Positions 1 to 64,000 of a stretch of DNA of 64,000 nt are shown here, piece by piece. The translations under genes and the position numbers were made by a program. The DNA comes from Bacteroidota bacterium. GTDB taxonomy: Bacteria > Bacteroidota > Bacteroidia > SXHM01. Location: contig CANKAM010000016.1 of assembly GCA_947479755.1 (NCBI GenBank), forward strand, positions 1 to 64,000. The letters run 5' to 3'. Under the pieces are notes generated by a model. The model searched no databases. It saw nothing but the letters and a program-made list of their open reading frames with translations, and was not told where the DNA came from. How positions within the stretch are numbered: position 1 is the first letter of the stretch; every line of letters begins with the position of its first letter.

Positions 1-1429
1 AGCCATAGCCGAAATAACCGCCTACATTGAAAAATCGTGAAATTCTATCATTGGTGTAAATACCTAAACCTAATCGCACAGATTCATAAGTGTTGGCTGC
101 AATTATCCGGTTTAAATCCAAATCGATAAAACGGATTGGAATTTTTCCTGTAACCAACGCAGATAAAGCTTTCAACCTCAAATCAAATTTGTACGCTTTT
201 CCAAGGCTATCAATTACGTGATAGGTTTTTGTTTCTTTAGCAATCAAAGTATCTTTCCTGTACAAGTTCCAAAACGCCTCTTCTCTTTTTGCTGCTTGAG
301 GAAGAATATCAAGTTCCACCCGTCTGAAATCTTTTTTATTTACAGGCTGTTCAATTTTTATACTGTCCAGATAACTGCGACCTACTCCTTTGATTTTAAA
401 TCCACTTAGGTTCAGGTTATTCGCCATAATATCCGTATTCAATTTTACCGGAAACCAATGCTGTTCTCTCTTTTCATATTGTTGCTGTATTTTTATTCCT
501 ACCCCTGCCTGACCAGTGGCTTCAGCAATAACGTTTTGTATTGCCCAGCCATCGGTAGTTATGTAAAGCAACCCTACAAGTCCATCAAAATTTCTTCCGG
601 AATAGGGCTTGTAAGAGATAACAAAAATGCTGTCTTTATCAGTATATAGAGTGTCTTCAAGAAGAAAAAAATATTTAGAAGTGCTGCCTTCACTTAATGG
701 ATTTAAAAACTTTTGCTGACCCAGATTGAAATAATCATCATAAAAAGAAAAACTTTGCATCTGTGTCCCAAGCATTGCAAAATCAGGGTTTTTAAAGCCT
801 GAAACCCGGGAAGCAATAACCTTCTCATTATTTCTTCCTTTGTATTTGTATTCACGTTTAGATACAAACTCCATCAACATAATATATTGTTCATCCAGGA
901 ATTTTTGAATTTCTTTTTCCTCGTCTGAAGTTGGATTTTGTTTAATTATACTGCCTTTGTTTTCCCTTACTTTACCGGTATCTAACGTGAAATACATTTT
1001 ATTATAAGACACATAAGAAAATGATTTCAGTTGTTCAGGATTGTTATTATTTCTGTTTGCAGTTGCATTCCTGATTATGCGATGAGCCGGATTTTCACCG
1101 GGAAAAATCACAACTTCCTGTAATCCGAAATTTTTCCGAATCATTTTAACCCTTATAACTATATTCTCCTCTTCAGATAAAGTAACAATAGCATTTTCGT
1201 AGCCTACATAACTGAATGAAAGTTTATGCAAACGGGATTTTGATGTAATACTGAAATGTCCGTCAATATCAGTAGTCGTAGCATTGATTTCAGCATCAGG
1301 CAGTATGTTAACGAAAGCGAGTGATTCGCCTGTTTTATCATCAACTACAGTTCCGCTGACACTAAATGTTTGTGCAACTGAAATAATTGGTAAAAAAATG
1401 CTGAAGAATAAAAAAATTAGTTGCCTCAT
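1..1429 (-). CDS. DUF5686 / carboxypeptidase-regulatory-like outer-membrane protein, 3' end beyond the window
   Basis: Reading the minus strand from the ATG at 1429 gives an open frame of 476 codons that leaves the window at base 1. It begins with a signal peptide (MRQLIFLFFSIFLPIISVAQ), then a CarboxypepD_reg-like beta-sandwich of about 80 residues with the typical GTVVDDKTGESLAFVNI opening, then the long N-terminal part of a DUF5686 protein (motif FPGENPAHRIIRNA). The complete 848-residue protein at 50989-53535 has the same order, so roughly 370 residues of beta-barrel-like sequence are probably missing here. A TAGGTTTG box at 1442-1449 lies just upstream of the start. Function is unknown; an outer-membrane location is inferred from the family. 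Confidence 0.85.
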   Translation of the reverse strand, partial: MRQLIFLFFSIFLPIISVAQTFSVSGTVVDDKTGESLAFVNILPDAEINATTTDIDGHFSITSKSRLHKLSFSYVGYENAIVTLSEEENIVIRVKMIRKNFGLQEVVIFPGENPAHRIIRNATANRNNNNPEQLKSFSYVSYNKMYFTLDTGKVRENKGSIIKQNPTSDEEKEIQKFLDEQYIMLMEFVSKREYKYKGRNNEKVIASRVSGFKNPDFAMLGTQMQSFSFYDDYFNLGQQKFLNPLSEGSTSKYFFLLEDTLYTDKDSIFVISYKPYSGRNFDGLVGLLYITTDGWAIQNVIAEATGQAGVGIKIQQQYEKREQHWFPVKLNTDIMANNLNLSGFKIKGVGRSYLDSIKIEQPVNKKDFRRVELDILPQAAKREEAFWNLYRKDTLIAKETKTYHVIDSLGKAYKFDLRLKALSALVTGKIPIRFIDLDLNRIIAANTYESVRLGLGIYTNDRISRFFNVGGYFGYG

Positions 1430-1470
1430 AAGTTTATGCGGCAAACCTAAAGAAATCAGACAGACGAAAT

Positions 1471-2847
1471 TTACAGCTGTTGAAATTTTGCAGTGAAGTG
1501 ACGGAGAAACTCAGGCTCTTCAATTATTTTATATCCTTTAACATTATTGCGGTCAGCAATAATTTCATCAAATATTTCAGCTACATAATCAATATGACTT
1601 TGTGTATAAACCCTACGGGGAATAGCCATACGAACCAATTCCATTTTTGATGGAATCAGTTTTCCTTGCTCATCATATTTACCAAACATTACCGAACCAA
1701 TTTCCACACTTCTGATTCCTCCTTTTTTATAAAGCTCGCAAACCAAAGCCTGTCCGGGATATTCGTGAACAGGAATGTGAGGATACAATGCTTTGGCATC
1801 AATATACACAGCATGTCCACCAACCGGCAATAAAATCGGAACACCTTTTTTAGAAATTTTTTCACCAAGATAGGTTGTGCTTTTTATTCTATACGTTAAG
1901 TAACCCGGAGCAAAAACTTCTTTCAAACCAACTGCAAGTGCTTCCATATCACGGCCTGAAAGTCCGCCATAAGTTGAAAACCCTTCTGTAATAATCAAGA
2001 GGTTCGTGCAGGCATCAGCAAGTTTTTTATCACGCAAGGCAAGGAAGCCGCCAATGTTTACTAATCCATCTTTCTTCGCACTCATGATGCAGCCATCAGC
2101 GAACGAAAACATTTCTTTTGCTATGTCAAAATAGCTGTGATGTTCAAACTCTTTTTCACGATGCTTTATGAAATAAGCATTCTCAGCAATGCGGCAACAA
2201 TCCAGAATGTACAGGATGCTATATTTTGAACAAATACGTTTTACGTCACGTGCATTTTTCATACTTACTGGTTGACCGCCACCTGAATTATTGGTTACAG
2301 TCAAAATCACTGCACCAATATTTTCTGCCTTATGCTGAAGAATAATTTCTTCCAGCTTTTCAATATCCATATTTCCTTTAAAAGGATAAATGAGTGATGG
2401 CTGAGAACCTTCTGGGATTAAGCAATCAATAGCAGTTGCTCCGCTGAATTCAATGTTTGCTCGTGTAGTATCAAAATGTGTATTGCTGATAAAAACCTTT
2501 CCGGGCTTTCCGATATAACCATATAAAATCCGCTCTGCAGCTCGTCCCTGATGCGTTGGTAAAATATATGGATAGCCTGTGAGGTCGTGTATACTTTGCC
2601 ATAAATGCTCCCAACTGCTTGCACCTGCATACGATTCATCTGCATCAATAAGTGCAGCCCATTGAGCAGAACTCATAGCAGATGTTCCGCTATCAGTAAG
2701 AAAGTCAAATGTTACCTGACTGGATTTTAAAAGAAAAGGATTGTAAAAAGCATTTTTTAGATATTGCTCACGTTCCTGCTCTGTAGCAATGTGCAAGGGT
2801 TCAACCGTTTTAATTTTAAACGGTTCAATGATTATTTTCTTTGACAT
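1471..2847 (-). CDS. tnaA: tryptophanase (PLP-dependent beta-eliminating lyase)
   Basis: The 458-residue protein is full length for the tryptophanase / tyrosine phenol-lyase family of fold-type I PLP enzymes. It would cleave L-tryptophan to indole, pyruvate and ammonia in the cytoplasm. Family landmarks are LLTDSGT-like FLTDSGT near residue 50, PTHQGR near 97, the PLP-lysine segment MSAKKDGLVNIGG near 255-267 and the C-terminal RHFTAKF. Near residue 380 it has RSVEIGS, matching tryptophanase; tyrosine phenol-lyase has an arginine-bearing RSMERG there. That favours tryptophanase, although the SAMSSAQWA stretch near 56 is more lyase-like. It stands alone between a DUF5686 gene and an MDR reductase. 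A TAAATTTG box ends two bases before the ATG. Confidence 0.9.
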   Translation of the reverse strand: MSKKIIIEPFKIKTVEPLHIATEQEREQYLKNAFYNPFLLKSSQVTFDFLTDSGTSAMSSAQWAALIDADESYAGASSWEHLWQSIHDLTGYPYILPTHQGRAAERILYGYIGKPGKVFISNTHFDTTRANIEFSGATAIDCLIPEGSQPSLIYPFKGNMDIEKLEEIILQHKAENIGAVILTVTNNSGGGQPVSMKNARDVKRICSKYSILYILDCCRIAENAYFIKHREKEFEHHSYFDIAKEMFSFADGCIMSAKKDGLVNIGGFLALRDKKLADACTNLLIITEGFSTYGGLSGRDMEALAVGLKEVFAPGYLTYRIKSTTYLGEKISKKGVPILLPVGGHAVYIDAKALYPHIPVHEYPGQALVCELYKKGGIRSVEIGSVMFGKYDEQGKLIPSKMELVRMAIPRRVYTQSHIDYVAEIFDEIIADRNNVKGYKIIEEPEFLRHFTAKFQQL

Positions 2848-2951
2848 GGCAAATTTATTGGCAAGGTGGGGGCTTTAGCCAACACAAATAATGACATTAA
2901 TCAGTTTTGAAAAATTATATTCTAAGTTTGCTGAAAATATCTTATAAAGCT

Positions 2952-3974
2952 ATGAAAACCTATACCATTATAAAATACGGAGAACCCGAAAAAGCATTTG
3001 AGTTACAGGAAAAGCCAACACCTGTTCCGGCTGCAAATGAAATACTTGTTGCTGTAGATGCATTCGGAATCAACTTTGCGGATATTATGGCTCGCAACGG
3101 TCTTTATCAGGATGCACCTCCCCTACCTGCTGTTATAGGTTATGAATCGGTTGGAAGGGTTGAAGCCTGCGGAAGTGATGTGAAAAACAAATTGGAAAAA
3201 GGAACGCGCGTTGTTGCTTTCAGCCGTTTCGGGGGATATGCTACACACGTTGTTAGTGATGAACGTGCTGTTGTTCCGATTGGAGAAGATATGGATGCCG
3301 GTGTTGCCTGTGCTTTAGCTGTTCAATATTCCACGGCATGGTTTTGTGCCGAAGAAATGATTCGACTTAGAAAAGGAAATCATGTGCTGATTCAAGCTGC
3401 AGCGGGAGGTGTTGGTACAGCGCTGGTTCAGCTTTGCAAACGTCACGGATGCATTATTTACGGAACAGCAGGGTCGGACAAAAAATTAGAGTATCTGCGC
3501 GAACTGGGTGTTGATTACCCGATAAATTATAATACTTCAGACTTTGCCGCTGAAATAAAAAAGCTGAGACCCGAAGGAGTTGATGTTGCTTTTGATTCGG
3601 TTGGCGGAAAAACATTCCGCAAAAGTTTTAACAGCATTAACAAAGGCGGAAGAATTGTGGGCTATGGTGCAGCAGAAAACCTGGGCGGTGGTTTACAGAT
3701 TTGGGATACTTTGAAAATGGTTTTCAATTTCGGAATTTATCATCCTGTTCAGTTCCTGATGAACTCGCGCGGTATGATTGGAGTGAATATGCTGCGCATA
3801 GCAGATAATCATCCTGACTGGCTGAAAATTTGCCTTGAAAGTGTTGTAGACCTTGTTCAGAAAGGTGAAATAAAACCAACTGTTGGCGGTGTTTTCAGTG
3901 CAGATAAACTATACGATGCACATCGTTTTGTTGAGTCAAGAAAATCAATGGGCAAAGTGATTGTGAAGTGGTAG
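2952..3974 (+). CDS. zinc-independent MDR oxidoreductase (quinone reductase / VAT1-like)
   Basis: The 340-residue protein belongs to the medium-chain dehydrogenase/reductase superfamily. The N-terminal GroES-like domain carries INFADIMARNGLYQ and GYESVGRVEACG. The Rossmann domain has the glycine-rich AAAGGVGTALVQL, which binds NAD(P)H. No cysteine-rich structural zinc lobe is present, so it fits the zinc-independent quinone oxidoreductases, closest to the VAT1-like group. I start it at the ATG at 2952 (MKTYTIIKYGEP). A longer reading from a TTG at 2907 adds 15 residues that do not look like family sequence. It converges on the flippase-like gene, separated by an inverted repeat. Substrate unknown. 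Confidence 0.85.
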   Translation: MKTYTIIKYGEPEKAFELQEKPTPVPAANEILVAVDAFGINFADIMARNGLYQDAPPLPAVIGYESVGRVEACGSDVKNKLEKGTRVVAFSRFGGYATHVVSDERAVVPIGEDMDAGVACALAVQYSTAWFCAEEMIRLRKGNHVLIQAAAGGVGTALVQLCKRHGCIIYGTAGSDKKLEYLRELGVDYPINYNTSDFAAEIKKLRPEGVDVAFDSVGGKTFRKSFNSINKGGRIVGYGAAENLGGGLQIWDTLKMVFNFGIYHPVQFLMNSRGMIGVNMLRIADNHPDWLKICLESVVDLVQKGEIKPTVGGVFSADKLYDAHRFVESRKSMGKVIVKW

Positions 3975-3979
3975 AAAAA

Positions 3980-4022
3980 AGCCTCTTGCTCCTTCCCCTT
4001 TTGGGGGAAGGTCGGGAAGGGG
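3980..4022. repeat. dispersed inverted repeat (CCTTCCCC / GGGGAAGG type)
   Basis: CCTTCCCCTTTTGGGGGAAGG plus G/C-rich flanks forms a compact stem between two convergent genes. It resembles the copies at 47143-47172 and 60084-60125 (CTCTCCAAAGGAGAGG). As it lies at the joint 3' end of both genes it may also end transcription in both directions, but no clear T-tract follows. Confidence 0.6.
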
Positions 4023-4023
4023 G

Positions 4024-5217
4024 CTACACTTTCTTCTTAATATAAGAACGCTTAATCCAGCCGGGAAGAATAATGGCTCCGATAAATAGATACGGGTAAT
4101 AACTGATAAGCCGCCAGATGATGGCAATGCTGCCTATCAATCCTGCAGAAAGAATAAACTCACCGATAAATCCTGTAAAAATAATTTCGGCAACACCGCT
4201 GCCACCAGGCGTTGGAGTAATGTGCATAATTACCCACATCACCAATTGACGTGCATAAATAAGCATGTGTTCGCTTACAGGAAAAAAAGCCATGATAATA
4301 AAATTGGTTACCCAAAAACGAGCTGTCCATGAAGCAAACGTAGCAGCAGTTGCCTTGAACCAATAACCAAACGGTTTACCTCTTATCTCTTTTGATGCGA
4401 TAATAATTTCATTGCCGGTTTCAGCAGCACCTTCTCTCCATTTGCGTAAAAACGGAAGCTGAAATATTTTTATAAGCAGCCATTTAAAGCCGCGGGGCTT
4501 AACAAAAATAGCCCACGAAATTATAATAGCATACAGCAGCATCAATCCAAAGCCGATGAAAAATAATTTAATTCCTGCTGAGGCAAAACCTTGCATACCT
4601 GCACTACTTAAATCAGGAAGCAGTCGCTGAGTTCCTACTATTACCAAAACAAGAGGAACCATAACAATATAAAAAAGCTGATCGAGCAACGAGGTGATTA
4701 ATACAATAGCTGTACTTTTTCCCAATTTAATTCCTTCGCGGTTTACTATAAACATGGCTACGGTGCTTCCACCCACAGCGCTTGGTGCAACTGCTGAAGC
4801 AAACTCCCACAACATAATCACATCAAAACTTCTGCGCCACGAAATATGATAATCCGTCAATACACGGATGCGGTACATATAACTCAAATCGCGGATGAAC
4901 ATGGAGATGATAGCTATAACAATCCACAAGGTAGAATACCATGTCCAGTTAATGCTGCGCAATTCATCACGGTAAGTAATCTTTACATAATCACCTTTCC
5001 CTTCTTCCTTGAAAACAAATTCTTCCTTATCCTCTTCTCCGTTCTCATTTCCATCTACCCATACATAGTTTGCATTAGCCGCAATTTTCTTTTCAAACCG
5101 CTCTTCCTGCAGGGCTGAAAAAACCATGTACGATGCAACCGCCAGACCAATAAGAATGGGCAGAATAATTCGGCTGGGAGTAAGAAGTTTTAATCGTTCG
5201 GTTGCACGGTTCGACAT
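4024..5217 (-). CDS. flippase-like / lysylphosphatidylglycerol-synthase transmembrane-region protein
   Basis: This is a polytopic inner-membrane protein of 397 residues with about eight hydrophobic helices. It has the pattern of the LPG_synthase_TM / UPF0104 family: an AVAPSAVGGSTVAMFIVNREGI segment and a later GGSGVAEIIFTGFIGE segment. Members are linked to lipid-linked saccharide flipping or to the membrane half of MprF, but this protein has no synthase domain, so the role is inferred. A charged region of about 50 residues follows the first helix. I start it at ATG 5217 (MSNRATERLKLL). A longer frame to 5322 would overlap the divergent EamA gene and adds unlikely sequence. Confidence 0.78.
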   Translation of the reverse strand: MSNRATERLKLLTPSRIILPILIGLAVASYMVFSALQEERFEKKIAANANYVWVDGNENGEEDKEEFVFKEEGKGDYVKITYRDELRSINWTWYSTLWIVIAIISMFIRDLSYMYRIRVLTDYHISWRRSFDVIMLWEFASAVAPSAVGGSTVAMFIVNREGIKLGKSTAIVLITSLLDQLFYIVMVPLVLVIVGTQRLLPDLSSAGMQGFASAGIKLFFIGFGLMLLYAIIISWAIFVKPRGFKWLLIKIFQLPFLRKWREGAAETGNEIIIASKEIRGKPFGYWFKATAATFASWTARFWVTNFIIMAFFPVSEHMLIYARQLVMWVIMHITPTPGGSGVAEIIFTGFIGEFILSAGLIGSIAIIWRLISYYPYLFIGAIILPGWIKRSYIKKKV

Positions 5218-5292
5218 TATCAGATAGTAATAGTCAGCCCGAAAATACGCATTCCGCCCGAACAGGTTGTTGATATTCCTACTTTTGAAGCC

Positions 5293-6177
5293 GTGAAAGC
5301 AAAAGAAAATATAAGCGCGCATCTTGCCCTGCTTGGCGCCAACATCATTTACGGAGCCAATTATTCTATTGCCAAAGCAGTAATGCCCGAATATGTAAAG
5401 CCCTTCGGATTTATTGTTTTACGCGGGATTGGAGCAGTGCTTCTGTTCTGGTTTTTTCATGCGCTTTTGAAACGTGAAAAAGTGGAGAAAAAGGATTTCC
5501 TGACACTTATAGCCGGGGCTTTTTTGGGTATAGCGGCTAACCAGATGCTGTTTTTTAAAGGACTGAGTTTAACCACTCCCATAAACGCTGCCATTATTAT
5601 GACTTCTACGCCTGTTTTGGTTTTACTGGCTGCTTCCTTACTATTAAAAGAACGAATTACACTAACAAAAATCACCGGAATTATTTCCGGAGTTATTGGT
5701 GCGCTTTTGATAATAGTTATGGGAAAAGATTTTTCATTCGGAAGTGAAACTATGCCAGGCGATTTGATGGTTTTTATCAACGCATCACTCTTTGGGGTGT
5801 ATCTTGTTATGATAAAACCATTGATGAAAAAATATCATCCGCTTACGGTAAACAAATGGGTTTTCTTTTTTGGCCTGCTGATGTCGCTACCCTTTGGCTG
5901 GAGTGAGGCTCTTGAGATTGACTGGGTAACTATGCCTGTTCCTATTTTAGGCGGTGTTATTTTTGTAGTTGTAGGACTCAGTTTTTTTGCATACTTGTTT
6001 AACAGCTATGCGCTAAGCAGAGTTAGTCCTGCAACGGTTAGTATTTATATTTATTCGCAACCGGTATTTGCAACGGCTATTGCGATAGGACTTGGTAATG
6101 ATTCACTTTCAGCTTTGAAAATAATTGCAGCACTTCTGATCTTTGGCGGGGTGTATCTGGTAAGCTGGGGGAAATAA
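5293..6177 (+). CDS. DMT-superfamily EamA transporter
   Basis: The 294-residue protein has ten predicted membrane helices in two EamA repeats. The first repeat opens with LALLGANIIYGANYSIAKAV; the second ends with the conserved region around NSYALSRVSPATVSIYIYSQPV. It is probably a metabolite or amino-acid-derivative exporter; the substrate cannot be read from sequence. The start is a GTG at 5293, because the next in-frame ATG is inside the first helix. A TACTTTTG box (5280-5287) ends five bases before this GTG, so the transcript may be leaderless or nearly so. The neighbouring flippase-like gene is divergent, 75 bases away. Confidence 0.85.
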   Translation: MKAKENISAHLALLGANIIYGANYSIAKAVMPEYVKPFGFIVLRGIGAVLLFWFFHALLKREKVEKKDFLTLIAGAFLGIAANQMLFFKGLSLTTPINAAIIMTSTPVLVLLAASLLLKERITLTKITGIISGVIGALLIIVMGKDFSFGSETMPGDLMVFINASLFGVYLVMIKPLMKKYHPLTVNKWVFFFGLLMSLPFGWSEALEIDWVTMPVPILGGVIFVVVGLSFFAYLFNSYALSRVSPATVSIYIYSQPVFATAIAIGLGNDSLSALKIIAALLIFGGVYLVSWGK

Positions 6178-6191
6178 ATCTTCAGTTACAG

Positions 6192-9100
6192 TTACCTGAT
6201 AAGCGTAACAATTCCTTTAAAATCCTGTGGGCGATTGTGCTCATCCTCTACTGAAATTCTGTAAACATATACTCCAGAGGGAAGTTCCTTTCCTGAGTTG
6301 CGGGATTTTCCGTTCCAGCCATCAGTTGGTTTGAAACTTTCAAAAAGCTGTTCGCCCCAACGATTAAAAATTCGCAATTCATACTTCCGCAATGTTTCAC
6401 CTTGCGGAAGAAAAACATCATTCAATCCATTACCATCAGGAGTAAAAGCACTGGGTACATACAGTGTAAAGAACGGAGCTATAACAATGGTTATTTCAGT
6501 TCTGTCGGTGCAACCGAACTGATTGGCAACAGTTAGCATAACGTTATAAGTTCCTGTATCAGAAAAACTATAAACCGGGTTTTGAATCGCTGAACCATCA
6601 CCATTCCCAAACTGCCAGTTCCACTGCACGGGATTACCTGACGATAAATCTGTAAACGTTACTTCTGGTGAAATAATCTGTGTCCATTCAGGATTGGCTG
6701 CTAAATCTGCAACAGGGTTTGGACTTGCTGTTACTAAATCAGAATACGTAAGAGTTGAGATGCAATTCTGATCTGAAGTAACGGTAAGTGTTATATCGTA
6801 AGAACCCGGTGCGATAAAGGTGTATGAATTATTCTGCTGTTCTGAAAATGATGCATTATCAGCAGCCCAAAGCCAGTTAACATTTGTACCGGAAGCAACA
6901 GAACTAAGGTCGTTGAATTGCACCGTAAGCGGAACGCAACCCGAAACGGGCAATGCTTCAAAGTCAACAACAGGATTTAGATTTACGGTAACAGTAATAG
7001 TTTCATCGTCTGTGCATCCGTTATCAGTTCCTGTAATAGTATAAGTTGTGGTAACATCAGGATTGGCTGTAACACTGTTCCCCGATGATGAGCTTAAACC
7101 TGTTGCAGGTGACCACAAATAGGATGTTGCTCCTGAAGCAGAAAGTGAAACCGACTCTCCTTCACAAATGGCTGCAGTTGCAGGCAAAAGCGAGATTGTT
7201 GTTTGATTAACTGTTACGGTTGATGTTATAGTTGTTGAACAACCTAAATCAGTACCTGTTACAGTGTAAGTTGTTGAAGAAACAGGTGATACAGAAATCT
7301 GGTCTGTTGTTTCTCCTGTTGACCACAGATAAGTGGATCCTCCTGTTGCTGTTAATGTTGCTGCATCACCTGCACAAATTGTTGGTGAGTTTACCGAAAC
7401 CGTTGGTGACGGATTTACAGTAACAGTTGATGTTGCTGTTGCAGAACAGCCCAAATCAGTTCCCGTAACTGTATAGGTAGCCGTTACCGAAGGACTTACA
7501 GATAATGGGTTTGCTGTTGAACCATTATTCCACGAGTACGTTATTGCACCTGTAGCAGTAAGTGTGGCTGATATTCCTGCACAAACAGATGGTGAGTTTA
7601 CATTTACCACCGGAACAGGGTTTACAGTTATATCTGCGGTTGCAGTTCCTGTGCAAGTTAAGCTTGTTCCGGTAACAGTATAGCTGATGCTGGAGGCAGG
7701 TGTAACCACCAGTGGATTATCAGTTGAGCCATCAGACCATAGATAAGTGGTTCCTCCCAATGCAGTAAGGGTTGCATTTTGTCCTGCACAAACTGTTGGT
7801 GAATTTACGGTAACATTCAGCGATGCGCTAACCGTAACAGTTGCCGTGGCTGATGCTGAACAGTTTGCTGTTGTTCCTGTAACAGTATAAGTGGTAGTAA
7901 CTGCCGGAGAAACAGACAAAGGATTAACAGTTGAACCGGTATCCCAAAGATAGGTTGTTGCACCGCCTGCGGTAAGCACTGCTGTTCCTGCTGCACATAT
8001 GGTAGGTGAATTTACCACCACATTTGGCACTGCATTTACGGTAACTGTGGAAGTAACTGTTCCCGAACAACCACCCGAACTTCCTGTTACATCATAGGTG
8101 GTAGTTGATGCGGGTGAAACAATCAGGGGATTATCGGTAGAGCCATCAGACCATACATACGTGTTTGCACCTCCTGCAGTAAGCGTTGCCGAAGCACCTG
8201 CACAAATAGACGGAGAGTTTACCGTTACAGTGAGCGAAGCGGCTACGGTAACGGTGGCTGTTGCTGTACCGGTGCAGCCCGCTGTAGTTCCGGTAACAGT
8301 GTAGGTAGTTGTTGTTGCCGGACTTGCATCGGCAGTACCAACTCCTGTAACTGTTGCTCCTGCCGACCATGTATAGGTGGTAGCTCCTGTAGCAATAAGA
8401 TTTGCTGTTCCACCCGGACAAATGGTTGGTGTGTTTACCGAAACAGAAGGTCCCGGATTAATAGTAATATCATAGGTAGAAGGTGTTCCGCTGCAACCGT
8501 TTAATGTTGGTGTTACAGTAATGGTTGCAGTAACAGGGCTGCCTGTAGAATTGGTTGCCGTGAATGAAGGAATGTTTCCGTTTCCGCTGGCTCCAAGACC
8601 GATAGCAGTATTGCTGTTGGTCCATGCAAAGGTTGCTCCTGCAGGCGTGCTGGTAAATGTTGCAGCTGCAACAGTGCTGCCTGCGCACTGAGTTATATCA
8701 GCAGGTACAGTTACTGTTGGTCCATTATTGACCACCACACTTTGTGAACTTACATCGGTGCAGCCGGTTGAAGAAGTTGTAGTTAATGAAATCAAATAAG
8801 TTCCTGGTGCAGAATAGGTCTGAGCAGGTGGCGCATTGGATATTGAGGTGTTACCGTTTCCAAAATTCCAGGAAGAAGAAACGCCTGCAATACTGGTATT
8901 GTTAAAAGTAACATTCAGAGGTGCACATCCCGATGCCGGACTTACACTAAACTGCGAGGTGGGTGCCATCTGAAAAGTGCTTCCCGCAAAGCTCATGGTA
9001 AAACCAACGGTGTTATTCGAATAATTGTCAATGATGATAAGATATGTGTTTCCAGCAGTAACCGTAGCGGGCGGACAAAATTCAGTTATCGCGCAATTGC

Positions 9101-9908
9101 CACCCGCCTGCATTCCTATATTGTTGCTATTTCCCAATGTATAATTGTAATTGCAGGCAAGGTTGGTTCCAAAGCACCCCCCCGTAATGTTATAGAGTGC
9201 CCAATCGTATTCTGCTGCACCAAGCACATCCGCATTCCATACGAGTGTGCCGGTTTGCCCCACTGTAAACTGCATATAAACAGGTTGCTGCAAGGCTGTG
9301 CTAAAACAGGGAGGCGTTAAACCACTGCTATTATTAGGGAAAGGATTTACAGTAAAGGTGCTTTGGTCGCACAGTACTGATGCTGTTCCGCAGGAATTAC
9401 CCGGGGCAGGAGGCTGGTCAACAGAAGTTATACAAAGTTGGAAGCCTCCTTCAACGGCATTATCGGATTCAACCGCTATCCACACCTGTGTGCCGGGGGT
9501 GAACGTCCAGTTGGTGGTTGCAACACCTCCATTGGTAGCGCTTGCATTACAGGCATTATAGGTTCCGCTCACGCAGTTAGTGCCGCTGATAGTTACAACA
9601 GCGCGTTGCATAGCCGGAGAACCTGTTGGCGTAACTGTTACTGTATTATCAGCACCAGTAGCAGTATATGTAAACCATACTTCATTGCCAGGAAGGCCTA
9701 CATCACATGTGTTAGTGGTATTGTCACTCGTAGCGCCAACTGTTGTTGAGGTAACACAAATATTTCCTGAATTAGGAATAACTATAACCTGTGGCGTAAT
9801 GCAGTTATCGTTTGCTGGCTGTGCATTTGCAAACTCCGAACTCAGTATAAATAAAACCGTAAGCGTTATGCTAAAAGTGAGGCTCAGGATTTTGATAACG
9901 TTCTTCAC
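6192..9908 (-). CDS. giant modular secreted protein with T9SS type-B (gliding-motility-associated) C-terminal domain
   Basis: A 1238-residue exported protein. A signal peptide (to about residue 29) is followed by two pre-peptidase-like beta domains beginning ANDNC and GNSC, then a PKD domain (APLNVTFNNTS...SWNFGNG). Next come seven tandem modules of about 70 residues, each with the pattern xVNSPTICAGxxATLTAxGxxTYxWSxG...TTTYTVTGT, encoded at roughly 6970-8455. Two more PKD domains follow. The end is a CHU_C / gliding-motility-associated domain (FTPDGNGLNDVFLP, IFNRWGEQLFES, GVYVYRISV), the type-B sorting signal for T9SS. It is probably an adhesin-like surface protein. The small secreted-protein gene upstream ends 9 bases before it, suggesting co-transcription. 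Confidence 0.9.
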   Translation of the reverse strand: MKNVIKILSLTFSITLTVLFILSSEFANAQPANDNCITPQVIVIPNSGNICVTSTTVGATSDNTTNTCDVGLPGNEVWFTYTATGADNTVTVTPTGSPAMQRAVVTISGTNCVSGTYNACNASATNGGVATTNWTFTPGTQVWIAVESDNAVEGGFQLCITSVDQPPAPGNSCGTASVLCDQSTFTVNPFPNNSSGLTPPCFSTALQQPVYMQFTVGQTGTLVWNADVLGAAEYDWALYNITGGCFGTNLACNYNYTLGNSNNIGMQAGGNCAITEFCPPATVTAGNTYLIIIDNYSNNTVGFTMSFAGSTFQMAPTSQFSVSPASGCAPLNVTFNNTSIAGVSSSWNFGNGNTSISNAPPAQTYSAPGTYLISLTTTSSTGCTDVSSQSVVVNNGPTVTVPADITQCAGSTVAAATFTSTPAGATFAWTNSNTAIGLGASGNGNIPSFTATNSTGSPVTATITVTPTLNGCSGTPSTYDITINPGPSVSVNTPTICPGGTANLIATGATTYTWSAGATVTGVGTADASPATTTTYTVTGTTAGCTGTATATVTVAASLTVTVNSPSICAGASATLTAGGANTYVWSDGSTDNPLIVSPASTTTYDVTGSSGGCSGTVTSTVTVNAVPNVVVNSPTICAAGTAVLTAGGATTYLWDTGSTVNPLSVSPAVTTTYTVTGTTANCSASATATVTVSASLNVTVNSPTVCAGQNATLTALGGTTYLWSDGSTDNPLVVTPASSISYTVTGTSLTCTGTATADITVNPVPVVNVNSPSVCAGISATLTATGAITYSWNNGSTANPLSVSPSVTATYTVTGTDLGCSATATSTVTVNPSPTVSVNSPTICAGDAATLTATGGSTYLWSTGETTDQISVSPVSSTTYTVTGTDLGCSTTITSTVTVNQTTISLLPATAAICEGESVSLSASGATSYLWSPATGLSSSSGNSVTANPDVTTTYTITGTDNGCTDDETITVTVNLNPVVDFEALPVSGCVPLTVQFNDLSSVASGTNVNWLWAADNASFSEQQNNSYTFIAPGSYDITLTVTSDQNCISTLTYSDLVTASPNPVADLAANPEWTQIISPEVTFTDLSSGNPVQWNWQFGNGDGSAIQNPVYSFSDTGTYNVMLTVANQFGCTDRTEITIVIAPFFTLYVPSAFTPDGNGLNDVFLPQGETLRKYELRIFNRWGEQLFESFKPTDGWNGKSRNSGKELPSGVYVYRISVEDEHNRPQDFKGIVTLIR

Positions 9909-9917
9909 CTGATTATT

Positions 9918-10226
9918 TTATTCGATAATGAATTTAATTTTCTCCACTGGAATAAACTGTGGTCTGTTTATCTCAGAAAGTGATAGAATTTTCAAACGCA
10001 CTTCTGTTCCAAGCTGCACATAAACTACTTCTGAAGCATGACGGTTTTCAGCAACCAGTTCATTAATATTTCCGGGAATAAAAGGCTGGTTACGCGAATT
10101 AAGAACCTGTATTTGCCAGGTGCCTTCCGCTGAAGAATTTTGCTGCGAAATTGTTCCTGTATTTTGTGCAGATACCCTGCACAATCCCGAAACAATAAAA
10201 AGAAAAAGAATAAATAAAGCTCTCAT
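9918..10226 (-). CDS. small secreted protein of unknown function
   Basis: The 102-residue protein begins with a clear signal peptide (MRALFILFLFIVSGLCRVSAQ, cut near residue 21). The mature part of about 80 residues has no domain I recognise; it is mixed polar sequence ending EKIKFIIE. It lies 9 bases upstream of the giant T9SS protein in the same orientation, so the two are probably one transcription unit and it could be an accessory to that surface protein. A TATATTTG box lies about 35 bases upstream of the ATG. No cysteines that would suggest a lipoprotein are placed at a lipobox. Confidence 0.7.
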   Translation of the reverse strand: MRALFILFLFIVSGLCRVSAQNTGTISQQNSSAEGTWQIQVLNSRNQPFIPGNINELVAENRHASEVVYVQLGTEVRLKILSLSEINRPQFIPVEKIKFIIE

Positions 10227-10366
10227 TAACAGGTATTAGTAAATTCATCAGAGCGAGACAAATATAGGATTTTGTAATTTCGAAATACCCGAAAGGATAA
10301 ATATCATAATACAACTGTTAACCCGATGGAGTTATGAAAAAAGAGAACTAAGTTTAATGCCCGAAA

Positions 10367-11413
10367 TTAACGATGCTCCCACTTATATTTATCCAAATCT
10401 TCCAGACAATGTTTCAGCAAACTGATGCTGCCTTCAATGTCTTTTTTGTTGGCCGTTTCAATCACCTGATGAATGTGGCGTGTTGGAATAGAAACAGCAC
10501 CTGCAATGGAACCGCCTGCCGACATGCGTTGTATTCCTGCGGTGTCGGTTCCTCCAGCGGGAAGAACTTCTGGCTGCCATTTTATCTTGTATTTGTCGGC
10601 AACTTTTTTCATGTAATCAACCATTCGGTAATCGCAGATGGTAGATGAATCCATGATTTTTATGGCAGTGCCATCTCCCAGTTTTGTAACCATCTCGTGG
10701 GCAAGCGCACCAGGAACATCGTAAGCAATGGTAGTATCCAAACCAAAACCGAAATCGGGTTGTATCTGCAACGCAGAAACATTTGCTCCGCGAATACCAA
10801 CTTCTTCCTGCACGGTGAACACACCGTAAATATCATAAGGCACTGTTTTCAACTGGCGCAAGGTTTCAATTAAAATAAAAACTGAAACACGGTTGTCAAT
10901 GGATTTGCAGTTTACACACTCACCCATTTCAATCAGTTTGCGTTCGCGTGTAACAACGTTCCCAACGCTCACATACTTTTTTACTTCGCTGCCGGGCATT
11001 CCAAGGTCAATAAAGTAATCGGTTAGTTTTGGAACTTTAGTTCTTTCCTCGGCCGTCATTACGTGAATAGGTTTTGAACCCATTACTCCTACTAAATCTT
11101 TTTTTCCGTGAACAATAACACGTTGTGCTGTTAATGTTTTAGGGTCAAATCCACCAAGCGGATGAAAAAACAAAAAGCCTTTATCATCAATATGGCTCAC
11201 GATAAAACTAATCTCATCCATGTGGGCACCAATCATCACCTTCTTGTTATTCTTTCCTTTTTTGAAGGCCGTAACATTGCCCATATTGTCGATGCTCACT
11301 TTCACATCCAACGCTTTCAGCTCACGAAGAACCACTTCACGGATGGGTTGTTCATAGCCGGGAGCACCGGGAGTTTCACAGATTTCTGCAAGAAGTTTTA
11401 TGTTTAATGCCAT
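10367..11413 (-). CDS. M42-family metallo-aminopeptidase
   Basis: The 348-residue protein matches the length and all landmarks of the M42 (glutamyl aminopeptidase / FrvX / TET) family of cytoplasmic dinuclear-metal aminopeptidases. Metal ligands visible in order are His64 in GAHMDE, Asp173 in SIDNR, the Glu203-Glu204 pair in VQEEVG (catalytic base plus ligand), Asp226 in GLDTT and His315 in TRHIHQ. These enzymes usually form large oligomers that trim peptides released by the proteasome or other proteases. It lies downstream of gldM on the same strand, but the 103-base gap holds its own TATTTTTG box (11440-11447) and an inverted repeat, so separate transcription is likely. Confidence 0.93.
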   Translation of the reverse strand: MALNIKLLAEICETPGAPGYEQPIREVVLRELKALDVKVSIDNMGNVTAFKKGKNNKKVMIGAHMDEISFIVSHIDDKGFLFFHPLGGFDPKTLTAQRVIVHGKKDLVGVMGSKPIHVMTAEERTKVPKLTDYFIDLGMPGSEVKKYVSVGNVVTRERKLIEMGECVNCKSIDNRVSVFILIETLRQLKTVPYDIYGVFTVQEEVGIRGANVSALQIQPDFGFGLDTTIAYDVPGALAHEMVTKLGDGTAIKIMDSSTICDYRMVDYMKKVADKYKIKWQPEVLPAGGTDTAGIQRMSAGGSIAGAVSIPTRHIHQVIETANKKDIEGSISLLKHCLEDLDKYKWEHR

Positions 11414-11454
11414 AATGTGTTTTTGTTTGTTTAGAATGACAAAAATAGGATTTA

Positions 11455-11509
11455 ACCGCGGAGGCGCAAAGGCGCAAAGAAAAACTTCGCGTCCTTGCGC
11501 CTTTGCGGT
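11455..11509. repeat. intergenic inverted repeat of the CGCAAAGGCGCAAAG family
   Basis: The left arm (ACCGCGGAGGCGCAAAG...) and right arm (CTTGCGCCTTTGCGGT) pair imperfectly around a short loop. The same words recur at 38371-38398 and 45142-45169. It lies directly after the gldM stop codon and upstream of the M42 gene promoter. Confidence 0.7.
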
Positions 11510-11515
11510 GAAAAT

Positions 11516-13126
11516 TTAATTCACTGTTATTGAAATCGGGCTCAAATCATGCACCACATCATTCACATCTTTTGCTTTTATGTTTTCAAAAATTAACCGG
11601 TCGCCACGTTTAGCTTTCTTTACAAACCGGTCGGTCTCTTCGTTAAATTTCCCACTTCCATCCTGGTGATGAGTAAAAACATCCCTTCCCTGAATCAACA
11701 CAATATCAAATGCTTTGGTGGTTGCAACAATGTTAAAGAGAAAGCTTGGGTCATACGAAACAACCAATCCCATCTGGGCATCTACAACACCCTTTTGCAT
11801 TCTTCCTGAAGTTGTTATTTCGCCAAAACGCGCGTATGGCTTTGGCAAACGTTTTACTCGAAAATTCATCCTTCCCATGCTTTTAGTTTCGCCATTACTC
11901 ATTTTAGCGGAAACATTTACATCTACTTCCATAGGTGAATTCTTTTGAATTTTCATGGTGTATGTTCCGTTGCCGTTCTTCACCAATTGATTTCCTCCGG
12001 TAACTGTTGCAACAACATTTTCAGTGGCCACACCCGGCACCGAAATAGAAACCGGATTATCCACACCCATGTAAAACACATTCATTGCCGTAGGTGATAC
12101 CACCATAGAAGGACGTGAAACAATGTATTCACTTTTGAAGGGATACAGTTTTTGCTGTCCGGACGGTGAGGTCATTTTCACCATTCCTTCGTAATTGAAA
12201 ATTCCTTCTTTATTGGCTCTTACCACATACTCGCCCATTCCATTGTTTGCAGGCACAGAGCCTGATTCCGAAACCAACGCAGTTCCATCGTTATTCAATT
12301 TGCCCAGAACAATCTCCGGATTTTTTGTAGTGCTGAACGCTGCCACAAAAACATTGGCTTTGTATTCATCACCCAACATTACGTAATTACTTTCGGTCAG
12401 CACTTTTGCCGCAATGGTATCAAACGGAAAATCTTCTTTGGTAAATGATTTATACAACGTGTTCACCACATCAAACTCTGCATTCTTAACATCACTCTGA
12501 AACTTGGAAAGTATAGCAACAGAAGCCACCAGCGGACTGTTATAAAACTGATTCGTTTCCCATGTTTTGGTTCCATCTTTCTTGGTTCTGTCGGGAGTTT
12601 CAAAACCAAGGTTCAGGTTTTTTCTGTCCTTCTCAGGAATAAGAGCCAACATTGCTTCGCGGTATTCATTTAGTTTCAGTTTCAGTTCACGTGCCTTTCC
12701 TTTGCTGCCATCTTCTGTATTACCAACTAAAATATTAGTAGGCCTGTCAAAATCATCTTGTTTTTTTACATAATCCAGATGAATGGTGTCGGCCTCTGCG
12801 GTAGTAATACCCTCAGTTTCTGCAATAAGTTCTACTTTAAGTTTACGGATATACTCATTCAGGTCTGATGATAATTCTTTAGCGCGGTTGGCTTTCTCCC
12901 AGTACGCTGTTACTTTTTTAGGGTCAACGCTTTTTGCCTGGTCAAAGTCGGCATACAACATTCCGTTCTTTTCATCAAAGTTGCCTGCCGTAGCTTCCAG
13001 TGATGTGTTAACGGTTACAAATGCTTCAATCACTTCTTTTGAAACATTGAGTGCTAAAATTGCAGTGAGTACTAAGTACATCATTGCAATCATTTTTTGT
13101 CTGGGTGTTTCTTTTCCGCCTGCCAT
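11516..13126 (-). CDS. gldM: gliding motility / type IX secretion motor protein GldM
   Basis: The 536-residue protein opens MAGGKETPRQKMIAMMYLVL, the hallmark N-terminus of GldM/PorM. It has one inner-membrane helix (about residues 12-28), the conserved Arg9 and Glu31 flanking or inside it, and a long periplasmic part of four domains. With GldL it forms the proton-driven motor that powers T9SS secretion and gliding. Family members are about 510-540 residues, so it is complete. Normally gldM lies in a gldK-L-M-N run; here neither gldL upstream nor gldN downstream is present. The next gene upstream encodes a small membrane protein and an ECF sigma factor. It supplies the motor for the many sorting-domain cargo proteins in this window, unless it is a paralogue. 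Confidence 0.93.
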   Translation of the reverse strand: MAGGKETPRQKMIAMMYLVLTAILALNVSKEVIEAFVTVNTSLEATAGNFDEKNGMLYADFDQAKSVDPKKVTAYWEKANRAKELSSDLNEYIRKLKVELIAETEGITTAEADTIHLDYVKKQDDFDRPTNILVGNTEDGSKGKARELKLKLNEYREAMLALIPEKDRKNLNLGFETPDRTKKDGTKTWETNQFYNSPLVASVAILSKFQSDVKNAEFDVVNTLYKSFTKEDFPFDTIAAKVLTESNYVMLGDEYKANVFVAAFSTTKNPEIVLGKLNNDGTALVSESGSVPANNGMGEYVVRANKEGIFNYEGMVKMTSPSGQQKLYPFKSEYIVSRPSMVVSPTAMNVFYMGVDNPVSISVPGVATENVVATVTGGNQLVKNGNGTYTMKIQKNSPMEVDVNVSAKMSNGETKSMGRMNFRVKRLPKPYARFGEITTSGRMQKGVVDAQMGLVVSYDPSFLFNIVATTKAFDIVLIQGRDVFTHHQDGSGKFNEETDRFVKKAKRGDRLIFENIKAKDVNDVVHDLSPISITVN

Positions 13127-13246
13127 GATTTCTGTTTTTTAGAGGTTTTGACTTCTGATTTCAAAACGTAGAATGCAGGGATGGGGGAAAAGTAACGGTG
13201 GCAGGAAAAGTTTTTCCGCAAAGGCACTTAAGCGCGATAAAATAAA

Positions 13247-13498
13247 TTATGGTTTTTGTTCAACAGGAGCTGATTTCTCGCGCTCTTCTTTCTCAGCAAG
13301 ATGAGAAATCAAAAGAGCTAAGAGAACAACAATAACCAGAAAAATAAAAACCTTAGGTTGCTTGTAAAGCGGCTTATGATAAAGCGGCTTAGTGGCACGC
13401 TGGTAATTATGAACTAGCTTACCGAAATCTTTGTACTTGCTGATTTCAGCATCATCCGGTAGCGGCTTTTTATTTTTATCGAACTTATACTTGCTCAT
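13247..13498 (-). CDS. small single-pass membrane protein coupled to the ECF sigma factor
   Basis: The 83-residue protein has a charged N-terminal half (lysine-rich, residues 1-50), one membrane helix (KVFIFLVIVVLLALLISHL, about residues 50-68) and a short charged tail. No known domain is recognisable. Its ATG overlaps the sigma-factor stop codon in ATGA (13495-13498), so translation is coupled. A membrane protein encoded immediately after an ECF sigma gene is often its anti-sigma factor. This one is much shorter than FecR-type or zinc-containing anti-sigma factors and lacks their motifs, so that role is only an inference. Confidence 0.75.
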   Translation of the reverse strand: MSKYKFDKNKKPLPDDAEISKYKDFGKLVHNYQRATKPLYHKPLYKQPKVFIFLVIVVLLALLISHLAEKEEREKSAPVEQKP

Positions 13499-14052
13499 TG
13501 CTTTCTCTGGCGTTTCAAAGTAATGCTATTTTTCAGTTTCTCCAGCACACGATATACTTTCATCTTTGTTCCTGCTTCTGTCAACCCCAAGATGTGTGCC
13601 ATATCAAGGAAGGAATTTTTGTCAAAGAAACGAAGTTCAATCAACTGCGTTTGTTCTTCGGGCAAGTCATTCAGAGCATCAGCCAGCAGGTTGTAATTTT
13701 CTTCTGTTTCGTTCTCTCCTACTTCTTCTGTTAGTTGACGCAAATCATTTTCGTCCAGCGGAACAGTTGCATGCTTATTGTTTTTGCGGAAATACATATT
13801 TACCTCATTTACCGCAATCCTGAATAACCATGCCGAAAAAGGTGCACCCGTAAATTTATAACTCTTTATGGCAACCAATGCTTTCAGAAAAACCTGTGAT
13901 GTAAGGTCGGCAGTAAGTTCTTTATCGTTTACGCGCTTAAAAACAAACAGAAAAACCGGCTTATACCAATGGTCATACAAAGGCGCAAAGCGTTCGGGAT
14001 TGCTTTGTGCGGCAATGATCAGTTCTTTCTCGTTGGGCTGACTGCTTTGCAT
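13495..14052 (-). CDS. ECF-family RNA polymerase sigma factor
   Basis: The 185-residue protein has the two-domain ECF layout. Region 2 (about residues 25-95) contains ADLTSQVFLKAL and the SAWLFRIAVNEV motif for core binding and -10 melting. Region 4 (about 125-180) contains LPEEQTQLIELRFF and the helix-turn-helix LDMAHILGLTEAGTKMKVYR. A linker of about 30 acidic residues joins them. It should direct transcription of a small regulon in response to an envelope signal. It is co-translated with a small membrane protein. The region before it carries CACCGTTACTTTT, also found upstream of gldM. Confidence 0.9.
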   Translation of the reverse strand: MQSSQPNEKELIIAAQSNPERFAPLYDHWYKPVFLFVFKRVNDKELTADLTSQVFLKALVAIKSYKFTGAPFSAWLFRIAVNEVNMYFRKNNKHATVPLDENDLRQLTEEVGENETEENYNLLADALNDLPEEQTQLIELRFFDKNSFLDMAHILGLTEAGTKMKVYRVLEKLKNSITLKRQRKQ

Positions 14053-14064
14053 ATTTTTGGTTTG

Positions 14065-14084
14065 CCTGCCTGCCGGCAGGCAGG
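14065..14084. repeat. 20-bp perfect palindrome
   Basis: CCTGCCTGCCGGCAGGCAGG reads identically on both strands. It sits 13 bases upstream of the ECF sigma-factor ATG, inside what should be its leader, so it could fold in the mRNA. No second copy occurs in the window. Confidence 0.85.
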
Positions 14085-14134
14085 TCTGTGTGTAAAAATG
14101 CAGTTTTTATTAAAAGTAACGGTGTTTATTTTAA

Positions 14135-14219
14135 TAGAACGCTGATGACGCGGATTTAGCAGATTAACACGGATTTAAAATCTGCGAAGATCAGCCTAAT
14201 CCGCGTTATCTGCGTTCTA
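14135..14219. repeat. intergenic imperfect inverted repeat (TAGAACGC...GCGGATT family)
   Basis: Arms of 24 bases at 14135-14158 and 14196-14219 pair with four mismatches, and a nested stem GCAGATT/AATCTGC lies inside. It separates the divergent sigma-factor and aspartate-kinase genes. The GAACGCTGAT word recurs in the inverted repeat at 46451-46530. Confidence 0.8.
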
Positions 14220-14263
14220 GTTACCGTCATCCATGTTCCATTTTCTTCTTTTATCTTCGCGGC

Positions 14264-15538
14264 ATGAAAGTTTTCAAATTCGGTGGAGCATCCGTAAAAG
14301 ATGCAGCAGGCGTAAGAAACGTTGCAAAGATTCTGGAGTGTTACAAAGAAGAAAAAATACTGGTTATTGTTTCCGCAATGGGAAAAACAACCAATATGCT
14401 GGAAAAAGTTGCTGAGGCTTTTTATCACAAAAATGCTGATGTAGCGGAACAGATAAAACCCATCCGTGAGTATCATCTCGCAATAATGAATGAATTGTTC
14501 AGCAATAAAAATCATCCTGTTTTTGATACTATTAATAATGTTTTTGCTGAATTGGAATGGGCAACGGATGGTGAGCAAACCAAATCTTATGACTTTGAAT
14601 ACGACCAGATAGTATCTATTGGAGAAGTGATTGCAACACGCATTGTAAGCGCTTACCTGAATGAAACAGGATTACAAAACCTCTGGCTCGATGCACGAGA
14701 TTATATCAGCACCGATGATACCTGGCGCAATGCTGCTGTTAACTGGGAGTTGACAGAAAAAAATGTGCAGCAAAATTTGGTTCCGCTTTTCAAAGAAGGA
14801 AAAACAAAGCTTGCCATCACGCAAGGATTTATCGGAGTTACTTCCGAAAATTATACCACCACGTTAGGAAGAGAAGGCTCAGATTTTACTGCAGCTATTT
14901 TTGCTTATTCGCTTTCCGCTAAAGATGTAACCATCTGGAAAGATGTTCCCGGAGTTTTAAATGCTGACCCAAAATGGTTTGACGATACGGTATTGTTAAA
15001 CAAAATTTCTTACCGCGATGCGATTGAATTAGCCTGGTTCGGCACCAGTGTAATACATCCGAAAACCATACAACCACTTCAAAACAAAAATATTCCGCTG
15101 TATGTAAAATCATTTATTGAGCCGGAGAAAACGGGAACAGTTGTCAGCAATACTGAAAACCCACAACAAATTCCTTCCTTTATTTACAGGATGAATCAGG
15201 TATTGATTTCCATCATGTCAAAAGATTTTTCGTTTATCGTTGAGAAGAACCTGATGGAGATTTTTAAAAGCTTTTCAGAAGCAGGAATAAAAATAAACAT
15301 CATGCAAAACACCGCCATCAGTTTTTCGGCAAGTGTGGATGATGATAAATATAAAATTCCCACATTAATTTCAGCGTTGCAAAAAGATTTCAAAGTTGCT
15401 TACAACTCAGGACTGGAATTAATTACTATTCGTCATTACGACCAGCAAACGATTGAGCGGGTAACAATAAACACAGAAGTTTTACTGGAACTAAAAAGCA
15501 GAAAAACTGTTCAATTGCTGGTGAAGAATTTGGGGTAA
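14264..15538 (+). CDS. lysC: aspartate kinase, monofunctional
   Basis: The 424-residue protein catalyses phosphorylation of L-aspartate, the first step to lysine, threonine, methionine and diaminopimelate. It starts with the signature MKVFKFGGASVKDAAGV. Other marks are TQGFIG and GREGSDFTAAIFA (about residues 190-215), the WKDVPGVLNADP substrate segment, and a C-terminal pair of ACT-like domains (about 300-424) expected to bind the feedback inhibitor. It is a single-function enzyme with no fused homoserine dehydrogenase or DapA. A short stretch with TATCTTCG, close to the Bacteroidota -7 box, precedes the ATG. Confidence 0.93.
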   Translation: MKVFKFGGASVKDAAGVRNVAKILECYKEEKILVIVSAMGKTTNMLEKVAEAFYHKNADVAEQIKPIREYHLAIMNELFSNKNHPVFDTINNVFAELEWATDGEQTKSYDFEYDQIVSIGEVIATRIVSAYLNETGLQNLWLDARDYISTDDTWRNAAVNWELTEKNVQQNLVPLFKEGKTKLAITQGFIGVTSENYTTTLGREGSDFTAAIFAYSLSAKDVTIWKDVPGVLNADPKWFDDTVLLNKISYRDAIELAWFGTSVIHPKTIQPLQNKNIPLYVKSFIEPEKTGTVVSNTENPQQIPSFIYRMNQVLISIMSKDFSFIVEKNLMEIFKSFSEAGIKINIMQNTAISFSASVDDDKYKIPTLISALQKDFKVAYNSGLELITIRHYDQQTIERVTINTEVLLELKSRKTVQLLVKNLG

Positions 15539-15543
15539 ACTCC

Positions 15544-15639
15544 CGTCACCCTGAACTTGTTTCAGGGTCTTTCATCAGCACAAGCTGGCTCAATGTCCCC
15601 CAGACATTGCCCAGATGCTGAAACAAGTTCAGCATGACG
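15544..15639. repeat. dispersed double-hairpin repeat, copy 1
   Basis: Contains CCCTGAACTTGTTTCAGGG and, 60 bases on, TGCTGAAACAAGTTCAGCA, each a local hairpin, framed by GTCA...TGAC. It lies between the convergent lysC and aminotransferase genes. Three further copies at 41477, 42178 and 49762 pair the same two hairpin types. The spacer here (about 50 bases) is longer than in the other copies. Confidence 0.85.
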
Positions 15640-15645
15640 CTAAAT

Positions 15646-16938
15646 TTATTTCGCAGCTATTTCTTTTATTGCTTTCACCAGTAAATCCAAATCACGAAGA
15701 GAAGTATAAACATGCGGAGTTACCCGAACTCCGTGTGCTGCTTCAAAGTCAATCGGTGTTGTGTGAATTTTATAAGTGTTGAATAATTCACTTTCCAAGT
15801 CACCGGGTTTCATACCTTCAATTCCTACACAAAAAAGTGCGCATGAATACTGGTCTTTCAAAGAGGTGTAGAACTTCACTTTGGGAATATCTTTTACTTT
15901 TTCTGTCCAGTAATTTTTAAGAAAACGTAAACGTGCTTCTTTTCTTGTTGTTCCTATCAGCAAATGAAATTCAATAGCATTTCTAATTGCCTGTTCGGTT
16001 GCAAAACTGCGCGTGCCCTGCGATTCAAACTTTCGTATATCATCACCATTTGGATTATCATTACCAAACAGCGGCCAGATATTTTTGATTTTCTCTTTTT
16101 TAATAAACATCATTCCCGAACCAAATGGTGCACACAACCACTTGTGCAAACTCGTTCCGAAATAATCACAATCCAAATCAGGAATTTCATATTCAATATG
16201 TGCAAATGAATGTGCACCATCGCATAATACTTCAATTCCTTTTGCGTGGGCTTTGTCAGCAATTTTTCTCACCGGCAAAATTTGTCCTGTCCAGTTGATG
16301 ACATGCGTAACATGCACCAGTTTGGTTTTATTGGTGAATGCCTTTTCATAAATGGAAACTAGCTCCTCATCATTTTCAGCAGGAACAGGAATGTCAACCC
16401 ACACTAATTTTATTTTATCCCTTTTCTCACGTTGCAGCCAAGCATTTTTCATGTTTGGATAATCGTATTTGCACAGCACTACCTCATCGCCTTCTTTCAA
16501 ATTCAGTCCGAAAATAATTGTCTCCAATGCCTCGGTAGCATTACGATTTACAACAACTTCTTCAGGAGAACAACCTGCAAGTTCAGCTAATTCTCTGCGC
16601 AAAGGTTCACGTCCCTGATCAATAATACGCCACATGTAATAAGATGGTCCGTAATTACTGGTTCGATTGAAATTCTCAAATGCATCCTGCACCACTTTGG
16701 GTTGCGGACTTACGCCACCGTTGTTAAGATTAATAATGTCGTAATTAACCGTATAACATTGGCGAACCCATTTCCAGAAATCTTCGTCTTCAGCAACAGC
16801 AAGAGGAGAAAGTGTTTTAACTCTTTCAAAAGCCTCATCGATTGCAAAAGCATTCAACGGATCAAGCCATGAACCAATGGTTAAAGCACCTGCGGCTTTG
16901 CCAACTTTAGAGAGAAAATTTCTTCTTTCGTTTTGCAT
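15646..16938 (-). CDS. class V aminotransferase-fold PLP enzyme with Tat-type leader
   Basis: The 430-residue protein begins MQNERRNFLSKVGKAAGALT, an RR-x-FL twin-arginine signal, so it is probably exported folded to the periplasm. The body is a class V aminotransferase (NifS / isopenicillin-N epimerase-like) domain. It has NRNATEALETIIFGL near residue 127, the cofactor-binding CDGAHSFAH near 240 and the PLP lysine in TSLHKWLCAP near 265. Substrate is unknown; exported family members are often annotated as isopenicillin-N epimerase-like. It is the last gene of a three-gene run: its ATG is 9 bases after the M1 aminopeptidase stop codon. Confidence 0.87.
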   Translation of the reverse strand: MQNERRNFLSKVGKAAGALTIGSWLDPLNAFAIDEAFERVKTLSPLAVAEDEDFWKWVRQCYTVNYDIINLNNGGVSPQPKVVQDAFENFNRTSNYGPSYYMWRIIDQGREPLRRELAELAGCSPEEVVVNRNATEALETIIFGLNLKEGDEVVLCKYDYPNMKNAWLQREKRDKIKLVWVDIPVPAENDEELVSIYEKAFTNKTKLVHVTHVINWTGQILPVRKIADKAHAKGIEVLCDGAHSFAHIEYEIPDLDCDYFGTSLHKWLCAPFGSGMMFIKKEKIKNIWPLFGNDNPNGDDIRKFESQGTRSFATEQAIRNAIEFHLLIGTTRKEARLRFLKNYWTEKVKDIPKVKFYTSLKDQYSCALFCVGIEGMKPGDLESELFNTYKIHTTPIDFEAAHGVRVTPHVYTSLRDLDLLVKAIKEIAAK

Positions 16939-16947
16939 GTTTATTAA

Positions 16948-18801
16948 CTAAGGTAATTTGTATCCTAAAAGTTCATCCAACGTAATTGCAGCCACTGAAT
17001 GATAATTCGGCCTTGCCTTTGCATAAATTTCTAATGCAAGTCTTTTCCCTTCTTCTGTTTTAACAAACTGCTTATAAAGTGGAACAACGAATTTTCTTCT
17101 TCCTACATTCATCAAGAATGTTTCAATTTCAGGATAAGCATTTTTGTAATTACTATTGATTGCCTGAACGTACCATGCAGCTGCTACTTCTGAATTTCCT
17201 GAATTGGTAAAATGAAAAGCATTGTCCAATATTTCCATTTCAGAAGCGCTGATATTTCCCGGAAGGTTACGAATAAAATGCAACCATTCATGACAAGTCC
17301 AATCTTTGGTTGGAAGCAATTCGGGCTTTGTTCCTTTACTCCATGAATATAAAGCCTGTTCTACTGTTTTGAATTTTGCGGAAACAACGCGCGGACAATT
17401 TGCAGGAAGTCCGTTTTTATAAACCCATTCATCTACATTTACATCCAGCGAATATTTTTTGATGAACTCTGCATCTAAGTATTTTAAAAACTCTTCAGTT
17501 GTAATAGTTTTAAAAGCATGTGCATTAAAATAATCATTGAGAAATTTGTCTAACTTCTCTCTTCCCGCCTTTTGCTCCAGCAATAAAACGAAGTGGGCGC
17601 CTTTTTCATAAGGGATATCACTTAACCCGTCATCAGGGTTTCTACCCTGCAAATGAAGTTTTAAAGATGATTCTTCACCCGATTCCTGAAACTCTTCCAA
17701 TGTTGCTTCCAGATCTTGTAAGCCTAATTGCCACTGCATTTCCACATATTCCTTTCCATAAATTGCTTCCACAATTCTGCGCTCGAAATAAACCGTAAAA
17801 CCCTCATTCATCCAGATATCATCCCAGGTTGCATTAGTTACAAAATTTCCTGACCATGAGTGAGCAAGTTCATGAGCAACAAGCGAAGTGAGGGAGCGGT
17901 CGCCCGCAATTATTGTTGGTGTAGCAAAAGTCAATCGCGGGTTTTCCATTCCGCCAAAAGGAAAGCTCGGAGGAAGAACAATAACATCGTATTGTCCCCA
18001 TTGATATTTACCGTACAATTTTTCGGCACTGATGAGCATATCTTCCATGTCAGCAAACTCATAAACAGATTTTTCAAGCATCACAGGTTCAGCATAAACA
18101 CCTGTACGTTCACCTATTTTCTTAAATTCAATATCACCAACTGATAAAGCAATCAAATAAGCGGGAACAGGTTGCGGCATTGAGAAATTATAAACACCGC
18201 TGTCGTTTTTAGCAACCGGATTCTCTGCGCTCATCACTGCCAGAAGATTTTTAGGTACTCTGAGTTTTGCAGAATAAGTAAAACGTATTCCAGGACTATC
18301 CTGACAAGGAAACCAGGTGCGCGAAAGAATGGCTTGCCCTTGAGTAAAAAGAAAAGGCTGTGTCTTACCTGCTGTTTGCTGCGGAGTGAGCCACTGCAAA
18401 GCTTCAGCGCCTTTGGTGGTTGAATAATAGATATTCACACGCGAAGTATTTTTTTCAATGTTGATAGTTAATGCCTGTCCGAAAATGCTGTCGTTTTTAC
18501 TCAAGGAAAAACTTGCTTCCTTTTCATCTTCACCCAACGTTATCTTTTGAATATTAAGATTTCTCGTGTCGAAAATAATTTCGTTTGAGTTATTGTTTTG
18601 AATATCATAAACCGCTTTCCCTGAAAGTTCTTGTTTTTCAAAATCAACTTTAAGGTCAAGAGCAAGGTGTTTGACAACTGCCTTTTCAGGCTGGGAATAA
18701 GAATGAGGATCTTTCACGTAAATAGTATTATCTGTTTTAGTTTCGGGAGAATGACACTGCAGCAATAAAGTAGCTGAAGCAAAAAATAAGAGTTTCTTCA
18801 T
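16948..18801 (-). CDS. M1-family aminopeptidase lipoprotein (leukotriene A4 hydrolase-like)
   Basis: The 617-residue zinc aminopeptidase has a lipoprotein signal (LLLQC, Cys16). Its domain order matches the LTA4 hydrolase/aminopeptidase B branch: N-terminal beta saddle, GGMENP at 283-288, the zinc site HELAHSW (310-316) with the third ligand Glu333 in WMNEGF, and a C-terminal helical domain ending at a family-typical position. It would remove N-terminal residues from peptides on the periplasmic or surface side of a membrane. It sits between a GNAT acetyltransferase (9-base gap upstream) and the Tat-exported aminotransferase (9-base gap downstream), probably one operon. Confidence 0.93.
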   Translation of the reverse strand: MKKLLFFASATLLLQCHSPETKTDNTIYVKDPHSYSQPEKAVVKHLALDLKVDFEKQELSGKAVYDIQNNNSNEIIFDTRNLNIQKITLGEDEKEASFSLSKNDSIFGQALTINIEKNTSRVNIYYSTTKGAEALQWLTPQQTAGKTQPFLFTQGQAILSRTWFPCQDSPGIRFTYSAKLRVPKNLLAVMSAENPVAKNDSGVYNFSMPQPVPAYLIALSVGDIEFKKIGERTGVYAEPVMLEKSVYEFADMEDMLISAEKLYGKYQWGQYDVIVLPPSFPFGGMENPRLTFATPTIIAGDRSLTSLVAHELAHSWSGNFVTNATWDDIWMNEGFTVYFERRIVEAIYGKEYVEMQWQLGLQDLEATLEEFQESGEESSLKLHLQGRNPDDGLSDIPYEKGAHFVLLLEQKAGREKLDKFLNDYFNAHAFKTITTEEFLKYLDAEFIKKYSLDVNVDEWVYKNGLPANCPRVVSAKFKTVEQALYSWSKGTKPELLPTKDWTCHEWLHFIRNLPGNISASEMEILDNAFHFTNSGNSEVAAAWYVQAINSNYKNAYPEIETFLMNVGRRKFVVPLYKQFVKTEEGKRLALEIYAKARPNYHSVAAITLDELLGYKLP

Positions 18802-18810
18802 TTTACAATA

Positions 18811-19305
18811 TTACAAATTCTGTTCAGTCTTAAATTCCTGCAACTGCGAATAAACCAATTTGCCGTTGAGCCAGTCTGCATCTAAGTTGGCATTATATTT
18901 TTTGTAAAAGTTTATAGCCGGTTCATTCCACTCCAATACCTGCCATTCCAATCTTGGCATCTTCATTTCTTTTGCCAGTTCAATCATTTTTTCAAACAAA
19001 AGAGCTCCTATTCCCTGTCTGCGGTGGCTTTGGGTAACTATGAGGTCTTCGAGAAATATGCAGGGGCCTTTCCACGTTGAATATTTGATGTAATAAAGTG
19101 CCATTCCAACTATTCCGGCTTCATTCTCCGCAACAAAAAACCTAAAAACCGGGTTTTCGCCAAATCCGCTTTTTTCCAATTCTTCGAGAGTAACTTTTAC
19201 TTCCAAAGGAGTTTTTTCGTATTCAGCGAGTTCCTTTATCAGTGATAAGATTGCTGCCAGATCTTCCTTTTTTCCTTGTCTTATTTTTATAGCATTTACT
19301 CCCAT
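18811..19305 (-). CDS. GNAT N-acetyltransferase, diamine (spermidine/spermine) acetyltransferase-like
   Basis: The 164-residue protein is one GNAT domain. The acetyl-CoA pyrophosphate loop is HRRQGIG (residues 94-100). The segments LIKELAEYEK near 21-30, YSTWKGPCIFLEDLIV near 75-90 and WNEPAINFYKKY near the end match the eukaryote-like SSAT (diamine N-acetyltransferase) group closely, so a polyamine or thialysine substrate is likely but unproven. It is the first gene of the run with the M1 aminopeptidase and class V enzyme. It is divergent from the HD-domain gene. Confidence 0.87.
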   Translation of the reverse strand: MGVNAIKIRQGKKEDLAAILSLIKELAEYEKTPLEVKVTLEELEKSGFGENPVFRFFVAENEAGIVGMALYYIKYSTWKGPCIFLEDLIVTQSHRRQGIGALLFEKMIELAKEMKMPRLEWQVLEWNEPAINFYKKYNANLDADWLNGKLVYSQLQEFKTEQNL

Positions 19306-19365
19306 AATCCAGGGCTAAAGTAGGAAATGAAAACCTAAATCATTCTTTGTCGTTAAACCTTCGTT

Positions 19366-19396
19366 TTTGACATTTATCAAAAAAAATGTAGGTTTG
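19366..19396 (+). promoter_or_regulatory. Bacteroidota-type promoter of the HD/USP operon
   Basis: TTTG at 19366-19369 and TAGGTTTG at 19389-19396, 19 bases apart, match the -33 and -7 consensus. The ATG at 19411 follows 14 bases later. Confidence 0.75.
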
Positions 19397-19410
19397 GCAG
19401 AATTAAGGGT

Positions 19411-19998
19411 ATGAACTACGCAACAGCAAAATATTTTATCGTTAAAAAACTTAACGAAGAACTGGCTTCTAATCTTTATTACCATGGCTTTCATCACACA
19501 GTTGATGTATTGAATGCTTCTATTATGATTGCCGAGATTGAGGATGTAAGAGATGATGAGCTTATTTTACTTAAAACCGGGGCACTTTATCACGATTGCG
19601 GTTTTCTGAGAGCCTATAAAAATCATGAAGAGGTGGGCTGTGAAATAGCACGGGAGTCATTACCTGGTTTTGATTACACACCCGAACAGATTGAAATTGT
19701 GTGCGGACTTATTATGGCTACAAAAATTCCGCAAACGCCTAAAACTACGTTAGAACAAATACTTTGTGATGCGGACCTTGATTACTTAGGTCGCGAAGAT
19801 TTTGAGTTCATAGCTTCCTCACTTTTCAGGGAGATGACCGAGAACAATCTGATTGCAAATGAACAGGACTGGAACCGTTTGCAGGTAAAGTTCCTGAACA
19901 ATCATAAATATTTTACATTTTTCTCAAAGCGTTTGCGCGAAGAACCCAAACAAAGGCATCTTGCCGAAATTCAAAAAATAGTTGACACTTATAAATAA
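19411..19998 (+). CDS. HD-domain phosphohydrolase
   Basis: The 195-residue protein is a compact HD-superfamily metal-dependent phosphohydrolase. Ligand candidates are His28/His29 in GFHHT, the His61-Asp62 pair in LYHDCG and Asp120/Asp122 in LCDADLDYLG. The order matches cytoplasmic HD proteins that cleave phosphomonoesters or cyclic nucleotides; the substrate is not predictable. There is no REL/SpoT synthetase or TGS domain, so it is not a full (p)ppGpp enzyme. Its TAA overlaps the ATG of the universal stress gene by one base (TAATG), so the two are translationally coupled and may belong to one stress response. Confidence 0.83.
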   Translation: MNYATAKYFIVKKLNEELASNLYYHGFHHTVDVLNASIMIAEIEDVRDDELILLKTGALYHDCGFLRAYKNHEEVGCEIARESLPGFDYTPEQIEIVCGLIMATKIPQTPKTTLEQILCDADLDYLGREDFEFIASSLFREMTENNLIANEQDWNRLQVKFLNNHKYFTFFSKRLREEPKQRHLAEIQKIVDTYK

Positions 19999-20885
19999 TG
20001 GAAGAGAAAAACAGACAAAACTTAATATTAGTTCCTACTGATTTTACAGATGTTGCAGATTGTGCACTAAGTCACGCAATTGAAATTGCAAAAAAGGGGA
20101 AAGATGAATTATTATTAGTTCACATCGTTACCCCTGATACAAAAGCTAAACTAAAAAAAGACGGGAAAACAATTGCTGCACTTGAAGAGCAGATGCAAAA
20201 GCAATGCGATTCCATTTTTAAACAGCACGGAGTTAATGCAACATTTGAACTTCCTGAGGGAAATATTTTTACCACTATTGGTGACACTGCAAAAAAACGC
20301 GGAGCACGATTATTAGTGATGGGCACACACGGTGTTGTTGGATTGAACCAGAAAGTATTGGGTGCGTGGGCAATCAAGGTTACTACTTCTTCTCCTGTTC
20401 CTGTTGTTATTGTTCAGAAGAAAAATTCTTCTGCTAACGGCTACAAAAAAATTGTGATGCCTATGGACGGCTCAAAAGAAGTTAAACAGAAAGTGTTTCA
20501 TGCAATTTTGATGGCAAAACTTTTTGATGCTGAAGTAAAGATTTATGCCAAATATGAATCGGATGAATTTATTGCCAATCAGGTGAAAAAGAATGTTGGT
20601 TTCGCAAAATCCTTTCTTGCAAAAAACAATATTAAACACACGGAAGAAGCAGGACAAAAAGGCAACTATGTAAAAGAGTTATTGCGCTACTCAGCGGAGG
20701 AAAATGCCGATTTACTTATGATTATGACCGAGAAAGAAGAAGATGTGGTGATTGAATTTATTATCGGTCCAGAGAATGAAAAAATCATTAACAACGAAGC
20801 ACAAATTCCTGTGATGTGCGTTAATCCTGATTTGTCTTATTTCAGAGGAGGAAGTATTTTGGAAGGAAGTATTTTATTTCAGTAA
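19998..20885 (+). CDS. tandem-domain universal stress protein
   Basis: The 295-residue protein has two UspA folds. The first (about residues 8-145) is complete, with LVPTDFTDVADCALSHAIEIA at its start and the ATP-loop-like VMGTHGVVGLNQKVLGAWAIKV near 108-130. The second (about 150-285) is diverged and lacks a clear G-x2-G-x9-G(S/T) nucleotide loop. Such proteins are cytoplasmic and are induced by starvation or energy stress. It is coupled to the HD gene by a one-base overlap. A strong bidirectional terminator follows. Confidence 0.88.
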   Translation: MEEKNRQNLILVPTDFTDVADCALSHAIEIAKKGKDELLLVHIVTPDTKAKLKKDGKTIAALEEQMQKQCDSIFKQHGVNATFELPEGNIFTTIGDTAKKRGARLLVMGTHGVVGLNQKVLGAWAIKVTTSSPVPVVIVQKKNSSANGYKKIVMPMDGSKEVKQKVFHAILMAKLFDAEVKIYAKYESDEFIANQVKKNVGFAKSFLAKNNIKHTEEAGQKGNYVKELLRYSAEENADLLMIMTEKEEDVVIEFIIGPENEKIINNEAQIPVMCVNPDLSYFRGGSILEGSILFQ

Positions 20886-20900
20886 AATCATCAATTTATG

Positions 20901-20938
20901 TAAATAAAAAGGGGCGATAAATCGCCCCTTTTTATTTA
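20901..20938. terminator. bidirectional intrinsic terminator
   Basis: A perfect 18-bp stem (TAAATAAAAAGGGGCGAT and its complement) around AA. The G/C core is flanked by A on the left and T on the right, so it works on both strands. It lies between the convergent universal stress gene and infB. Confidence 0.92.
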
Positions 20939-20953
20939 TATATTCAGTAAAAA

Positions 20954-23641
20954 TTACAACTTCGGTTTTACTTCAACCTGTTTGTATCCCTCAATGATAT
21001 CGCCTACCTTGATGTCGTTGAAATTCTTGATATTCAAACCGCATTCATAACCCGCTTTTACTTCTTTTACATCGTCTTTAAAACGTTTGAGTGAACCAAG
21101 TTCGCCTGTGTAAACCACAATGCCATCTCGGATGATACGCACACTGGTTTGTCTTGAAACCTCACCATCCAGTACCATACAACCGGCAACAGTTCCAACT
21201 TTAGAAATTTTGAAAACATCACGTACTTCAATATTTCCCACAATTTTTTCTTCAAATTCGGGAGCCAACATGCCTTCCATTGCTGCCTTCAACTCGTTGA
21301 TGGCGTCATAGATAATGGAATAAAGACGGATATCAATTTGTTCCTGTTCGGCCAGTTTACGTGCATTCAATGAAGGACGAACCTGGAAACCGATAATGAT
21401 TGCATTGGAAGCAGAAGCCAGCAACACATCTGATTCTGTTACCGCACCTACCGCTTTCATAATAATGTTTACCTGAATTTTATCAGTAGAAAGTTTAATC
21501 AATGAATCTGAAAGAGCTTCAACTGACCCATCCACGTCTCCTTTGATGATTACATTCAGTTCTTTGAAATCACCGATAGCGATACGTCTTCCAATCTCAT
21601 CCAGCGTGATGTGTTTGTGTGTTCTGTAACCTTGCTCGCGTTGCAATTGCAAACGCTTGGTTGCAATGTCTTTTGCTTCGCGCTCATCGTCCATTACGTT
21701 GAAACGGTCACCTGCCTGTGGCGCACCACTTAAACCAAGCATACGCACCGGCATGGAAGGTCCTGCTTCTGAAATGGCACCGCCACGCTCATTGAAAAGT
21801 GCTTTTACTCTTCCGCTGTAACAACCTGCCAAAATAATATCACCAATTCTGAGCGTTCCCGATTCAACCAACATGGTTGAAACATAACCTCTTCCTTTAT
21901 CCAACTCTGACTCTATAATTGTTCCTGTTGCTTTACGTTTCGGATTTGCTTTCAAATCCAGCATCTCAGCTTCCAGCAAAACTTTCTCCAAAAGAGCATC
22001 AATATTTTTTCCCTGTTTGGCAGAAATATCAGCACTCTGGAATTTTCCTCCCCACTCTTCAACCAACAAATTCATGGTGGCTAATTCTTCTTTTATTTTT
22101 TCAGGATTAGCTCCCGGCTTATCAACCTTATTGATTGCAAAGACCATTGGAACTCCTGCAGCCTGTGCGTGATTGATTGCCTCACGTGTTTGCGGCATCA
22201 CGTTATCGTCAGCAGCAACTACAATAATAGCTATGTCAGTTACCTGCGCACCACGGGCACGCATAGCAGTAAACGCTTCGTGACCGGGAGTATCAAGGAA
22301 TGTTAATTTTTTCCCGCTATCAAGTGTAACGCTGTAAGCCCCGATGTGCTGAGTAATACCACCAGCTTCACCGGCAATTACGTTTGCTTTACGGATATAG
22401 TCAAGTAATGAAGTTTTACCATGGTCAACGTGACCCATTACCGTAACAATAGGCGGACGCGCTTCCAAATCTTCGGGCTGATCTTCTACTTCTTTTATAG
22501 CTTCCTGCACTTCGGCACTCACAAATTCAACTTTGTGTCCGAATTCTTCGGCAACAATGTTCAGTGTTTCGGCATCCAAACGCTGGTTGATGGAAACAAA
22601 CAAACCGAGCGACATACATGCTGAGATAATACTGTTGACAGGAACATTCATCAGTTTTGCCAATTCATTTGCCGTAACAAACTCGGTAACTTTAATAACC
22701 TTTCCTTCTGCTGCAATCAGCTCCTGCTCAACCTCAAATTTGTTTCTTACATCATCACGTTTCTCTCTGCGGTATTTTGACGATTTTGATTTTCCTCCCG
22801 AACCACTAAGACGCGCAAGTGTTTCTTTAATCTGCTTCTGAATATCTTCATCCGTAAGTTCAGCTTTAGGCTGTGGTCCGCGCGGGCGGGTCTTATCTGA
22901 TTTATCAACCGTTGCTGGCTCTACATCTTTACGGATGCGTTTGCGTTTTTTCTTGCGATTAGGGTCATTATCGTTTGAAGAAGCGACAGGTTGTTTTTTC
23001 TTCTCTTTTTCTTTCTCAACCGGCAATTCCATTTTACCGAGAACCGTTGCACCTTTCAGTTTTGTGTATTCTGTTTTATGCAGGTTTTCTTCTTTCGGAA
23101 TTTCTTTTACTTCTTCAACAACGGGAGTTTCTTCAACCGCTTCAACAACCGGAGCAACTTCTTCAACCTTCGCTTCTTCTACTACTTCCTCTTTCTTCTT
23201 TGATTTTTTTCCAGGCTTGGTCTTCTGATTCAGCGCATCAAGGTCAATAGTGCCCGTTTGTTTAACTCCTAATTTTTCAGCTTTGGCTTTTATAACTTCT
23301 TCTTCTTTCTTTGCCACCGGAGATTCGGGTTGAACAACTTTTACTTCTTCCGGCTCAGGTGCTTTTTTTACAGGTGCAACAACAACTGGTGCCTCAAAAA
23401 CAACCGGTGCATTTGCATCTTTTTTCAGACGGTTTAATTCTTTCTCTGCTTGCTCTTTCAGCGATTTATCAGCTTGAAATTCTTTAACCAATACGTTGTA
23501 TTGCTCCGAATCGAGTTTAGCGTTGGGATTATTCTCAACAGCAAAGCCTTTTGCTTTAAGAAACTCAAGGATAGTATCCTTACTCTGATTGAGTTCTGTT
23601 GCTACTTTGGCTAATCGCTTTGGAGCCTGGACTTCTGACAT
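20954..23641 (-). CDS. infB: translation initiation factor IF-2
   Basis: The 895-residue GTPase delivers fMet-tRNA to the 30S ribosomal subunit. The N-terminal third is a variable region: a short IF2_N-like helix ([20 protein letters not shown]), then Glu/Lys/Val/Pro-rich low-complexity sequence to about residue 270, then a second IF2_N domain ([14 protein letters not shown]...). The G domain has [16 protein letters not shown] and NKVDKP. Domains II, III and IV follow to the end. It is the last gene of the rimP-nusA-infB operon, the common bacterial order, and stops at a bidirectional terminator. Confidence 0.97.
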
Positions 23642-23703
23642 ATCTATCTGCTAATGTATTTATTTTCTCTTAAAAAAAATTCTGAACGCAAAGAATTAAT
23701 GAT

Positions 23704-24945
23704 TTATTCAAACTCTGATTTCAAAATATTAATAACATCTTTTACTGTTTCTTCTTCAAGGTCGGTACGTTTTACCAGATCTTCAAAACCGATGTCAATT
23801 ACTGATTTCGCTGTATCGCAACCTATTGCTTTCAACTCATCAATAATCCAACCTTCAATTTCGTCTGAAAATTCATCTAAGTCAACGTCTTCAACATCTA
23901 CATCTGTATCGCGGTAAACATCAATTTCGTAGCCTGTAATTTTTCCGGCAAGTTTGATGTTATGTCCACCTTTTCCGATTGCCAAAGAAACCTGGTCTGG
24001 TTTCAAAAACACATCAGCTCTTTTCTTTTCTTCGTCAATGGAGATGCTGGTGATTTTTGCAGGGCTCAATGCACGTTGAATGAAAAGTTGTGTATTGGTA
24101 GTGTAGTTAATCACGTCAATATTTTCGTTTTTCAACTCACGAACAATTCCGTGAATACGTGAACCTTTCATACCTACACATGCTCCAACCGGATCAATAC
24201 GGTCATCATAAGACTCCACAGCAACTTTAGCTCTTTCTCCCGGTACACGGTCAATTTTTTTGATGGTGATAAGCCCGTCAAATACTTCAGGAACCTCTTG
24301 CTCGAATAATCTCTCTAAAAATTTAGGAGAGGTTCTTGAAAGAACAATTGCAGGTTTGTTGTTTCTCATTTCAACTGTTTCAATCACGGCACGCACGCTG
24401 TCACCTTTTTTGAAAAAGTCAGATGGTATTTGCTCAGTTTTGGGAAGTATCATTTCATTGCCTTCGTCATCCAATACCAAAGTTTCTTTTTTCCAAACCT
24501 GATAAACTTCACCTGTAACAATTTCGCTTTCGCGGTCTTTATATTTTTTGAAAATACCTTCGTTTTCCAAATCATCTATTCTGCCTTTCAAATTCTGACG
24601 AAGGGCAAGAACCGCTCTGCGACCAAAATCTGCAAGTATTACAGGCTCTGTAACATCTTCACCAATTTGGAAATCCGCATCAATTTTTATGGCTTCTGAA
24701 TAAGGAATTTCAAGATTTTCCAAATCCAGATCATCATCAGCAACAATCTTACGATTGCGCCAAATCTCCAGGTCACCTTTGTCAACGTTTACAGTGATGT
24801 CAATATTTTCATCGGTGTAATACTTTTTAATGATGGCAGCCCTGAACACTTCCTCCATGATACGCATCATGTTGGTACGGTCAATGTTTTTGCTTTCTTT
24901 AAATTCTGCGAACTGTTCGCTGAGATTAATCTTGTTACTACTCAT
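23704..24945 (-). CDS. nusA: transcription termination/antitermination factor NusA
   Basis: The 413-residue protein has the N-terminal RNA-polymerase-binding domain (residues 1-125), an S1 domain (about 130-200, starting ESEIVTGEVYQVWKKETL), KH1 with GACVGMKGSRIHGIVREL and KH2 with LAIGKGGHNIKLAGKI, then an acidic tail with one helical repeat. It modulates pausing, termination and antitermination. The extra AR2 repeat of E. coli NusA is absent, as expected outside Proteobacteria. It sits 9 bases after rimP and 62 bases before infB in one operon. Confidence 0.96.
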   Translation of the reverse strand: MSSNKINLSEQFAEFKESKNIDRTNMMRIMEEVFRAAIIKKYYTDENIDITVNVDKGDLEIWRNRKIVADDDLDLENLEIPYSEAIKIDADFQIGEDVTEPVILADFGRRAVLALRQNLKGRIDDLENEGIFKKYKDRESEIVTGEVYQVWKKETLVLDDEGNEMILPKTEQIPSDFFKKGDSVRAVIETVEMRNNKPAIVLSRTSPKFLERLFEQEVPEVFDGLITIKKIDRVPGERAKVAVESYDDRIDPVGACVGMKGSRIHGIVRELKNENIDVINYTTNTQLFIQRALSPAKITSISIDEEKKRADVFLKPDQVSLAIGKGGHNIKLAGKITGYEIDVYRDTDVDVEDVDLDEFSDEIEGWIIDELKAIGCDTAKSVIDIGFEDLVKRTDLEEETVKDVINILKSEFE

Positions 24946-24954
24946 TTTGATTTG

Positions 24955-25416
24955 TTATTTAAAAGTTATTTCAAGTTTTGTTTCTTTTATTTCCGGGTAT
25001 TTAAGATTTACTATTTCATTTACTGTTTGCTCTTTGTTCTTCTTTTTGTTTTCGCGGAAAACTTCAAGTGTTATTCCTTCCTCATTTGCAGCAGTCATTT
25101 TCCCTCTGAGCAATCTTCCTTCTTTTAACACCACTCTAACGTTTCGTCCCTGGTGTTTTAAGAACTGGTTCAATACTTTCAGCGGCTCTTCCAATCCGGG
25201 CGAAGAAACCGTTATTTCAAAATCTTCCACATCACGGTTCAACTGGCTTTCAACATAGCGACTTACTTCTGCGCAATCTCCTACATTCAGCTTTGTAGGG
25301 CGATCCAGAGCTATACTAATTCTGTTCCCGCCACTCACTTTCACTTCCACAATAAAAAGCTCGGAGCCTTTTACCTTTTCTTCAACTATTTCTTTTACTC
25401 TTTTTTCGCTTATCAT
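24955..25416 (-). CDS. rimP: ribosome maturation factor RimP
   Basis: The 153-residue protein has the two RimP domains: an N-terminal alpha/beta domain with VEVKVSGGNRISIALDRP and DCAEVSRYVESQLNR, and a C-terminal SH3-like barrel from about residue 90 (GRNVRVVLKEGRLLRGKMT). The pattern VSSPGLEEPL near the domain joint is diagnostic. RimP is needed for 30S subunit maturation. It heads the rimP-nusA-infB operon; its 55-base leader contains a strong hairpin. Confidence 0.94.
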   Translation of the reverse strand: MISEKRVKEIVEEKVKGSELFIVEVKVSGGNRISIALDRPTKLNVGDCAEVSRYVESQLNRDVEDFEITVSSPGLEEPLKVLNQFLKHQGRNVRVVLKEGRLLRGKMTAANEEGITLEVFRENKKKNKEQTVNEIVNLKYPEIKETKLEITFK

Positions 25417-25429
25417 TTCCTACAAATGA

Positions 25430-25452
25430 AGCGGGGACTTTTGGTCCCCGCT
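25430..25452 (-). promoter_or_regulatory. leader hairpin of the rimP-nusA-infB operon
   Basis: AGCGGGGAC and GTCCCCGCT pair perfectly over a 5-base loop. The hairpin lies between the predicted promoter (25477-25506) and the rimP ATG (25416), in the leader RNA. It could also be the terminator of the upstream gene ending at 25515, but only a weak T-run follows it. Confidence 0.75.
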
Positions 25453-25476
25453 GTCTGTTTTCCGTAAAAATCTGCG

Positions 25477-25506
25477 CAAATATACTACACTTTTCGCAAA
25501 AAGCAA
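25477..25506 (-). promoter_or_regulatory. promoter of the rimP-nusA-infB operon
   Basis: On the minus strand TTG (25504-25506) and TATATTTG (25477-25484) are 19 bases apart, matching the -33/-7 pattern. It lies right after the stop codon of the upstream gene. Confidence 0.7.
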
Positions 25507-25514
25507 GTTTTTCT

Positions 25515-27188
25515 TTAGTTCAGTGATACTACTTTCTTGGTAGTAACCTGTCCATCCACTGTTACACTTACCATATAAGTTCCCGGAGCAAGCTCTTCAT
25601 CTTCTGATTTAATTTTCAGCAAATGTTTACCTGCTGACTGAACACTGTTTACAATTGTTTTAACTTTTGAACCTGTGAGATTAAAGAGTTCAACTACAGC
25701 GTGGGCAGTGTTTTTAAGAGTGTAACTGAGGTTGATGTTATCTCTGGAAGGATTTGGATAAACGTCAACATTTGAAACAGGCTTTTCTTTTTCTTCAACT
25801 GAGGTTGGCATTTCAGTTGTATATTGAAAATAGGCAATAAACATTTCCTGCTCAGTTGTAAATCCAAAAGGAATTGTATCGGGACCATTGTTTACCCAAG
25901 TAGATTCAAAGAAAAGTCCATTATCCATATCTACTTCCATTAAAGGTTCATTTGTTAAAACCGGAGGATGTGAATAACTATAATATCCTTGATTGAAAGT
26001 ATAATCTTCATTATAAAAACCTTCATAAAACTGAGCCCCTTTTGAGCTATCCGGATTTGCGTAATACATATCGTAGTCAATACCCCAACTATGAGAATGT
26101 GCCTGGAAAGTCCAGAAATACCAAGTTTCTCCAGGTCTTCTAAAGTGATTTAATAATGTGTAAGGTTGTCCTCCGGTTGGAGGAATATTTAATATAAAAG
26201 GATCAGTACCCCCATATGTAGTAAGACCTGTATGCATTTCTATAGCTCCTGAACCAACGTCCTGAGTATATATATTGTAATATCCTGTTGCAGCAATAAT
26301 TGAATCCTGACTGTAATTAGGTATGTGCAAATTAAGTAGAATAGCTTCCCCAGAATCTTGAAAAATAGCTGTTCCATCAGGCAAATCAATAGTTCTGGAA
26401 AACTGCCAAACACCCATATTTTCTGTATGTTGAAAAATATAAGCTTGGGTTATTAAATCATTTCCATCTCTAGGGGCCGGACCTAAACCTATTACACCAG
26501 CCTCATCAATCCTCCTTAAAACCCAGTGATGTGAAGTTGGCGATATTATCCCTTTCATTTCAGTAATTTCTTTTGCCTCTGTTAGCTTTGGATCATATGG
26601 CTGAAAGAATTCAAATTCTCCTCCGGGCTCCAAAAAGACAGGTCCAAAACGAACCTGATATCCTTCTCTTCCCTCTTCTTGTGGAGTAGGTGGAGCTTGG
26701 ATTTCTGGAATTCCGGGACCATTATAAAAATCAACTATAAGATTTTCATTATAAACATTTCCTGTATCGGGAGCACCCCAAATTATCCATTGACGTATAA
26801 GTTCCTTTTCAACATTGGTAAGTGTATTTACGTTATTGGGCATAGTGTTTCCTTCTCCTGTTTCAAGATCATTATGAACGTCTAATCCACTATTTACCTT
26901 TTTCATCAAAAAACTGTAATAGGGATACCCTGGCGTAACTCTTTTATATCCCTTACCAAGGGCAACAGGGTTAGTTGGATTAACATTTACAAGCCTGTTA
27001 TAAACATCTGCTGTTGTTCCGCTCAGGTTTAAATTTCCTGAAGGCGAGCCTCCGCTATGGCAACCTGCGGTGCATTTGGCTTGAAAAATAGCGTGAACAT
27101 TTTCAAACGTTGATTGTGCAAAAATCTCACTTACTAAAAAGATAGAAAATAATGCTACAGTGAAAACTAAAGTAGATTTCAATTTCAT
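25515..27188 (-). CDS. secreted haem-c-like / copper monooxygenase-like protein with T9SS type-A sorting domain
   Basis: The 557-residue protein has a signal peptide (cut near residue 24). An N-terminal cytochrome-c-like domain follows (residues 28-130), with a CTAGCH haem motif at 39-44 that is CxxxCH, not CxxCH, and a candidate Met ligand in NTMPNNV. The middle (about 150-440) has paired histidines in SPTSHHWVLRR, LNLHIPNY and FQAHSHSWG, resembling the two-domain PHM/DBM copper monooxygenase fold. The last 80 residues are a type-A sorting domain (VDVYPNPSRDNINLSY ... GTYMVSVTVDGQVTTKKVVSL). It is probably exported through T9SS as a surface redox protein; catalysis is unproven. Confidence 0.8.
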   Translation of the reverse strand: MKLKSTLVFTVALFSIFLVSEIFAQSTFENVHAIFQAKCTAGCHSGGSPSGNLNLSGTTADVYNRLVNVNPTNPVALGKGYKRVTPGYPYYSFLMKKVNSGLDVHNDLETGEGNTMPNNVNTLTNVEKELIRQWIIWGAPDTGNVYNENLIVDFYNGPGIPEIQAPPTPQEEGREGYQVRFGPVFLEPGGEFEFFQPYDPKLTEAKEITEMKGIISPTSHHWVLRRIDEAGVIGLGPAPRDGNDLITQAYIFQHTENMGVWQFSRTIDLPDGTAIFQDSGEAILLNLHIPNYSQDSIIAATGYYNIYTQDVGSGAIEMHTGLTTYGGTDPFILNIPPTGGQPYTLLNHFRRPGETWYFWTFQAHSHSWGIDYDMYYANPDSSKGAQFYEGFYNEDYTFNQGYYSYSHPPVLTNEPLMEVDMDNGLFFESTWVNNGPDTIPFGFTTEQEMFIAYFQYTTEMPTSVEEKEKPVSNVDVYPNPSRDNINLSYTLKNTAHAVVELFNLTGSKVKTIVNSVQSAGKHLLKIKSEDEELAPGTYMVSVTVDGQVTTKKVVSLN

Positions 27189-27258
27189 AAAAAAATGGAA
27201 TAAAAGATTAATAATTTAGATATAAAAGACCTAAAAAGGCTGCGAATATAAAAAAATA

Positions 27259-27274
27259 GTTATGCACGCATAAC
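27259..27274. promoter_or_regulatory. candidate operator in the divergent dprA promoter region
   Basis: GTTATGC-AC-GCATAAC is a 7+7 inverted repeat. It lies where the -33 elements of both divergent genes should be: the likely -7 boxes are near 27284-27291 (plus, TACTTTTT) and 27243-27250 (minus, TATATTCG). This suggests binding of a dimeric regulator. Confidence 0.5.
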
Positions 27275-27307
27275 ATTTTTTTATACTTTTTCGGCAAATT
27301 TTAAATT

Positions 27308-28411
27308 ATGTCGGACGACAAGCTATTATTTCAGATTGCAATAACGCTTATTCCGGGTATTGGTGACATTACTGCTAAGAAACTGATTGCTTATTGCGGT
27401 GGTGTTGAAGCTGTCTTCAGCGAAAAGAAAATTCATCTTGAAAAAATACCAGGAATAGGCGCTGCCACTGCAAAACTGATAACCGTTGCCGATGTTTTTG
27501 AGCGTGCTGAAGAGGAAATTAAGTTTATTGAAAAGCATAAAATCAAAACTTATTTTTTCACAGAAAAGGAATATCCCAACCGATTGAAAAACTGCGATGA
27601 TAGTCCAGTCTTAATTTATACCAAAGGCGAATATGATTTCAACTGCGGCAAAATTCTAAGTGTTGTTGGAACACGAAAAGCAACTGATTACGGAAAAGAA
27701 GTTTGCGAAAAAATTATTGAAGACTTAACGTCACTTGATGTAACTATTGCCAGTGGTCTAGCTTACGGAATTGACATTTGCGCACACAAAGCTGCTCTAA
27801 AAAATAATCTTAAAACCATTGCTGTGCTTGGTCACGGACTTGATATTATGTATCCTAGTGTGCATCGCGATACTGCAAAAAAGATAATAGAAAATGGTGT
27901 GTTAGTAACCGATTATCCTTCCAAAACAGAATTCTTTCCAGGAAATTTCCCGGAAAGAAACAGGATTATTGCGGGCATAGCAGATGCTGTGGTGGTGGTG
28001 GAAAGCACCGGCAAAGGCGGCTCATTAATAACCGCAGAAATATCTAATAGTTACAGCCGTGATGTGTTTGCTGTTCCGGGAAGAGTGAGAGACAAATACT
28101 CCGAAGGCTGCAACTGGCTTATCAGTCGCAACAAGGCTGCGCTGGTAACTTCAGCAAAAGAAATTGCTTATATGATGGGCTGGGAAACACAATCCGAAAA
28201 GAAAAAAATAGTTCAGAAACAGTTGTTTGTTGAACTGAGTGCTGATGAAAAAATTCTGGCTGATATACTTTCAGAAAAGGGACAATTGCATATTGATATA
28301 CTTTCTGCTGCTGCAAAAATGAGCATGAGCAAACTAGCTGCAACGTTACTGAATATGGAATTCTCGGGAGTAGTTTCTTCTCTTCCGGGGAAAATTTACA
28401 AACTGAATTAA
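27308..28411 (+). CDS. dprA: DNA-processing protein DprA (Smf)
   Basis: The 367-residue protein loads RecA on incoming single-stranded DNA during natural transformation. An N-terminal helix-hairpin-helix pair (LIPGIGDITAKKLIAYCGG, KIPGIGAATAKLI) is followed by the DprA Rossmann domain. That domain has SGLAYGIDICAHKAAL, VLGHGLDIMYPSVHRD, FPERNRIIAGIADAVVVVES, GGSLITAEIS and VFAVPGR. A C-terminal winged-helix DML1-like domain covers the last 60 residues. It is complete for the family. No other competence genes are in the window. It is divergent from the haem/monooxygenase-like gene, with a palindrome between the two promoters. Confidence 0.95.
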   Translation: MSDDKLLFQIAITLIPGIGDITAKKLIAYCGGVEAVFSEKKIHLEKIPGIGAATAKLITVADVFERAEEEIKFIEKHKIKTYFFTEKEYPNRLKNCDDSPVLIYTKGEYDFNCGKILSVVGTRKATDYGKEVCEKIIEDLTSLDVTIASGLAYGIDICAHKAALKNNLKTIAVLGHGLDIMYPSVHRDTAKKIIENGVLVTDYPSKTEFFPGNFPERNRIIAGIADAVVVVESTGKGGSLITAEISNSYSRDVFAVPGRVRDKYSEGCNWLISRNKAALVTSAKEIAYMMGWETQSEKKKIVQKQLFVELSADEKILADILSEKGQLHIDILSAAAKMSMSKLAATLLNMEFSGVVSSLPGKIYKLN

Positions 28412-28419
28412 CTATTTAT

Positions 28420-28495
28420 AACACAGAGAGCACAGTGCAAACAGAGTTTCACAGAGAACTCTGTATTTCTCATCAACCTCCTTTACCTCTGTGTT
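28420..28495. repeat. intergenic inverted repeat (AACACAGAGAG / CTCTGTGTT)
   Basis: The outer arms 28420-28430 and 28487-28495 pair, and CACAGAGAACTCTGT forms an inner stem. It fills the space between the convergent dprA and purT 3' ends. No other copy occurs in the window. Confidence 0.7.
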
Positions 28496-28499
28496 GAAA

Positions 28500-29669
28500 T
28501 CAATATATTAATGTCACTTTTGTAGCAACTTTTTTTGCTTTCTCGATTAATGAAGTAATGTCCGCATCGGGTTTATCGGAAACCAATGCCACCGCCATTC
28601 TGCGATTAGGTCTTGTAGTTGGCTTTCCAAAAATACGAATGTCCGTATCGGATTCTTTTAGTGCTTCTGCAACACCTTCGTAAGTGGGTGGTGTAGGGCT
28701 AATTCTATCTGCAAGAATTACCGCGCTGGCTCCTGCTTTTTCTAATTTAATTTCAGGAATTGGCAAGCCAAGAACAGCACGCAGATGCAATTCAAACTCA
28801 GAAAAATTTTGTGTTCCTGCAAGAGTTACCATTCCTGTATCGTGAGGACGTGGAGACAGTTCAGAGAAGTAAACACCATCTTCACCCAGAAAAAATTCAA
28901 CGCCCCAAATGCCTTGCCCTGTTAAAGCGCTGGTAACTTTTTTAGCCATATCCTGCGCTTCTTCCAATTCCTTTTTGCCAATATTAACAGGTTGCCAGCT
29001 TTCACGATAATCACCGGACTCTTGTCTGTGCCCGATTGGTGGACAAAACAATGTGGGACCGTCTTTCTGGGTTACTGTTAACAATGTTATCTCTGTATCA
29101 AATTTTACAAATGCTTCAACAATGACTTCCTGAATATCACCGCGACTTTTGGTGGTTGCAATTTCCCAAGCTTTATCAATATCAGCTTCGGTTTTTATGG
29201 TGCTTTGCCCTTTGCCCGATGAAGACATGAGCGGTTTTACAACACAAGGAATTCCAACTTCGGATACTGATTTTTTAAATTCTTCTGCAGTAGTTGCAAA
29301 ACGATAATTGGCAGTTTTTAAACCTAACTCTTTTGCAGCCAAATCACGAATTGCTTTGCGGTTCATGGTAAAATTTGCTGCGCGCGCACTAGGAACAACC
29401 TGTATTCCCTGCTTTTCATACTCATAAAAACGTTCTGTTCTGATAGCTTCAATTTCTGGAACTATTAAATCGGGTTTATGCTTAGCAACAATGGCGTCAA
29501 GTGCATTGCCATCCAACATGTCAATTACTTCAAAGGTATCTGCAACCTGCATGGCAGGTGCACCTGAATAAGAGTCAACAGCTATTAAATATTGCCCCAT
29601 TCGTTTTGCTGCAATCACAAATTCTTTTCCCAATTCGCCCGAACCGAGCAGCATTATTTTCTTAATCAT
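28500..29669 (-). CDS. purT: formate-dependent phosphoribosylglycinamide formyltransferase (GAR transformylase 2)
   Basis: The 389-residue ATP-grasp enzyme makes formyl-GAR from GAR, formate and ATP in purine synthesis, independent of folate. Marks are [20 protein letters not shown] at the N-terminus, the ATP-grasp strands [16 protein letters not shown] and [34 protein letters not shown], and [26 protein letters not shown] with the metal ligands. I start it at ATG 29669 (MIKKIMLLG); a longer frame to 29711 adds unlikely residues and would cover a TATTTTTG box. It is an isolated gene. Confidence 0.95.
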
Positions 29670-29742
29670 GGTCTGTTTTTTAGTGCGGGCAAAAATAAAG
29701 GTTATTAACAAACCCTGTTTTAAACTTTTTTGTCAGTTGTAA

Positions 29743-29771
29743 TTTGTTGCATTATAATCGCTATACATTTG
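29743..29771 (+). promoter_or_regulatory. promoter of the small lipoprotein gene
   Basis: TTTG (29743-29746 region) and TACATTTG (29764-29771) are separated by 17 bases. The ATG follows about 33 bases downstream. Confidence 0.7.
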
Positions 29772-29804
29772 GTGCATTATTAATCTTTAAAACCAATCCA
29801 TATT

Positions 29805-29972
29805 ATGAACAAAATTTTCATGCTCATTTTCGCAGCGGGAACATTCATTTTCGCATCATGCGGAGGAGAACACAAAACCGAAGAAGCTACTACAACAGAA
29901 GCAGCTCCTGCAACAACTGAAGCTGCACCGGCTGCTACAGAAGCTGCTCCTGCAGACACTACACATCACTAG
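29805..29972 (+). CDS. small Ala/Thr/Glu-rich lipoprotein
   Basis: A 55-residue open frame. MNKIFMLIFAAGTFIFASCG is a lipoprotein signal with lipobox FASC (Cys19). The mature part of about 36 residues is low complexity: repeats of TEAAPA/TEAAPAA end in DTTHH. It has its own consensus promoter and a very strong terminator, so it is a deliberate single-gene unit. Short, abundant lipoproteins of this type with Ala/Pro/Thr-rich tails are common in Bacteroidota; the function is unknown. The two C-terminal histidines could bind metal, which is speculative. Confidence 0.82.
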   Translation: MNKIFMLIFAAGTFIFASCGGEHKTEEATTTEAAPATTEAAPAATEAAPADTTHH

Positions 29973-29986
29973 TTTCTGATTTTTTC

Positions 29987-30027
29987 AGGAAATAAAAAAG
30001 GGGCGTAAAGCCCCTTTTTTATTTCCT
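29987..30027. terminator. strong intrinsic terminator
   Basis: A perfect 18-bp stem (AGGAAATAAAAAAGGGGC with its complement) around GTAAA; GGGGC/GCCCC core followed by six T. It ends the small lipoprotein transcript 14 bases after the stop codon. Confidence 0.93.
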
Positions 30028-30050
30028 TTGTATTAATATTACTCATTATT

Positions 30051-33000
30051 ATGGTAATCAATATCAATATGAAATATTTCCAAATTTTTATCTTACTCAT
30101 TTTAATATTTTTTAGAACTGAGTCAATTGCCCAAATAATAATTAACGAAGGTTCTAATAAAAATTATTCAACTATTTCAGATGAAGATGGCGATTTTCCT
30201 GATTGGATAGAATTGTATAATGCCGGAAATGATACTGTTCAATTATCAAATTACTCACTTACCGATGATGTTGAAAATCCAGCTAAATGGATTTTCCCAA
30301 ATGTATCAATGCTGCCGGGTGAATTCAAAACTGTGTTTTGCAGCGGAAAGAATCGCAGGCCAATTTCAGGATTTATAAATGTATTAAATACGGGTACTTT
30401 CAATGCTGTTCTTGGTTGGAATACACATACTTTTTCCAGTCCTTTTTATTGGGACGGAGTTTCAAACATATTAATTAATACCTGTTCCTATAGTTCAACC
30501 GGCTATATTACCAATTCAGTTTTCAATCAATCAGCTACACCATTTAACTCAACACTTCTTGCTTTTCAGGATGGCAGCCCAGATATATGTTCAACAAATT
30601 ATGGCACGCCTGTTTCTCAGCGACCAAATATAAAATTCAATACAGCTATAGTTGGAAACGGAGTTATACAAAACTCTCCTTATGATTATCCTGCTCCATA
30701 CGGCAATTGGTATTGGGCTGCAAAACACCAAATGCTGATCCTTGGCTCAGAGCTTTCTTCGGCAGGATTATCTGAAGGTGATATTACAAGCCTTTCCTTT
30801 GATGTGGTATCAACTGATCCTAATACGTTTTACGATTATATTGATATCTATATGAAGATGGTTTCAATAAATGAAGTTTCTACTGCATTTGAACCGGTGG
30901 ATACAAATAGCTATCTCCACACTAATTTTTCAATTTCAACCGAAGGGGAAACCATCTATCTGTATTCATCTGCACAAATTCAATTAAGCAGTTTGGCTGT
31001 AAATTGCAGCAACCTTGACAACAGTATTGGCTTATTTCCTGATGCATCTTCTGCTATTTCATTTTTTCAAACACCTACCCCTTCTGCTACCAATAATCTA
31101 TCCGATTCATATTCGGGTTATCTTCTTGCGCCTGTTTTTTCTTTAGCATCTGGATTTTATAATGCTCTTAATCTTTCTATAAGCATCAGCAATCCGAACG
31201 GTAATTTCTCATCTATCCGTTATACAACTGATGGAAGTGACCCGACAGAAAGCTCAACGCTTTATACCGGATCACCAATACATAATTTTTCTTCAGCTGC
31301 GTTAAAAGCAAAAGCATTTGCCGATACTGTTTTACAAAGTCCCACTGCTGTTTCTACTTATTTTATGGGGGTAAGTCACGTAACACCAATTTTATCAGTT
31401 GTTACCGACAATGCAAATTTATATGGTGCAGAAGGAATATTTGATAATTGGCAATTTGATTGGCAAAAGGCTGCCTATGTTGAGTATTTTGACTCAACGA
31501 GGCAACTCATTTTTTCTCAAAATGCAGGAATGCAAATTGATGGCGGTGCCGGGGGAAGCCGCTCGAATCCTCAACATTCATTTAGGGTTGAATTAGATCA
31601 TTCGGTATTAGGTGACGGAACAGTTAATTATCCCGTGATACCAAACAGGCCCTACAGAACAAAATACAGTAATTTTTATCTGCGAAACGGAAGTAATCAG
31701 TATTTGATATATCCATACAAGGATGCATGTCAGGTAGAGACAATGGGTGGAGAAACAAATAACTATTATTCGGCATGGAGACCAATTTCGGTTTATATTA
31801 ACGGAGCATACTTTGGTCTTTATGAATTACGCGAAAAATTTGATGAAGAATATTTTAATGAGCAAGAAGATGCCGATCCGGATTCTGTATCAATTTTATC
31901 TCAGAGCTATTGGTATGGAGGAAGTCTCAGACCTGTAGTTGGTTCAGTCGATTCGTTTTACACTTCTTTTGATTCATTTAATGCTTTAGATCCTTCCGAT
32001 ACAGCTTTTTGGGACTTAGCAGATCCTTATTTTGATATGAAGTGGTATAATGATTACATCATAGCTGAATCCTGGATGGGTAATATTGATTGGCCATACA
32101 ACAATATTAAAATCTACCGCTCAAACAAGACTAATTACAGATGGCGATTCTGTATTATAGATATGGAACTTGCTATGGCGCCCAATAGCGCTACTGACTG
32201 CTACTTTGATCACATTAATTTTATGTTGAATTATGATCCTTCATATAAGTATATTAATATCTGGCAGAAAGGAATTCAAAACGCAAAATTTAAAAACTAT
32301 TTTATTAATCGTTTTGCGGATTTAATGAATACATCTTATCACATTAATCGCACCATACTTATAGAAAACAGCATGTACAATCAAACTGTTTTAGAAATGG
32401 AAAAAGAGTATGCACGATGGGGTGACCCGAATAATGTTCCCCAGCAAATGACTGATTTCTACAACAACCACCTTACATTTCAGTCTCAGATTACGGAAAG
32501 AAGTACTCAGGTCAGGAATCATATAGAATCCAATTTTGCTTTAAACGGTCAGGTAGATGTAACGTTGAATGTTATTCCCGAAGGAGCCGGAATAATAAAA
32601 ATAAACACAATCATTCCGGATTCCTTGCCATGGACCGGTATTTATTTTGATGGAAATCCTGTTAGAATTACTGTTATTCCAAACCCTGGTTTTGATTTTC
32701 AATATTGGGACGTAAATTCAGTATTGACAGCGCTGGATACTAATCTATCAATTGAGCTTAATATTTCTTCTGATGCTGTTTTTAATGCTGTTTTTACTGC
32801 AAGTCCTTTTGCAGGAAAACTTGCAATCAGCGAATTAAATTATCATTCAGACAGCACCCGAAATTCAGGAGACTGGATTGAGTTTCATAATTATGGAACT
32901 GCCGCAATGAATATTTCAGGTTGGAGATTTTCTGATGGTGTTATTTACCATAATTACGTTTTTCCCGAATCAACATTAATCCAACCTGGTGGATATCTTG

Positions 33001-35015
33001 TATTAGCTGAAGACACATTAAAATTTCATTCTCAGAATCCTGGAATACCAGTTTTTGGATCTTTGGAATTTGGTTTCAGTAATTCGAATGAAACACTCTC
33101 CCTTTATAATTATTCAAATGATTTGAAACTTTCGGTTCATTATGATGATTCTATACCCTGGCCTATTGCAGCTGACGGTTATGGACGAACGCTGGAATTT
33201 TTAAACGACACACTTAACCCTTCAATTCCCGAAAATTTGTTTGCCGGTTGTATTGGCGGTTCGCCAGGTGAGGCTTATTCTGCCTGCGAAGAAGAAATTA
33301 TTTTCAGCGAGATAAATTATCAATCAACTCTGACAGCAAACGCGGGTGATTGGGTAGAACTTCATAATCTGAGTTCTCAAGCAACTGATATTTCAGGATG
33401 GCAATTTAAAGATAACGACAACACGCACATTTTTACAATTCCCTCCGGAACAATTCTTCCACCCTCAGGATATCTTGTTGTTTATGGTAATACAACAAAT
33501 TTCAATTCCCGTTTTCCCTCTGTTACAAATAAAACCGGGCCATTTTCTTTTGGGTTAAGCAACCTTGGCGAGGCAATTCGTTTATTTGATGCAACAGGAA
33601 GACTTTTCCAATCCGTTGTTTATGATGAGGCGTCACCATGGCCATCAGGTGCTTCAGGAAATGGATTCACGTTGGAATTGCTTGATCAACAAGGTAATTT
33701 TTGTGACGGAACAAATTGGGTTAACGGATGTCTTGAAGGTTCACCAGGCGGACCAATGGCGCCTTGTGAAGATCAAATTACATTCACTGAATTAAACTAC
33801 CATTCAGACTCAACAATAAATGCAGGCGACTGGATAGAGCTTTATAACTTCAGCAACAATCCAGCTGATTTATCAAGATGGAAATTTACCGATAGTATTA
33901 TTTCCCATAACTATATTTTTCCTGAAGGAACCATTATTCAACCGGGCGAATGGTTGGTTTTAGCTGAAGACACTGCTTTATTTCATTCGCAACATCCCGG
34001 AATACTTGTAACGGGTCCATTAGGTTTTAATTTTGACAACTCTAACCAAGCACTAACGCTTTTATTTTATTCTGATTATCCTGTTATTTCTATGCATTAT
34101 CAGGATACTATTCCCTGGCCTAAGGTTGCAGATGGATTTGGACGAACATTGGAAATCATTAATGAAACTCTTGATCCCGCTCTGCCAACAAGTTGGTTTG
34201 GCGGTTGCATAGGAGGTTCTCCGGGCGGTCCATTTACTCCATGTAATGAACAAATTATTTTCAGTGAAATAAATTATCACTCAGATCCCGTAACGGATGC
34301 AGGTGATTGGGTTGAACTTTATAATAAAGGTTCAGTAGCAACCGATATTTCCGGATGGAGATTAAGTAATGACAGTAATGCCAACATTTATAGTCTGCCA
34401 ACAAACACAATTTTACCTGCATCCGGTTACCTTGTTATTTTTGGAGATGAAGTAAACTTCAATTACCGTTTTTCATCTGTTACAAATAAAATAGGACCAT
34501 TTGCATTTGAACTTAACAATGCCGGTGATGCCTTAAGATTGTATGATGATGCAGGAAAACTAAACCAATCAATGGTTTACTACGAAGCTAACCCTTGGCC
34601 GCAAGGAGCAGCCGGAAATGGATTTACCTTAGAACTCATAGATACAGCTGGAAATTTTTCTGATGGATTAAACTGGATGGATGGTTGTCCTGAAGGATCA
34701 CCAGGAGGACCTTACTTTTTCCCATGTTTTACAACAAGTACAGAATCCGATTCTGAATTTTTAAATGTTAAATTTTTTCCAAATCCCTCAAACGGAAAAT
34801 TCAACATTAATATTGAAGAACAAGGAAACGAAACAGCTCCCGTACTCATTGAAATTTTTAATGTTGTAGGTGAAAAGATTTTTGAATCGTATTCAACAAA
34901 AAGACAAAATTCAATTCCTGTTGATATTAGTAATAATGCGAAAGGAATTTATTTTGTAAAAGTTCACATTGGAAATAGAAATTTTACAGGGAAAATTGTA
35001 ATCGGTTCAAAATAA
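30051..35015 (+). CDS. giant CotH-kinase / lamin-tail-domain surface protein with T9SS type-A sorting domain
   Basis: A 1654-residue exported protein; an equally good start is ATG 30069 (MKYFQIFILL), which begins the signal peptide. Order: a lamin-tail domain (LTD, about 30-130), a lectin-like region, a chitobiase-type Ig segment (IRYTTDGSDPTESSTLYTG), a CotH kinase domain (about 450-840; YFGLYELREKFDEEYF, WRFCIIDMELAMAP), then a bacterial-repeat-like linker. Four more LTDs arranged A-B-A'-B' (32818-34725) and a type-A sorting domain (FFPNPSNGKFNINIEE ... KGIYFVKVHI) complete it. CotH proteins phosphorylate partner proteins in spore coats; here the target is unknown. The gene looks more A/T-rich than its neighbours. 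Confidence 0.9.
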   Translation: MVININMKYFQIFILLILIFFRTESIAQIIINEGSNKNYSTISDEDGDFPDWIELYNAGNDTVQLSNYSLTDDVENPAKWIFPNVSMLPGEFKTVFCSGKNRRPISGFINVLNTGTFNAVLGWNTHTFSSPFYWDGVSNILINTCSYSSTGYITNSVFNQSATPFNSTLLAFQDGSPDICSTNYGTPVSQRPNIKFNTAIVGNGVIQNSPYDYPAPYGNWYWAAKHQMLILGSELSSAGLSEGDITSLSFDVVSTDPNTFYDYIDIYMKMVSINEVSTAFEPVDTNSYLHTNFSISTEGETIYLYSSAQIQLSSLAVNCSNLDNSIGLFPDASSAISFFQTPTPSATNNLSDSYSGYLLAPVFSLASGFYNALNLSISISNPNGNFSSIRYTTDGSDPTESSTLYTGSPIHNFSSAALKAKAFADTVLQSPTAVSTYFMGVSHVTPILSVVTDNANLYGAEGIFDNWQFDWQKAAYVEYFDSTRQLIFSQNAGMQIDGGAGGSRSNPQHSFRVELDHSVLGDGTVNYPVIPNRPYRTKYSNFYLRNGSNQYLIYPYKDACQVETMGGETNNYYSAWRPISVYINGAYFGLYELREKFDEEYFNEQEDADPDSVSILSQSYWYGGSLRPVVGSVDSFYTSFDSFNALDPSDTAFWDLADPYFDMKWYNDYIIAESWMGNIDWPYNNIKIYRSNKTNYRWRFCIIDMELAMAPNSATDCYFDHINFMLNYDPSYKYINIWQKGIQNAKFKNYFINRFADLMNTSYHINRTILIENSMYNQTVLEMEKEYARWGDPNNVPQQMTDFYNNHLTFQSQITERSTQVRNHIESNFALNGQVDVTLNVIPEGAGIIKINTIIPDSLPWTGIYFDGNPVRITVIPNPGFDFQYWDVNSVLTALDTNLSIELNISSDAVFNAVFTASPFAGKLAISELNYHSDSTRNSGDWIEFHNYGTAAMNISGWRFSDGVIYHNYVFPESTLIQPGGYLVLAEDTLKFHSQNPGIPVFGSLEFGFSNSNETLSLYNYSNDLKLSVHYDDSIPWPIAADGYGRTLEFLNDTLNPSIPENLFAGCIGGSPGEAYSACEEEIIFSEINYQSTLTANAGDWVELHNLSSQATDISGWQFKDNDNTHIFTIPSGTILPPSGYLVVYGNTTNFNSRFPSVTNKTGPFSFGLSNLGEAIRLFDATGRLFQSVVYDEASPWPSGASGNGFTLELLDQQGNFCDGTNWVNGCLEGSPGGPMAPCEDQITFTELNYHSDSTINAGDWIELYNFSNNPADLSRWKFTDSIISHNYIFPEGTIIQPGEWLVLAEDTALFHSQHPGILVTGPLGFNFDNSNQALTLLFYSDYPVISMHYQDTIPWPKVADGFGRTLEIINETLDPALPTSWFGGCIGGSPGGPFTPCNEQIIFSEINYHSDPVTDAGDWVELYNKGSVATDISGWRLSNDSNANIYSLPTNTILPASGYLVIFGDEVNFNYRFSSVTNKIGPFAFELNNAGDALRLYDDAGKLNQSMVYYEANPWPQGAAGNGFTLELIDTAGNFSDGLNWMDGCPEGSPGGPYFFPCFTTSTESDSEFLNVKFFPNPSNGKFNINIEEQGNETAPVLIEIFNVVGEKIFESYSTKRQNSIPVDISNNAKGIYFVKVHIGNRNFTGKIVIGSK

Positions 35016-35056
35016 ATTTGGGGAGAATTATTAAGAGGAACTGAAATATTTGAGAA

Positions 35057-36664
35057 CTATTTTAACTCTTCCAATGCCCTTTTCAAAATAGCGTCATCAC
35101 TTAGAATTACAGGATAATATCCTTCATCGTTCCAAATGTTACGGGCAATGATGGCTTTGATTTGTAGTTTGATGTAATCAGCAGAAACTTTTACACCGTG
35201 TTCGTCTTTCTTCACACCTTTATTTTCGGCATAAATCACAAAGTCATTGAGCATTTTTTCAGAAACAGAAAACTGTTTATTGAAACTTTCAAAAGATTTA
35301 TAAGCAGCCAAAGAGCCACGGTTTTTATCAGCATAATCAAATGCAAACTGGTTTACTAAACCTTTACTGAAAACAGCAGAAAGATATTTTGAAAGTCTTG
35401 TTGTATCAACCGGGACAAAAACATCGGGCATAATTCCACCACCACCGTAAACAACTTTTCCTCCGGGTGTTGTGAATTTGAGTGAGTCGCTGAATTGAAT
35501 GCTGTCTTTATTATATAGCTCCCCGTTTTCAATCCGGTCGTAATATTCCTCGTAATACTCATCAACATTATGGGTGTAGGGTTTTTGAATACTTCTTCCG
35601 GTTGGTGTATAATACCGTGCAATCGTTAAACGTATAGCTGAACCATCAGGCAAATCAACCTGTTCCTGCACCAATCCTTTACCAAAAGTTCTGCGACCGA
35701 TTATAGTTCCTCTGTCATTATCCTGCACTGCACCTGCAAGAATTTCACTGGCCGAAGCGGAACCTTCATCCACCAAAATAATCAATGGCTTATTTTCAAA
35801 ATCACCATTCGAAGTAGCAAAATGATTCTGACGCGGACGAGCTTTGCCTTCGGTGTAGACAATCATTTTCTTGTTGGGTAGAAACTCATCAGCAAGGTCA
35901 TTTGCTGCATTTAAATAGCCACCGGGATTTCCGCGGAGGTCGAGAATTAATTTCTGTAATCCTGCTTTTTCCAGTTTTTCAAATGCTTCTAAATATTCAT
36001 CATAAGTAGTAGCACCAAAGCGACTGATTTTGATATAACCGGTTCCAGCATTCAGCATAAAAGCTACATCAATGCTGTGGATAGGAATTGTTCCGCGCGT
36101 AATGTTGTATTCTATCAAATCTTTTGCGCCCCTGCGGAAAATATGGATGTTCACTTCCGTCCCTCCTTTTCCGCGCAGCTTGTCCATTACATCTTTTGAT
36201 TTTATTCCGTTTCCGGCAACGGTTTGTCCTTCAATTTTTACAATGCGGTCGCCCGGCTGAATGCCCAATTTTTGAGAAGGCCCGCCTGAGATAGGGGCAA
36301 TCACCACAATTGTATCATCAATAATATTGAACTCCACTCCTATTCCTTCAAACTTCCCTTCTAGCGGTTCGTTCATAGCTTGCAATTCTTTTGCAGGAAT
36401 GTAGGACGAATGCGGGTCGAGCGATTGAAGCAGTTTTGTGATCGTTTCTTCGGTGAGTGAATCCATGCTCACCGTGTCCACATATTCCTGCTCAATATAA
36501 TTGAGAATTTCGGTGAGCTTGTGATGTTGCGGTTTTACAACGGGCTTGAATAAATTATGACCGGCTTCGGCATTCAGATTTACACCTACATAAATACCAC
36601 CCACCAACACCAATGCGAACAAGATTGGAAAATAAATAAACGGGCGAAACGAATTATTGCTCAT
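35057..36664 (-). CDS. S41-family C-terminal processing peptidase (CtpA/Prc-like)
   Basis: The 535-residue periplasmic protease starts with an N-terminal membrane anchor or signal (residues 8-28). A PDZ domain (about 95-180; GIGVEFNIIDDTIVVIAPISGG, GIQPGDRIVKIEG) follows, then the S41 core. The Ser-Lys catalytic dyad is in VDEGSASASEILAGA (Ser of GSAS) and GRRTFGKGLVQ (Lys). It cleaves exported proteins near their C-termini. It is the second gene of a pair: its ATG is 2 bases after the stop of the dCMP deaminase, so the two are co-transcribed, a pairing with no obvious functional logic. Confidence 0.94.
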   Translation of the reverse strand: MSNNSFRPFIYFPILFALVLVGGIYVGVNLNAEAGHNLFKPVVKPQHHKLTEILNYIEQEYVDTVSMDSLTEETITKLLQSLDPHSSYIPAKELQAMNEPLEGKFEGIGVEFNIIDDTIVVIAPISGGPSQKLGIQPGDRIVKIEGQTVAGNGIKSKDVMDKLRGKGGTEVNIHIFRRGAKDLIEYNITRGTIPIHSIDVAFMLNAGTGYIKISRFGATTYDEYLEAFEKLEKAGLQKLILDLRGNPGGYLNAANDLADEFLPNKKMIVYTEGKARPRQNHFATSNGDFENKPLIILVDEGSASASEILAGAVQDNDRGTIIGRRTFGKGLVQEQVDLPDGSAIRLTIARYYTPTGRSIQKPYTHNVDEYYEEYYDRIENGELYNKDSIQFSDSLKFTTPGGKVVYGGGGIMPDVFVPVDTTRLSKYLSAVFSKGLVNQFAFDYADKNRGSLAAYKSFESFNKQFSVSEKMLNDFVIYAENKGVKKDEHGVKVSADYIKLQIKAIIARNIWNDEGYYPVILSDDAILKRALEELK

Positions 36665-36666
36665 GC

Positions 36667-37116
36667 TCAGATTTGCGCAATTTGCAGGACATCTACTCCT
36701 GCATCGCGCAAGAAATCAACTCCGGTTGTGTCTTTATATTCGTTGATGTAAACCAAACGTTTAATGCCTGATTGCAAAATAAGTTTGCTGCATTCTTTAC
36801 AAGGTGAAAGTGTTAGATATAATGTTGCGCTACGTGCATTGTTGGTTGAACGTGCTACTTTCATAATGGCATTTGCCTCGGCATGCAAAACATACCACCA
36901 GGTTTCACCTTCGGGATTTTCGCAATCATTTGGGAAGCCGGTTGGAGTTCCGTTGTAGCCATCGGAGATAATCATGCCCTCCTTAACAATCAGGCTGCCT
37001 ACTTGTTTGCGTTTGCAGTGCGAAAGTTTTGCCCATTCCAAAGCCATTTTCAGGTAAGCCTTGTCGTAGCGTTCCTGCTTTTTATCGCTGCTGTACTTTA
37101 TGAAACCTTCGTCCAC
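36667..37116 (-). CDS. deoxycytidylate (dCMP) deaminase-family protein
   Basis: The zinc-dependent deaminase converts dCMP to dUMP for thymidylate synthesis. Zinc ligands are His in VLHAEANAIM (HAE, with the catalytic Glu) and the Cys pair in SPCKECSKLI; CKRKQVGSLIV and SDGYNGTPTGFPNDC are also family marks. I choose a GTG start at 37116 (149 residues, typical family length). The longer frame from ATG 37179 (170 residues) would place its first codons across a perfect TAGTTTTG promoter box at 37137-37144. The next gene, S41 peptidase, follows 2 bases after the stop. Confidence 0.87.
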   Translation of the reverse strand: MDEGFIKYSSDKKQERYDKAYLKMALEWAKLSHCKRKQVGSLIVKEGMIISDGYNGTPTGFPNDCENPEGETWWYVLHAEANAIMKVARSTNNARSATLYLTLSPCKECSKLILQSGIKRLVYINEYKDTTGVDFLRDAGVDVLQIAQI

Positions 37117-37136
37117 GTTTATTTTGAATAGAGCGG

Positions 37137-37144
37137 CAAAACTA
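37137..37144 (-). promoter_or_regulatory. -7 promoter box of the deaminase-protease pair
   Basis: TAGTTTTG on the minus strand matches TAnnTTTG exactly, 20 bases before the GTG start I prefer. A TTTG (37160-37163) lies 15 bases upstream, shorter than the usual 17-19 spacing. Confidence 0.55.
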
Positions 37145-37200
37145 CGATTATCGCTAAAACAAAAATCCCTGTTAACCATTTTTAGTAAATAGGGAAAATA

Positions 37201-37230
37201 AAGAAGGCAGAGAAAAATCTCTGCCTTCTT
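37201..37230 (-). terminator. duplicated copy of the tRNA-Leu terminator
   Basis: A 13-bp stem (AAGAAGGCAGAGA and complement) around AAAA, with an A-run to its left that is a T-tail on the minus strand. It is nearly identical to the hairpin at 37611-37642 that ends the intact tRNA gene, so it was copied together with the tRNA fragment next to it. Confidence 0.85.
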
Positions 37231-37296
37231 GTACCCGGAGCCGGTCCCGATAGCTATCGGGACGAACCGGCACGGTTTCCTACAGGTGTTTGAGAC
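37231..37296 (-). pseudogene. 3'-half relic of tRNA-Leu(CAA) interrupted by an 18-bp palindrome
   Basis: Read on the minus strand it matches the intact tRNA from GTCTCAAACACC in the anticodon arm to the 3' end. Only three substitutions stand out, apart from the T-loop. There, the three bases ACT are replaced by TCCCGATAGCTATCGGGA (37245-37262). Homology starts sharply at the anticodon arm and continues through the copied terminator. It cannot be a functional tRNA because the 5' half is missing. Confidence 0.88.
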
Positions 37297-37305
37297 TAAA
37301 TGATT

Positions 37306-37593
37306 CTATACTTCATATTTTGCCTTTAGTTTATGAGCTATTTCAGGATACTTTTTCAAGTTCTGAATGTAGGTTCTGCTTTTCATCCTTTTTATATGAG
37401 TCTCAATTCCTCTTGCTTGTGTATAATCTAACTCATCAATGAAAAAGAACAATTCCCAATCATCAGCATTTGTAGTAAAACTCTTGGCAAATTCCTTGTT
37501 GAAATGTTGACCCATTCTGTAAGATAAATCCTTACAGCTTCCTATATAGAAACTATCAAGATGATTTGAATAAAGAATATAAACAGAGGCCAT
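37306..37593 (-). CDS. GIY-YIG nuclease-domain protein within a tRNA-Leu duplication
   Basis: The 95-residue protein is a minimal GIY-YIG domain of UPF0213 type. VYILYS (residues 4-9) and FYIGSC (15-20) are the two motif strands, Arg in YRMGQHF the catalytic arginine and Glu in GIETHIKRMKSR the metal-binding glutamate, so it looks active. I start it at ATG 37593 (MASVYILYS); a longer frame runs back through the tRNA terminator into the tRNA and is not credible. The gene lies between an intact tRNA-Leu and a 3' tRNA-Leu relic. A TATTTTTG box overlapping the tRNA terminator's T-tail (37605-37612 region) could be its promoter. It may be a homing-type nuclease. Confidence 0.82.
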   Translation of the reverse strand: MASVYILYSNHLDSFYIGSCKDLSYRMGQHFNKEFAKSFTTNADDWELFFFIDELDYTQARGIETHIKRMKSRTYIQNLKKYPEIAHKLKAKYEV

Positions 37594-37610
37594 GTGTGCA
37601 GTACAAAAAT

Positions 37611-37642
37611 AAAGAAGGCAGAGATAAATCTCTGCCTTCTTT
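37611..37642 (-). terminator. intrinsic terminator of tRNA-Leu
   Basis: A perfect 14-bp stem (AAAGAAGGCAGAGA with its complement) and a TAAA loop, followed on the minus strand by a T-rich tail. It starts directly after the tRNA 3' end. Confidence 0.9.
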
Positions 37643-37643
37643 G

Positions 37644-37723
37644 TACCCAGAGCCGGAGTCGAACCGGCACGGTTTCCCACAGGTGTTTGAGACCAGCGCG
37701 TCTACCAATTCCGCCATCTGGGC
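37644..37723 (-). tRNA. tRNA-Leu (anticodon CAA)
   Basis: The 80-base minus-strand gene folds as a class II tRNA. The acceptor stem is GCCCAGA / TCTGGGT with a G-U first pair and discriminator A. The D arm is GCGGAATTGGTAGACGC; the anticodon loop is CTCAAAC giving CAA; the variable arm is short (TGTGGGAAACCGT); the T arm GCCGGTTCGACTCCGGC is perfect. The anticodon stem has one T-T mismatch. CCA is not encoded. Two broken copies flank it, at 37231-37296 and 37737-37782. Confidence 0.93.
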
Positions 37724-37736
37724 ATTCAGGTTTCTT

Positions 37737-37782
37737 TGCCCAGTCTACCATCCCGATAGCTATCGGGACCGCCATCTGGGCA
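37737..37782 (-). pseudogene. 5'-half relic of tRNA-Leu with internal deletion and an 18-bp palindrome
   Basis: Minus-strand order: GCCCAGATGGCGG (identical to the tRNA 5' end), then TCCCGATAGCTATCGGGA (37751-37768) where the intact gene has AAT in the D loop, then TGGTAGAC, then a jump to CTGGGCA, which resembles the tRNA 3' acceptor strand. TGCCCAG and CTGGGCA pair as a 7-bp outer stem. It lies 14 bases upstream of the intact tRNA. Confidence 0.85.
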
Positions 37783-37812
37783 AAAAGCGGGGTGCGAAAA
37801 TAGTTAAATGTT

Positions 37813-37842
37813 TTTGACGTGCAAACTCTTTTACTACGTTTG
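37813..37842 (+). promoter_or_regulatory. consensus promoter abutting the biotin-carrier gene start
   Basis: TTTG (37813-37816) and TACGTTTG (37835-37842) are 18 bases apart, an exact -33/-7 match. The -7 box ends only 4 bases before the ATG, which implies a leaderless or near-leaderless mRNA. Confidence 0.75.
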
Positions 37843-37846
37843 CAAC

Positions 37847-38365
37847 ATGGAAGAATTATTTAAAGCCAAAATAAACAACGGAAAAGAAACCGAAGTTGTA
37901 TTCACGGACAAAAGAAGGAAGTCAGGCTCTTTTAATGGAGAGGGATTTACGTGGGATATGATTGAGGTGAAGAAAAATATGTTCCATATTATTTCGGGGA
38001 CAAAATCATTTACTGCTGAAGTGGTGAAAGCTGATTTGACTGCAAAAGCCTTTACCATTCTGGTAAACGGGCATAAATACAACGTAGATGTAAAGGATAA
38101 GTTTGATGCGCTGTTGCATGAGCTGGGAATGGATAAGTTGGCTGCTGCAGGTGTGCAGGAAGTAAAAGCTCCTATGCCTGGAATGGTTCTTAATATTAAT
38201 GTTGCCGCAGGTGATGAAGTGAAGAAAGGAGATGCGCTGTTAGTTTTGGAGGCCATGAAAATGGAGAACATTATTAAATCGCCACGCGATGGAAAAGTAA
38301 AAACTATTAAGGCCGTGCAAGGATCTGCGGTGGAGAAAAACCAGTCGCTGGTTGTATTTGAATAA
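37847..38365 (+). CDS. biotin/lipoyl-attachment carrier protein (BCCP-like)
   Basis: The 172-residue protein ends in a biotinyl domain (about residues 105-172) with VKAPMPGMVLNI and the biotinylation motif LEAMKMEN, target Lys138. The first 100 residues are a BT-domain-like beta region as in the carrier parts of acyl-CoA (propionyl/acetyl) or pyruvate carboxylases. It would carry carboxyl groups between a biotin carboxylase and a carboxyltransferase, neither of which is nearby. I start it at ATG 37847 (MEELFKAKIN), since an upstream ATG at 37808 would translate across the promoter. Confidence 0.87.
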   Translation: MEELFKAKINNGKETEVVFTDKRRKSGSFNGEGFTWDMIEVKKNMFHIISGTKSFTAEVVKADLTAKAFTILVNGHKYNVDVKDKFDALLHELGMDKLAAAGVQEVKAPMPGMVLNINVAAGDEVKKGDALLVLEAMKMENIIKSPRDGKVKTIKAVQGSAVEKNQSLVVFE

Positions 38366-38370
38366 AGGAT

Positions 38371-38398
38371 TAACCGCAAAGACGCGAAGGCGCAAAGA
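38371..38398. repeat. fragment of the CGCAAAG...GGCGCAAAG intergenic repeat
   Basis: AACCGCAAAGACGCGAAGGCGCAAAG follows the biotin carrier stop codon. Similar words are at 11455-11509 and 45142-45169. Only one arm is present here. Confidence 0.6.
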
Positions 38399-38426
38399 AA
38401 ATAAAAAAGAAAATTAGTGGCTGAAA

Positions 38427-39350
38427 TTAAACCAGCGAAATATCAAACTGCACCAGATCAACAAACTCCTGAACTCGATTGTCTACTTCATCTTGTGAAA
38501 GATCAATTAAGCTTTCTGTTCCGAATTTTTCAACGCAGAAAGAGGCCATTGCTGAACCGAAAATTATTCCGCGCTTCATGTTTTCGAAAGAGATGTCTTT
38601 TGTTTGGGCAAGGAAACCAATGAAGCCTCCTGCGAAGCTGTCGCCTGCACCGGTTGGGTCGAAGACATCTTCGAGAGGAAGTGCGGGAGCGAAGAACACA
38701 TTCTCTTTGTTGAACAATAATGCTCCGTGTTCGCCTTTTTTAATGACTAAATATTTTGGTCCTAATTCCAGAATTTTTTGTGCTGCTTTTACTAATGAAT
38801 ATTCGCCTGAAAGTTGACGGGCTTCTGCATCGTTGATGGTAAGCACATCCACTTTAGCGATGGTTTTAAGAAGGTCTTCCATAGCAATGTCCATCCAGAA
38901 ATTCATGGTGTCCATTACAATAAGTTTGGGGCGGACAGGCAATTGGTCGATGACTGCCATTTGTATGCGGGGCATCAGGTTTCCGAGCATGAGGAAGTCG
39001 CAGTTTTTGTAACTTTCGGGAACTACGGGATGGAAATCGGCCAGCACATTGAGGTCGGTTATTAATGTGTCGCGGGTATTCATATCGTTGTGGTATTTGC
39101 CTGACCAGAAGAATGTTTTTTCGCCTTGTTTTATTTGCAGGCCTTGGGTATTGATGCCACGGGAATTCATCATGGTTATGGTTTCCTGCGGAAAATCATC
39201 ACCTACCACGGAAACGAGGTTTATGTTTTTGGTGAAATAAGATGCGGCAAGGCCGGCATAGGTAGCTGCGCCACCAATTATTTTATCGGTTTTGCCGAAA
39301 GGGGTTTCGATTGCATCAAAGGCTACGGTGCCGACTACTAATAAACTCAT
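38427..39350 (-). CDS. PfkB-family carbohydrate/nucleoside kinase
   Basis: The 307-residue ribokinase-like protein has the N-terminal GGAATYAGLAASYF segment (sugar-binding di-glycine) and the C-terminal PfkB signature DPTGAGDSFAGGFIGFL, where the Asp of GAGD is the catalytic base. It phosphorylates a sugar, nucleoside or related alcohol with ATP; the exact substrate cannot be read. It is an isolated gene convergent with the biotin carrier gene. A TAGCTTTG box lies about 25 bases upstream of the ATG. Confidence 0.88.
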   Translation of the reverse strand: MSLLVVGTVAFDAIETPFGKTDKIIGGAATYAGLAASYFTKNINLVSVVGDDFPQETITMMNSRGINTQGLQIKQGEKTFFWSGKYHNDMNTRDTLITDLNVLADFHPVVPESYKNCDFLMLGNLMPRIQMAVIDQLPVRPKLIVMDTMNFWMDIAMEDLLKTIAKVDVLTINDAEARQLSGEYSLVKAAQKILELGPKYLVIKKGEHGALLFNKENVFFAPALPLEDVFDPTGAGDSFAGGFIGFLAQTKDISFENMKRGIIFGSAMASFCVEKFGTESLIDLSQDEVDNRVQEFVDLVQFDISLV

Positions 39351-39513
39351 GATTTTATTTTTTAAAAAGCGGGCAAAGCTAAATAAAAAAGGTATTGCGG
39401 ATTAGCAGACTTGTAGTTGAAAGCGAATAGAGGCGGAAGGATGAAGCACCAGTTGGTGGTTTTCAAATGATATTATCACATAAATCCTATTTTTGCCGCG
39501 CACAAAACAGAAG

Positions 39514-40587
39514 ATGGCAAAATTTCACACACTAAAAGTAGCAGAGGTAAGGCGCGAAACGGCTGAAGCAGTTTCGATTGCGTTTGATATTCCGGAGGCG
39601 GCTAAAGCCGAGTATAGTTACATACAGGGGCAATACGTTACGCTGAAAATAAAACTGAACGGTGAGGAAGTAAGGCGCTCGTATTCGGTTTGCAGCAGCC
39701 CTTTGGCAAATGAGCCTATGCGTGTGGCGGTGAAACAGGTGAAAGACGGAAGAATGTCGACCTACCTGAACACGCAACTGAAAGCGGGTGATATGCTGGA
39801 GGTGATGACGCCTATGGGAAGTTTCCATAGCGCGATGAATGCGGGTAACAAAAAGAATTATGTATTGTTTGCAGGCGGAAGCGGTATAACGCCCATGCTT
39901 TCGATTATAAAAACAGTGTTGATTGCCGAGCCGAAAAGCACCTTGGTTTTGCTTTACGGAAACAGGGATGAGGCTTCGATTATTTTTAAAGCGGAGCTGG
40001 AAAAAATTGTAGCAGACAATAAAGACAGAGTAAAAATGGTGCATGTGCTGGAACATTCTCCGAAAGTGGAAGGCAGTTTATTCCGCGGAATTATGCTTCC
40101 CGAAAAAGTGAAGGCCCTGATTGAAAATTATGTGGGGCTTAATTTGGATAACGAGTTTTTTATCTGCGGTCCCGGCCCGATGATGCGCAATGTGGAGAGC
40201 ACATTGATTGAATTGAAAATTGAAAAACAACGCATACACCTTGAATATTTTACAGTATATGTTGATGCCGGAAAAGCGCAGCCTGTAGTAGAAATACCTA
40301 CTATAGAAAGCAGCGTAACGGTGATTATGGACGGAGAAGAAACTACGTTTGAACTTTCTTCAAAAGGGAAATCAATATTGGATGCGGCTATGGATGCAGG
40401 AGTTGATGTACCGTTCTCGTGCAAGGGAGCGGTATGCTGCACCTGCAAAGCAAAAGTGCTGGAAGGCAAAATTCAGATGGATAAGAATTATGCGCTGACT
40501 GACCAGGAAGTGGCGGAAGGATATATTCTTACTTGTCAGGCTCACCCGCTTACGGAGAAGGTGGTGGTGGATTATGATGTGGTGTAG
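39514..40587 (+). CDS. ferredoxin-NADP+-reductase-type flavoprotein with C-terminal 2Fe-2S domain (PaaE-like)
   Basis: The 357-residue electron-transfer protein joins three modules. An FAD-binding barrel (residues 1-105; RRSYSVCSSP) and an NAD(P)-binding domain (about 106-235; FAGGSGITPMLSII, FICGPGPMM) are followed by a plant-type 2Fe-2S ferredoxin domain (about 265-357) with cysteines in FSCKGAVCCTCKAKV and LTCQAHP. This is the layout of PaaE, the reductase of phenylacetyl-CoA epoxidase, and of related oxygenase reductases. No paaABCD genes are nearby, so a general reductase role is as likely. I start it at ATG 39514 (MAKFHTLKV); TATTTTTG at 39488-39495 is the probable -7 box. Confidence 0.9.
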   Translation: MAKFHTLKVAEVRRETAEAVSIAFDIPEAAKAEYSYIQGQYVTLKIKLNGEEVRRSYSVCSSPLANEPMRVAVKQVKDGRMSTYLNTQLKAGDMLEVMTPMGSFHSAMNAGNKKNYVLFAGGSGITPMLSIIKTVLIAEPKSTLVLLYGNRDEASIIFKAELEKIVADNKDRVKMVHVLEHSPKVEGSLFRGIMLPEKVKALIENYVGLNLDNEFFICGPGPMMRNVESTLIELKIEKQRIHLEYFTVYVDAGKAQPVVEIPTIESSVTVIMDGEETTFELSSKGKSILDAAMDAGVDVPFSCKGAVCCTCKAKVLEGKIQMDKNYALTDQEVAEGYILTCQAHPLTEKVVVDYDVV

Positions 40588-40590
40588 TTT

Positions 40591-40691
40591 CGTCATTGCG
40601 AGGGAGGAACGACCGAAGCAATCTTATAAATTGAACAACCAAACATTATAAAGAGATTGCTTCGTCCGCCTGAGGCGGACTCGCAATGACG
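40591..40691. repeat. 101-bp intergenic inverted repeat with a palindrome in one arm
   Basis: Outer arms CGTCATTGCGA / TCGCAATGACG and inner arms GAAGCAATCT / AGATTGCTTC pair perfectly. Between them the left arm has GGGAGGAACGACC, while the right arm has the self-complementary GTCCGCCTGAGGCGGAC (40664-40680). The TSUP gene starts 11 bases after its right end. Confidence 0.88.
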
Positions 40692-40701
40692 CTAAACAAT
40701 C

Positions 40702-41472
40702 ATGGATTACCTAATCATTTGCATCGTTGCTTTTCTTGCCTCAGGACTGACTTTCTTTTCTGGTTTTGGGTTGGGAACTATTCTGCTTCCTGCCTTTGCG
40801 ATTTTCTTTCCGCTTGAAACGGCTATCAGTATTACGGCTGTTGTGCATTTCCTCAACAACCTGTTTAAACTCACGCTTACTGCAAAGAATGCCAATGCAG
40901 GTGTGGTGGTTAAATTCGGAATTCCCTCTATGATAGCAGCAATAGGTGGCGCCTTGTTACTTACCTATATGATACATGTTGCTCCGCTTTACAGTTACGA
41001 GCTTGGCGGAAAAAATTACGATGTGGTTTTGGTAAAACTTATCATCGCAACGCTGATGATTTTATTTGCGCTATTGGATTTAATTCCCGCACTTTCAAAA
41101 ATTACCTTCGGTGAAAAGTTCATGATTACCGGAGGATTGTTCAGCGGTTTCTTTGGCGGGTTGTCAGGACATCAGGGAGCGTTGCGTTCTATGTTTCTGA
41201 TACGTTCGGGCTTAAGCAAAGAGAGTTTTATCGCTACAGGAATTGTGATTGCCTGCATGGTGGATGTGTCTCGTCTCGCGATATACGGAACCAATAATTT
41301 CGGAATTACACAGAGTGAATATGGCATTATTGCAGCAGGGACAGTAAGTGCATTTGCAGGCGCTTATCTTGGAAATAAATTAGTAAAAAAGGTTACGCTG
41401 AAATTTATGCAACTCTTTGTTGCAGTGATGCTGATTGTGTTTGCTGTTTTGCTCGGCTCGGGAATTATTTAA
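40702..41472 (+). CDS. TauE/SafE (TSUP) family membrane permease
   Basis: The 256-residue protein has about eight membrane helices and the two TSUP repeats. The family pattern GFGLGTILLPAFAIFFPLETAI near residue 20 and GGLFSGFFGGLSGHQGALRSMFL near 145 are clear. TSUP proteins move sulfite, sulfonates or other small organic anions across the inner membrane; no sulfur-metabolism gene is nearby to fix the substrate. It follows a dispersed repeat and converges on the LysE gene, with another repeat between. Confidence 0.87.
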   Translation: MDYLIICIVAFLASGLTFFSGFGLGTILLPAFAIFFPLETAISITAVVHFLNNLFKLTLTAKNANAGVVVKFGIPSMIAAIGGALLLTYMIHVAPLYSYELGGKNYDVVLVKLIIATLMILFALLDLIPALSKITFGEKFMITGGLFSGFFGGLSGHQGALRSMFLIRSGLSKESFIATGIVIACMVDVSRLAIYGTNNFGITQSEYGIIAAGTVSAFAGAYLGNKLVKKVTLKFMQLFVAVMLIVFAVLLGSGII

Positions 41473-41476
41473 TAAA

Positions 41477-41538
41477 CGTCATGCTGAACTTGTTTCAGCA
41501 TCTCAACAACAAGACCCTGAAACAAGTTCAGGGTGACG
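41477..41538. repeat. dispersed double-hairpin repeat, copy 2
   Basis: CGTCATGCTGAACTTG...CAGCATCT, an 11-base spacer, then AGACCCTGAA...CAGGGTGACG. Each half is a local hairpin. It lies between the convergent TSUP and LysE genes. Confidence 0.88.
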
Positions 41539-41556
41539 GAACACAATTTATTTCAG

Positions 41557-42165
41557 TTAGCAGAAGGCAACGTAGAACAACCGCAGTCCCAACAAGACAA
41601 GGGCAGCTCCTATTATTTTGTAGAGCACAAAAAGTATTTCGGGCTTTAAGATGTTTTTGATTTTGGCAGCAAGAAAAACCTTTGTGATGTCGGTACTGAA
41701 GATGGCAAGCAAAGTTCCGGAAAGGTAAATGCCGAGGTTTTTATCAAAACCGTGTCTGTCGCCCGCTACTTTTATAATGCCTATCCACACCGCAAACACA
41801 AAAGGGTTTACAAAATTGACAAGAAAACCTTTGGTAAAAAAACCGATGTAGTGCTTTGTGTTCAGTTGAATTGTTTCTGCTTCCGGTTTTTTCTTCTTCA
41901 GAAAATAGCGGACACCAAGTGCTATGAGAACTACTCCGCCAACAATGGCCAGATAGAACCTGCTCTCATCTGTTTTCAGATAAACCGAAGCACCGAAAAC
42001 GCAAAGGATTACAGCAAGTATATCGCTGACAATAATTCCAAGTGCAACTAAGCTGCCTGCAATAACACCATGCTGCAAAGATGTTTTCAGTAAGGTAAAA
42101 AACACAGGACCGATAAGGATCATCAGGGCAAGACCGACTAAAAAACCATCTAAGAAAACAGGCAT
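41557..42165 (-). CDS. LysE/RhtB-family exporter
   Basis: The 202-residue inner-membrane protein has six predicted helices and the LysE pattern: FLVGLALMILIGPVFFTLLKTSL at the N-terminus and KGFLVNFVNPFVFAVWIGII near residue 112. Family members export amino acids such as lysine, threonine, homoserine lactones or leucine. Substrate is not predictable. A double-hairpin repeat lies immediately upstream and another just downstream, so it is an isolated unit. Confidence 0.88.
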   Translation of the reverse strand: MPVFLDGFLVGLALMILIGPVFFTLLKTSLQHGVIAGSLVALGIIVSDILAVILCVFGASVYLKTDESRFYLAIVGGVVLIALGVRYFLKKKKPEAETIQLNTKHYIGFFTKGFLVNFVNPFVFAVWIGIIKVAGDRHGFDKNLGIYLSGTLLAIFSTDITKVFLAAKIKNILKPEILFVLYKIIGAALVLLGLRLFYVAFC

Positions 42166-42177
42166 ATAATTTTAATT

Positions 42178-42239
42178 CGTCATGCTGAACTTGTTTCAGC
42201 ATCTTTATGTTGAGACCCTGAAACAAGTTCAGGGTGACG
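42178..42239. repeat. dispersed double-hairpin repeat, copy 3
   Basis: Same two hairpins as copy 2 with a different spacer (TTATGTTG). It occupies the whole gap between the desaturase-like stop codon and the LysE start. Confidence 0.88.
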
Positions 42240-43781
42240 TTACATATTTTTATTTACTAATTCAGTTTTCTCCTTCTGTGCAATTTTCTCTAACAAATAA
42301 TCCAATCCAAGTATTTCGGAACAGGTTACAAAGGCACTTACTGTTACCCCTAACACTCCGTGAAAATGCAAATTCTGTCCGGTAAAAAAAAGATTTTTTA
42401 CTTTGGTTCTGGCAGGAACAAGTGTTTTCAAAGGGTCATAACAATCCTTCACAATTCCATACATGGAGCCACCAGGAGAAGCAATGTAATCACGATACGT
42501 AAGGGGAGTTGAACTGTAATACGATTTTATATTCTCACGTATTCGGGGAAATTTTTTCTCCAGTTCATCAATAAGAATTTCCGATTTTGCACGTTTAAAT
42601 TCTTCATACTCCTCTCCGCGAAAATCAGGATGTGCAACGGTGCTGGAAGTATTTTCCCATTGTTTGACTTCATCGTATTTCATGTAAGTAAGCACAGCCA
42701 TTCCTTCTGCATACTTACCGGGCTTCAAACCTGCAACCATAAAGGTTCCGTAACTCAAAGGCCACTCACCTGGCTTGTAATCAACAGGCGCCCACACATC
42801 GTTGTTTTTAAAATGGTAGTAATTATGGTTAATATAGTTGACCGTATTTTCTTTAAAAACGAGATATAACGTAAATGCAGAAGCGGAATTTTGTAACGAT
42901 TTAAATCGCGTGTGGTAGGACTTTCTGATCTTGCCGGGCTCAAGTAAATCAAGCGTTACCGAAGGATGAGCGTTTGAAATAAATTGTTTTGCTTGAATTG
43001 TTTTTCCGTTTGTAAGTTCAGCATAACGCAAATCTTCTCCTTCAAATTTCAGTTGCTTTACTTCACTGCGTTTAAAAATATCTCCACCAAACTTTCGGAT
43101 ATTTTTTTCAATCAGTTTTGCAATCTGCGAGCCACCGCCAACACAACGCCATGCACTTTCTATATAACTATTCAGAACTAATGCGTGAATATAAAAGGGA
43201 GTCTTCTCCCCTATTCCTGCATACAATAAATTGGTTCCGGCCAATACATTTCTGAGTTTTTCATTAGTTGTAATTGATGCTATAAATGTCTTGGCATTGG
43301 TTTGCAGTAATTCAGAATCGGAATGATAGCTTTCGCCATTTTGCAGATTATATAAGGGAAAGCGGGTGCAAACCCTTTTTATTTCATCGCAGTATTTCCT
43401 GATGCTTTTTTCTTCATCCGGAAATTTTTCAGACAGAACACGAATGAAATTTTCATAGCCCTGTGCATATGGATACTCATTGTTATCTCCGTCAAACGTT
43501 ACAATGTCAAACCCGTTTTCATCCATCTTCTCCAATTTCAGCTTATCCATAATGCCGAAATAGTTGAAGAAACGATTCAGATTTTCACCTTCACCCAAAC
43601 CACCGAGGTAATGAACACCGGTATCAAAAATAACCCGGTCGCGGACAAAGGTTTGCAGGTTGCCACCAATTTGCTGGTTCTTTTCCAACACACAAACTTT
43701 ATAGCCTTCTTCAGCAAGAATATTGGCGCAAAGCAAGCCTCCCAGCCCGCTACCGATTATGATAACATCGTATTCCTGCAT
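42240..43781 (-). CDS. FAD-dependent phytoene-desaturase / retinol-saturase-like oxidoreductase
   Basis: The 513-residue protein starts with the dinucleotide-binding motif IIGSGLGGLLCANILAEEGYKVCVLEKN. It has the amine-oxidase/CrtI-family C-terminal segment NLFFTGQNLHFHGVLGVTVSAFVT. The region SPGGSMYGIVKDCYDP resembles the CrtI/CrtN and retinol-saturase subgroup, which works on isoprenoid double bonds. The substrate is unknown, and no crtB or other carotenoid gene is present. Its ATG follows the hemL stop by 7 bases on the same strand, so hemL and this gene form a pair. Confidence 0.85.
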   Translation of the reverse strand: MQEYDVIIIGSGLGGLLCANILAEEGYKVCVLEKNQQIGGNLQTFVRDRVIFDTGVHYLGGLGEGENLNRFFNYFGIMDKLKLEKMDENGFDIVTFDGDNNEYPYAQGYENFIRVLSEKFPDEEKSIRKYCDEIKRVCTRFPLYNLQNGESYHSDSELLQTNAKTFIASITTNEKLRNVLAGTNLLYAGIGEKTPFYIHALVLNSYIESAWRCVGGGSQIAKLIEKNIRKFGGDIFKRSEVKQLKFEGEDLRYAELTNGKTIQAKQFISNAHPSVTLDLLEPGKIRKSYHTRFKSLQNSASAFTLYLVFKENTVNYINHNYYHFKNNDVWAPVDYKPGEWPLSYGTFMVAGLKPGKYAEGMAVLTYMKYDEVKQWENTSSTVAHPDFRGEEYEEFKRAKSEILIDELEKKFPRIRENIKSYYSSTPLTYRDYIASPGGSMYGIVKDCYDPLKTLVPARTKVKNLFFTGQNLHFHGVLGVTVSAFVTCSEILGLDYLLEKIAQKEKTELVNKNM

Positions 43782-43788
43782 AGTAATT

Positions 43789-45084
43789 TTATTGCGCGAA
43801 AACCTTATCTAAAGCATTACACATTGCCACAATTGTTTTATCAATGTCCGCTTCGGTATGCGCTTCAGAAATAAAACCAACTTCATAACCTGACGGTCCG
43901 AGGTAAATACCCATCTCCAATAATTCAGCATGAAGCAATCTGAATTTACTCATGCTTGAAGCATCAATATCATCGGCACTCCTGATGTTTTCAAGTTCGG
44001 TAAAGGCAATCCAGAAAATCGAAGCAATGTTGAACATTCTGAATGTATAGCCTTTAGAATGAGCATGCGTTTCAACAGCTGTGCAGAGCTTTTTTGTTTT
44101 AGTTTCAAGCGAAGAATAAAAGTCACTCTTTAAACATTCTGTCAATTGTGCAATTCCTGCAGCCATAGCAACCGGGTTTCCCGATAATGTTCCTGCCTGG
44201 TAAACATCACCATCAGGAGAAATTTTTGCCATGATCTCTTTGCTTGCACCATACATTCCGACAGGCAAACCCCCACCGATTATTTTTCCATAAGTGATGA
44301 TGTCGGGTTGAATTCCGTAATAGCCGGCAGCACCTTCAAAGCCTACCCTAAAGCCTGAAATCACTTCATCAAAATGCAGAAGTGTTTTATTTTCGGTGCA
44401 GATAGTTCTGAGTTGTTGCAGGTATTCCTTGGTTTGTAACAACAAACCGTTGTTAGCGGGAACAGGCTCAATAATTACAGCCGCAATCTGATCTTTAAAT
44501 TCTTCAAATGCTTTTTTGAGTGCGTCCAAATTGTTCAAGGGAACAACAATGGTATCATTCACAAATGATTCAGGAACACCGGCAGAAGAACTTGTTCCAA
44601 ACGTAACTAAACCGGAACCTGCTTTCACCAGCATTGAATCAACATGTCCGTGATAACAACCTTCAAACTTTAAAATCTTGTTTCTACCGGTAAAACCTCG
44701 TGCAAGACGGATGGCACTCATTACCGCTTCTGTTCCTGAACTTACGAATCTGATTTTCTGAATGAATTTATTATTGGATAAAATCAATTCCGCCAGTTCA
44801 TTTTCTTTCTCTGTTGGCGCACCGAATGAAGTTCCGTTCTGAACGGCATCAATTACCGCATTTCTGACTTTTGAATTATTATGCCCTAATATCAATGGTC
44901 CCCATGAGCAACAGAAATCAATAAATTCATTTCCATCAGCATCCCAGATGTGACTGCCATTGCCTTTTTGTATAAACAGCGGAGTTCCGCCCACCGAGCG
45001 AAAGGCACGTACCGGAGAATTTACTCCACCGGGGAAATACTGCTTCGCCCTTTCAAATAATTGTTCTGATTTTTCTCTTTTCAT
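43789..45084 (-). CDS. hemL: glutamate-1-semialdehyde 2,1-aminomutase
   Basis: The 431-residue PLP enzyme makes 5-aminolevulinate from glutamate-1-semialdehyde, the C5 route to haem. Marks are FPGGVNSPVRAFRSVGGTP near the N-terminus, SSGTEAVMSAIRLARGFTGR near 116, FDEVISGFR near 238, and the PLP lysine in TYGKIIGGGLPVGMYG near 263. It is complete. It is the first gene of a pair with the desaturase-like enzyme and is divergent from kynU, with which it shares an 88-base promoter region. Confidence 0.95.
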   Translation of the reverse strand: MKREKSEQLFERAKQYFPGGVNSPVRAFRSVGGTPLFIQKGNGSHIWDADGNEFIDFCCSWGPLILGHNNSKVRNAVIDAVQNGTSFGAPTEKENELAELILSNNKFIQKIRFVSSGTEAVMSAIRLARGFTGRNKILKFEGCYHGHVDSMLVKAGSGLVTFGTSSSAGVPESFVNDTIVVPLNNLDALKKAFEEFKDQIAAVIIEPVPANNGLLLQTKEYLQQLRTICTENKTLLHFDEVISGFRVGFEGAAGYYGIQPDIITYGKIIGGGLPVGMYGASKEIMAKISPDGDVYQAGTLSGNPVAMAAGIAQLTECLKSDFYSSLETKTKKLCTAVETHAHSKGYTFRMFNIASIFWIAFTELENIRSADDIDASSMSKFRLLHAELLEMGIYLGPSGYEVGFISEAHTEADIDKTIVAMCNALDKVFAQ

Positions 45085-45098
45085 ACCTGCAAAATTGC

Positions 45099-45128
45099 TT
45101 TGCGAATATAGGGTAATTTATACCTTTG
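45099..45128 (+). promoter_or_regulatory. promoter of kynU
   Basis: TTTG (45099-45102) and TACCTTTG (45121-45128) with an 18-base spacer match the -33/-7 consensus. The ATG is at 45173, after a repeat fragment. Confidence 0.75.
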
Positions 45129-45141
45129 GGCACGAGTAAAA

Positions 45142-45169
45142 TTTCACGCAAAGGCGCAAAGGCGCAAAG
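45142..45169. repeat. fragment of the CGCAAAGGCGCAAAG repeat in the kynU leader
   Basis: TTTCACGCAAAGGCGCAAAGG continues to CGCAAAG just before the kynU ATG, so the repeat forms most of the predicted 5' leader of the mRNA. Confidence 0.6.
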
Positions 45170-45172
45170 AAT

Positions 45173-46459
45173 ATGAGCTTTAACAACACAATTGAATTTG
45201 CACAGGAACAAGACAAAGCCGATAAACTATCAGCTTTCAGGGATAAATTTTTCTTCCCACAGTTGAATGGAAAAGAAGCAATTTATTTTTGCGGAAACTC
45301 ACTAGGCTTGCAACCAAAAACTGCCTCAGCAGCCATCGAACAGGAATTAAGTGATTGGGCAAAGTTTGCTGTGGAAGGACATTTTCATTCAAAGAACCCT
45401 TGGTTTTCTTACGAGAAACTATTTGACAAGCCGCTTGCAAAACTTCTAGGAGCAAAGCCATCAGAAGTTTGTGCCTTAGGTTCATTGACCAATAATCTTC
45501 ACTTGCTGATGGTTTCGTTTTACCGCCCCACAGCAAAACGTTTTAAAATTCTGTGCGAAGAAAAGCCTTTTGCATCTGACCAGTATGCATTAGAATCACA
45601 AGTTAAGTTTCATGGTTTTAATCCTGATGAAGCTATTGTAGAATTAAAGCCAAGAGCAGGAGAATTTACACTACGCACGGAAGATATTCTTGCAAAGATT
45701 GAGGATCTGAATGAGGAACTTGCCTTGGTAATGATTGGAGGAGTGAATTATTATACCGGGCAGGCTTTTGATATGAAAAGCATTACCAAAGCTGCACATA
45801 AAGTTGGCGCAATAGCAGGTTTTGACTTAGCCCACGCAATGGGTAATCTGGTGATGAACCTGCACGACTGGAATGTGGATTTTGCTTGTTGGTGCAGCTA
45901 CAAATACCTGAACTCAGGGCCGGGAAGCGTGGCTGGAATTTTTGTGCACGAGAAACATGGCAACAATTCTGAATTGCCTCGCTTTGCAGGCTGGTGGGGA
46001 AATAATCCTGACACACGTTTTAAAATGGAAAAAGGATTTATTCCTGCTGTTGGTGCTGATGGCTGGCAGCTGAGCAATGCGCCAGTATTTTCCATGGCAG
46101 TACATAAAATAGCATTAGATATTTTTGATGAAGCCGGAATTAAAAACCTGCGTGAGAAAAGTGAGAAGCTGACGGGTTATCTGGAGTTTATTATTGATAA
46201 GATAAATAGTCGGCAGTCCACAGACCATAGACCACAGATAAAAATTCTTACTCCGCGAAATATCGCTGAGCGAGGTTGTCAGTTATCATTGGTATTTTCG
46301 GAGAACGGAAAACAAATTCACGAACAATTATTGAAAGCAGGAATTATAACTGACTGGCGCAATCCTGATGTAATACGTTTGGCTCCTGCCCCACTCTATA
46401 ATTCGTTTGAAGATGTGTGGAAATTCGGGAATGAACTAAATAAAATAATGGAACGCTGA
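45173..46459 (+). CDS. kynU: kynureninase
   Basis: The 428-residue PLP enzyme hydrolyses L-kynurenine to anthranilate and alanine, or 3-hydroxykynurenine to 3-hydroxyanthranilate. Marks are YFCGNSLGLQPK near residue 37, ALGSLTNNLHLLMVSFYRP near 100, DLAHAMGN near 218 and the PLP-lysine region WCSYKYLNSGPGS near 239. It is full length. Kynurenine 3-monooxygenase and tryptophan dioxygenase are not in the window. The stop codon lies inside the left arm of an inverted repeat (46451-46530). Confidence 0.95.
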   Translation: MSFNNTIEFAQEQDKADKLSAFRDKFFFPQLNGKEAIYFCGNSLGLQPKTASAAIEQELSDWAKFAVEGHFHSKNPWFSYEKLFDKPLAKLLGAKPSEVCALGSLTNNLHLLMVSFYRPTAKRFKILCEEKPFASDQYALESQVKFHGFNPDEAIVELKPRAGEFTLRTEDILAKIEDLNEELALVMIGGVNYYTGQAFDMKSITKAAHKVGAIAGFDLAHAMGNLVMNLHDWNVDFACWCSYKYLNSGPGSVAGIFVHEKHGNNSELPRFAGWWGNNPDTRFKMEKGFIPAVGADGWQLSNAPVFSMAVHKIALDIFDEAGIKNLREKSEKLTGYLEFIIDKINSRQSTDHRPQIKILTPRNIAERGCQLSLVFSENGKQIHEQLLKAGIITDWRNPDVIRLAPAPLYNSFEDVWKFGNELNKIMER

Positions 46460-46530
46460 TTTTTATGATTATTAAGATTTCAGCTGATAAAATCATAACT
46501 AATCATAAGCATCATAAAAATCTGTGTTCT
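46451..46530. repeat. intergenic inverted repeat overlapping the kynU 3' end
   Basis: GAACGCTGATTTTTATGATT on the left and its near-complement ending AAAAATCTGTGTTCT on the right pair over about 29 bases with few mismatches. The kynU stop codon TGA lies within the left arm, so the insertion supplied or preserved the gene's end. Confidence 0.8.
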
Positions 46531-46543
46531 ATCAGTAATCACC

Positions 46544-47140
46544 ATGCTTGAACTGCGATTTCAAAATAAATTAATTGAAGCCGGTGTGGATGAAGCAGGG
46601 CGCGGATGCCTTGCAGGACCTGTATTTGCAGCTGCTGTTATTCTTCCAAAAAAGTTCAGATCAGAATTACTGAACGACTCCAAACAACTGAGTGAAAAGA
46701 AAAGAGAAGAGTTGCGTCCTATTATTGAAAAAGAAGCGCTTGCATGGGCTGTAGGAATTGCAACGCATGATGAAATTGATAAAATAAATATTCTCAACGC
46801 CTCTTATCTTGCCATGCACCGTGCAATTGAGCAACTGAAAAAAATTCCGCAACTGCTGTTGATTGACGGAAACCGTTTTAGAGAATACAACAACATTCTA
46901 CACAAGTGCATTGTTAAAGGTGATGGAAAATATATGTCTATTGCAGCGGCTTCTATTCTTGCAAAAACCCATCGTGATGAATACATGATGAAAATGGATG
47001 AAGAATTTCCGCATTATCAATGGAGAAAAAATAAAGGTTACGGAACACTGAAGCATCGCATGGCAATTGAACAATATGGAGAATCAATTATTCACCGGAA
47101 GAGTTTTAAGGTAGTGCCTTTGCAGCCGACATTGTTTTAA
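46544..47140 (+). CDS. rnhB: ribonuclease HII
   Basis: The 198-residue nuclease cleaves the RNA strand of RNA-DNA hybrids and misincorporated ribonucleotides. The active-site acidic residues are in GVDEAGRG (Asp-Glu, near residues 15-16), LLIDGN (near 106) and AKTHRDEYM (near 143). Length and all family motifs are normal. It lies 84 bases after kynU and before pdhB in the same direction, but repeats flank it on both sides, so an operon is doubtful. Confidence 0.95.
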   Translation: MLELRFQNKLIEAGVDEAGRGCLAGPVFAAAVILPKKFRSELLNDSKQLSEKKREELRPIIEKEALAWAVGIATHDEIDKINILNASYLAMHRAIEQLKKIPQLLLIDGNRFREYNNILHKCIVKGDGKYMSIAAASILAKTHRDEYMMKMDEEFPHYQWRKNKGYGTLKHRMAIEQYGESIIHRKSFKVVPLQPTLF

Positions 47141-47142
47141 AA

Positions 47143-47172
47143 GCCTCACCCTTCCCTCTCCAAAGGAGAGGG
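47143..47172. repeat. CCTCTCCAAAGGAGAGG-type inverted repeat
   Basis: GCCTCACCCTTCCCTCTCC and GGAGAGGG form a short stem three bases after the rnhB stop codon, in the region where a -33 element for pdhB would be. The same type is at 3980-4022 and within a coding region at 60084-60125. Confidence 0.75.
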
Positions 47173-47214
47173 TAAAAACTAATTCCTATTTTTGAGCATT
47201 CAAAAAAACAAACA

Positions 47215-48198
47215 ATGAGAGAGATACAATTTCGTGAAGCAATAAAAGAAGCCATGAGCGAGGAAATGCGCAGGGACAAAAACGTTTTCCTGATGGGTGA
47301 AGAAGTTGCGGAATACGATGGCGCTTATAAAGCAAGCCAGGGAATGCTGGCAGAGTTTGGAGGAGCGCGCGTGATTGACACTCCCATTTCGGAATTGGGA
47401 TTTGCGGGAATTGGTGTGGGTGCAGCGATGAATGGTTTACGTCCGATTATTGAATTTATGACTTTTAATTTTTCGCTTGTTGCAATTGACCAGGTGATTA
47501 ATGCTGCCGCAAAAATGAAGTCCATGTCGGGTGGACAATTTGGCGTTCCTATTGTATTTCGTGGACCAACTGCCTCTGCAGGACAACTGGGCGCACAACA
47601 CTCACAGGCTTATGAAAGCTGGTATGCAAACTGCCCCGGATTAAAAGTGATTGTGCCGTCTAATCCTTATGATGCAAAGGGATTACTCAAATCTGCAATA
47701 CGTGATAATGATCCTGTAATATTCATGGAATCAGAACAGATGTATGGAGAAAAAGGACAAGTTCCCGAAGGCGAATACCTTATTCCCATTGGAGTTGCGG
47801 ATGTCAAACGCGAAGGAAAGCATGTTACCGTTGTATCGTTCGGAAAAATTATAAAAACCGTTTTTAAAGCTGCCGAAGAGTTGGCGAAAGACGGAATTGA
47901 AGTGGAGATAATTGACCTGCGCACCGTTCGCCCGATTGATTACGCAACAGTGATAAATTCAGTAAAGAAAACCAACCGCCTGGTAATTGTTGAAGAAGCC
48001 TGGCCGCTTGGCTCCATTGCAACGGAAGTTGCTTTCAAAGTTCAGAAAGATGCGTTTGATTATCTGGATGCACCGGTAATAAGAATAATGACGCAGGATG
48101 TTCCTTTGGCTTATGCCCCAACGCTTGTAGCAGAATTTTTGCCCACTGCGGAAAAGGTAATTAAGGCGGTGAAAGAAGTGATGTATATCCAAAAATAA
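47215..48198 (+). CDS. pdhB: pyruvate dehydrogenase E1 component, beta subunit
   Basis: The 327-residue subunit pairs with E1 alpha to decarboxylate pyruvate on thiamine diphosphate, feeding acetyl-CoA into central metabolism. Landmarks: EEMRRDKNVFLMGEEVAEYDGA, FGGARVIDTPISELGFAGIGVG near residue 48-70, FNFSLVAIDQVINAAAKM, and the C-terminal IDLRTVRPIDYATVINSVKKT. It is full length. pdhA is 1.6 kb away, in the opposite orientation, with glyS between. A TATTTTTG box (47187-47194) precedes the start by 20 bases. Confidence 0.94.
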   Translation: MREIQFREAIKEAMSEEMRRDKNVFLMGEEVAEYDGAYKASQGMLAEFGGARVIDTPISELGFAGIGVGAAMNGLRPIIEFMTFNFSLVAIDQVINAAAKMKSMSGGQFGVPIVFRGPTASAGQLGAQHSQAYESWYANCPGLKVIVPSNPYDAKGLLKSAIRDNDPVIFMESEQMYGEKGQVPEGEYLIPIGVADVKREGKHVTVVSFGKIIKTVFKAAEELAKDGIEVEIIDLRTVRPIDYATVINSVKKTNRLVIVEEAWPLGSIATEVAFKVQKDAFDYLDAPVIRIMTQDVPLAYAPTLVAEFLPTAEKVIKAVKEVMYIQK

Positions 48199-48206
48199 CA
48201 ACGCGC

Positions 48207-49736
48207 TTAAACAAGCACTTTTCTCAGGCTCACTTTTTCTTCTACTATTTTTTCAAGGTTATCTATTGACACACGCTCCTGTTTCATGGTGTCGCGGTAG
48301 CGTAACGTAACCATGTTATCTTCCAAGGTCTGATGGTCAACTGTAACGCAGATTGGTGTTCCGATTGCATCCTGTCTGCGGTAGCGTTTTCCGATGGTAT
48401 CTTTCTCTTCGTAACGAACAACGTGATCCATTTTCAGTTTGTCAAATATTTCACGTGATTTTTCAGGAAGACCGTCTTTGTTCAACAGCGGAAACACTGC
48501 AACTTTAACGGGAGCAAGGAAATTCGGAATATTTAATACAATCCTTTCTGAACCATCTTCCAGTTTCTCTTCTTTGTAAGAAGCAGAAAGTACGGCAAGA
48601 AAAGTTCTATCAAGTCCGATAGAGGTTTCTACCACATATGGAACATAATTCTCGTTTAACTCAGGATCAAAATACTGGAGTTTTTTTCCGCTGAATTTCT
48701 CGTGTGCCTTTAAATCAAAATCGGTGCGGGAGTGAATTCCTTCCAATTCTTTGAAACCAAAAGGAAAATCAAACTCAATATCAAAAGCTGCATCTGCGTA
48801 GTGCGCCAGCTTAGCGTGTTCATGAAAACGATACATCGTTTCAGGAAACCCGAGTGATTTATGCCAGTTCATTCTACGTTCTTTCCAATGCGCAAACCAT
48901 TCTTTTTGCGTTCCCGGACGAACAAAGAACTGCATTTCCATTTGCTCAAATTCGCGCATGCGGAAAATAAATTGTCGCGCTACAATCTCGTTACGGAATG
49001 CTTTTCCTGTCTGTGCAATTCCAAACGGAATTTTCATTCTTCCTGTCTTTTGTACGTTCAAGAAATTCACAAAAATTCCCTGTGCAGTTTCAGGGCGCAA
49101 ATAAATAGTGCTTGCTCCTTCAGCTGTTGAACCCATTTCAGTTGAGAACATCAGGTTGAACTGACGAACATCTGTCCAGTTACGGGTTCCCGAAATCGGG
49201 CAGGCGATTTCCAAATCAATAATTAACTGTTTTACATCCGCAAGATTGTCGGTTTCCAATGCAGCAACAAAACGTTTTTTGATGGTATCAATTTTTGTTT
49301 TGTATTCCACTACGCGCGGATTGGTACTGATGAACATTTCAGCATTAAAATTTTCAAAACGTTTCGCAGCTTTCTCAACTTCCTTATTTATTTTGTCTTC
49401 CAACTTTGCTACGAAATCTTCAATGAGCACATCGGCACGGTATCGTTTTTTGCTGTCTTTGTTATCAATCAACGGATCATTGAAAGCATCAACGTGTCCC
49501 GAAGCTTTCCAGGTTGTCGGGTGCATGAAAATAGCGGCATCAATTCCCACAATATTTTCATTCATCTGCACCATAGACTTCCACCAGTATTCTCGGATAT
49601 TACGTTTCAGTTCAACTCCTGTTTGTCCGTAATCATAGACAGCACTAAGTCCGTCATAAATTTCACTTGACTGAAAAATAAAGCCATACTCCTTAGCATG
49701 GCCGATAATATTTTTAAATAAATCTTCGTTGTTCAT
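48207..49736 (-). CDS. glyS: glycyl-tRNA synthetase (alpha2 type)
   Basis: The 509-residue class II synthetase is the homodimeric, eukaryote/archaea-like form, distinct from the alpha2beta2 bacterial GlyQ/GlyS. The class II motif 2 region is IAQTGKAFRNEIVARQFIFRMREFEQMEMQFF; GSTAEGASTIYLRPETAQGIFVNF precedes it. Motif 3 is in VVETSIGLDRTFLAVL. The anticodon-binding domain (about 410-509) ends the protein. It sits between the two pyruvate dehydrogenase subunit genes. It is convergent with pdhB, stop codons 8 bases apart. Confidence 0.95.
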   Translation of the reverse strand: MNNEDLFKNIIGHAKEYGFIFQSSEIYDGLSAVYDYGQTGVELKRNIREYWWKSMVQMNENIVGIDAAIFMHPTTWKASGHVDAFNDPLIDNKDSKKRYRADVLIEDFVAKLEDKINKEVEKAAKRFENFNAEMFISTNPRVVEYKTKIDTIKKRFVAALETDNLADVKQLIIDLEIACPISGTRNWTDVRQFNLMFSTEMGSTAEGASTIYLRPETAQGIFVNFLNVQKTGRMKIPFGIAQTGKAFRNEIVARQFIFRMREFEQMEMQFFVRPGTQKEWFAHWKERRMNWHKSLGFPETMYRFHEHAKLAHYADAAFDIEFDFPFGFKELEGIHSRTDFDLKAHEKFSGKKLQYFDPELNENYVPYVVETSIGLDRTFLAVLSASYKEEKLEDGSERIVLNIPNFLAPVKVAVFPLLNKDGLPEKSREIFDKLKMDHVVRYEEKDTIGKRYRRQDAIGTPICVTVDHQTLEDNMVTLRYRDTMKQERVSIDNLEKIVEEKVSLRKVLV

Positions 49737-49761
49737 AATGATTTCAAACAGTATTTTTATT

Positions 49762-49816
49762 CGTCATGCTGAACTTGTTTCAGCATCTTAAGACCCTGAA
49801 ACAAGTTCAGGGTGAC
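49762..49816. repeat. dispersed double-hairpin repeat, copy 4
   Basis: The same paired hairpins as copies 1-3 with the shortest spacer (TA between ATCT and AGAC). It separates pdhA and glyS, which run in the same direction. Confidence 0.88.
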
Positions 49817-49819
49817 TGG

Positions 49820-50815
49820 TTAATCTATTATAAAAGGATAATCCACTTGTTCATAAACATCTTTAAATAATTCAGAAGCATCAGGGAAAGGTGATTCTTC
49901 TGCAAACTTCACAGACTCTTCTACCTGCGCATTAACACGCGCATTTATTTCTTCCAACTCCGAATCGGTTGCAAATTTATTTTTAGTAATAGTTGCCAGC
50001 ACGCGTTGAATTGGGTCCTGTGCTTTGTATGCTTCCACTTCTTCCTTGGTGCGGTACTTTGCAGGATCGCTCATGCTGTGTCCTTTGTAACGATAGGTTT
50101 TCATTTCAAGAAGAGTTGGGCCTTCGCCTTTGCGCGCTGATGCGGCAGCAGCTTCAACTGCATCATGCACATCTTCACAAACCATTCCGTCAACTTCAAA
50201 AGATGGAATTCCGTATGCCAATCCTAATTTGTATAAATCAGTAACGCTGCTTGAACGCTGAACTGAAGTTCCCATAGCGTACTGATTGTTTTCAATTATG
50301 AAAATTACAGGCAACTTCCACAGCATAGCCATATTCAATGTTTCGTGAAAAGCACCCTGATGTACCGCACCATCACCCATGTAGCAAAGTGTGATGTTTT
50401 TTGTTTCGTTGTATTTTTCGGCAAAAGCAATTCCGGCACCAAGCGGAATTTGTCCGCCTACAATTCCATGTCCGCCAAAAAAGCGATGTTGTTTGGAAAA
50501 CATGTGCATGCTTCCGCCTTTGCCTTTTGAACAGCCTGTTATTTTTCCGAAAAGCTCTGCCATCACAGCATTGGGTGAAACGCCTTTTGCAATAGGGTGA
50601 ACGTGATCACGGTAAGCTGTAATTACATTGTCAGCAGGTTGTGTAGCACTTGTTGCGCCTGCTACCAGGGCTTCCTGACCAATGTATAAATGACAAAAAC
50701 CTTTTATCTTCTGTTGAATATAAAGCTGACCTGCTTTCTCCTCAAACTTGCGATAAAGCAGCATGGATTCATACCAGTATAAATAGGTTTCCTTGCTGAA
50801 CTTTGTCTTTGCCAT
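49820..50815 (-). CDS. pdhA: pyruvate dehydrogenase E1 component, alpha subunit
   Basis: The 331-residue thiamine-diphosphate subunit has the TPP motif GDGAVHQGAFHETLNMAMLWKLPVIFIIENN (GDG to NN, near residues 147-177). It also has the phosphorylation-loop-like region YRYKGHSMSDPAKYR near 240. Marks GGSMHMFSK and GGHGIVGGQIPLGAGIA are typical. It works with the pdhB product at 47215-48198. No E2 or E3 gene is adjacent. Its promoter (TTTG-19-TACTTTTG) is at 50837-50867, and a repeat lies downstream. Confidence 0.95.
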   Translation of the reverse strand: MAKTKFSKETYLYWYESMLLYRKFEEKAGQLYIQQKIKGFCHLYIGQEALVAGATSATQPADNVITAYRDHVHPIAKGVSPNAVMAELFGKITGCSKGKGGSMHMFSKQHRFFGGHGIVGGQIPLGAGIAFAEKYNETKNITLCYMGDGAVHQGAFHETLNMAMLWKLPVIFIIENNQYAMGTSVQRSSSVTDLYKLGLAYGIPSFEVDGMVCEDVHDAVEAAAASARKGEGPTLLEMKTYRYKGHSMSDPAKYRTKEEVEAYKAQDPIQRVLATITKNKFATDSELEEINARVNAQVEESVKFAEESPFPDASELFKDVYEQVDYPFIID

Positions 50816-50836
50816 TGTCTGTTATTTAGTCCTGCG

Positions 50837-50867
50837 CAAAAGTAGCAAAAGAAAAAGCCTTACCAAA
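50837..50867 (-). promoter_or_regulatory. promoter of pdhA
   Basis: On the minus strand TTTG (50864-50867) and TACTTTTG (50837-50844) are 19 bases apart, an exact -33/-7 match. The ATG follows 21 bases downstream. Confidence 0.78.
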
Positions 50868-50945
50868 TGCACTTTCCCGAGTTTTGCAAAGATGTTTCTT
50901 TGAATAAAAACCTTAATGTTTAAGCAATAGACTAACATGAAAACT

Positions 50946-50982
50946 AAATAAGCGTTTGAGAATATTGACAAAACGCTTATTT
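50946..50982 (-). terminator. intrinsic terminator of the DUF5686 gene
   Basis: Twelve-base arms AAATAAGCGTTT and AAACGCTTATTT pair around a 13-base loop, 6 bases after the stop codon at 50989. The stem itself supplies the A/T-rich ends. Confidence 0.7.
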
Positions 50983-50988
50983 GCTTTA

Positions 50989-53535
50989 TTAAATCTTGAT
51001 ATGGAAACTCAGGTAAGGGCTAAATTCAATAATGTCAGATTTGTCGGTATGGGTTAATCTCCAGATTCCGTCAAATCTTAGGAACTTAAAAATGTTTTCA
51101 ATTCCAAAACCTGCCTCTACATAAGGAATAGGATAAGCATAATCAAACCCATCTGGGTTATTGTAGCTAATCTCATTTAAGTGGTTGTAATTTCGGTTGG
51201 CCACACTCATATTACCATAAAAAATATTGGAGGTAACTAATTCACGCCATTTGAGTTTTTTAATCAACGGGATTTTATCAAGCAACAAGCCGCCAAAGAA
51301 ATATTGAAAATTCAGGCTCAGGTACTGGTCGGCTGAAAACTCAAGCAAGTTCATATTGTTGAAGAAGTATGTGCTGTGTGAGTAGGAGAAATTTCCTTCA
51401 GGGTTTTTCAACAATAAGAAGGGAAGTTTGCCGAAAATTTTCCCTGCCCACAAATTATAGTAAAACGACATTTTAGATGATACCTGAAAAGAACCCTGCA
51501 ATCCGGCAGAAATATCGTGGTATTCAAAATTGCTTTTTAAAATATTTTTTGCTCCGTAGGTATAGCGCACAAACATTATAGGGAATTCGTTTTTCTTACG
51601 GAATTGGGCGAAGAATTTATTGGCTTCGGCATCACGGTTAAATGTTCCGGGAAGATTTTTCGAATCCCGCTGATAGCGGATACCAATAGAAAGCTCTGCA
51701 ACGGTGATGTGCTTTTTTATTACATCATTTTGAACATAGCCGAAATCAAAAAATGGTTTTAAATTTTTGTAGTTGATGCCAAAATAAGTCATCAGATCTT
51801 TGTGGAGTTCACGGTCATAAACAATTTTTCCCTCGGCCACATTGTACAAACGCTGCCCTACTCCACGGGGAAGAAAGGTGGTAACATTATCACGATCCAT
51901 AAGGTCTTCGGCATAACGGCTGGCAAAGTCAATATCGCTTTTTCCGCTGATACTAATTTTATTCCAGGGCTTTTTCGCAATAATGAACTGCACTTTCATT
52001 CCGTATTTAAATCGGTCGTCTTTTAATCCGTAAGCAAGATGTCCTTCCAGCTGCACCCGCTCACTGAATTTATTAGTGGTCTGAAATCCAAGTTTGAAAC
52101 GAACTTTCTCCACCTGATTGCCACTTACCAATCCGGCCACATGACCAATACCCACTTTATTTCCAATTCGCATATAGCCAGTGGTGAGTGACATGGCAAC
52201 ATATCTCAACAACCTGAAACGCTTGGTGCGTTTGAGACTGTCAACCATCTCGTAAATTCCGGCTTCCGTTTTTTGGAGTGTATCGTGGCGCATTTCTTCC
52301 CAGAATCTATCATCCTTCAAATAGGCTTCTTCATTTATTTCAGTGCTTTTATAAGCAGAAAAAACAGTGTCGCTAAGCGATGAATTGACTACAAAATCTT
52401 TAAAGCTCTTGGTTTTTTTTCCAATCATTTTTGCATCTTTCACGAAACTGCTGGTGAATTTAATTTTCAGTTTCTCGCGTTGGGGAACCCAAGCCTGTAG
52501 AAAGTTTCCGGCTGTATCGTTGTATTCCACAAAATTGTAATCGTGCTGAAAAGAGATGTCGTGCACAAAACCAATATTTACATTGTCAGATAAGGAAGCC
52601 TCGATGCTGCGCACAGCAAACGACTTTATATTTACCAGCATTTTCCCTTTAAAGGTATTCTCGCCTCTGCGTTTGGGTTTGAATTCCATTTGAAGATGTG
52701 GCTCTCCATTCACATAAAGTGTATCGTAAAAATTAAGGTAATACTTGTAAACACTAAGCCCGTAATCCGCAACAGGACTAACAAAACTCTTTCCCAAAAC
52801 GGTAATCATGTTTTCATAAATGTTCACATTCTGATTCACGTTACTCAGCAACTCCGTTACAAAATCCTGCTTATCAATTCCCGACATTTTCACGCCTTTC
52901 ATTTTCTCAATTTGCCTGTCGGGATTAGTTGTTGAGTAGTTGTCCGAAATATTTTCAATCAAAAACATGGGAAGAATACTTGTGCCCTTTTCGGTTACGG
53001 TATCTATATACCCTTTCAGCATCGGGAATTGTGAAAGCAATAAATTCTTGTCGAGGCTTTTTGCGTTTACATTATCCAAATCCACTTCGTATTTGGTGTA
53101 CGCCTCGTAAATAAGACTGTTGTAATTTTTGATATTGTGCTTTTCTTTTACAGAAATCATTTGCCTGAAAAGCACATCAGCAGGGTTTTCACCGGGATTG
53201 ATTACTACTTCACCTAAAGCAACTTCATTGAATGTCAATTCAAAATCAATCGTTTGCGAAATGCCTTCCTGTATCGTTTTTTTTATGGTTATATAGCCAA
53301 TGGAAGAAACCTGCAGACTATCCGTTTTTTTAGGTGCCTGAAATGAGTAATAACCTGCTGTATCAGTGGCTGTTCCCATAAACTTTCCAACAATGGTAAC
53401 ATTGGCAAAAGGAATAGCTTCACCTGTTTTTGCATCCGTTACCCTTCCGCTAATGGTAATCGTTTGGGCACATGCAATTTGTGCTGCCAATAGCAGCAGG
53501 AATAAAATTATATGAAATGGTCTTAGCAGGCTCAT
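50989..53535 (-). CDS. DUF5686 / carboxypeptidase-regulatory-like outer-membrane protein
   Basis: The 848-residue protein has a signal peptide (to about residue 23). A CarboxypepD_reg-like domain (about 25-110; ISGRVTDAKTGEAIPFANVTIVG) and the DUF5686 region (NPGENPADVLFRQMISVKEKHN) follow. From about residue 460 it is a run of amphipathic strands ending in a terminal LSFHIKI, as in an outer-membrane beta-barrel. It resembles a TonB-receptor-like protein without an obvious plug, and its function is not established. A second, incomplete member lies at 1-1429. It is divergent from the four-gene operon at 53643. Confidence 0.88.
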   Translation of the reverse strand: MSLLRPFHIILFLLLLAAQIACAQTITISGRVTDAKTGEAIPFANVTIVGKFMGTATDTAGYYSFQAPKKTDSLQVSSIGYITIKKTIQEGISQTIDFELTFNEVALGEVVINPGENPADVLFRQMISVKEKHNIKNYNSLIYEAYTKYEVDLDNVNAKSLDKNLLLSQFPMLKGYIDTVTEKGTSILPMFLIENISDNYSTTNPDRQIEKMKGVKMSGIDKQDFVTELLSNVNQNVNIYENMITVLGKSFVSPVADYGLSVYKYYLNFYDTLYVNGEPHLQMEFKPKRRGENTFKGKMLVNIKSFAVRSIEASLSDNVNIGFVHDISFQHDYNFVEYNDTAGNFLQAWVPQREKLKIKFTSSFVKDAKMIGKKTKSFKDFVVNSSLSDTVFSAYKSTEINEEAYLKDDRFWEEMRHDTLQKTEAGIYEMVDSLKRTKRFRLLRYVAMSLTTGYMRIGNKVGIGHVAGLVSGNQVEKVRFKLGFQTTNKFSERVQLEGHLAYGLKDDRFKYGMKVQFIIAKKPWNKISISGKSDIDFASRYAEDLMDRDNVTTFLPRGVGQRLYNVAEGKIVYDRELHKDLMTYFGINYKNLKPFFDFGYVQNDVIKKHITVAELSIGIRYQRDSKNLPGTFNRDAEANKFFAQFRKKNEFPIMFVRYTYGAKNILKSNFEYHDISAGLQGSFQVSSKMSFYYNLWAGKIFGKLPFLLLKNPEGNFSYSHSTYFFNNMNLLEFSADQYLSLNFQYFFGGLLLDKIPLIKKLKWRELVTSNIFYGNMSVANRNYNHLNEISYNNPDGFDYAYPIPYVEAGFGIENIFKFLRFDGIWRLTHTDKSDIIEFSPYLSFHIKI

Positions 53536-53642
53536 TTAAAAATTCATGCGAAAATAGATTTTTTATGTGAGGAGAAAATCTGACAGGGAGTAAACTTCAT
53601 TTAAATATTTTCTACACCTTTAAACCCTGAAAATCATATCCG

Positions 53643-54638
53643 ATGAAAAAGCTTCTTCTACTTCTATTAATTGTTACCGGCTCCTTTTTACCTATCCATT
53701 CATTTGCACAGGCAGTCGGCAACTCCATGTATGGCAATGATAACCGTTATAATTACCAGAATGCAGAGGAACTGACCTGGCAGAACAGTTTCAATGTAAC
53801 CCGCGAAGTTATGATTGATGAAAACAGCATGACCTTTGAAGTGAACGGACTGTTTAACCGCAAAGCTGATGCTTATCTTGCTATTTTTAATATGACACAG
53901 GTTGGTGAAAATGCTTCTGTAGCCAATGATTTACTGAACACGCGCTACCAGAATTTTGTAAATGAAGTAGCTGCAGCAGGAGTTAAACCTGAAGATATTT
54001 TTTTAGACATGGTTTCACAGGTTCCGATTTATGAACTGGAAGTAACCAAGAAATTTTTCAGTAAAACCTATAACGAAGTTCCAAAAGGTTTTGAACTGCA
54101 AAAAAATATTCACGTAAAATTCAGCAAAGGTGAAGTGCTTGACAAGATACTGACTGCAGCTGCCAAACACGAAATCTATGATTTAATAAAGGTTGATTAT
54201 TTTGTGGAGAACACAAGCGCTGTTTATGAAACCTTGCGCGATTCAGTAATTGCCTATGCAAAAAGAAAAACAAATGATTACAAACAACTGAACGTAAATC
54301 TCGATACGGTTTACCGTGTGCTTACGGAACAAACTTCGGTTACTTTTCCTATTGACCGCTATTCAAAATACCAGCCTGCAAGCAGTTCATCCATTGAATC
54401 TGTTGGAAAAAAATCAGGATTAACCGAAATCCGTAAACCGGTGGTTATGTTCTATAACAAGTTATCTTATCATAACTTTGATGTGGTAATAAATCCTGTG
54501 GTAGTTGAGCCTTTAGTGCAATATACCTGCAAAATAAAAATGCACTTCAGCCTGAAAAAACCGGTGGAAACAAAAGTGCAAAATCATTACAAAGTGATTA
54601 CACCAACAGGTGATGTAAAAACCATTGAAATAAAATGA
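53643..54638 (+). CDS. exported protein of unknown function, SIMPL-like
   Basis: The 331-residue protein has a signal peptide (to about residue 22). The mature part resembles the SIMPL/DUF541 pattern: an early sensor-like strand (VTREVMIDENSMTFEVNGLFNRKADAYLAIFNMTQVG), the GVKPEDIFLDMVSQVP segment, and later VKFSKGEVLDKILTAAAKHEIYDLIKVDYFVEN. This resemblance is weak and family assignment is tentative. It is the first gene of an operon: its stop overlaps the next start by four bases (ATGA at 54635). It probably acts in the periplasm or at the outer membrane. Confidence 0.72.
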   Translation: MKKLLLLLLIVTGSFLPIHSFAQAVGNSMYGNDNRYNYQNAEELTWQNSFNVTREVMIDENSMTFEVNGLFNRKADAYLAIFNMTQVGENASVANDLLNTRYQNFVNEVAAAGVKPEDIFLDMVSQVPIYELEVTKKFFSKTYNEVPKGFELQKNIHVKFSKGEVLDKILTAAAKHEIYDLIKVDYFVENTSAVYETLRDSVIAYAKRKTNDYKQLNVNLDTVYRVLTEQTSVTFPIDRYSKYQPASSSSIESVGKKSGLTEIRKPVVMFYNKLSYHNFDVVINPVVVEPLVQYTCKIKMHFSLKKPVETKVQNHYKVITPTGDVKTIEIK

Positions 54639-55420
54639 TAAACCGAATTTGCGTTCTTGTTATTCTGTTATTTCCGTTCTCCGTTTACGCGCAGGATACA
54701 ATTCTTCTGACAAACGGAAAGGTAAAGGAAGGGAAAATGCTTTTCCGAGATAACAACTGGATTTATTATGGAATAAAAGAGAGACAAACTATTGATGAAA
54801 GTAAGTATGCAATTATTGAAAATAAGTATAAGCAGAAAAGAGAAAAAGTAAAATCCAACACAAAGAAAGATACGCTTACTAAACTCTTTGCTCTTGAATT
54901 GATTAAAGCAAATGAAGTTAGGGATAACGCTAAAGTTAAATTTAATAGATTGATAAGAGCACGAACTGATAATATTTTTAGCATTATTCATCCTGATGGT
55001 AAAGAAGAAATCATTTATAGTCCTGACACACTTGGATTTTTGGTGTTAGATGTTGTAGAGCCTGAGTTAGATTTAAGTGTGGATGAAATGCGCAAATACA
55101 TTTATGGTTGTCAGGATGGAATGAATGTTAATCAAGATAAAGCAAGAAATATATCTGGGGTAGTTGGAGGTGTTGGTGCAGGATTTGGTGCTTTTTTTGG
55201 ACCAATTGCACCCAGTGTCTATATTATAATATTAGGAGCATCTAAACAAAGGCCTGATGAGAACTTAGTAGCTCATCCTGAACTTGTTTTTGATGAAAAT
55301 TATTTAGAAGGGTATAAAAAATCAGCAAGAAAACAAAAGATAATAGCTGCCACTCAGGGCGGTTTAATTGGACTTTCCTTTGGGATGTTTGCGTATCAGA
55401 TCATTTTCCGCAACTTGTGA
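54635..55420 (+). CDS. exported or membrane protein of unknown function
   Basis: The 261-residue protein has a signal peptide (to about residue 20). A short beta domain (DTILLTNGKVKEGKMLFRDNNWIYYGI) of a kind common in Bacteroidota follows, then a lysine-rich helix (about 60-85). A glycine-zipper segment (GVVGGVGAGFGAFFGPIAPSVYIIIL, about 165-195) and a C-terminal hydrophobic helix (about 235-258) would insert in a membrane. No named domain is recognised. It is coupled on both sides: ATGA overlap with the gene before and GTGA overlap with the UbiA-like gene after. Confidence 0.7.
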   Translation: MINRICVLVILLFPFSVYAQDTILLTNGKVKEGKMLFRDNNWIYYGIKERQTIDESKYAIIENKYKQKREKVKSNTKKDTLTKLFALELIKANEVRDNAKVKFNRLIRARTDNIFSIIHPDGKEEIIYSPDTLGFLVLDVVEPELDLSVDEMRKYIYGCQDGMNVNQDKARNISGVVGGVGAGFGAFFGPIAPSVYIIILGASKQRPDENLVAHPELVFDENYLEGYKKSARKQKIIAATQGGLIGLSFGMFAYQIIFRNL

Positions 55421-56295
55421 GACTGTTCCGCAAAGCCATACATTACTTTGTTTTCGGAAACTTTTTAATTGCTTTTTCTTCGGTTGGATTAACACATTTA
55501 TCACAACTTGGAAAAGAATTAACCACCGGTGATTTACATCTGCTAGTATTTGTGTTTTTCTCCACACTGCTTGTTTACAACCTGAATCTGATTGAAGGCA
55601 TGAAGGGTTTAAAATCTTCAGCCTTCCGCTCGGTACGCCACAACTGGATTGTGAAACATGAAAAGTTTATCTGGGCATTTTCTTTTTTGTCGCTGATTGT
55701 TTCTGTAGCCGAACTTACAGCTTTGAAAGAAGACACCTTGATTTTTTTACTTGTTCCGGGGCTGTTTGCTTTGGGTTATGCTGTTCCTATCAAGCTGCCC
55801 GGAATGAAAACAATACGCCTGCGCGAACTTCCGTTTGTGAAAATATTTCTGGTTGCATGGGTCTGGGCTACATTCACAGTTGGCTTACCACTTGTGCAGC
55901 AAAGCGGAATGCAGGAATTATTAACGACTGACAACTTTCTGCTGTTCTTCTCACGCACTGTCTTTATTTTTGCCATTACTATTCCGTTTGATATTCGTGA
56001 CTTAGCTTATGACAGCGATAAACACATTGCTACTATTCCTTCCCGTTTCGGAATAGAGAAGTCGAAATACATTTCCTTATTTCTCTTATTCATTTTTATT
56101 GCAAGTTCATTTGTTCGCTGCAACTTTGGCTTCTGCAACTTATATGAATTCTGTGCATTAGTTACTTCGGCATTGGTTTCAGCGGTATTGGTAGTGATGG
56201 TTAACAGCCAACGCAAAGAACTCTTTTACTCACTGGGTATTGAAGGCACAATGATTATTCAGTGGACTGTTGTACTTTTGTCAACATTACTTTAA
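55417..56295 (+). CDS. UbiA-like prenyltransferase-fold membrane protein
   Basis: The 292-residue protein has about eight or nine membrane helices. The second UbiA-type aspartate motif is present (FDIRDLAYDSDKHIATIPSRFG, Asp192/195/199/201). The first motif, usually NDxxDxxxD, is only N-x4-E here (YNLNLIEGMKG, residues 54-63). It may therefore bind a prenyl diphosphate or magnesium in an altered way, or be a non-catalytic relative. Substrate is unknown. It uses a GTG start overlapping the previous stop (GTGA). It is the third gene of the four-gene operon. Confidence 0.78.
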   Translation: MRLFRKAIHYFVFGNFLIAFSSVGLTHLSQLGKELTTGDLHLLVFVFFSTLLVYNLNLIEGMKGLKSSAFRSVRHNWIVKHEKFIWAFSFLSLIVSVAELTALKEDTLIFLLVPGLFALGYAVPIKLPGMKTIRLRELPFVKIFLVAWVWATFTVGLPLVQQSGMQELLTTDNFLLFFSRTVFIFAITIPFDIRDLAYDSDKHIATIPSRFGIEKSKYISLFLLFIFIASSFVRCNFGFCNLYEFCALVTSALVSAVLVVMVNSQRKELFYSLGIEGTMIIQWTVVLLSTLL

Positions 56296-56304
56296 TACTC
56301 GCAA

Positions 56305-57441
56305 ATGAAAATTAATCTCAGCTTATCGCTTTCACTGCTACCTTTTTTGGCTCTTTGCCAAACCATTCCACAATACGACCACGTTGTTATCTGTGTGATG
56401 GAAAACCACAGCTATTCACAGATTCAAGGCTCGTCAAACGCTCCTTACATCAACACTTTAGTTGCTGACCAGAATGCAGCAACGTTTACCGAATCTTATG
56501 GGTTAACCCATCCCAGTCAGCCAAACTACATCATGCTTTTTTCGGGTGATAACCAAGGCGAAACAGGTGACGGAATGCCTGTCGGTCAGCCCTTCACTGT
56601 CTGTAATTTAGGTGCTGAGCTGCTGGCTAATAGTTTTACGTTTGCAGGCTACTCAGAAGATTTGCCATCCACAGGTTTTAATGGCGAAACCTCCGGTCTG
56701 TATGCGCGCAAACATTCTCCCTGGGTAAACTGGATGGATGCTCCTACAAACGGCATTCCATCCTCCCTGCATCTTTCATTTACAGATTTCCCAAGTGATT
56801 TTTCACAGTTGCCAACGTTATCCTTTGTTATTCCTAATCTTGAAAACGATATGCATGACCCTGCTCTGTTGCCATCTGCCATTTCAAACGGTGATGCCTG
56901 GGTTGAGACTAATATGGATGCCTATATTCAGTGGGCAAAAACAAATAACAGCCTGTTTATTTTAACATTTGATGAAGACAACTGGGTTTCATTAAATCAT
57001 ATTCTTACGGTGTTTATCGGTGATAATCTTATTGGCGGAAGCTATAATCAAAATATTGACCATTATGATTTACTGCGCACGCTGGAAGAGATGTATGGCC
57101 TGAATTACTGCGGCAACAGTGCAACAGCAACACCCATTACCGATTGCTGGGCCGAGGTTGTAGGTGTTCCGCTAACTGAAAACAAATTTGAGAACGCTTT
57201 GGTTTATCCAAATCCTGCGGTAGAAAAACTGAACATTGAAATTGCAGCAAACAAACCTGAGACTGTTAAGATTACTATCACCAATATGTTCGCGCAGGTT
57301 TTTGCCTCTTATGAAACAGAGGTTTCAGAAGGAAATAATCAGATTGTTTTTCCGGTTGATGGTTTTGAGGACGGAACTTATTTTGTGAATATTATTTCTT
57401 CGCAAAAGAATGTGGTGAAGAAGATGATTGTGGAGAATTGA
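56305..57441 (+). CDS. secreted phosphoesterase (acid phosphatase / phospholipase C-like) with T9SS sorting domain
   Basis: The 378-residue protein has a signal peptide (to about residue 19). A phosphoesterase-family domain follows (about 25-280), with the N-terminal VVICVMENHSYSQIQG (metal-binding Glu/Asn), LTHPSQPNYIMLFSG, an NDMHDPA segment and LFILTFDEDNW near 215. A type-A sorting domain ends it (VYPNPAVEKLNIEI ... GTYFVNIISS). It is predicted to release phosphate or headgroups from phosphoesters outside the cell. Its ATG is 9 bases after the UbiA-like stop, the last gene of the operon; a GC-rich 13-bp tandem repeat follows. Confidence 0.88.
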   Translation: MKINLSLSLSLLPFLALCQTIPQYDHVVICVMENHSYSQIQGSSNAPYINTLVADQNAATFTESYGLTHPSQPNYIMLFSGDNQGETGDGMPVGQPFTVCNLGAELLANSFTFAGYSEDLPSTGFNGETSGLYARKHSPWVNWMDAPTNGIPSSLHLSFTDFPSDFSQLPTLSFVIPNLENDMHDPALLPSAISNGDAWVETNMDAYIQWAKTNNSLFILTFDEDNWVSLNHILTVFIGDNLIGGSYNQNIDHYDLLRTLEEMYGLNYCGNSATATPITDCWAEVVGVPLTENKFENALVYPNPAVEKLNIEIAANKPETVKITITNMFAQVFASYETEVSEGNNQIVFPVDGFEDGTYFVNIISSQKNVVKKMIVEN

Positions 57442-57454
57442 ATTCCCTTCGACA

Positions 57455-57506
57455 AGCTCAGGGTGACAGCTCAGGGTGACAGCTCAGGGTGACATCTCAG
57501 GGTGAC
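57455..57506. repeat. 13-bp tandem repeat, four copies
   Basis: AGCTCAGGGTGAC occurs three times in a row, then ATCTCAGGGTGAC. It is preceded by CCCTTCGACA. The unit is the end of the double-hairpin repeat family (TCAGGGTGAC), so it looks like local slippage of that element. It lies between two convergent genes. Confidence 0.92.
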
Positions 57507-57515
57507 AAACCGCTT

Positions 57516-60158
57516 CTACAACCTACCGCCTAACACAAACGACTTCTTATAGTTCTTCTGTTCACCAGTAGCGTTGAACAATTCAATGAACGCAACATAA
57601 ATTCCGATGCGTACTTTCTCGCTGCTCTCGTTTATTCCGTCCCAGGAGATAGTGCCGGTGGTGCCGAGGAGTTCGTTGGTGAGCAGGTTTTTTATTGCTC
57701 TTCCGCGTGCATCGTAGATGGTGATGGTGCCGATAAATCCGGGAGTATCAAAAACGTAATTGAAGTTTATAACATCGTTATAGCCATCGTTGTCGGGTGA
57801 GAAGATTTCGGGTTCAACGGTGATAGGACTGTCTTCAATTTGCGGAACATCAAACTGTGAGTTTTGATAAGCAGGTGTAGCAAAGCCCACTGTTTCAGCG
57901 GCTGAGTGCCAGTTGCTGCGGTCGGCTGAGGAACGCTCAAAGGCAATGCGCTCGAGCGAAACACCTTTAAAGCTGTTGAGCAGAGGGATGTGCATGCCTT
58001 CATCGTAAATGAGCATGTCGATGATGTTGCCCAGCGTGTCGTTGAGAACGACAGAGCCTGCATCAATATTAAACGAAGGCATGGAAACAACTTTGAGAAA
58101 GCCGCTGGGATTAGTAGTTGCGTAATCTGATTTTACTGCATCGGGTGAGGTGGTGAGCACCAGGTATTCACCGGGGAAAAGGAGGTAGCCGAGTGGCGCA
58201 ATAATTTTCTGGTTGATGGGCGGCACACCAACAGTATCAAAGTTGGCGATGCGGAGACTTTTGAGGTCAATGACTTTTGCAGAGCGGTTATACACCTCCA
58301 CAAAATCCACTGCATCATCATAAGGATAAAAGAGAATTTCGTTTACGATGATGTCGTTTGAATCAGGGAATTCGGGGATGGCGAAGCGCACCCCGATGCT
58401 GTCTTGTATTGCATTCGCAACGCAATCCTGCATGTTGCTTACGTATAAGTTGTAAGTGGTTTGCAGTTGCAAAGGTTGCGCGAGCGTAAGCGTTACGGTG
58501 TTCATTGCAGGAAACTCCGGAACGGCAGTGAGCGGTGTTCCGATTCCGTTATCGATAAAATAGTTTGCGGTGTTGATTGCAAAAAGGCTGTCTAACTTTT
58601 CGCTGAAGAAAACGGTGATGGTGGTGTTGCTAACAACGCTCACACGTTCCGGTGTAGGCGCTTCGGTATCGGGGTTGGGGGCTTTAACGGAATTGGTTCT
58701 TCCGGGTGTACCGCCTGCAATGTTGGTGCTGGCGCGCCAGTTGTTGGCTTCACCGCAAACGTAATCGGGGTCAATCTGTTCGAGCGACCAGCCGCCTTCT
58801 TCTTTGTCGGCATCGGCATACCAGTCGATGGAATAAACGAGCGTGTGGATGATGTTGCCTGTGCTGTCCTGCAATAACAATGTTTGTCCGTCATTGGTGA
58901 GGGCGGTGGTGGAAAGCCCTTCGACCTGCACTACGTTGCCGTAGCCCTGCATGTAAATAAAGGCATCATCAGTAGTGAGCACGAGAAAACTATCGGGCAA
59001 AATAACGGCATCGGGCAAGAGTTTGGTGGTAGTGCCGTAGGTGAACTTCCAGTCTTTTACATTGATGGGAACCTGGGTGCGGTTGTAGAGTTCGGTGTAT
59101 TCAAACTCGGGAATTCCAACGTAGGGCGATGGGTCGGCCATGACTTCGTTGAAGACCACATCGTAACGCTGCGGAAAATAATAGACGAAGGGATGTTGTG
59201 AGGAAAGCATAGTGTTTCCGGCAGCATCCTGCACGTTGGAGATGCTGAGGGTGTAGAGTGTTCCGAGTGTAAAATTAGTTGCAAAGGTGAGGTGTACGAT
59301 GTTGGCATTGCTGATGTCACGCGTTGCGGTTTGGGGATTTGCAAGTGCGTTGTCGGCTGCATAGTTAGTGAGTGTTTCGGCAGTGGATTGACTAACGGTT
59401 TCGGAAAAAATAACATCCAGCGAGTTGGTTGAAGTGATGGAAACGGCTGTTACTTCGGGCAAAATATCATCCACAAAGGTGGAGCCGGTAACATTGAAAT
59501 CATCAAAGAAAAAGTTGGCGTTGTTGGTGGTGGTGTATTTGCAGGAGACACCAAAAAAGGAAGTGGTGAGGAACGTAACATCGTTCACACTTCCTTCCAG
59601 AGCAAAGTTATTTCCGGTGGTGCTGTCGGAATAAAAGTTCCATGTTCCATCGGGAAAGCGCTCCACTTTTATTCTGCCTTCGGCAGGGTTGATGCCAAAG
59701 GTGTTTACCGTTCCGGCAAAGAGTTCGGTGCCGGTGGTACCGCTTTGTTTGAAGAATTTGAGGCGGTCGGTGGAGCCGTTTTCGCCAAAGCGCAGGTAGT
59801 AGCCGTTTAAATCACTGCGCAGGTTTTCCTGGTCGCTGACTAAATATATTTTAAGGTTGTTGCTGTTGCTGGGGTCGAAATTCATGCGGAAATAAAACTC
59901 CCACCGGATGGTATCGGAAAAGACAACGCTGTTGGCGGTGGCGAGGTAGGCGGTATCACTAAGGGCGGGTGCATTGAGGTGGAGCTGGAAACTTCCGTCC
60001 ACTTCAAACTTGGTGTTTTCGCCTGTCCACACGGGGTTGGCGGTGAAGTCGGCATCGGTGAAGTTGTCAACGAATTGTGCTGATGCCTCACCCCCTGCCC
60101 CTCTCCAAAGGAGAGGGGTTAGGAACATGATTGCGACAAGAAGAAGTTTATTCATCAT
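57516..60158 (-). CDS. lamin-tail-domain secreted protein with FlgD/CHU_C-like C-terminus
   Basis: The 880-residue protein has a signal peptide. A lectin-like N-terminal domain (to about 220), an SbsA/Big_5-type Ig-like domain (LPEVTAVSITSTNSLDVIFSETV), a lamin-tail domain (VVFNEVMADPSPYVG), a second Ig-like domain (APTPERVSVVSNTTITVFFSEKLD) and a second lamin-tail domain (DIIVNEILFYPYDDAVDFVEVYN) follow in order. The C-terminal 90 residues (PEIFSPDNDGYNDVINFNY...ITIYDARGRAIKNLL...GIYVAFIELF) are a FlgD-Ig-like CHU_C module serving as a T9SS sorting signal. The signal peptide is interrupted by an in-frame copy of an intergenic repeat (TPLLWRGAGGEA). It is probably an outer-surface structural protein. 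Confidence 0.86.
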   Translation of the reverse strand: MMNKLLLVAIMFLTPLLWRGAGGEASAQFVDNFTDADFTANPVWTGENTKFEVDGSFQLHLNAPALSDTAYLATANSVVFSDTIRWEFYFRMNFDPSNSNNLKIYLVSDQENLRSDLNGYYLRFGENGSTDRLKFFKQSGTTGTELFAGTVNTFGINPAEGRIKVERFPDGTWNFYSDSTTGNNFALEGSVNDVTFLTTSFFGVSCKYTTTNNANFFFDDFNVTGSTFVDDILPEVTAVSITSTNSLDVIFSETVSQSTAETLTNYAADNALANPQTATRDISNANIVHLTFATNFTLGTLYTLSISNVQDAAGNTMLSSQHPFVYYFPQRYDVVFNEVMADPSPYVGIPEFEYTELYNRTQVPINVKDWKFTYGTTTKLLPDAVILPDSFLVLTTDDAFIYMQGYGNVVQVEGLSTTALTNDGQTLLLQDSTGNIIHTLVYSIDWYADADKEEGGWSLEQIDPDYVCGEANNWRASTNIAGGTPGRTNSVKAPNPDTEAPTPERVSVVSNTTITVFFSEKLDSLFAINTANYFIDNGIGTPLTAVPEFPAMNTVTLTLAQPLQLQTTYNLYVSNMQDCVANAIQDSIGVRFAIPEFPDSNDIIVNEILFYPYDDAVDFVEVYNRSAKVIDLKSLRIANFDTVGVPPINQKIIAPLGYLLFPGEYLVLTTSPDAVKSDYATTNPSGFLKVVSMPSFNIDAGSVVLNDTLGNIIDMLIYDEGMHIPLLNSFKGVSLERIAFERSSADRSNWHSAAETVGFATPAYQNSQFDVPQIEDSPITVEPEIFSPDNDGYNDVINFNYVFDTPGFIGTITIYDARGRAIKNLLTNELLGTTGTISWDGINESSEKVRIGIYVAFIELFNATGEQKNYKKSFVLGGRL
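60084..60125. repeat. intergenic-type repeat inserted inside a coding region
   Basis: GCCTCACCCCCTGCCCCTCTCC and GGAGAGGGGTTAGG around AAA match the dispersed elements at 47143 and 3980. It lies within codons about 12-25 of the gene and is translated in frame as TPLLWRGAGGEA between MMNKLLLVAIMFL and SAQ. Confidence 0.85.
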
Positions 60159-60196
60159 TGGTTTGGGGCTGCAAGTTAAAGATTAGGGGGAAACAA

Positions 60197-60225
60197 AAAA
60201 GGGTTGCACAGTGTGCAACCCTTTT
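60197..60225 (-). terminator. intrinsic terminator of the terminal giant gene
   Basis: AAAAGGGTTGCACA and its complement pair around a single G. On the minus strand the hairpin is followed by a T-run. It lies 20 bases after the stop codon at 60245. Confidence 0.88.
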
Positions 60226-60244
60226 CTTTACAAAAAGATAATAT

Positions 60245-63200
60245 TTAGTTCTTCACAATCCGTTTGGTAACGCTTCCCTTCTCCGTTCTTATGGTCAACA
60301 TATACATACCGTCAGGCAAATGGTTCAGGTTGTAATCACGTTTAACGGTCATTACATCTTTCACATCTTCCACAGGAATAATCAACTGACCAAGTGCATT
60401 GGTGAGTTCCAGTCTCAGGTTTTCGTAGCCGGTGAACAGGGCATTGAATGTAAACACGCTGTTAGTTGGGTTAGGATAAATGCTGATAACAGCATTGAGT
60501 GCAAGATCTTCAATTGAAGTCTGACTGTGCTCAATAATATTTGATTCACCTGAACAGCCGTTAGCATCGGTAACCACTACGGTATAGTTTCCGCTTGACT
60601 GGGTAATCAGTATCTGGCTGTTTGCTCCCGGAATGGTAACCATCGTATCATTTTCATACCACTGATAGCCTGCAAACGCAGGAGTGCAGGTAAGTGTATC
60701 ACCTGATTCAAGGATAAACGGTTGCGGATCCCAAACGGTAACCGTTACAGGGTTCACCACTTGTGATGAGTCGATACAACCATTCAAGTCCATTACAATT
60801 ACACCATATTGTCCGCTTTCAGTTACCAGAATTTCAGGTGTAGTTGATCCACTTGTCCATAAATAAGAAGCATAGTTTCCGAGAACACTTAGCACAACAT
60901 CGTCACCATCGCAGAATTGCAGCGGTCCGTCAGCCTGTATTTGCGGATTTGGAACAGGGAATACCTCAACAGTTACAGGAGCCGAACTTCCGGAGCATCC
61001 GTTTGAAGCCGTTACTGTTACCGAATATTGTCCGCTTTGAGTTACGGTTAATGTTTGTGTATTCTCTAAACCTGGTTGCCACTGAAATGCATTGTATCCA
61101 AAACCGGCATTAAGAACTACGTCTTCGCCCGGACAGAAACTTAATGGCCCGTCAGCAGAAATAGCAGGTGATGGATTTTGCAGCACCGTAACTATTACCG
61201 GAGAAGAGAAACCATCACAACCTAAACTGTTGGTCACAAACACCTGATAAAAACCAGGTTGCGTAACGGTAATGGTTTGGGTTTGGGTTATTCCATCACT
61301 CCATAGATATGTTGCATAACCTGATCCTGCATCAAGAACAATACTATCGCCCTGACAGAAAGTAGTCAATCCGCTTGAAGTAACAACAGGAGCCAATGTT
61401 TGACTTACTGTTACAATGGCATAATCAAATCCTTCGCAACCATTTTGGTCAATAACGGTAACTGCATATGCTCCTGTCGAAGAAACAGTAATGCTTTGAG
61501 TAAACTCACCTGTTGACCAGTCGTAAGTTGAACCGGGGTAACCTGCATTCAAAGTATATGAGGTTTGTGTGCAGATAGTAGTATCAGGTCCAAGATCAAT
61601 TACAGGAGGAGTATTAACCACCACCGTTGCAGGAGCTGAAGTTCCTACACAGCCGTTAACATCTGTTACTGTAACAGTAACCTGACCACCTGTATTGACA
61701 AGCGTTTGTTGTCCGTTAAAACCTGTTGTCCAAGTGTATTGCGAATAACCGTTTGACGCATTCAGAATTGCATAATCACCCTGACAGAAATCAACGCTTG
61801 CAGGAGTAATTACCGGAACCGGTAATGCATTAACTGTAGTGCTTTGTGTCTCAGAATTTACACAACCGTTTACATCGGTGTAGGTGTAAGTAATTGGATG
61901 TGTTCCTACCCCTGCTGTTGCAGGTTCAAAGTCATTTGCATTAATACCTGTTCCGCTGAATGTTCCGCTTGCAGGTATTCCGGTAAGCGCATCAGCCAGA
62001 GCATCTTCACAATAGTTTGCTGCAAGCCCTGTGAAGGTTACAACCGGGAGATCATTTACCACTACAGAAATAGTTGTGCTGTTTGTGCAGTTGTTACCAT
62101 CAGTGTATGTATAGGTGATGATATGAGTTCCCACGCCTGCATCACTTGCAGTCCACGAACCACCCGTAACACCCGGTCCGCTGAAGGTGCCGCCTGTAGG
62201 GGTTGCTACCAAAGTAACAGGCGTGTTATCATCCACGCAATAGGAAGGAGCAGTTCCGCTCAACGTCAAAGCAGGAATATCATTCACGATTGCAGACTGC
62301 GTTTCAAAGCTGGTGCAACCGTTTCCATCGGTGTAAGTGTAAGTGATAGAAACAGTTCCCAATGATGAATTTGAAGGCACAAACTGATTAGCTAAACCAT
62401 TGATGCCAGGTCCGCTGAATGTTCCACCCGCAGGTGTTGCGGTCAACTGAACAGGAGTATTGTCGTTAATACAGTATGGTCCTGCAAGTCCGCTGAAACT
62501 CACAACAGGAAGCGGATTAACACTTACTGTTTGTGTGGTACTATTGAAGCACCCGTTTCCATCGGTGTATTCATATAATATAGTATAAGGTCCGCCAACG
62601 CCTGCTGTTGAAGCAGAGAAATCGTTGCCGATAATTCCCGGTCCGCTGAAGGTTCCGCCAACAGGAGCACCTGTTAATGTTGCTAAAGCAGCATCCACAC
62701 AATACTCGCTGTTCAATCCGCTGAAGCTTACAACCGGTAAAGGATTAACAAGTAATACTGCAGAAGTTGAAGTTGAATAAACTGAGCAGTTGATAGAACC
62801 TGCTACCACTACCTGATACTGATAACCATTCATTGAAACATCTGCTCCGGATATTACAAGTGTTGCGGTATTGGAATTTGAATAAACACCTCCGTTATTG
62901 ATGAAAGTCCAACCACTGCCATCATTTACCTGCCAACCATAAGTAAGATTATTACCCTGAGAAGTTACTGTAAACGATGCATTGTCTCCATCACAAATAA
63001 TCTGGTTACCCGGACCTAACGTAATTTCAGGACCAACTCCAACTGCAAGTGTAACTGAGTTAGTTGTAGATGAGTTGGCACAAATAGTTCCGCTGATGAT
63101 ACAGATATATTGATACCCGTCCATTGCCAAGGTAGTGCTTGAAATACTCAATGATGAAGTTGTTGCACCACTGTATAAACTTCCGTTGGTAACGTTTACA

Positions 63201-64000
63201 AAACCGCTACCAGTATTTACTTGCCATTGGTAAGTTAAGCCGGTTCCATTTGCAGTAACATCAAGTGTTACGTTGTCGCCATCGCAAACACTTTGGTCTT
63301 GCGGCTGAACTGAAATGTAAGGCGAAGTAGTTTCGTTTAAGGTTACTACGTTGGTAACAGAAGTTCCTGAACAAATAACACCGTTAATAACGCAACGGTA
63401 AGTGAAACCGTCCATTCCCGGAAGAGTTCCGCTTAGGGTAAGCGTTGATGTTGATGTTCCGCTATAGATACCGCCATCAGAAAGGATAACAAAACCACTT
63501 CCTGAATCTTCCTGCCACTGGTAGGTAAGACCTGTTCCGCTCGCTGAAACACTGAACACAGCAACATCACCCAAACAAACGAATTGGTCAACCGGTTGTG
63601 AGCTGATGAAAGGATTTGGATCTTCATTAAGCGTTACTACTACTGAAGTAACAGATGATGAACAGTTGTTTGATCCTGAAACTATTACCTGATATTGATA
63701 ACCATCATAACTTAACGGAATACCTGTGAGTGAAAGTGTTGCTGTTGTAGCTCCGCTGTAAACACCACCGTCAACTAAATCCACAAATCCGCTTCCATCA
63801 TCAACCTGCCATTGGTAAGTTAAGAAACTTCCATTTGCAGTTACGCTGAAAGAAGCAACATCGCCTTCGCAATAGTTTTGATCAGTTGGTTCAGTAGCAA
63901 CTAAAGGAGAAGTGTTAATATATAGCACCGCATAATTTGAAACAGCATCAGAAGAACAGTTAATTGTTCCTGAAACAACTACGCGATACTGATAACCCAG
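60245..64000 (-). CDS. giant modular T9SS-exported protein, 5' part beyond the window
   Basis: The open frame continues to the window end, so the N-terminus is missing; the shorter start at 63928 (GTG) is not real because in-frame module sequence runs to 64000. At least 1251 residues are visible. From the N-terminal side there are Ig-like modules (about one partial plus four, pattern QPxDQ-x2-CxGD...LTYQW...GYQY), then four modules of PVVSFSGLxxxYCxDxxxxxL...GTFSGPGI, then five of xxFCxGDxxxLNAGxGY...TQTITVTxxG, one variant, and a type-A sorting domain (ISIYPNPTNSVFTF ... GMYMLTIRTEKGSVTKRIV). Expected to be a surface adhesin-like protein. Confidence 0.9.
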   Translation of the reverse strand: MGYQYRVVVSGTINCSSDAVSNYAVLYINTSPLVATEPTDQNYCEGDVASFSVTANGSFLTYQWQVDDGSGFVDLVDGGVYSGATTATLSLTGIPLSYDGYQYQVIVSGSNNCSSSVTSVVVTLNEDPNPFISSQPVDQFVCLGDVAVFSVSASGTGLTYQWQEDSGSGFVILSDGGIYSGTSTSTLTLSGTLPGMDGFTYRCVINGVICSGTSVTNVVTLNETTSPYISVQPQDQSVCDGDNVTLDVTANGTGLTYQWQVNTGSGFVNVTNGSLYSGATTSSLSISSTTLAMDGYQYICIISGTICANSSTTNSVTLAVGVGPEITLGPGNQIICDGDNASFTVTSQGNNLTYGWQVNDGSGWTFINNGGVYSNSNTATLVISGADVSMNGYQYQVVVAGSINCSVYSTSTSAVLLVNPLPVVSFSGLNSEYCVDAALATLTGAPVGGTFSGPGIIGNDFSASTAGVGGPYTILYEYTDGNGCFNSTTQTVSVNPLPVVSFSGLAGPYCINDNTPVQLTATPAGGTFSGPGINGLANQFVPSNSSLGTVSITYTYTDGNGCTSFETQSAIVNDIPALTLSGTAPSYCVDDNTPVTLVATPTGGTFSGPGVTGGSWTASDAGVGTHIITYTYTDGNNCTNSTTISVVVNDLPVVTFTGLAANYCEDALADALTGIPASGTFSGTGINANDFEPATAGVGTHPITYTYTDVNGCVNSETQSTTVNALPVPVITPASVDFCQGDYAILNASNGYSQYTWTTGFNGQQTLVNTGGQVTVTVTDVNGCVGTSAPATVVVNTPPVIDLGPDTTICTQTSYTLNAGYPGSTYDWSTGEFTQSITVSSTGAYAVTVIDQNGCEGFDYAIVTVSQTLAPVVTSSGLTTFCQGDSIVLDAGSGYATYLWSDGITQTQTITVTQPGFYQVFVTNSLGCDGFSSPVIVTVLQNPSPAISADGPLSFCPGEDVVLNAGFGYNAFQWQPGLENTQTLTVTQSGQYSVTVTASNGCSGSSAPVTVEVFPVPNPQIQADGPLQFCDGDDVVLSVLGNYASYLWTSGSTTPEILVTESGQYGVIVMDLNGCIDSSQVVNPVTVTVWDPQPFILESGDTLTCTPAFAGYQWYENDTMVTIPGANSQILITQSSGNYTVVVTDANGCSGESNIIEHSQTSIEDLALNAVISIYPNPTNSVFTFNALFTGYENLRLELTNALGQLIIPVEDVKDVMTVKRDYNLNHLPDGMYMLTIRTEKGSVTKRIVKN

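Follow-up and report, generated by a model that had tools for sequence, protein, structure and literature searches.

Predicted GIY-YIG nuclease genes lying in split tRNA genes of Bacteroidota, and short palindromes in the loops of the tRNA relics

Among the Bacteroidota, a very small gene encoding a predicted GIY-YIG nuclease is repeatedly found inside a split tRNA gene next to an intact copy of the same tRNA, an arrangement that a self-spreading "cut and repair" element would leave, and the leftover tRNA pieces have their loops replaced by short palindromes. In the 149 loci of this protein family that were examined, about 119 have an intact tRNA within 300 bp, always on the same strand, and among about 116 distinct loci 71 carry a 3' tRNA relic and 34 carry a 5' relic. 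Neither the palindrome sequence nor tRNA-splitting GIY-YIG genes in bacterial chromosomes were found in our literature searches, which did not reach many subscription journals. We propose that these loci are free-standing homing-type mini-elements of about 0.4 kb that target a tRNA gene and carry the part that rebuilds it; cleavage and transfer are inferred.

The starting point was a window of 64,000 nucleotides from a Bacteroidota bacterium (GenBank assembly GCA_947479755.1, contig CANKAM010000016.1), in which the original prediction described an intact tRNA-Leu(CAA), a GIY-YIG gene and two broken tRNA copies. That observation is confirmed, as all parts are found where they had been placed. 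On the minus strand the order is 5' relic (about 37743-37781), intact tRNA-Leu(CAA) (37643-37723, ARAGORN), its terminator (37603-37639, hairpin GAAGGCAGAG/CTCTGCCTTC plus T-run), a GIY-YIG ORF of 95 amino acids (37306-37593; Pfam PF01541, E=1.5e-10), 3' relic (37231-37296) and a second copy of the terminator hairpin behind the 3' relic (37203-37228, matching 37614-37639), which corresponds to the native terminator in the empty sites of two genomes of the genus, G004 and G005 (G numbers denote genomes and L numbers denote loci in our collection). The intact tRNA-Leu(CAA) is the only copy in the genome and is therefore unlikely to be dispensable. The 3' relic, comprising tRNA positions 31-64 and 68-81, starts 9 nt after the stop codon and 4 nt before the anticodon, and the 5' relic comprises positions 1-13 and 17-24, although it may be an internally deleted whole tRNA rather than a clean 5' half, since the adjacent TGGG--CAAAGAA resembles the tRNA 3' end plus the terminator start. 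The original prediction had missed that each relic has three bases of one loop replaced by the 18-bp palindrome TCCCGATAGCTATCGGGA, ACT in the T-loop of the 3' relic (37245-37262) and AAT in the D-loop of the 5' relic (37751-37768); these are the only two copies in the window, with 0 expected by chance. The open frame of the nuclease extends back into the tRNA (37306-37680, GTG start, 124 aa), so gene finders may annotate a nuclease with a tRNA-encoded N-terminus. The locus is flanked by a dCMP/cytidine deaminase gene (36667-37179, minus strand) and a biotin/lipoyl attachment protein gene (37808-38365, plus strand), both identified by Pfam, which anchor the orthologous site in related genomes.

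Filled and empty versions of the site were found in congeners at three loci in two genera. In the window's genus, the place between the deaminase and biotinyl-carrier genes holds one undivided tRNA-Leu in G002, G004 and G005, and the split, nuclease-bearing form in G000, G001 and G003. In G003 both relic ends carry the GCCCGG..CCGGGT allele seen in G005, whereas the intact tRNA carries the other allele (GCCCAG..CTGGGT); in G000 the 5' relic has the A allele, perhaps by gene conversion. A two-gene insertion between the biotinyl gene and tRNA-Leu in G003 and G005 (L039, about 1740-2230, and L041), which reads by eye like a RelE/ParE-type toxin-antitoxin pair, is absent from the window. In the same genus, G001, the closest relative of the window's genome, alone has a second, different GIY-YIG gene at tRNA-Met (L350, contig C21), which is absent from the window's genome; G000, G004 and G005 are empty at this site, and G003 has an upstream tRNA-Met relic with D-loop and anticodon-arm hairpins but no nuclease (L358, 2370-2446), whose anticodon hairpin nearly matches the one in the downstream relic of G001, suggesting shared descent or the same insertion. 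In G001 the native terminator (AAAAAAAGCTCCTT...) follows the relic and the intact tRNA has a new one. In another genus, G525 is filled and G507 and G499 are empty at tRNA-Asn, and again the native terminator (AAAAAAGACT.TCAGAAATGATGGTC...) follows the relic while a different one follows the intact tRNA. Displacement of the native 3' part with its own terminator is predicted by insertion with replacement and not by tandem duplication. At the window locus, however, both terminators are of the native genus type, so that a within-genus or local duplication cannot be told from an import. A search for empty sites in one further genus (g37 in our numbering) gave no clean pair.

A protein search of 395 genomes of the class found homologues in 62, a patchy distribution. 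Of 69 loci from this search, 56 have a tRNA within 300 bp, all on the same strand and 52 upstream of the gene. A scan of GTDB genomes with a profile of 8 sequences (a broader alignment of 26 sequences was too diverse for such scans) gave 376 relatives, of which the 80 best are Bacteroidota (one labelled only "uncultured bacterium"), and 65 of these 80 have a tRNA within 300 bp. Two of the 65 (L178, 327-413, and L180, 2791-2878) are hairpin-bearing relics called as tRNA-Leu by ARAGORN, so this count and the relic survey of 116 loci are high by up to 2, and annotation pipelines may count such relics as real tRNAs. Loci without a tRNA mostly show tRNA pieces or the hairpin, or lie at contig ends; hits labelled Leu-CAA q3-18 among them are the hairpin itself. 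By comparison, among 33 GIY-YIG loci taken as best PF01541 matches, only 3 are near a tRNA, and these three score as members of the present family. Tblastn of the protein against 50,697 phage records at E<=1e-3 found nothing, and searches of plasmid and viral collections were also negative.

Of the about 116 distinct loci, 15 have both a 3' and a 5' relic. The usual form is intact tRNA, terminator, GIY-YIG gene and 3' relic, while in the mirror form (L061, L064, L065) a 5' relic is followed by the GIY-YIG gene, a copied promoter and the intact tRNA. The 3' relics begin anywhere from D-loop to T-arm, with a sharp mode at position 17 (D-loop) for tRNA-Leu, and in the mirror form most 5' relics end at about positions 22-43. 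The original prediction that the 3' relic begins exactly at the anticodon arm thus holds for this locus but not for the family. Arrays are of two kinds: near-identical tandem copies (L093, L200, L117, L073, L211), and unrelated copies in a row within one tRNA (L058; L191, in which profile scores fall from 118 to 98 to 46 bits with distance from the intact tRNA), the latter as expected from successive insertions.

On a tree of 108 proteins the tRNA isotype changes 13 times, against 44.4 in shuffles (0 of 200 as low), across several bacterial families, and Leu-clade nucleases sit at Leu tRNAs with five different anticodons. The tree rests on 84 columns and most deep forks are unresolved, so only clustering is claimed. 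The protein is under purifying selection (dN/dS about 0.05-0.5, and 0.14 for the window copy against the G003 copy). Residues Y5, Y16, G18, R26, H30 and E64 are kept in the family, including the GIY-YIG catalytic Tyr, Tyr, Arg and Glu, which together with the PF01541 match places the protein in the GIY-YIG superfamily. The predicted structure is a single confident domain (pLDDT 96), and no separate DNA-recognition domain is present in the 95 residues; such a domain is typical of homing endonucleases but not universal.

Of 135 inserts in relics, 117 fall in tRNA loops (T 45, anticodon 33, D 31, variable 8) and 91 are clearly palindromic, usually 15-18 bp replacing 3-5 nt. The sequences differ by genome (TCCCGATAGCTATCGGGA, TCCCGATTCATCGGGA, TCCCGCAAGGCGGGA, CCCCGAAAACATTCGGGG). 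In L093 and L117 the relic nearest the intact tRNA carries fewer hairpins than those further out, which suggests progressive accumulation. We considered whether the palindromes mark GIY-YIG genes genome-wide, but the window's genome has 12 copies of the 16-bp core of its palindrome, most not at GIY-YIG genes, and counts are similar in congeners without the element. The idea that loop hairpins need a GIY-YIG gene was also dropped, because hairpin-bearing relics occur without one (L148, L150, L160-L162, L264 and tRNA-Met of G003). In L155 (G174, contig C9, about 1440-1550), within an array of more than 12 tRNA genes, one otherwise tRNA-like copy (TTTTGAATC anticodon arm) has its T-loop replaced by the palindrome with no GIY-YIG gene near. 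At other sites in the genus (L131, L136, L137, L127), TCCCGATAGCTATCGGGA sits in the centre of other inverted repeats such as GTCACCCTG..CAGGGTC, with CACCCTG..CAGGGT in L131, L136 and L137, replacing part of their loop, so it appears to favour hairpin loops. Another dispersed palindrome, TCCGCCTGAGGCGGA (40665-40679 of the window), is of the type that replaces the anticodon arm in the tRNA-Met relic of G001. Hairpin insertion can therefore be separated from the nuclease. It might reflect a loop-seeking palindrome for which unconstrained relics are ideal targets, selection for hairpins that break the direct repeat which would otherwise delete the element, or scars of nuclease cuts; the data do not decide among these.

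We consider it likely that the locus is one member of a family of chromosomal, free-standing homing-type mini-elements of Bacteroidota. Two features of free-standing homing endonucleases are seen here, namely an uninterrupted target in alleles without the gene and target specificity inherited with the nuclease lineage. What the analysis establishes is the layout (a one-domain GIY-YIG gene lying against an intact tRNA gene of a given isotype, with part of a second, displaced copy of that tRNA on the far side), the presence of one undivided tRNA at sites without the gene, the displaced native flanks, nuclease lineages that go with the tRNA isotype and not with the host family, the patchy distribution, and selection on the protein. 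Cutting of the tRNA gene, repair from a donor and spread are inferences from these patterns. In this view, the nuclease would cut the tRNA gene somewhere between D-arm and anticodon arm, and the break would be repaired from a donor that carries the nuclease gene plus the rest of the tRNA, usually the 3' part with a terminator and sometimes the 5' part with a promoter. The cell would keep a working tRNA, and the native fragment would be pushed to the far side with its own terminator or promoter as a relic, which would then collect palindromic hairpins in its loops that break up the direct repeat and may keep the element from being lost by recombination. Several points weigh against this model: the lack of a DNA-binding domain beyond the GIY-YIG fold is unusual for a site-specific homing enzyme, the scattered relic ends do not prove one cut site, the near-identical tandem arrays indicate that plain recombination contributes, and empty sites could also arise by exact loss through the tRNA repeats.

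The original interpretation, a minimal nuclease-driven mobile element that uses a tRNA gene as its target and rebuilds it, is partly supported. Its central inference survives the checks that had been set for it beforehand, since genes of this subfamily are next to tRNAs in most cases, many independent cases with 3' duplications exist, and congeners without the gene have a single undivided tRNA. It was too strong in taking the anticodon arm as the junction, a relic does not prove a present element, and nuclease-driven movement itself remains an inference.

Among other explanations, the one that retains some possibility, although we regard it as unlikely, is that recombination between tRNA copies amplifies tRNA segments, as SegB does in phage T6, with the GIY-YIG gene riding along and the relics being worn-out tandem tRNA copies rather than displaced halves. 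The near-identical tandem units, the tandem whole tRNA-Asn genes without the nuclease in many genomes of one genus (g58 in our numbering) and the copied terminator at the window locus are in its favor, but tandem duplication does not give the native terminator behind the relic and the different terminator behind the intact tRNA that are seen at the filled tRNA-Met and tRNA-Asn sites, and isotype-bound nuclease clades across families and the rows of unrelated copies in L058 and L191 also speak against it. A host function, for instance in tRNA-gene maintenance or in a defence or anti-tRNase role, with the split tRNAs as by-products, would be consistent with purifying selection and a chromosomal location, with no homologue found in the phage, plasmid and viral collections; it is doubtful in view of the patchy presence, decayed copies and dead arrays, the many tRNA targets, the congeners without the gene, and only very weak partial hits to defence families.

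A 3' tRNA repeat is the usual attachment-site footprint of tRNA-targeted integrative elements, and 3' relics are present in 71 loci; however, a remnant of such an element whose integrase and cargo were deleted is very improbable, because the same gene, size and layout recur over 100 times without an integrase between the repeats (at the window locus only the GIY-YIG ORF lies between tRNA and relic) and because mirror-image cases have 5' relics and copied promoters. A group I intron with a homing endonuclease would interrupt the tRNA, and at the window locus an intact, uninterrupted tRNA is present next to the gene. Chance neighborhood or assembly artefact is refuted: most genomes found are metagenome assemblies, but isolates show the arrangement (Pedobacter, Mucilaginibacter hurinus, Flavobacterium pokkalii, Cytophaga aurantiaca, Gelidibacter), and its frequency is far above the roughly 0.2% that we infer would be expected from tRNA density. 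A more speculative reading, which we hold only tentatively and think unlikely, is that the nuclease recognizes the folded tRNA shape (hairpins extruded from the gene, or a tRNA-DNA hybrid) rather than a plain sequence and cuts its loops; the palindromes that replace D-, anticodon, variable and T-loops would then be the healed scars of such cuts, and the relics would record a new kind of hairpin-loop-directed DNA cutting and repair.

If the homing model is correct, it would add a selfish element of about 0.4 kb that attacks single-copy essential tRNA genes in bacterial chromosomes and carries its own rescue, a natural "cut and rescue" design. It offers a ready explanation for many GIY-YIG genes and tRNA fragments in Bacteroidota genomes, gives natural filled and empty sites in culturable, non-pathogenic species (Pedobacter, Flavobacterium), and exposes an unexplained process that puts short palindromes into hairpin loops, which is the part furthest from anything found in the literature searched.

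Among solved structures, the best matches of the protein by sequence are UPF0213/YhbQ-like and SLX1 GIY-YIG proteins, and by fold 1zg2, I-TevI (1ln0) and SLX1, at Foldseek E-values of only 0.01-0.2; UPF0213/YhbQ-like and SLX1 proteins are not known to be linked to tRNA genes, and SLX1 is a structure-specific nuclease working with a partner. The palindromes resemble REP palindromes, which are associated with REP-associated transposases (PMC3733652, PMC2817692), in being short, dispersed and extragenic, but they are not GTAG/CGTC-tagged, they lie inside hairpin loops, the neighboring enzyme is GIY-YIG, and palindrome counts in the genus do not depend on this gene. The closest precedents for the proposed elements are the fungal mitochondrial mORF hybrid genes and phage SegB, from which the present family differs in being in bacterial chromosomes, on tRNA genes with isotype specificity, and at about 0.4 kb. 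Phage SegB and other Seg enzymes (PMC13096335) are free-standing GIY-YIG homing endonucleases enriched near tRNA genes, with tandem tRNA-plus-nuclease units arising by recombination, and SegB drives tRNA amplification; they are phage genes for which we found no isotype preference and no split-tRNA relics reported, and no sequence relation was detected in the tblastn search of phage records, SegB itself not being aligned directly. In the fungal mitochondrial mobile ORF (mORF) hybrid genes, i.e., Allomyces macrogynus atp6 and Glomus atp6, atp9, cox2 and nad3 (PMC3630166; Paquin et al. 1994 as cited there), no hairpins in relic loops are reported and the elements are larger, residing in protein genes of an organelle, with LAGLIDADG in the Glomus atp6 example, whereas the present family combines a bacterial chromosome, tRNA genes, a 95-aa GIY-YIG protein and 5'-type mirror cases. 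As in the present family, an endonuclease ORF is inserted in an essential gene together with a replacement copy of the 3' part of that gene, the native 3' part is displaced downstream, and the insertion is recognized by comparison with relatives that lack it.
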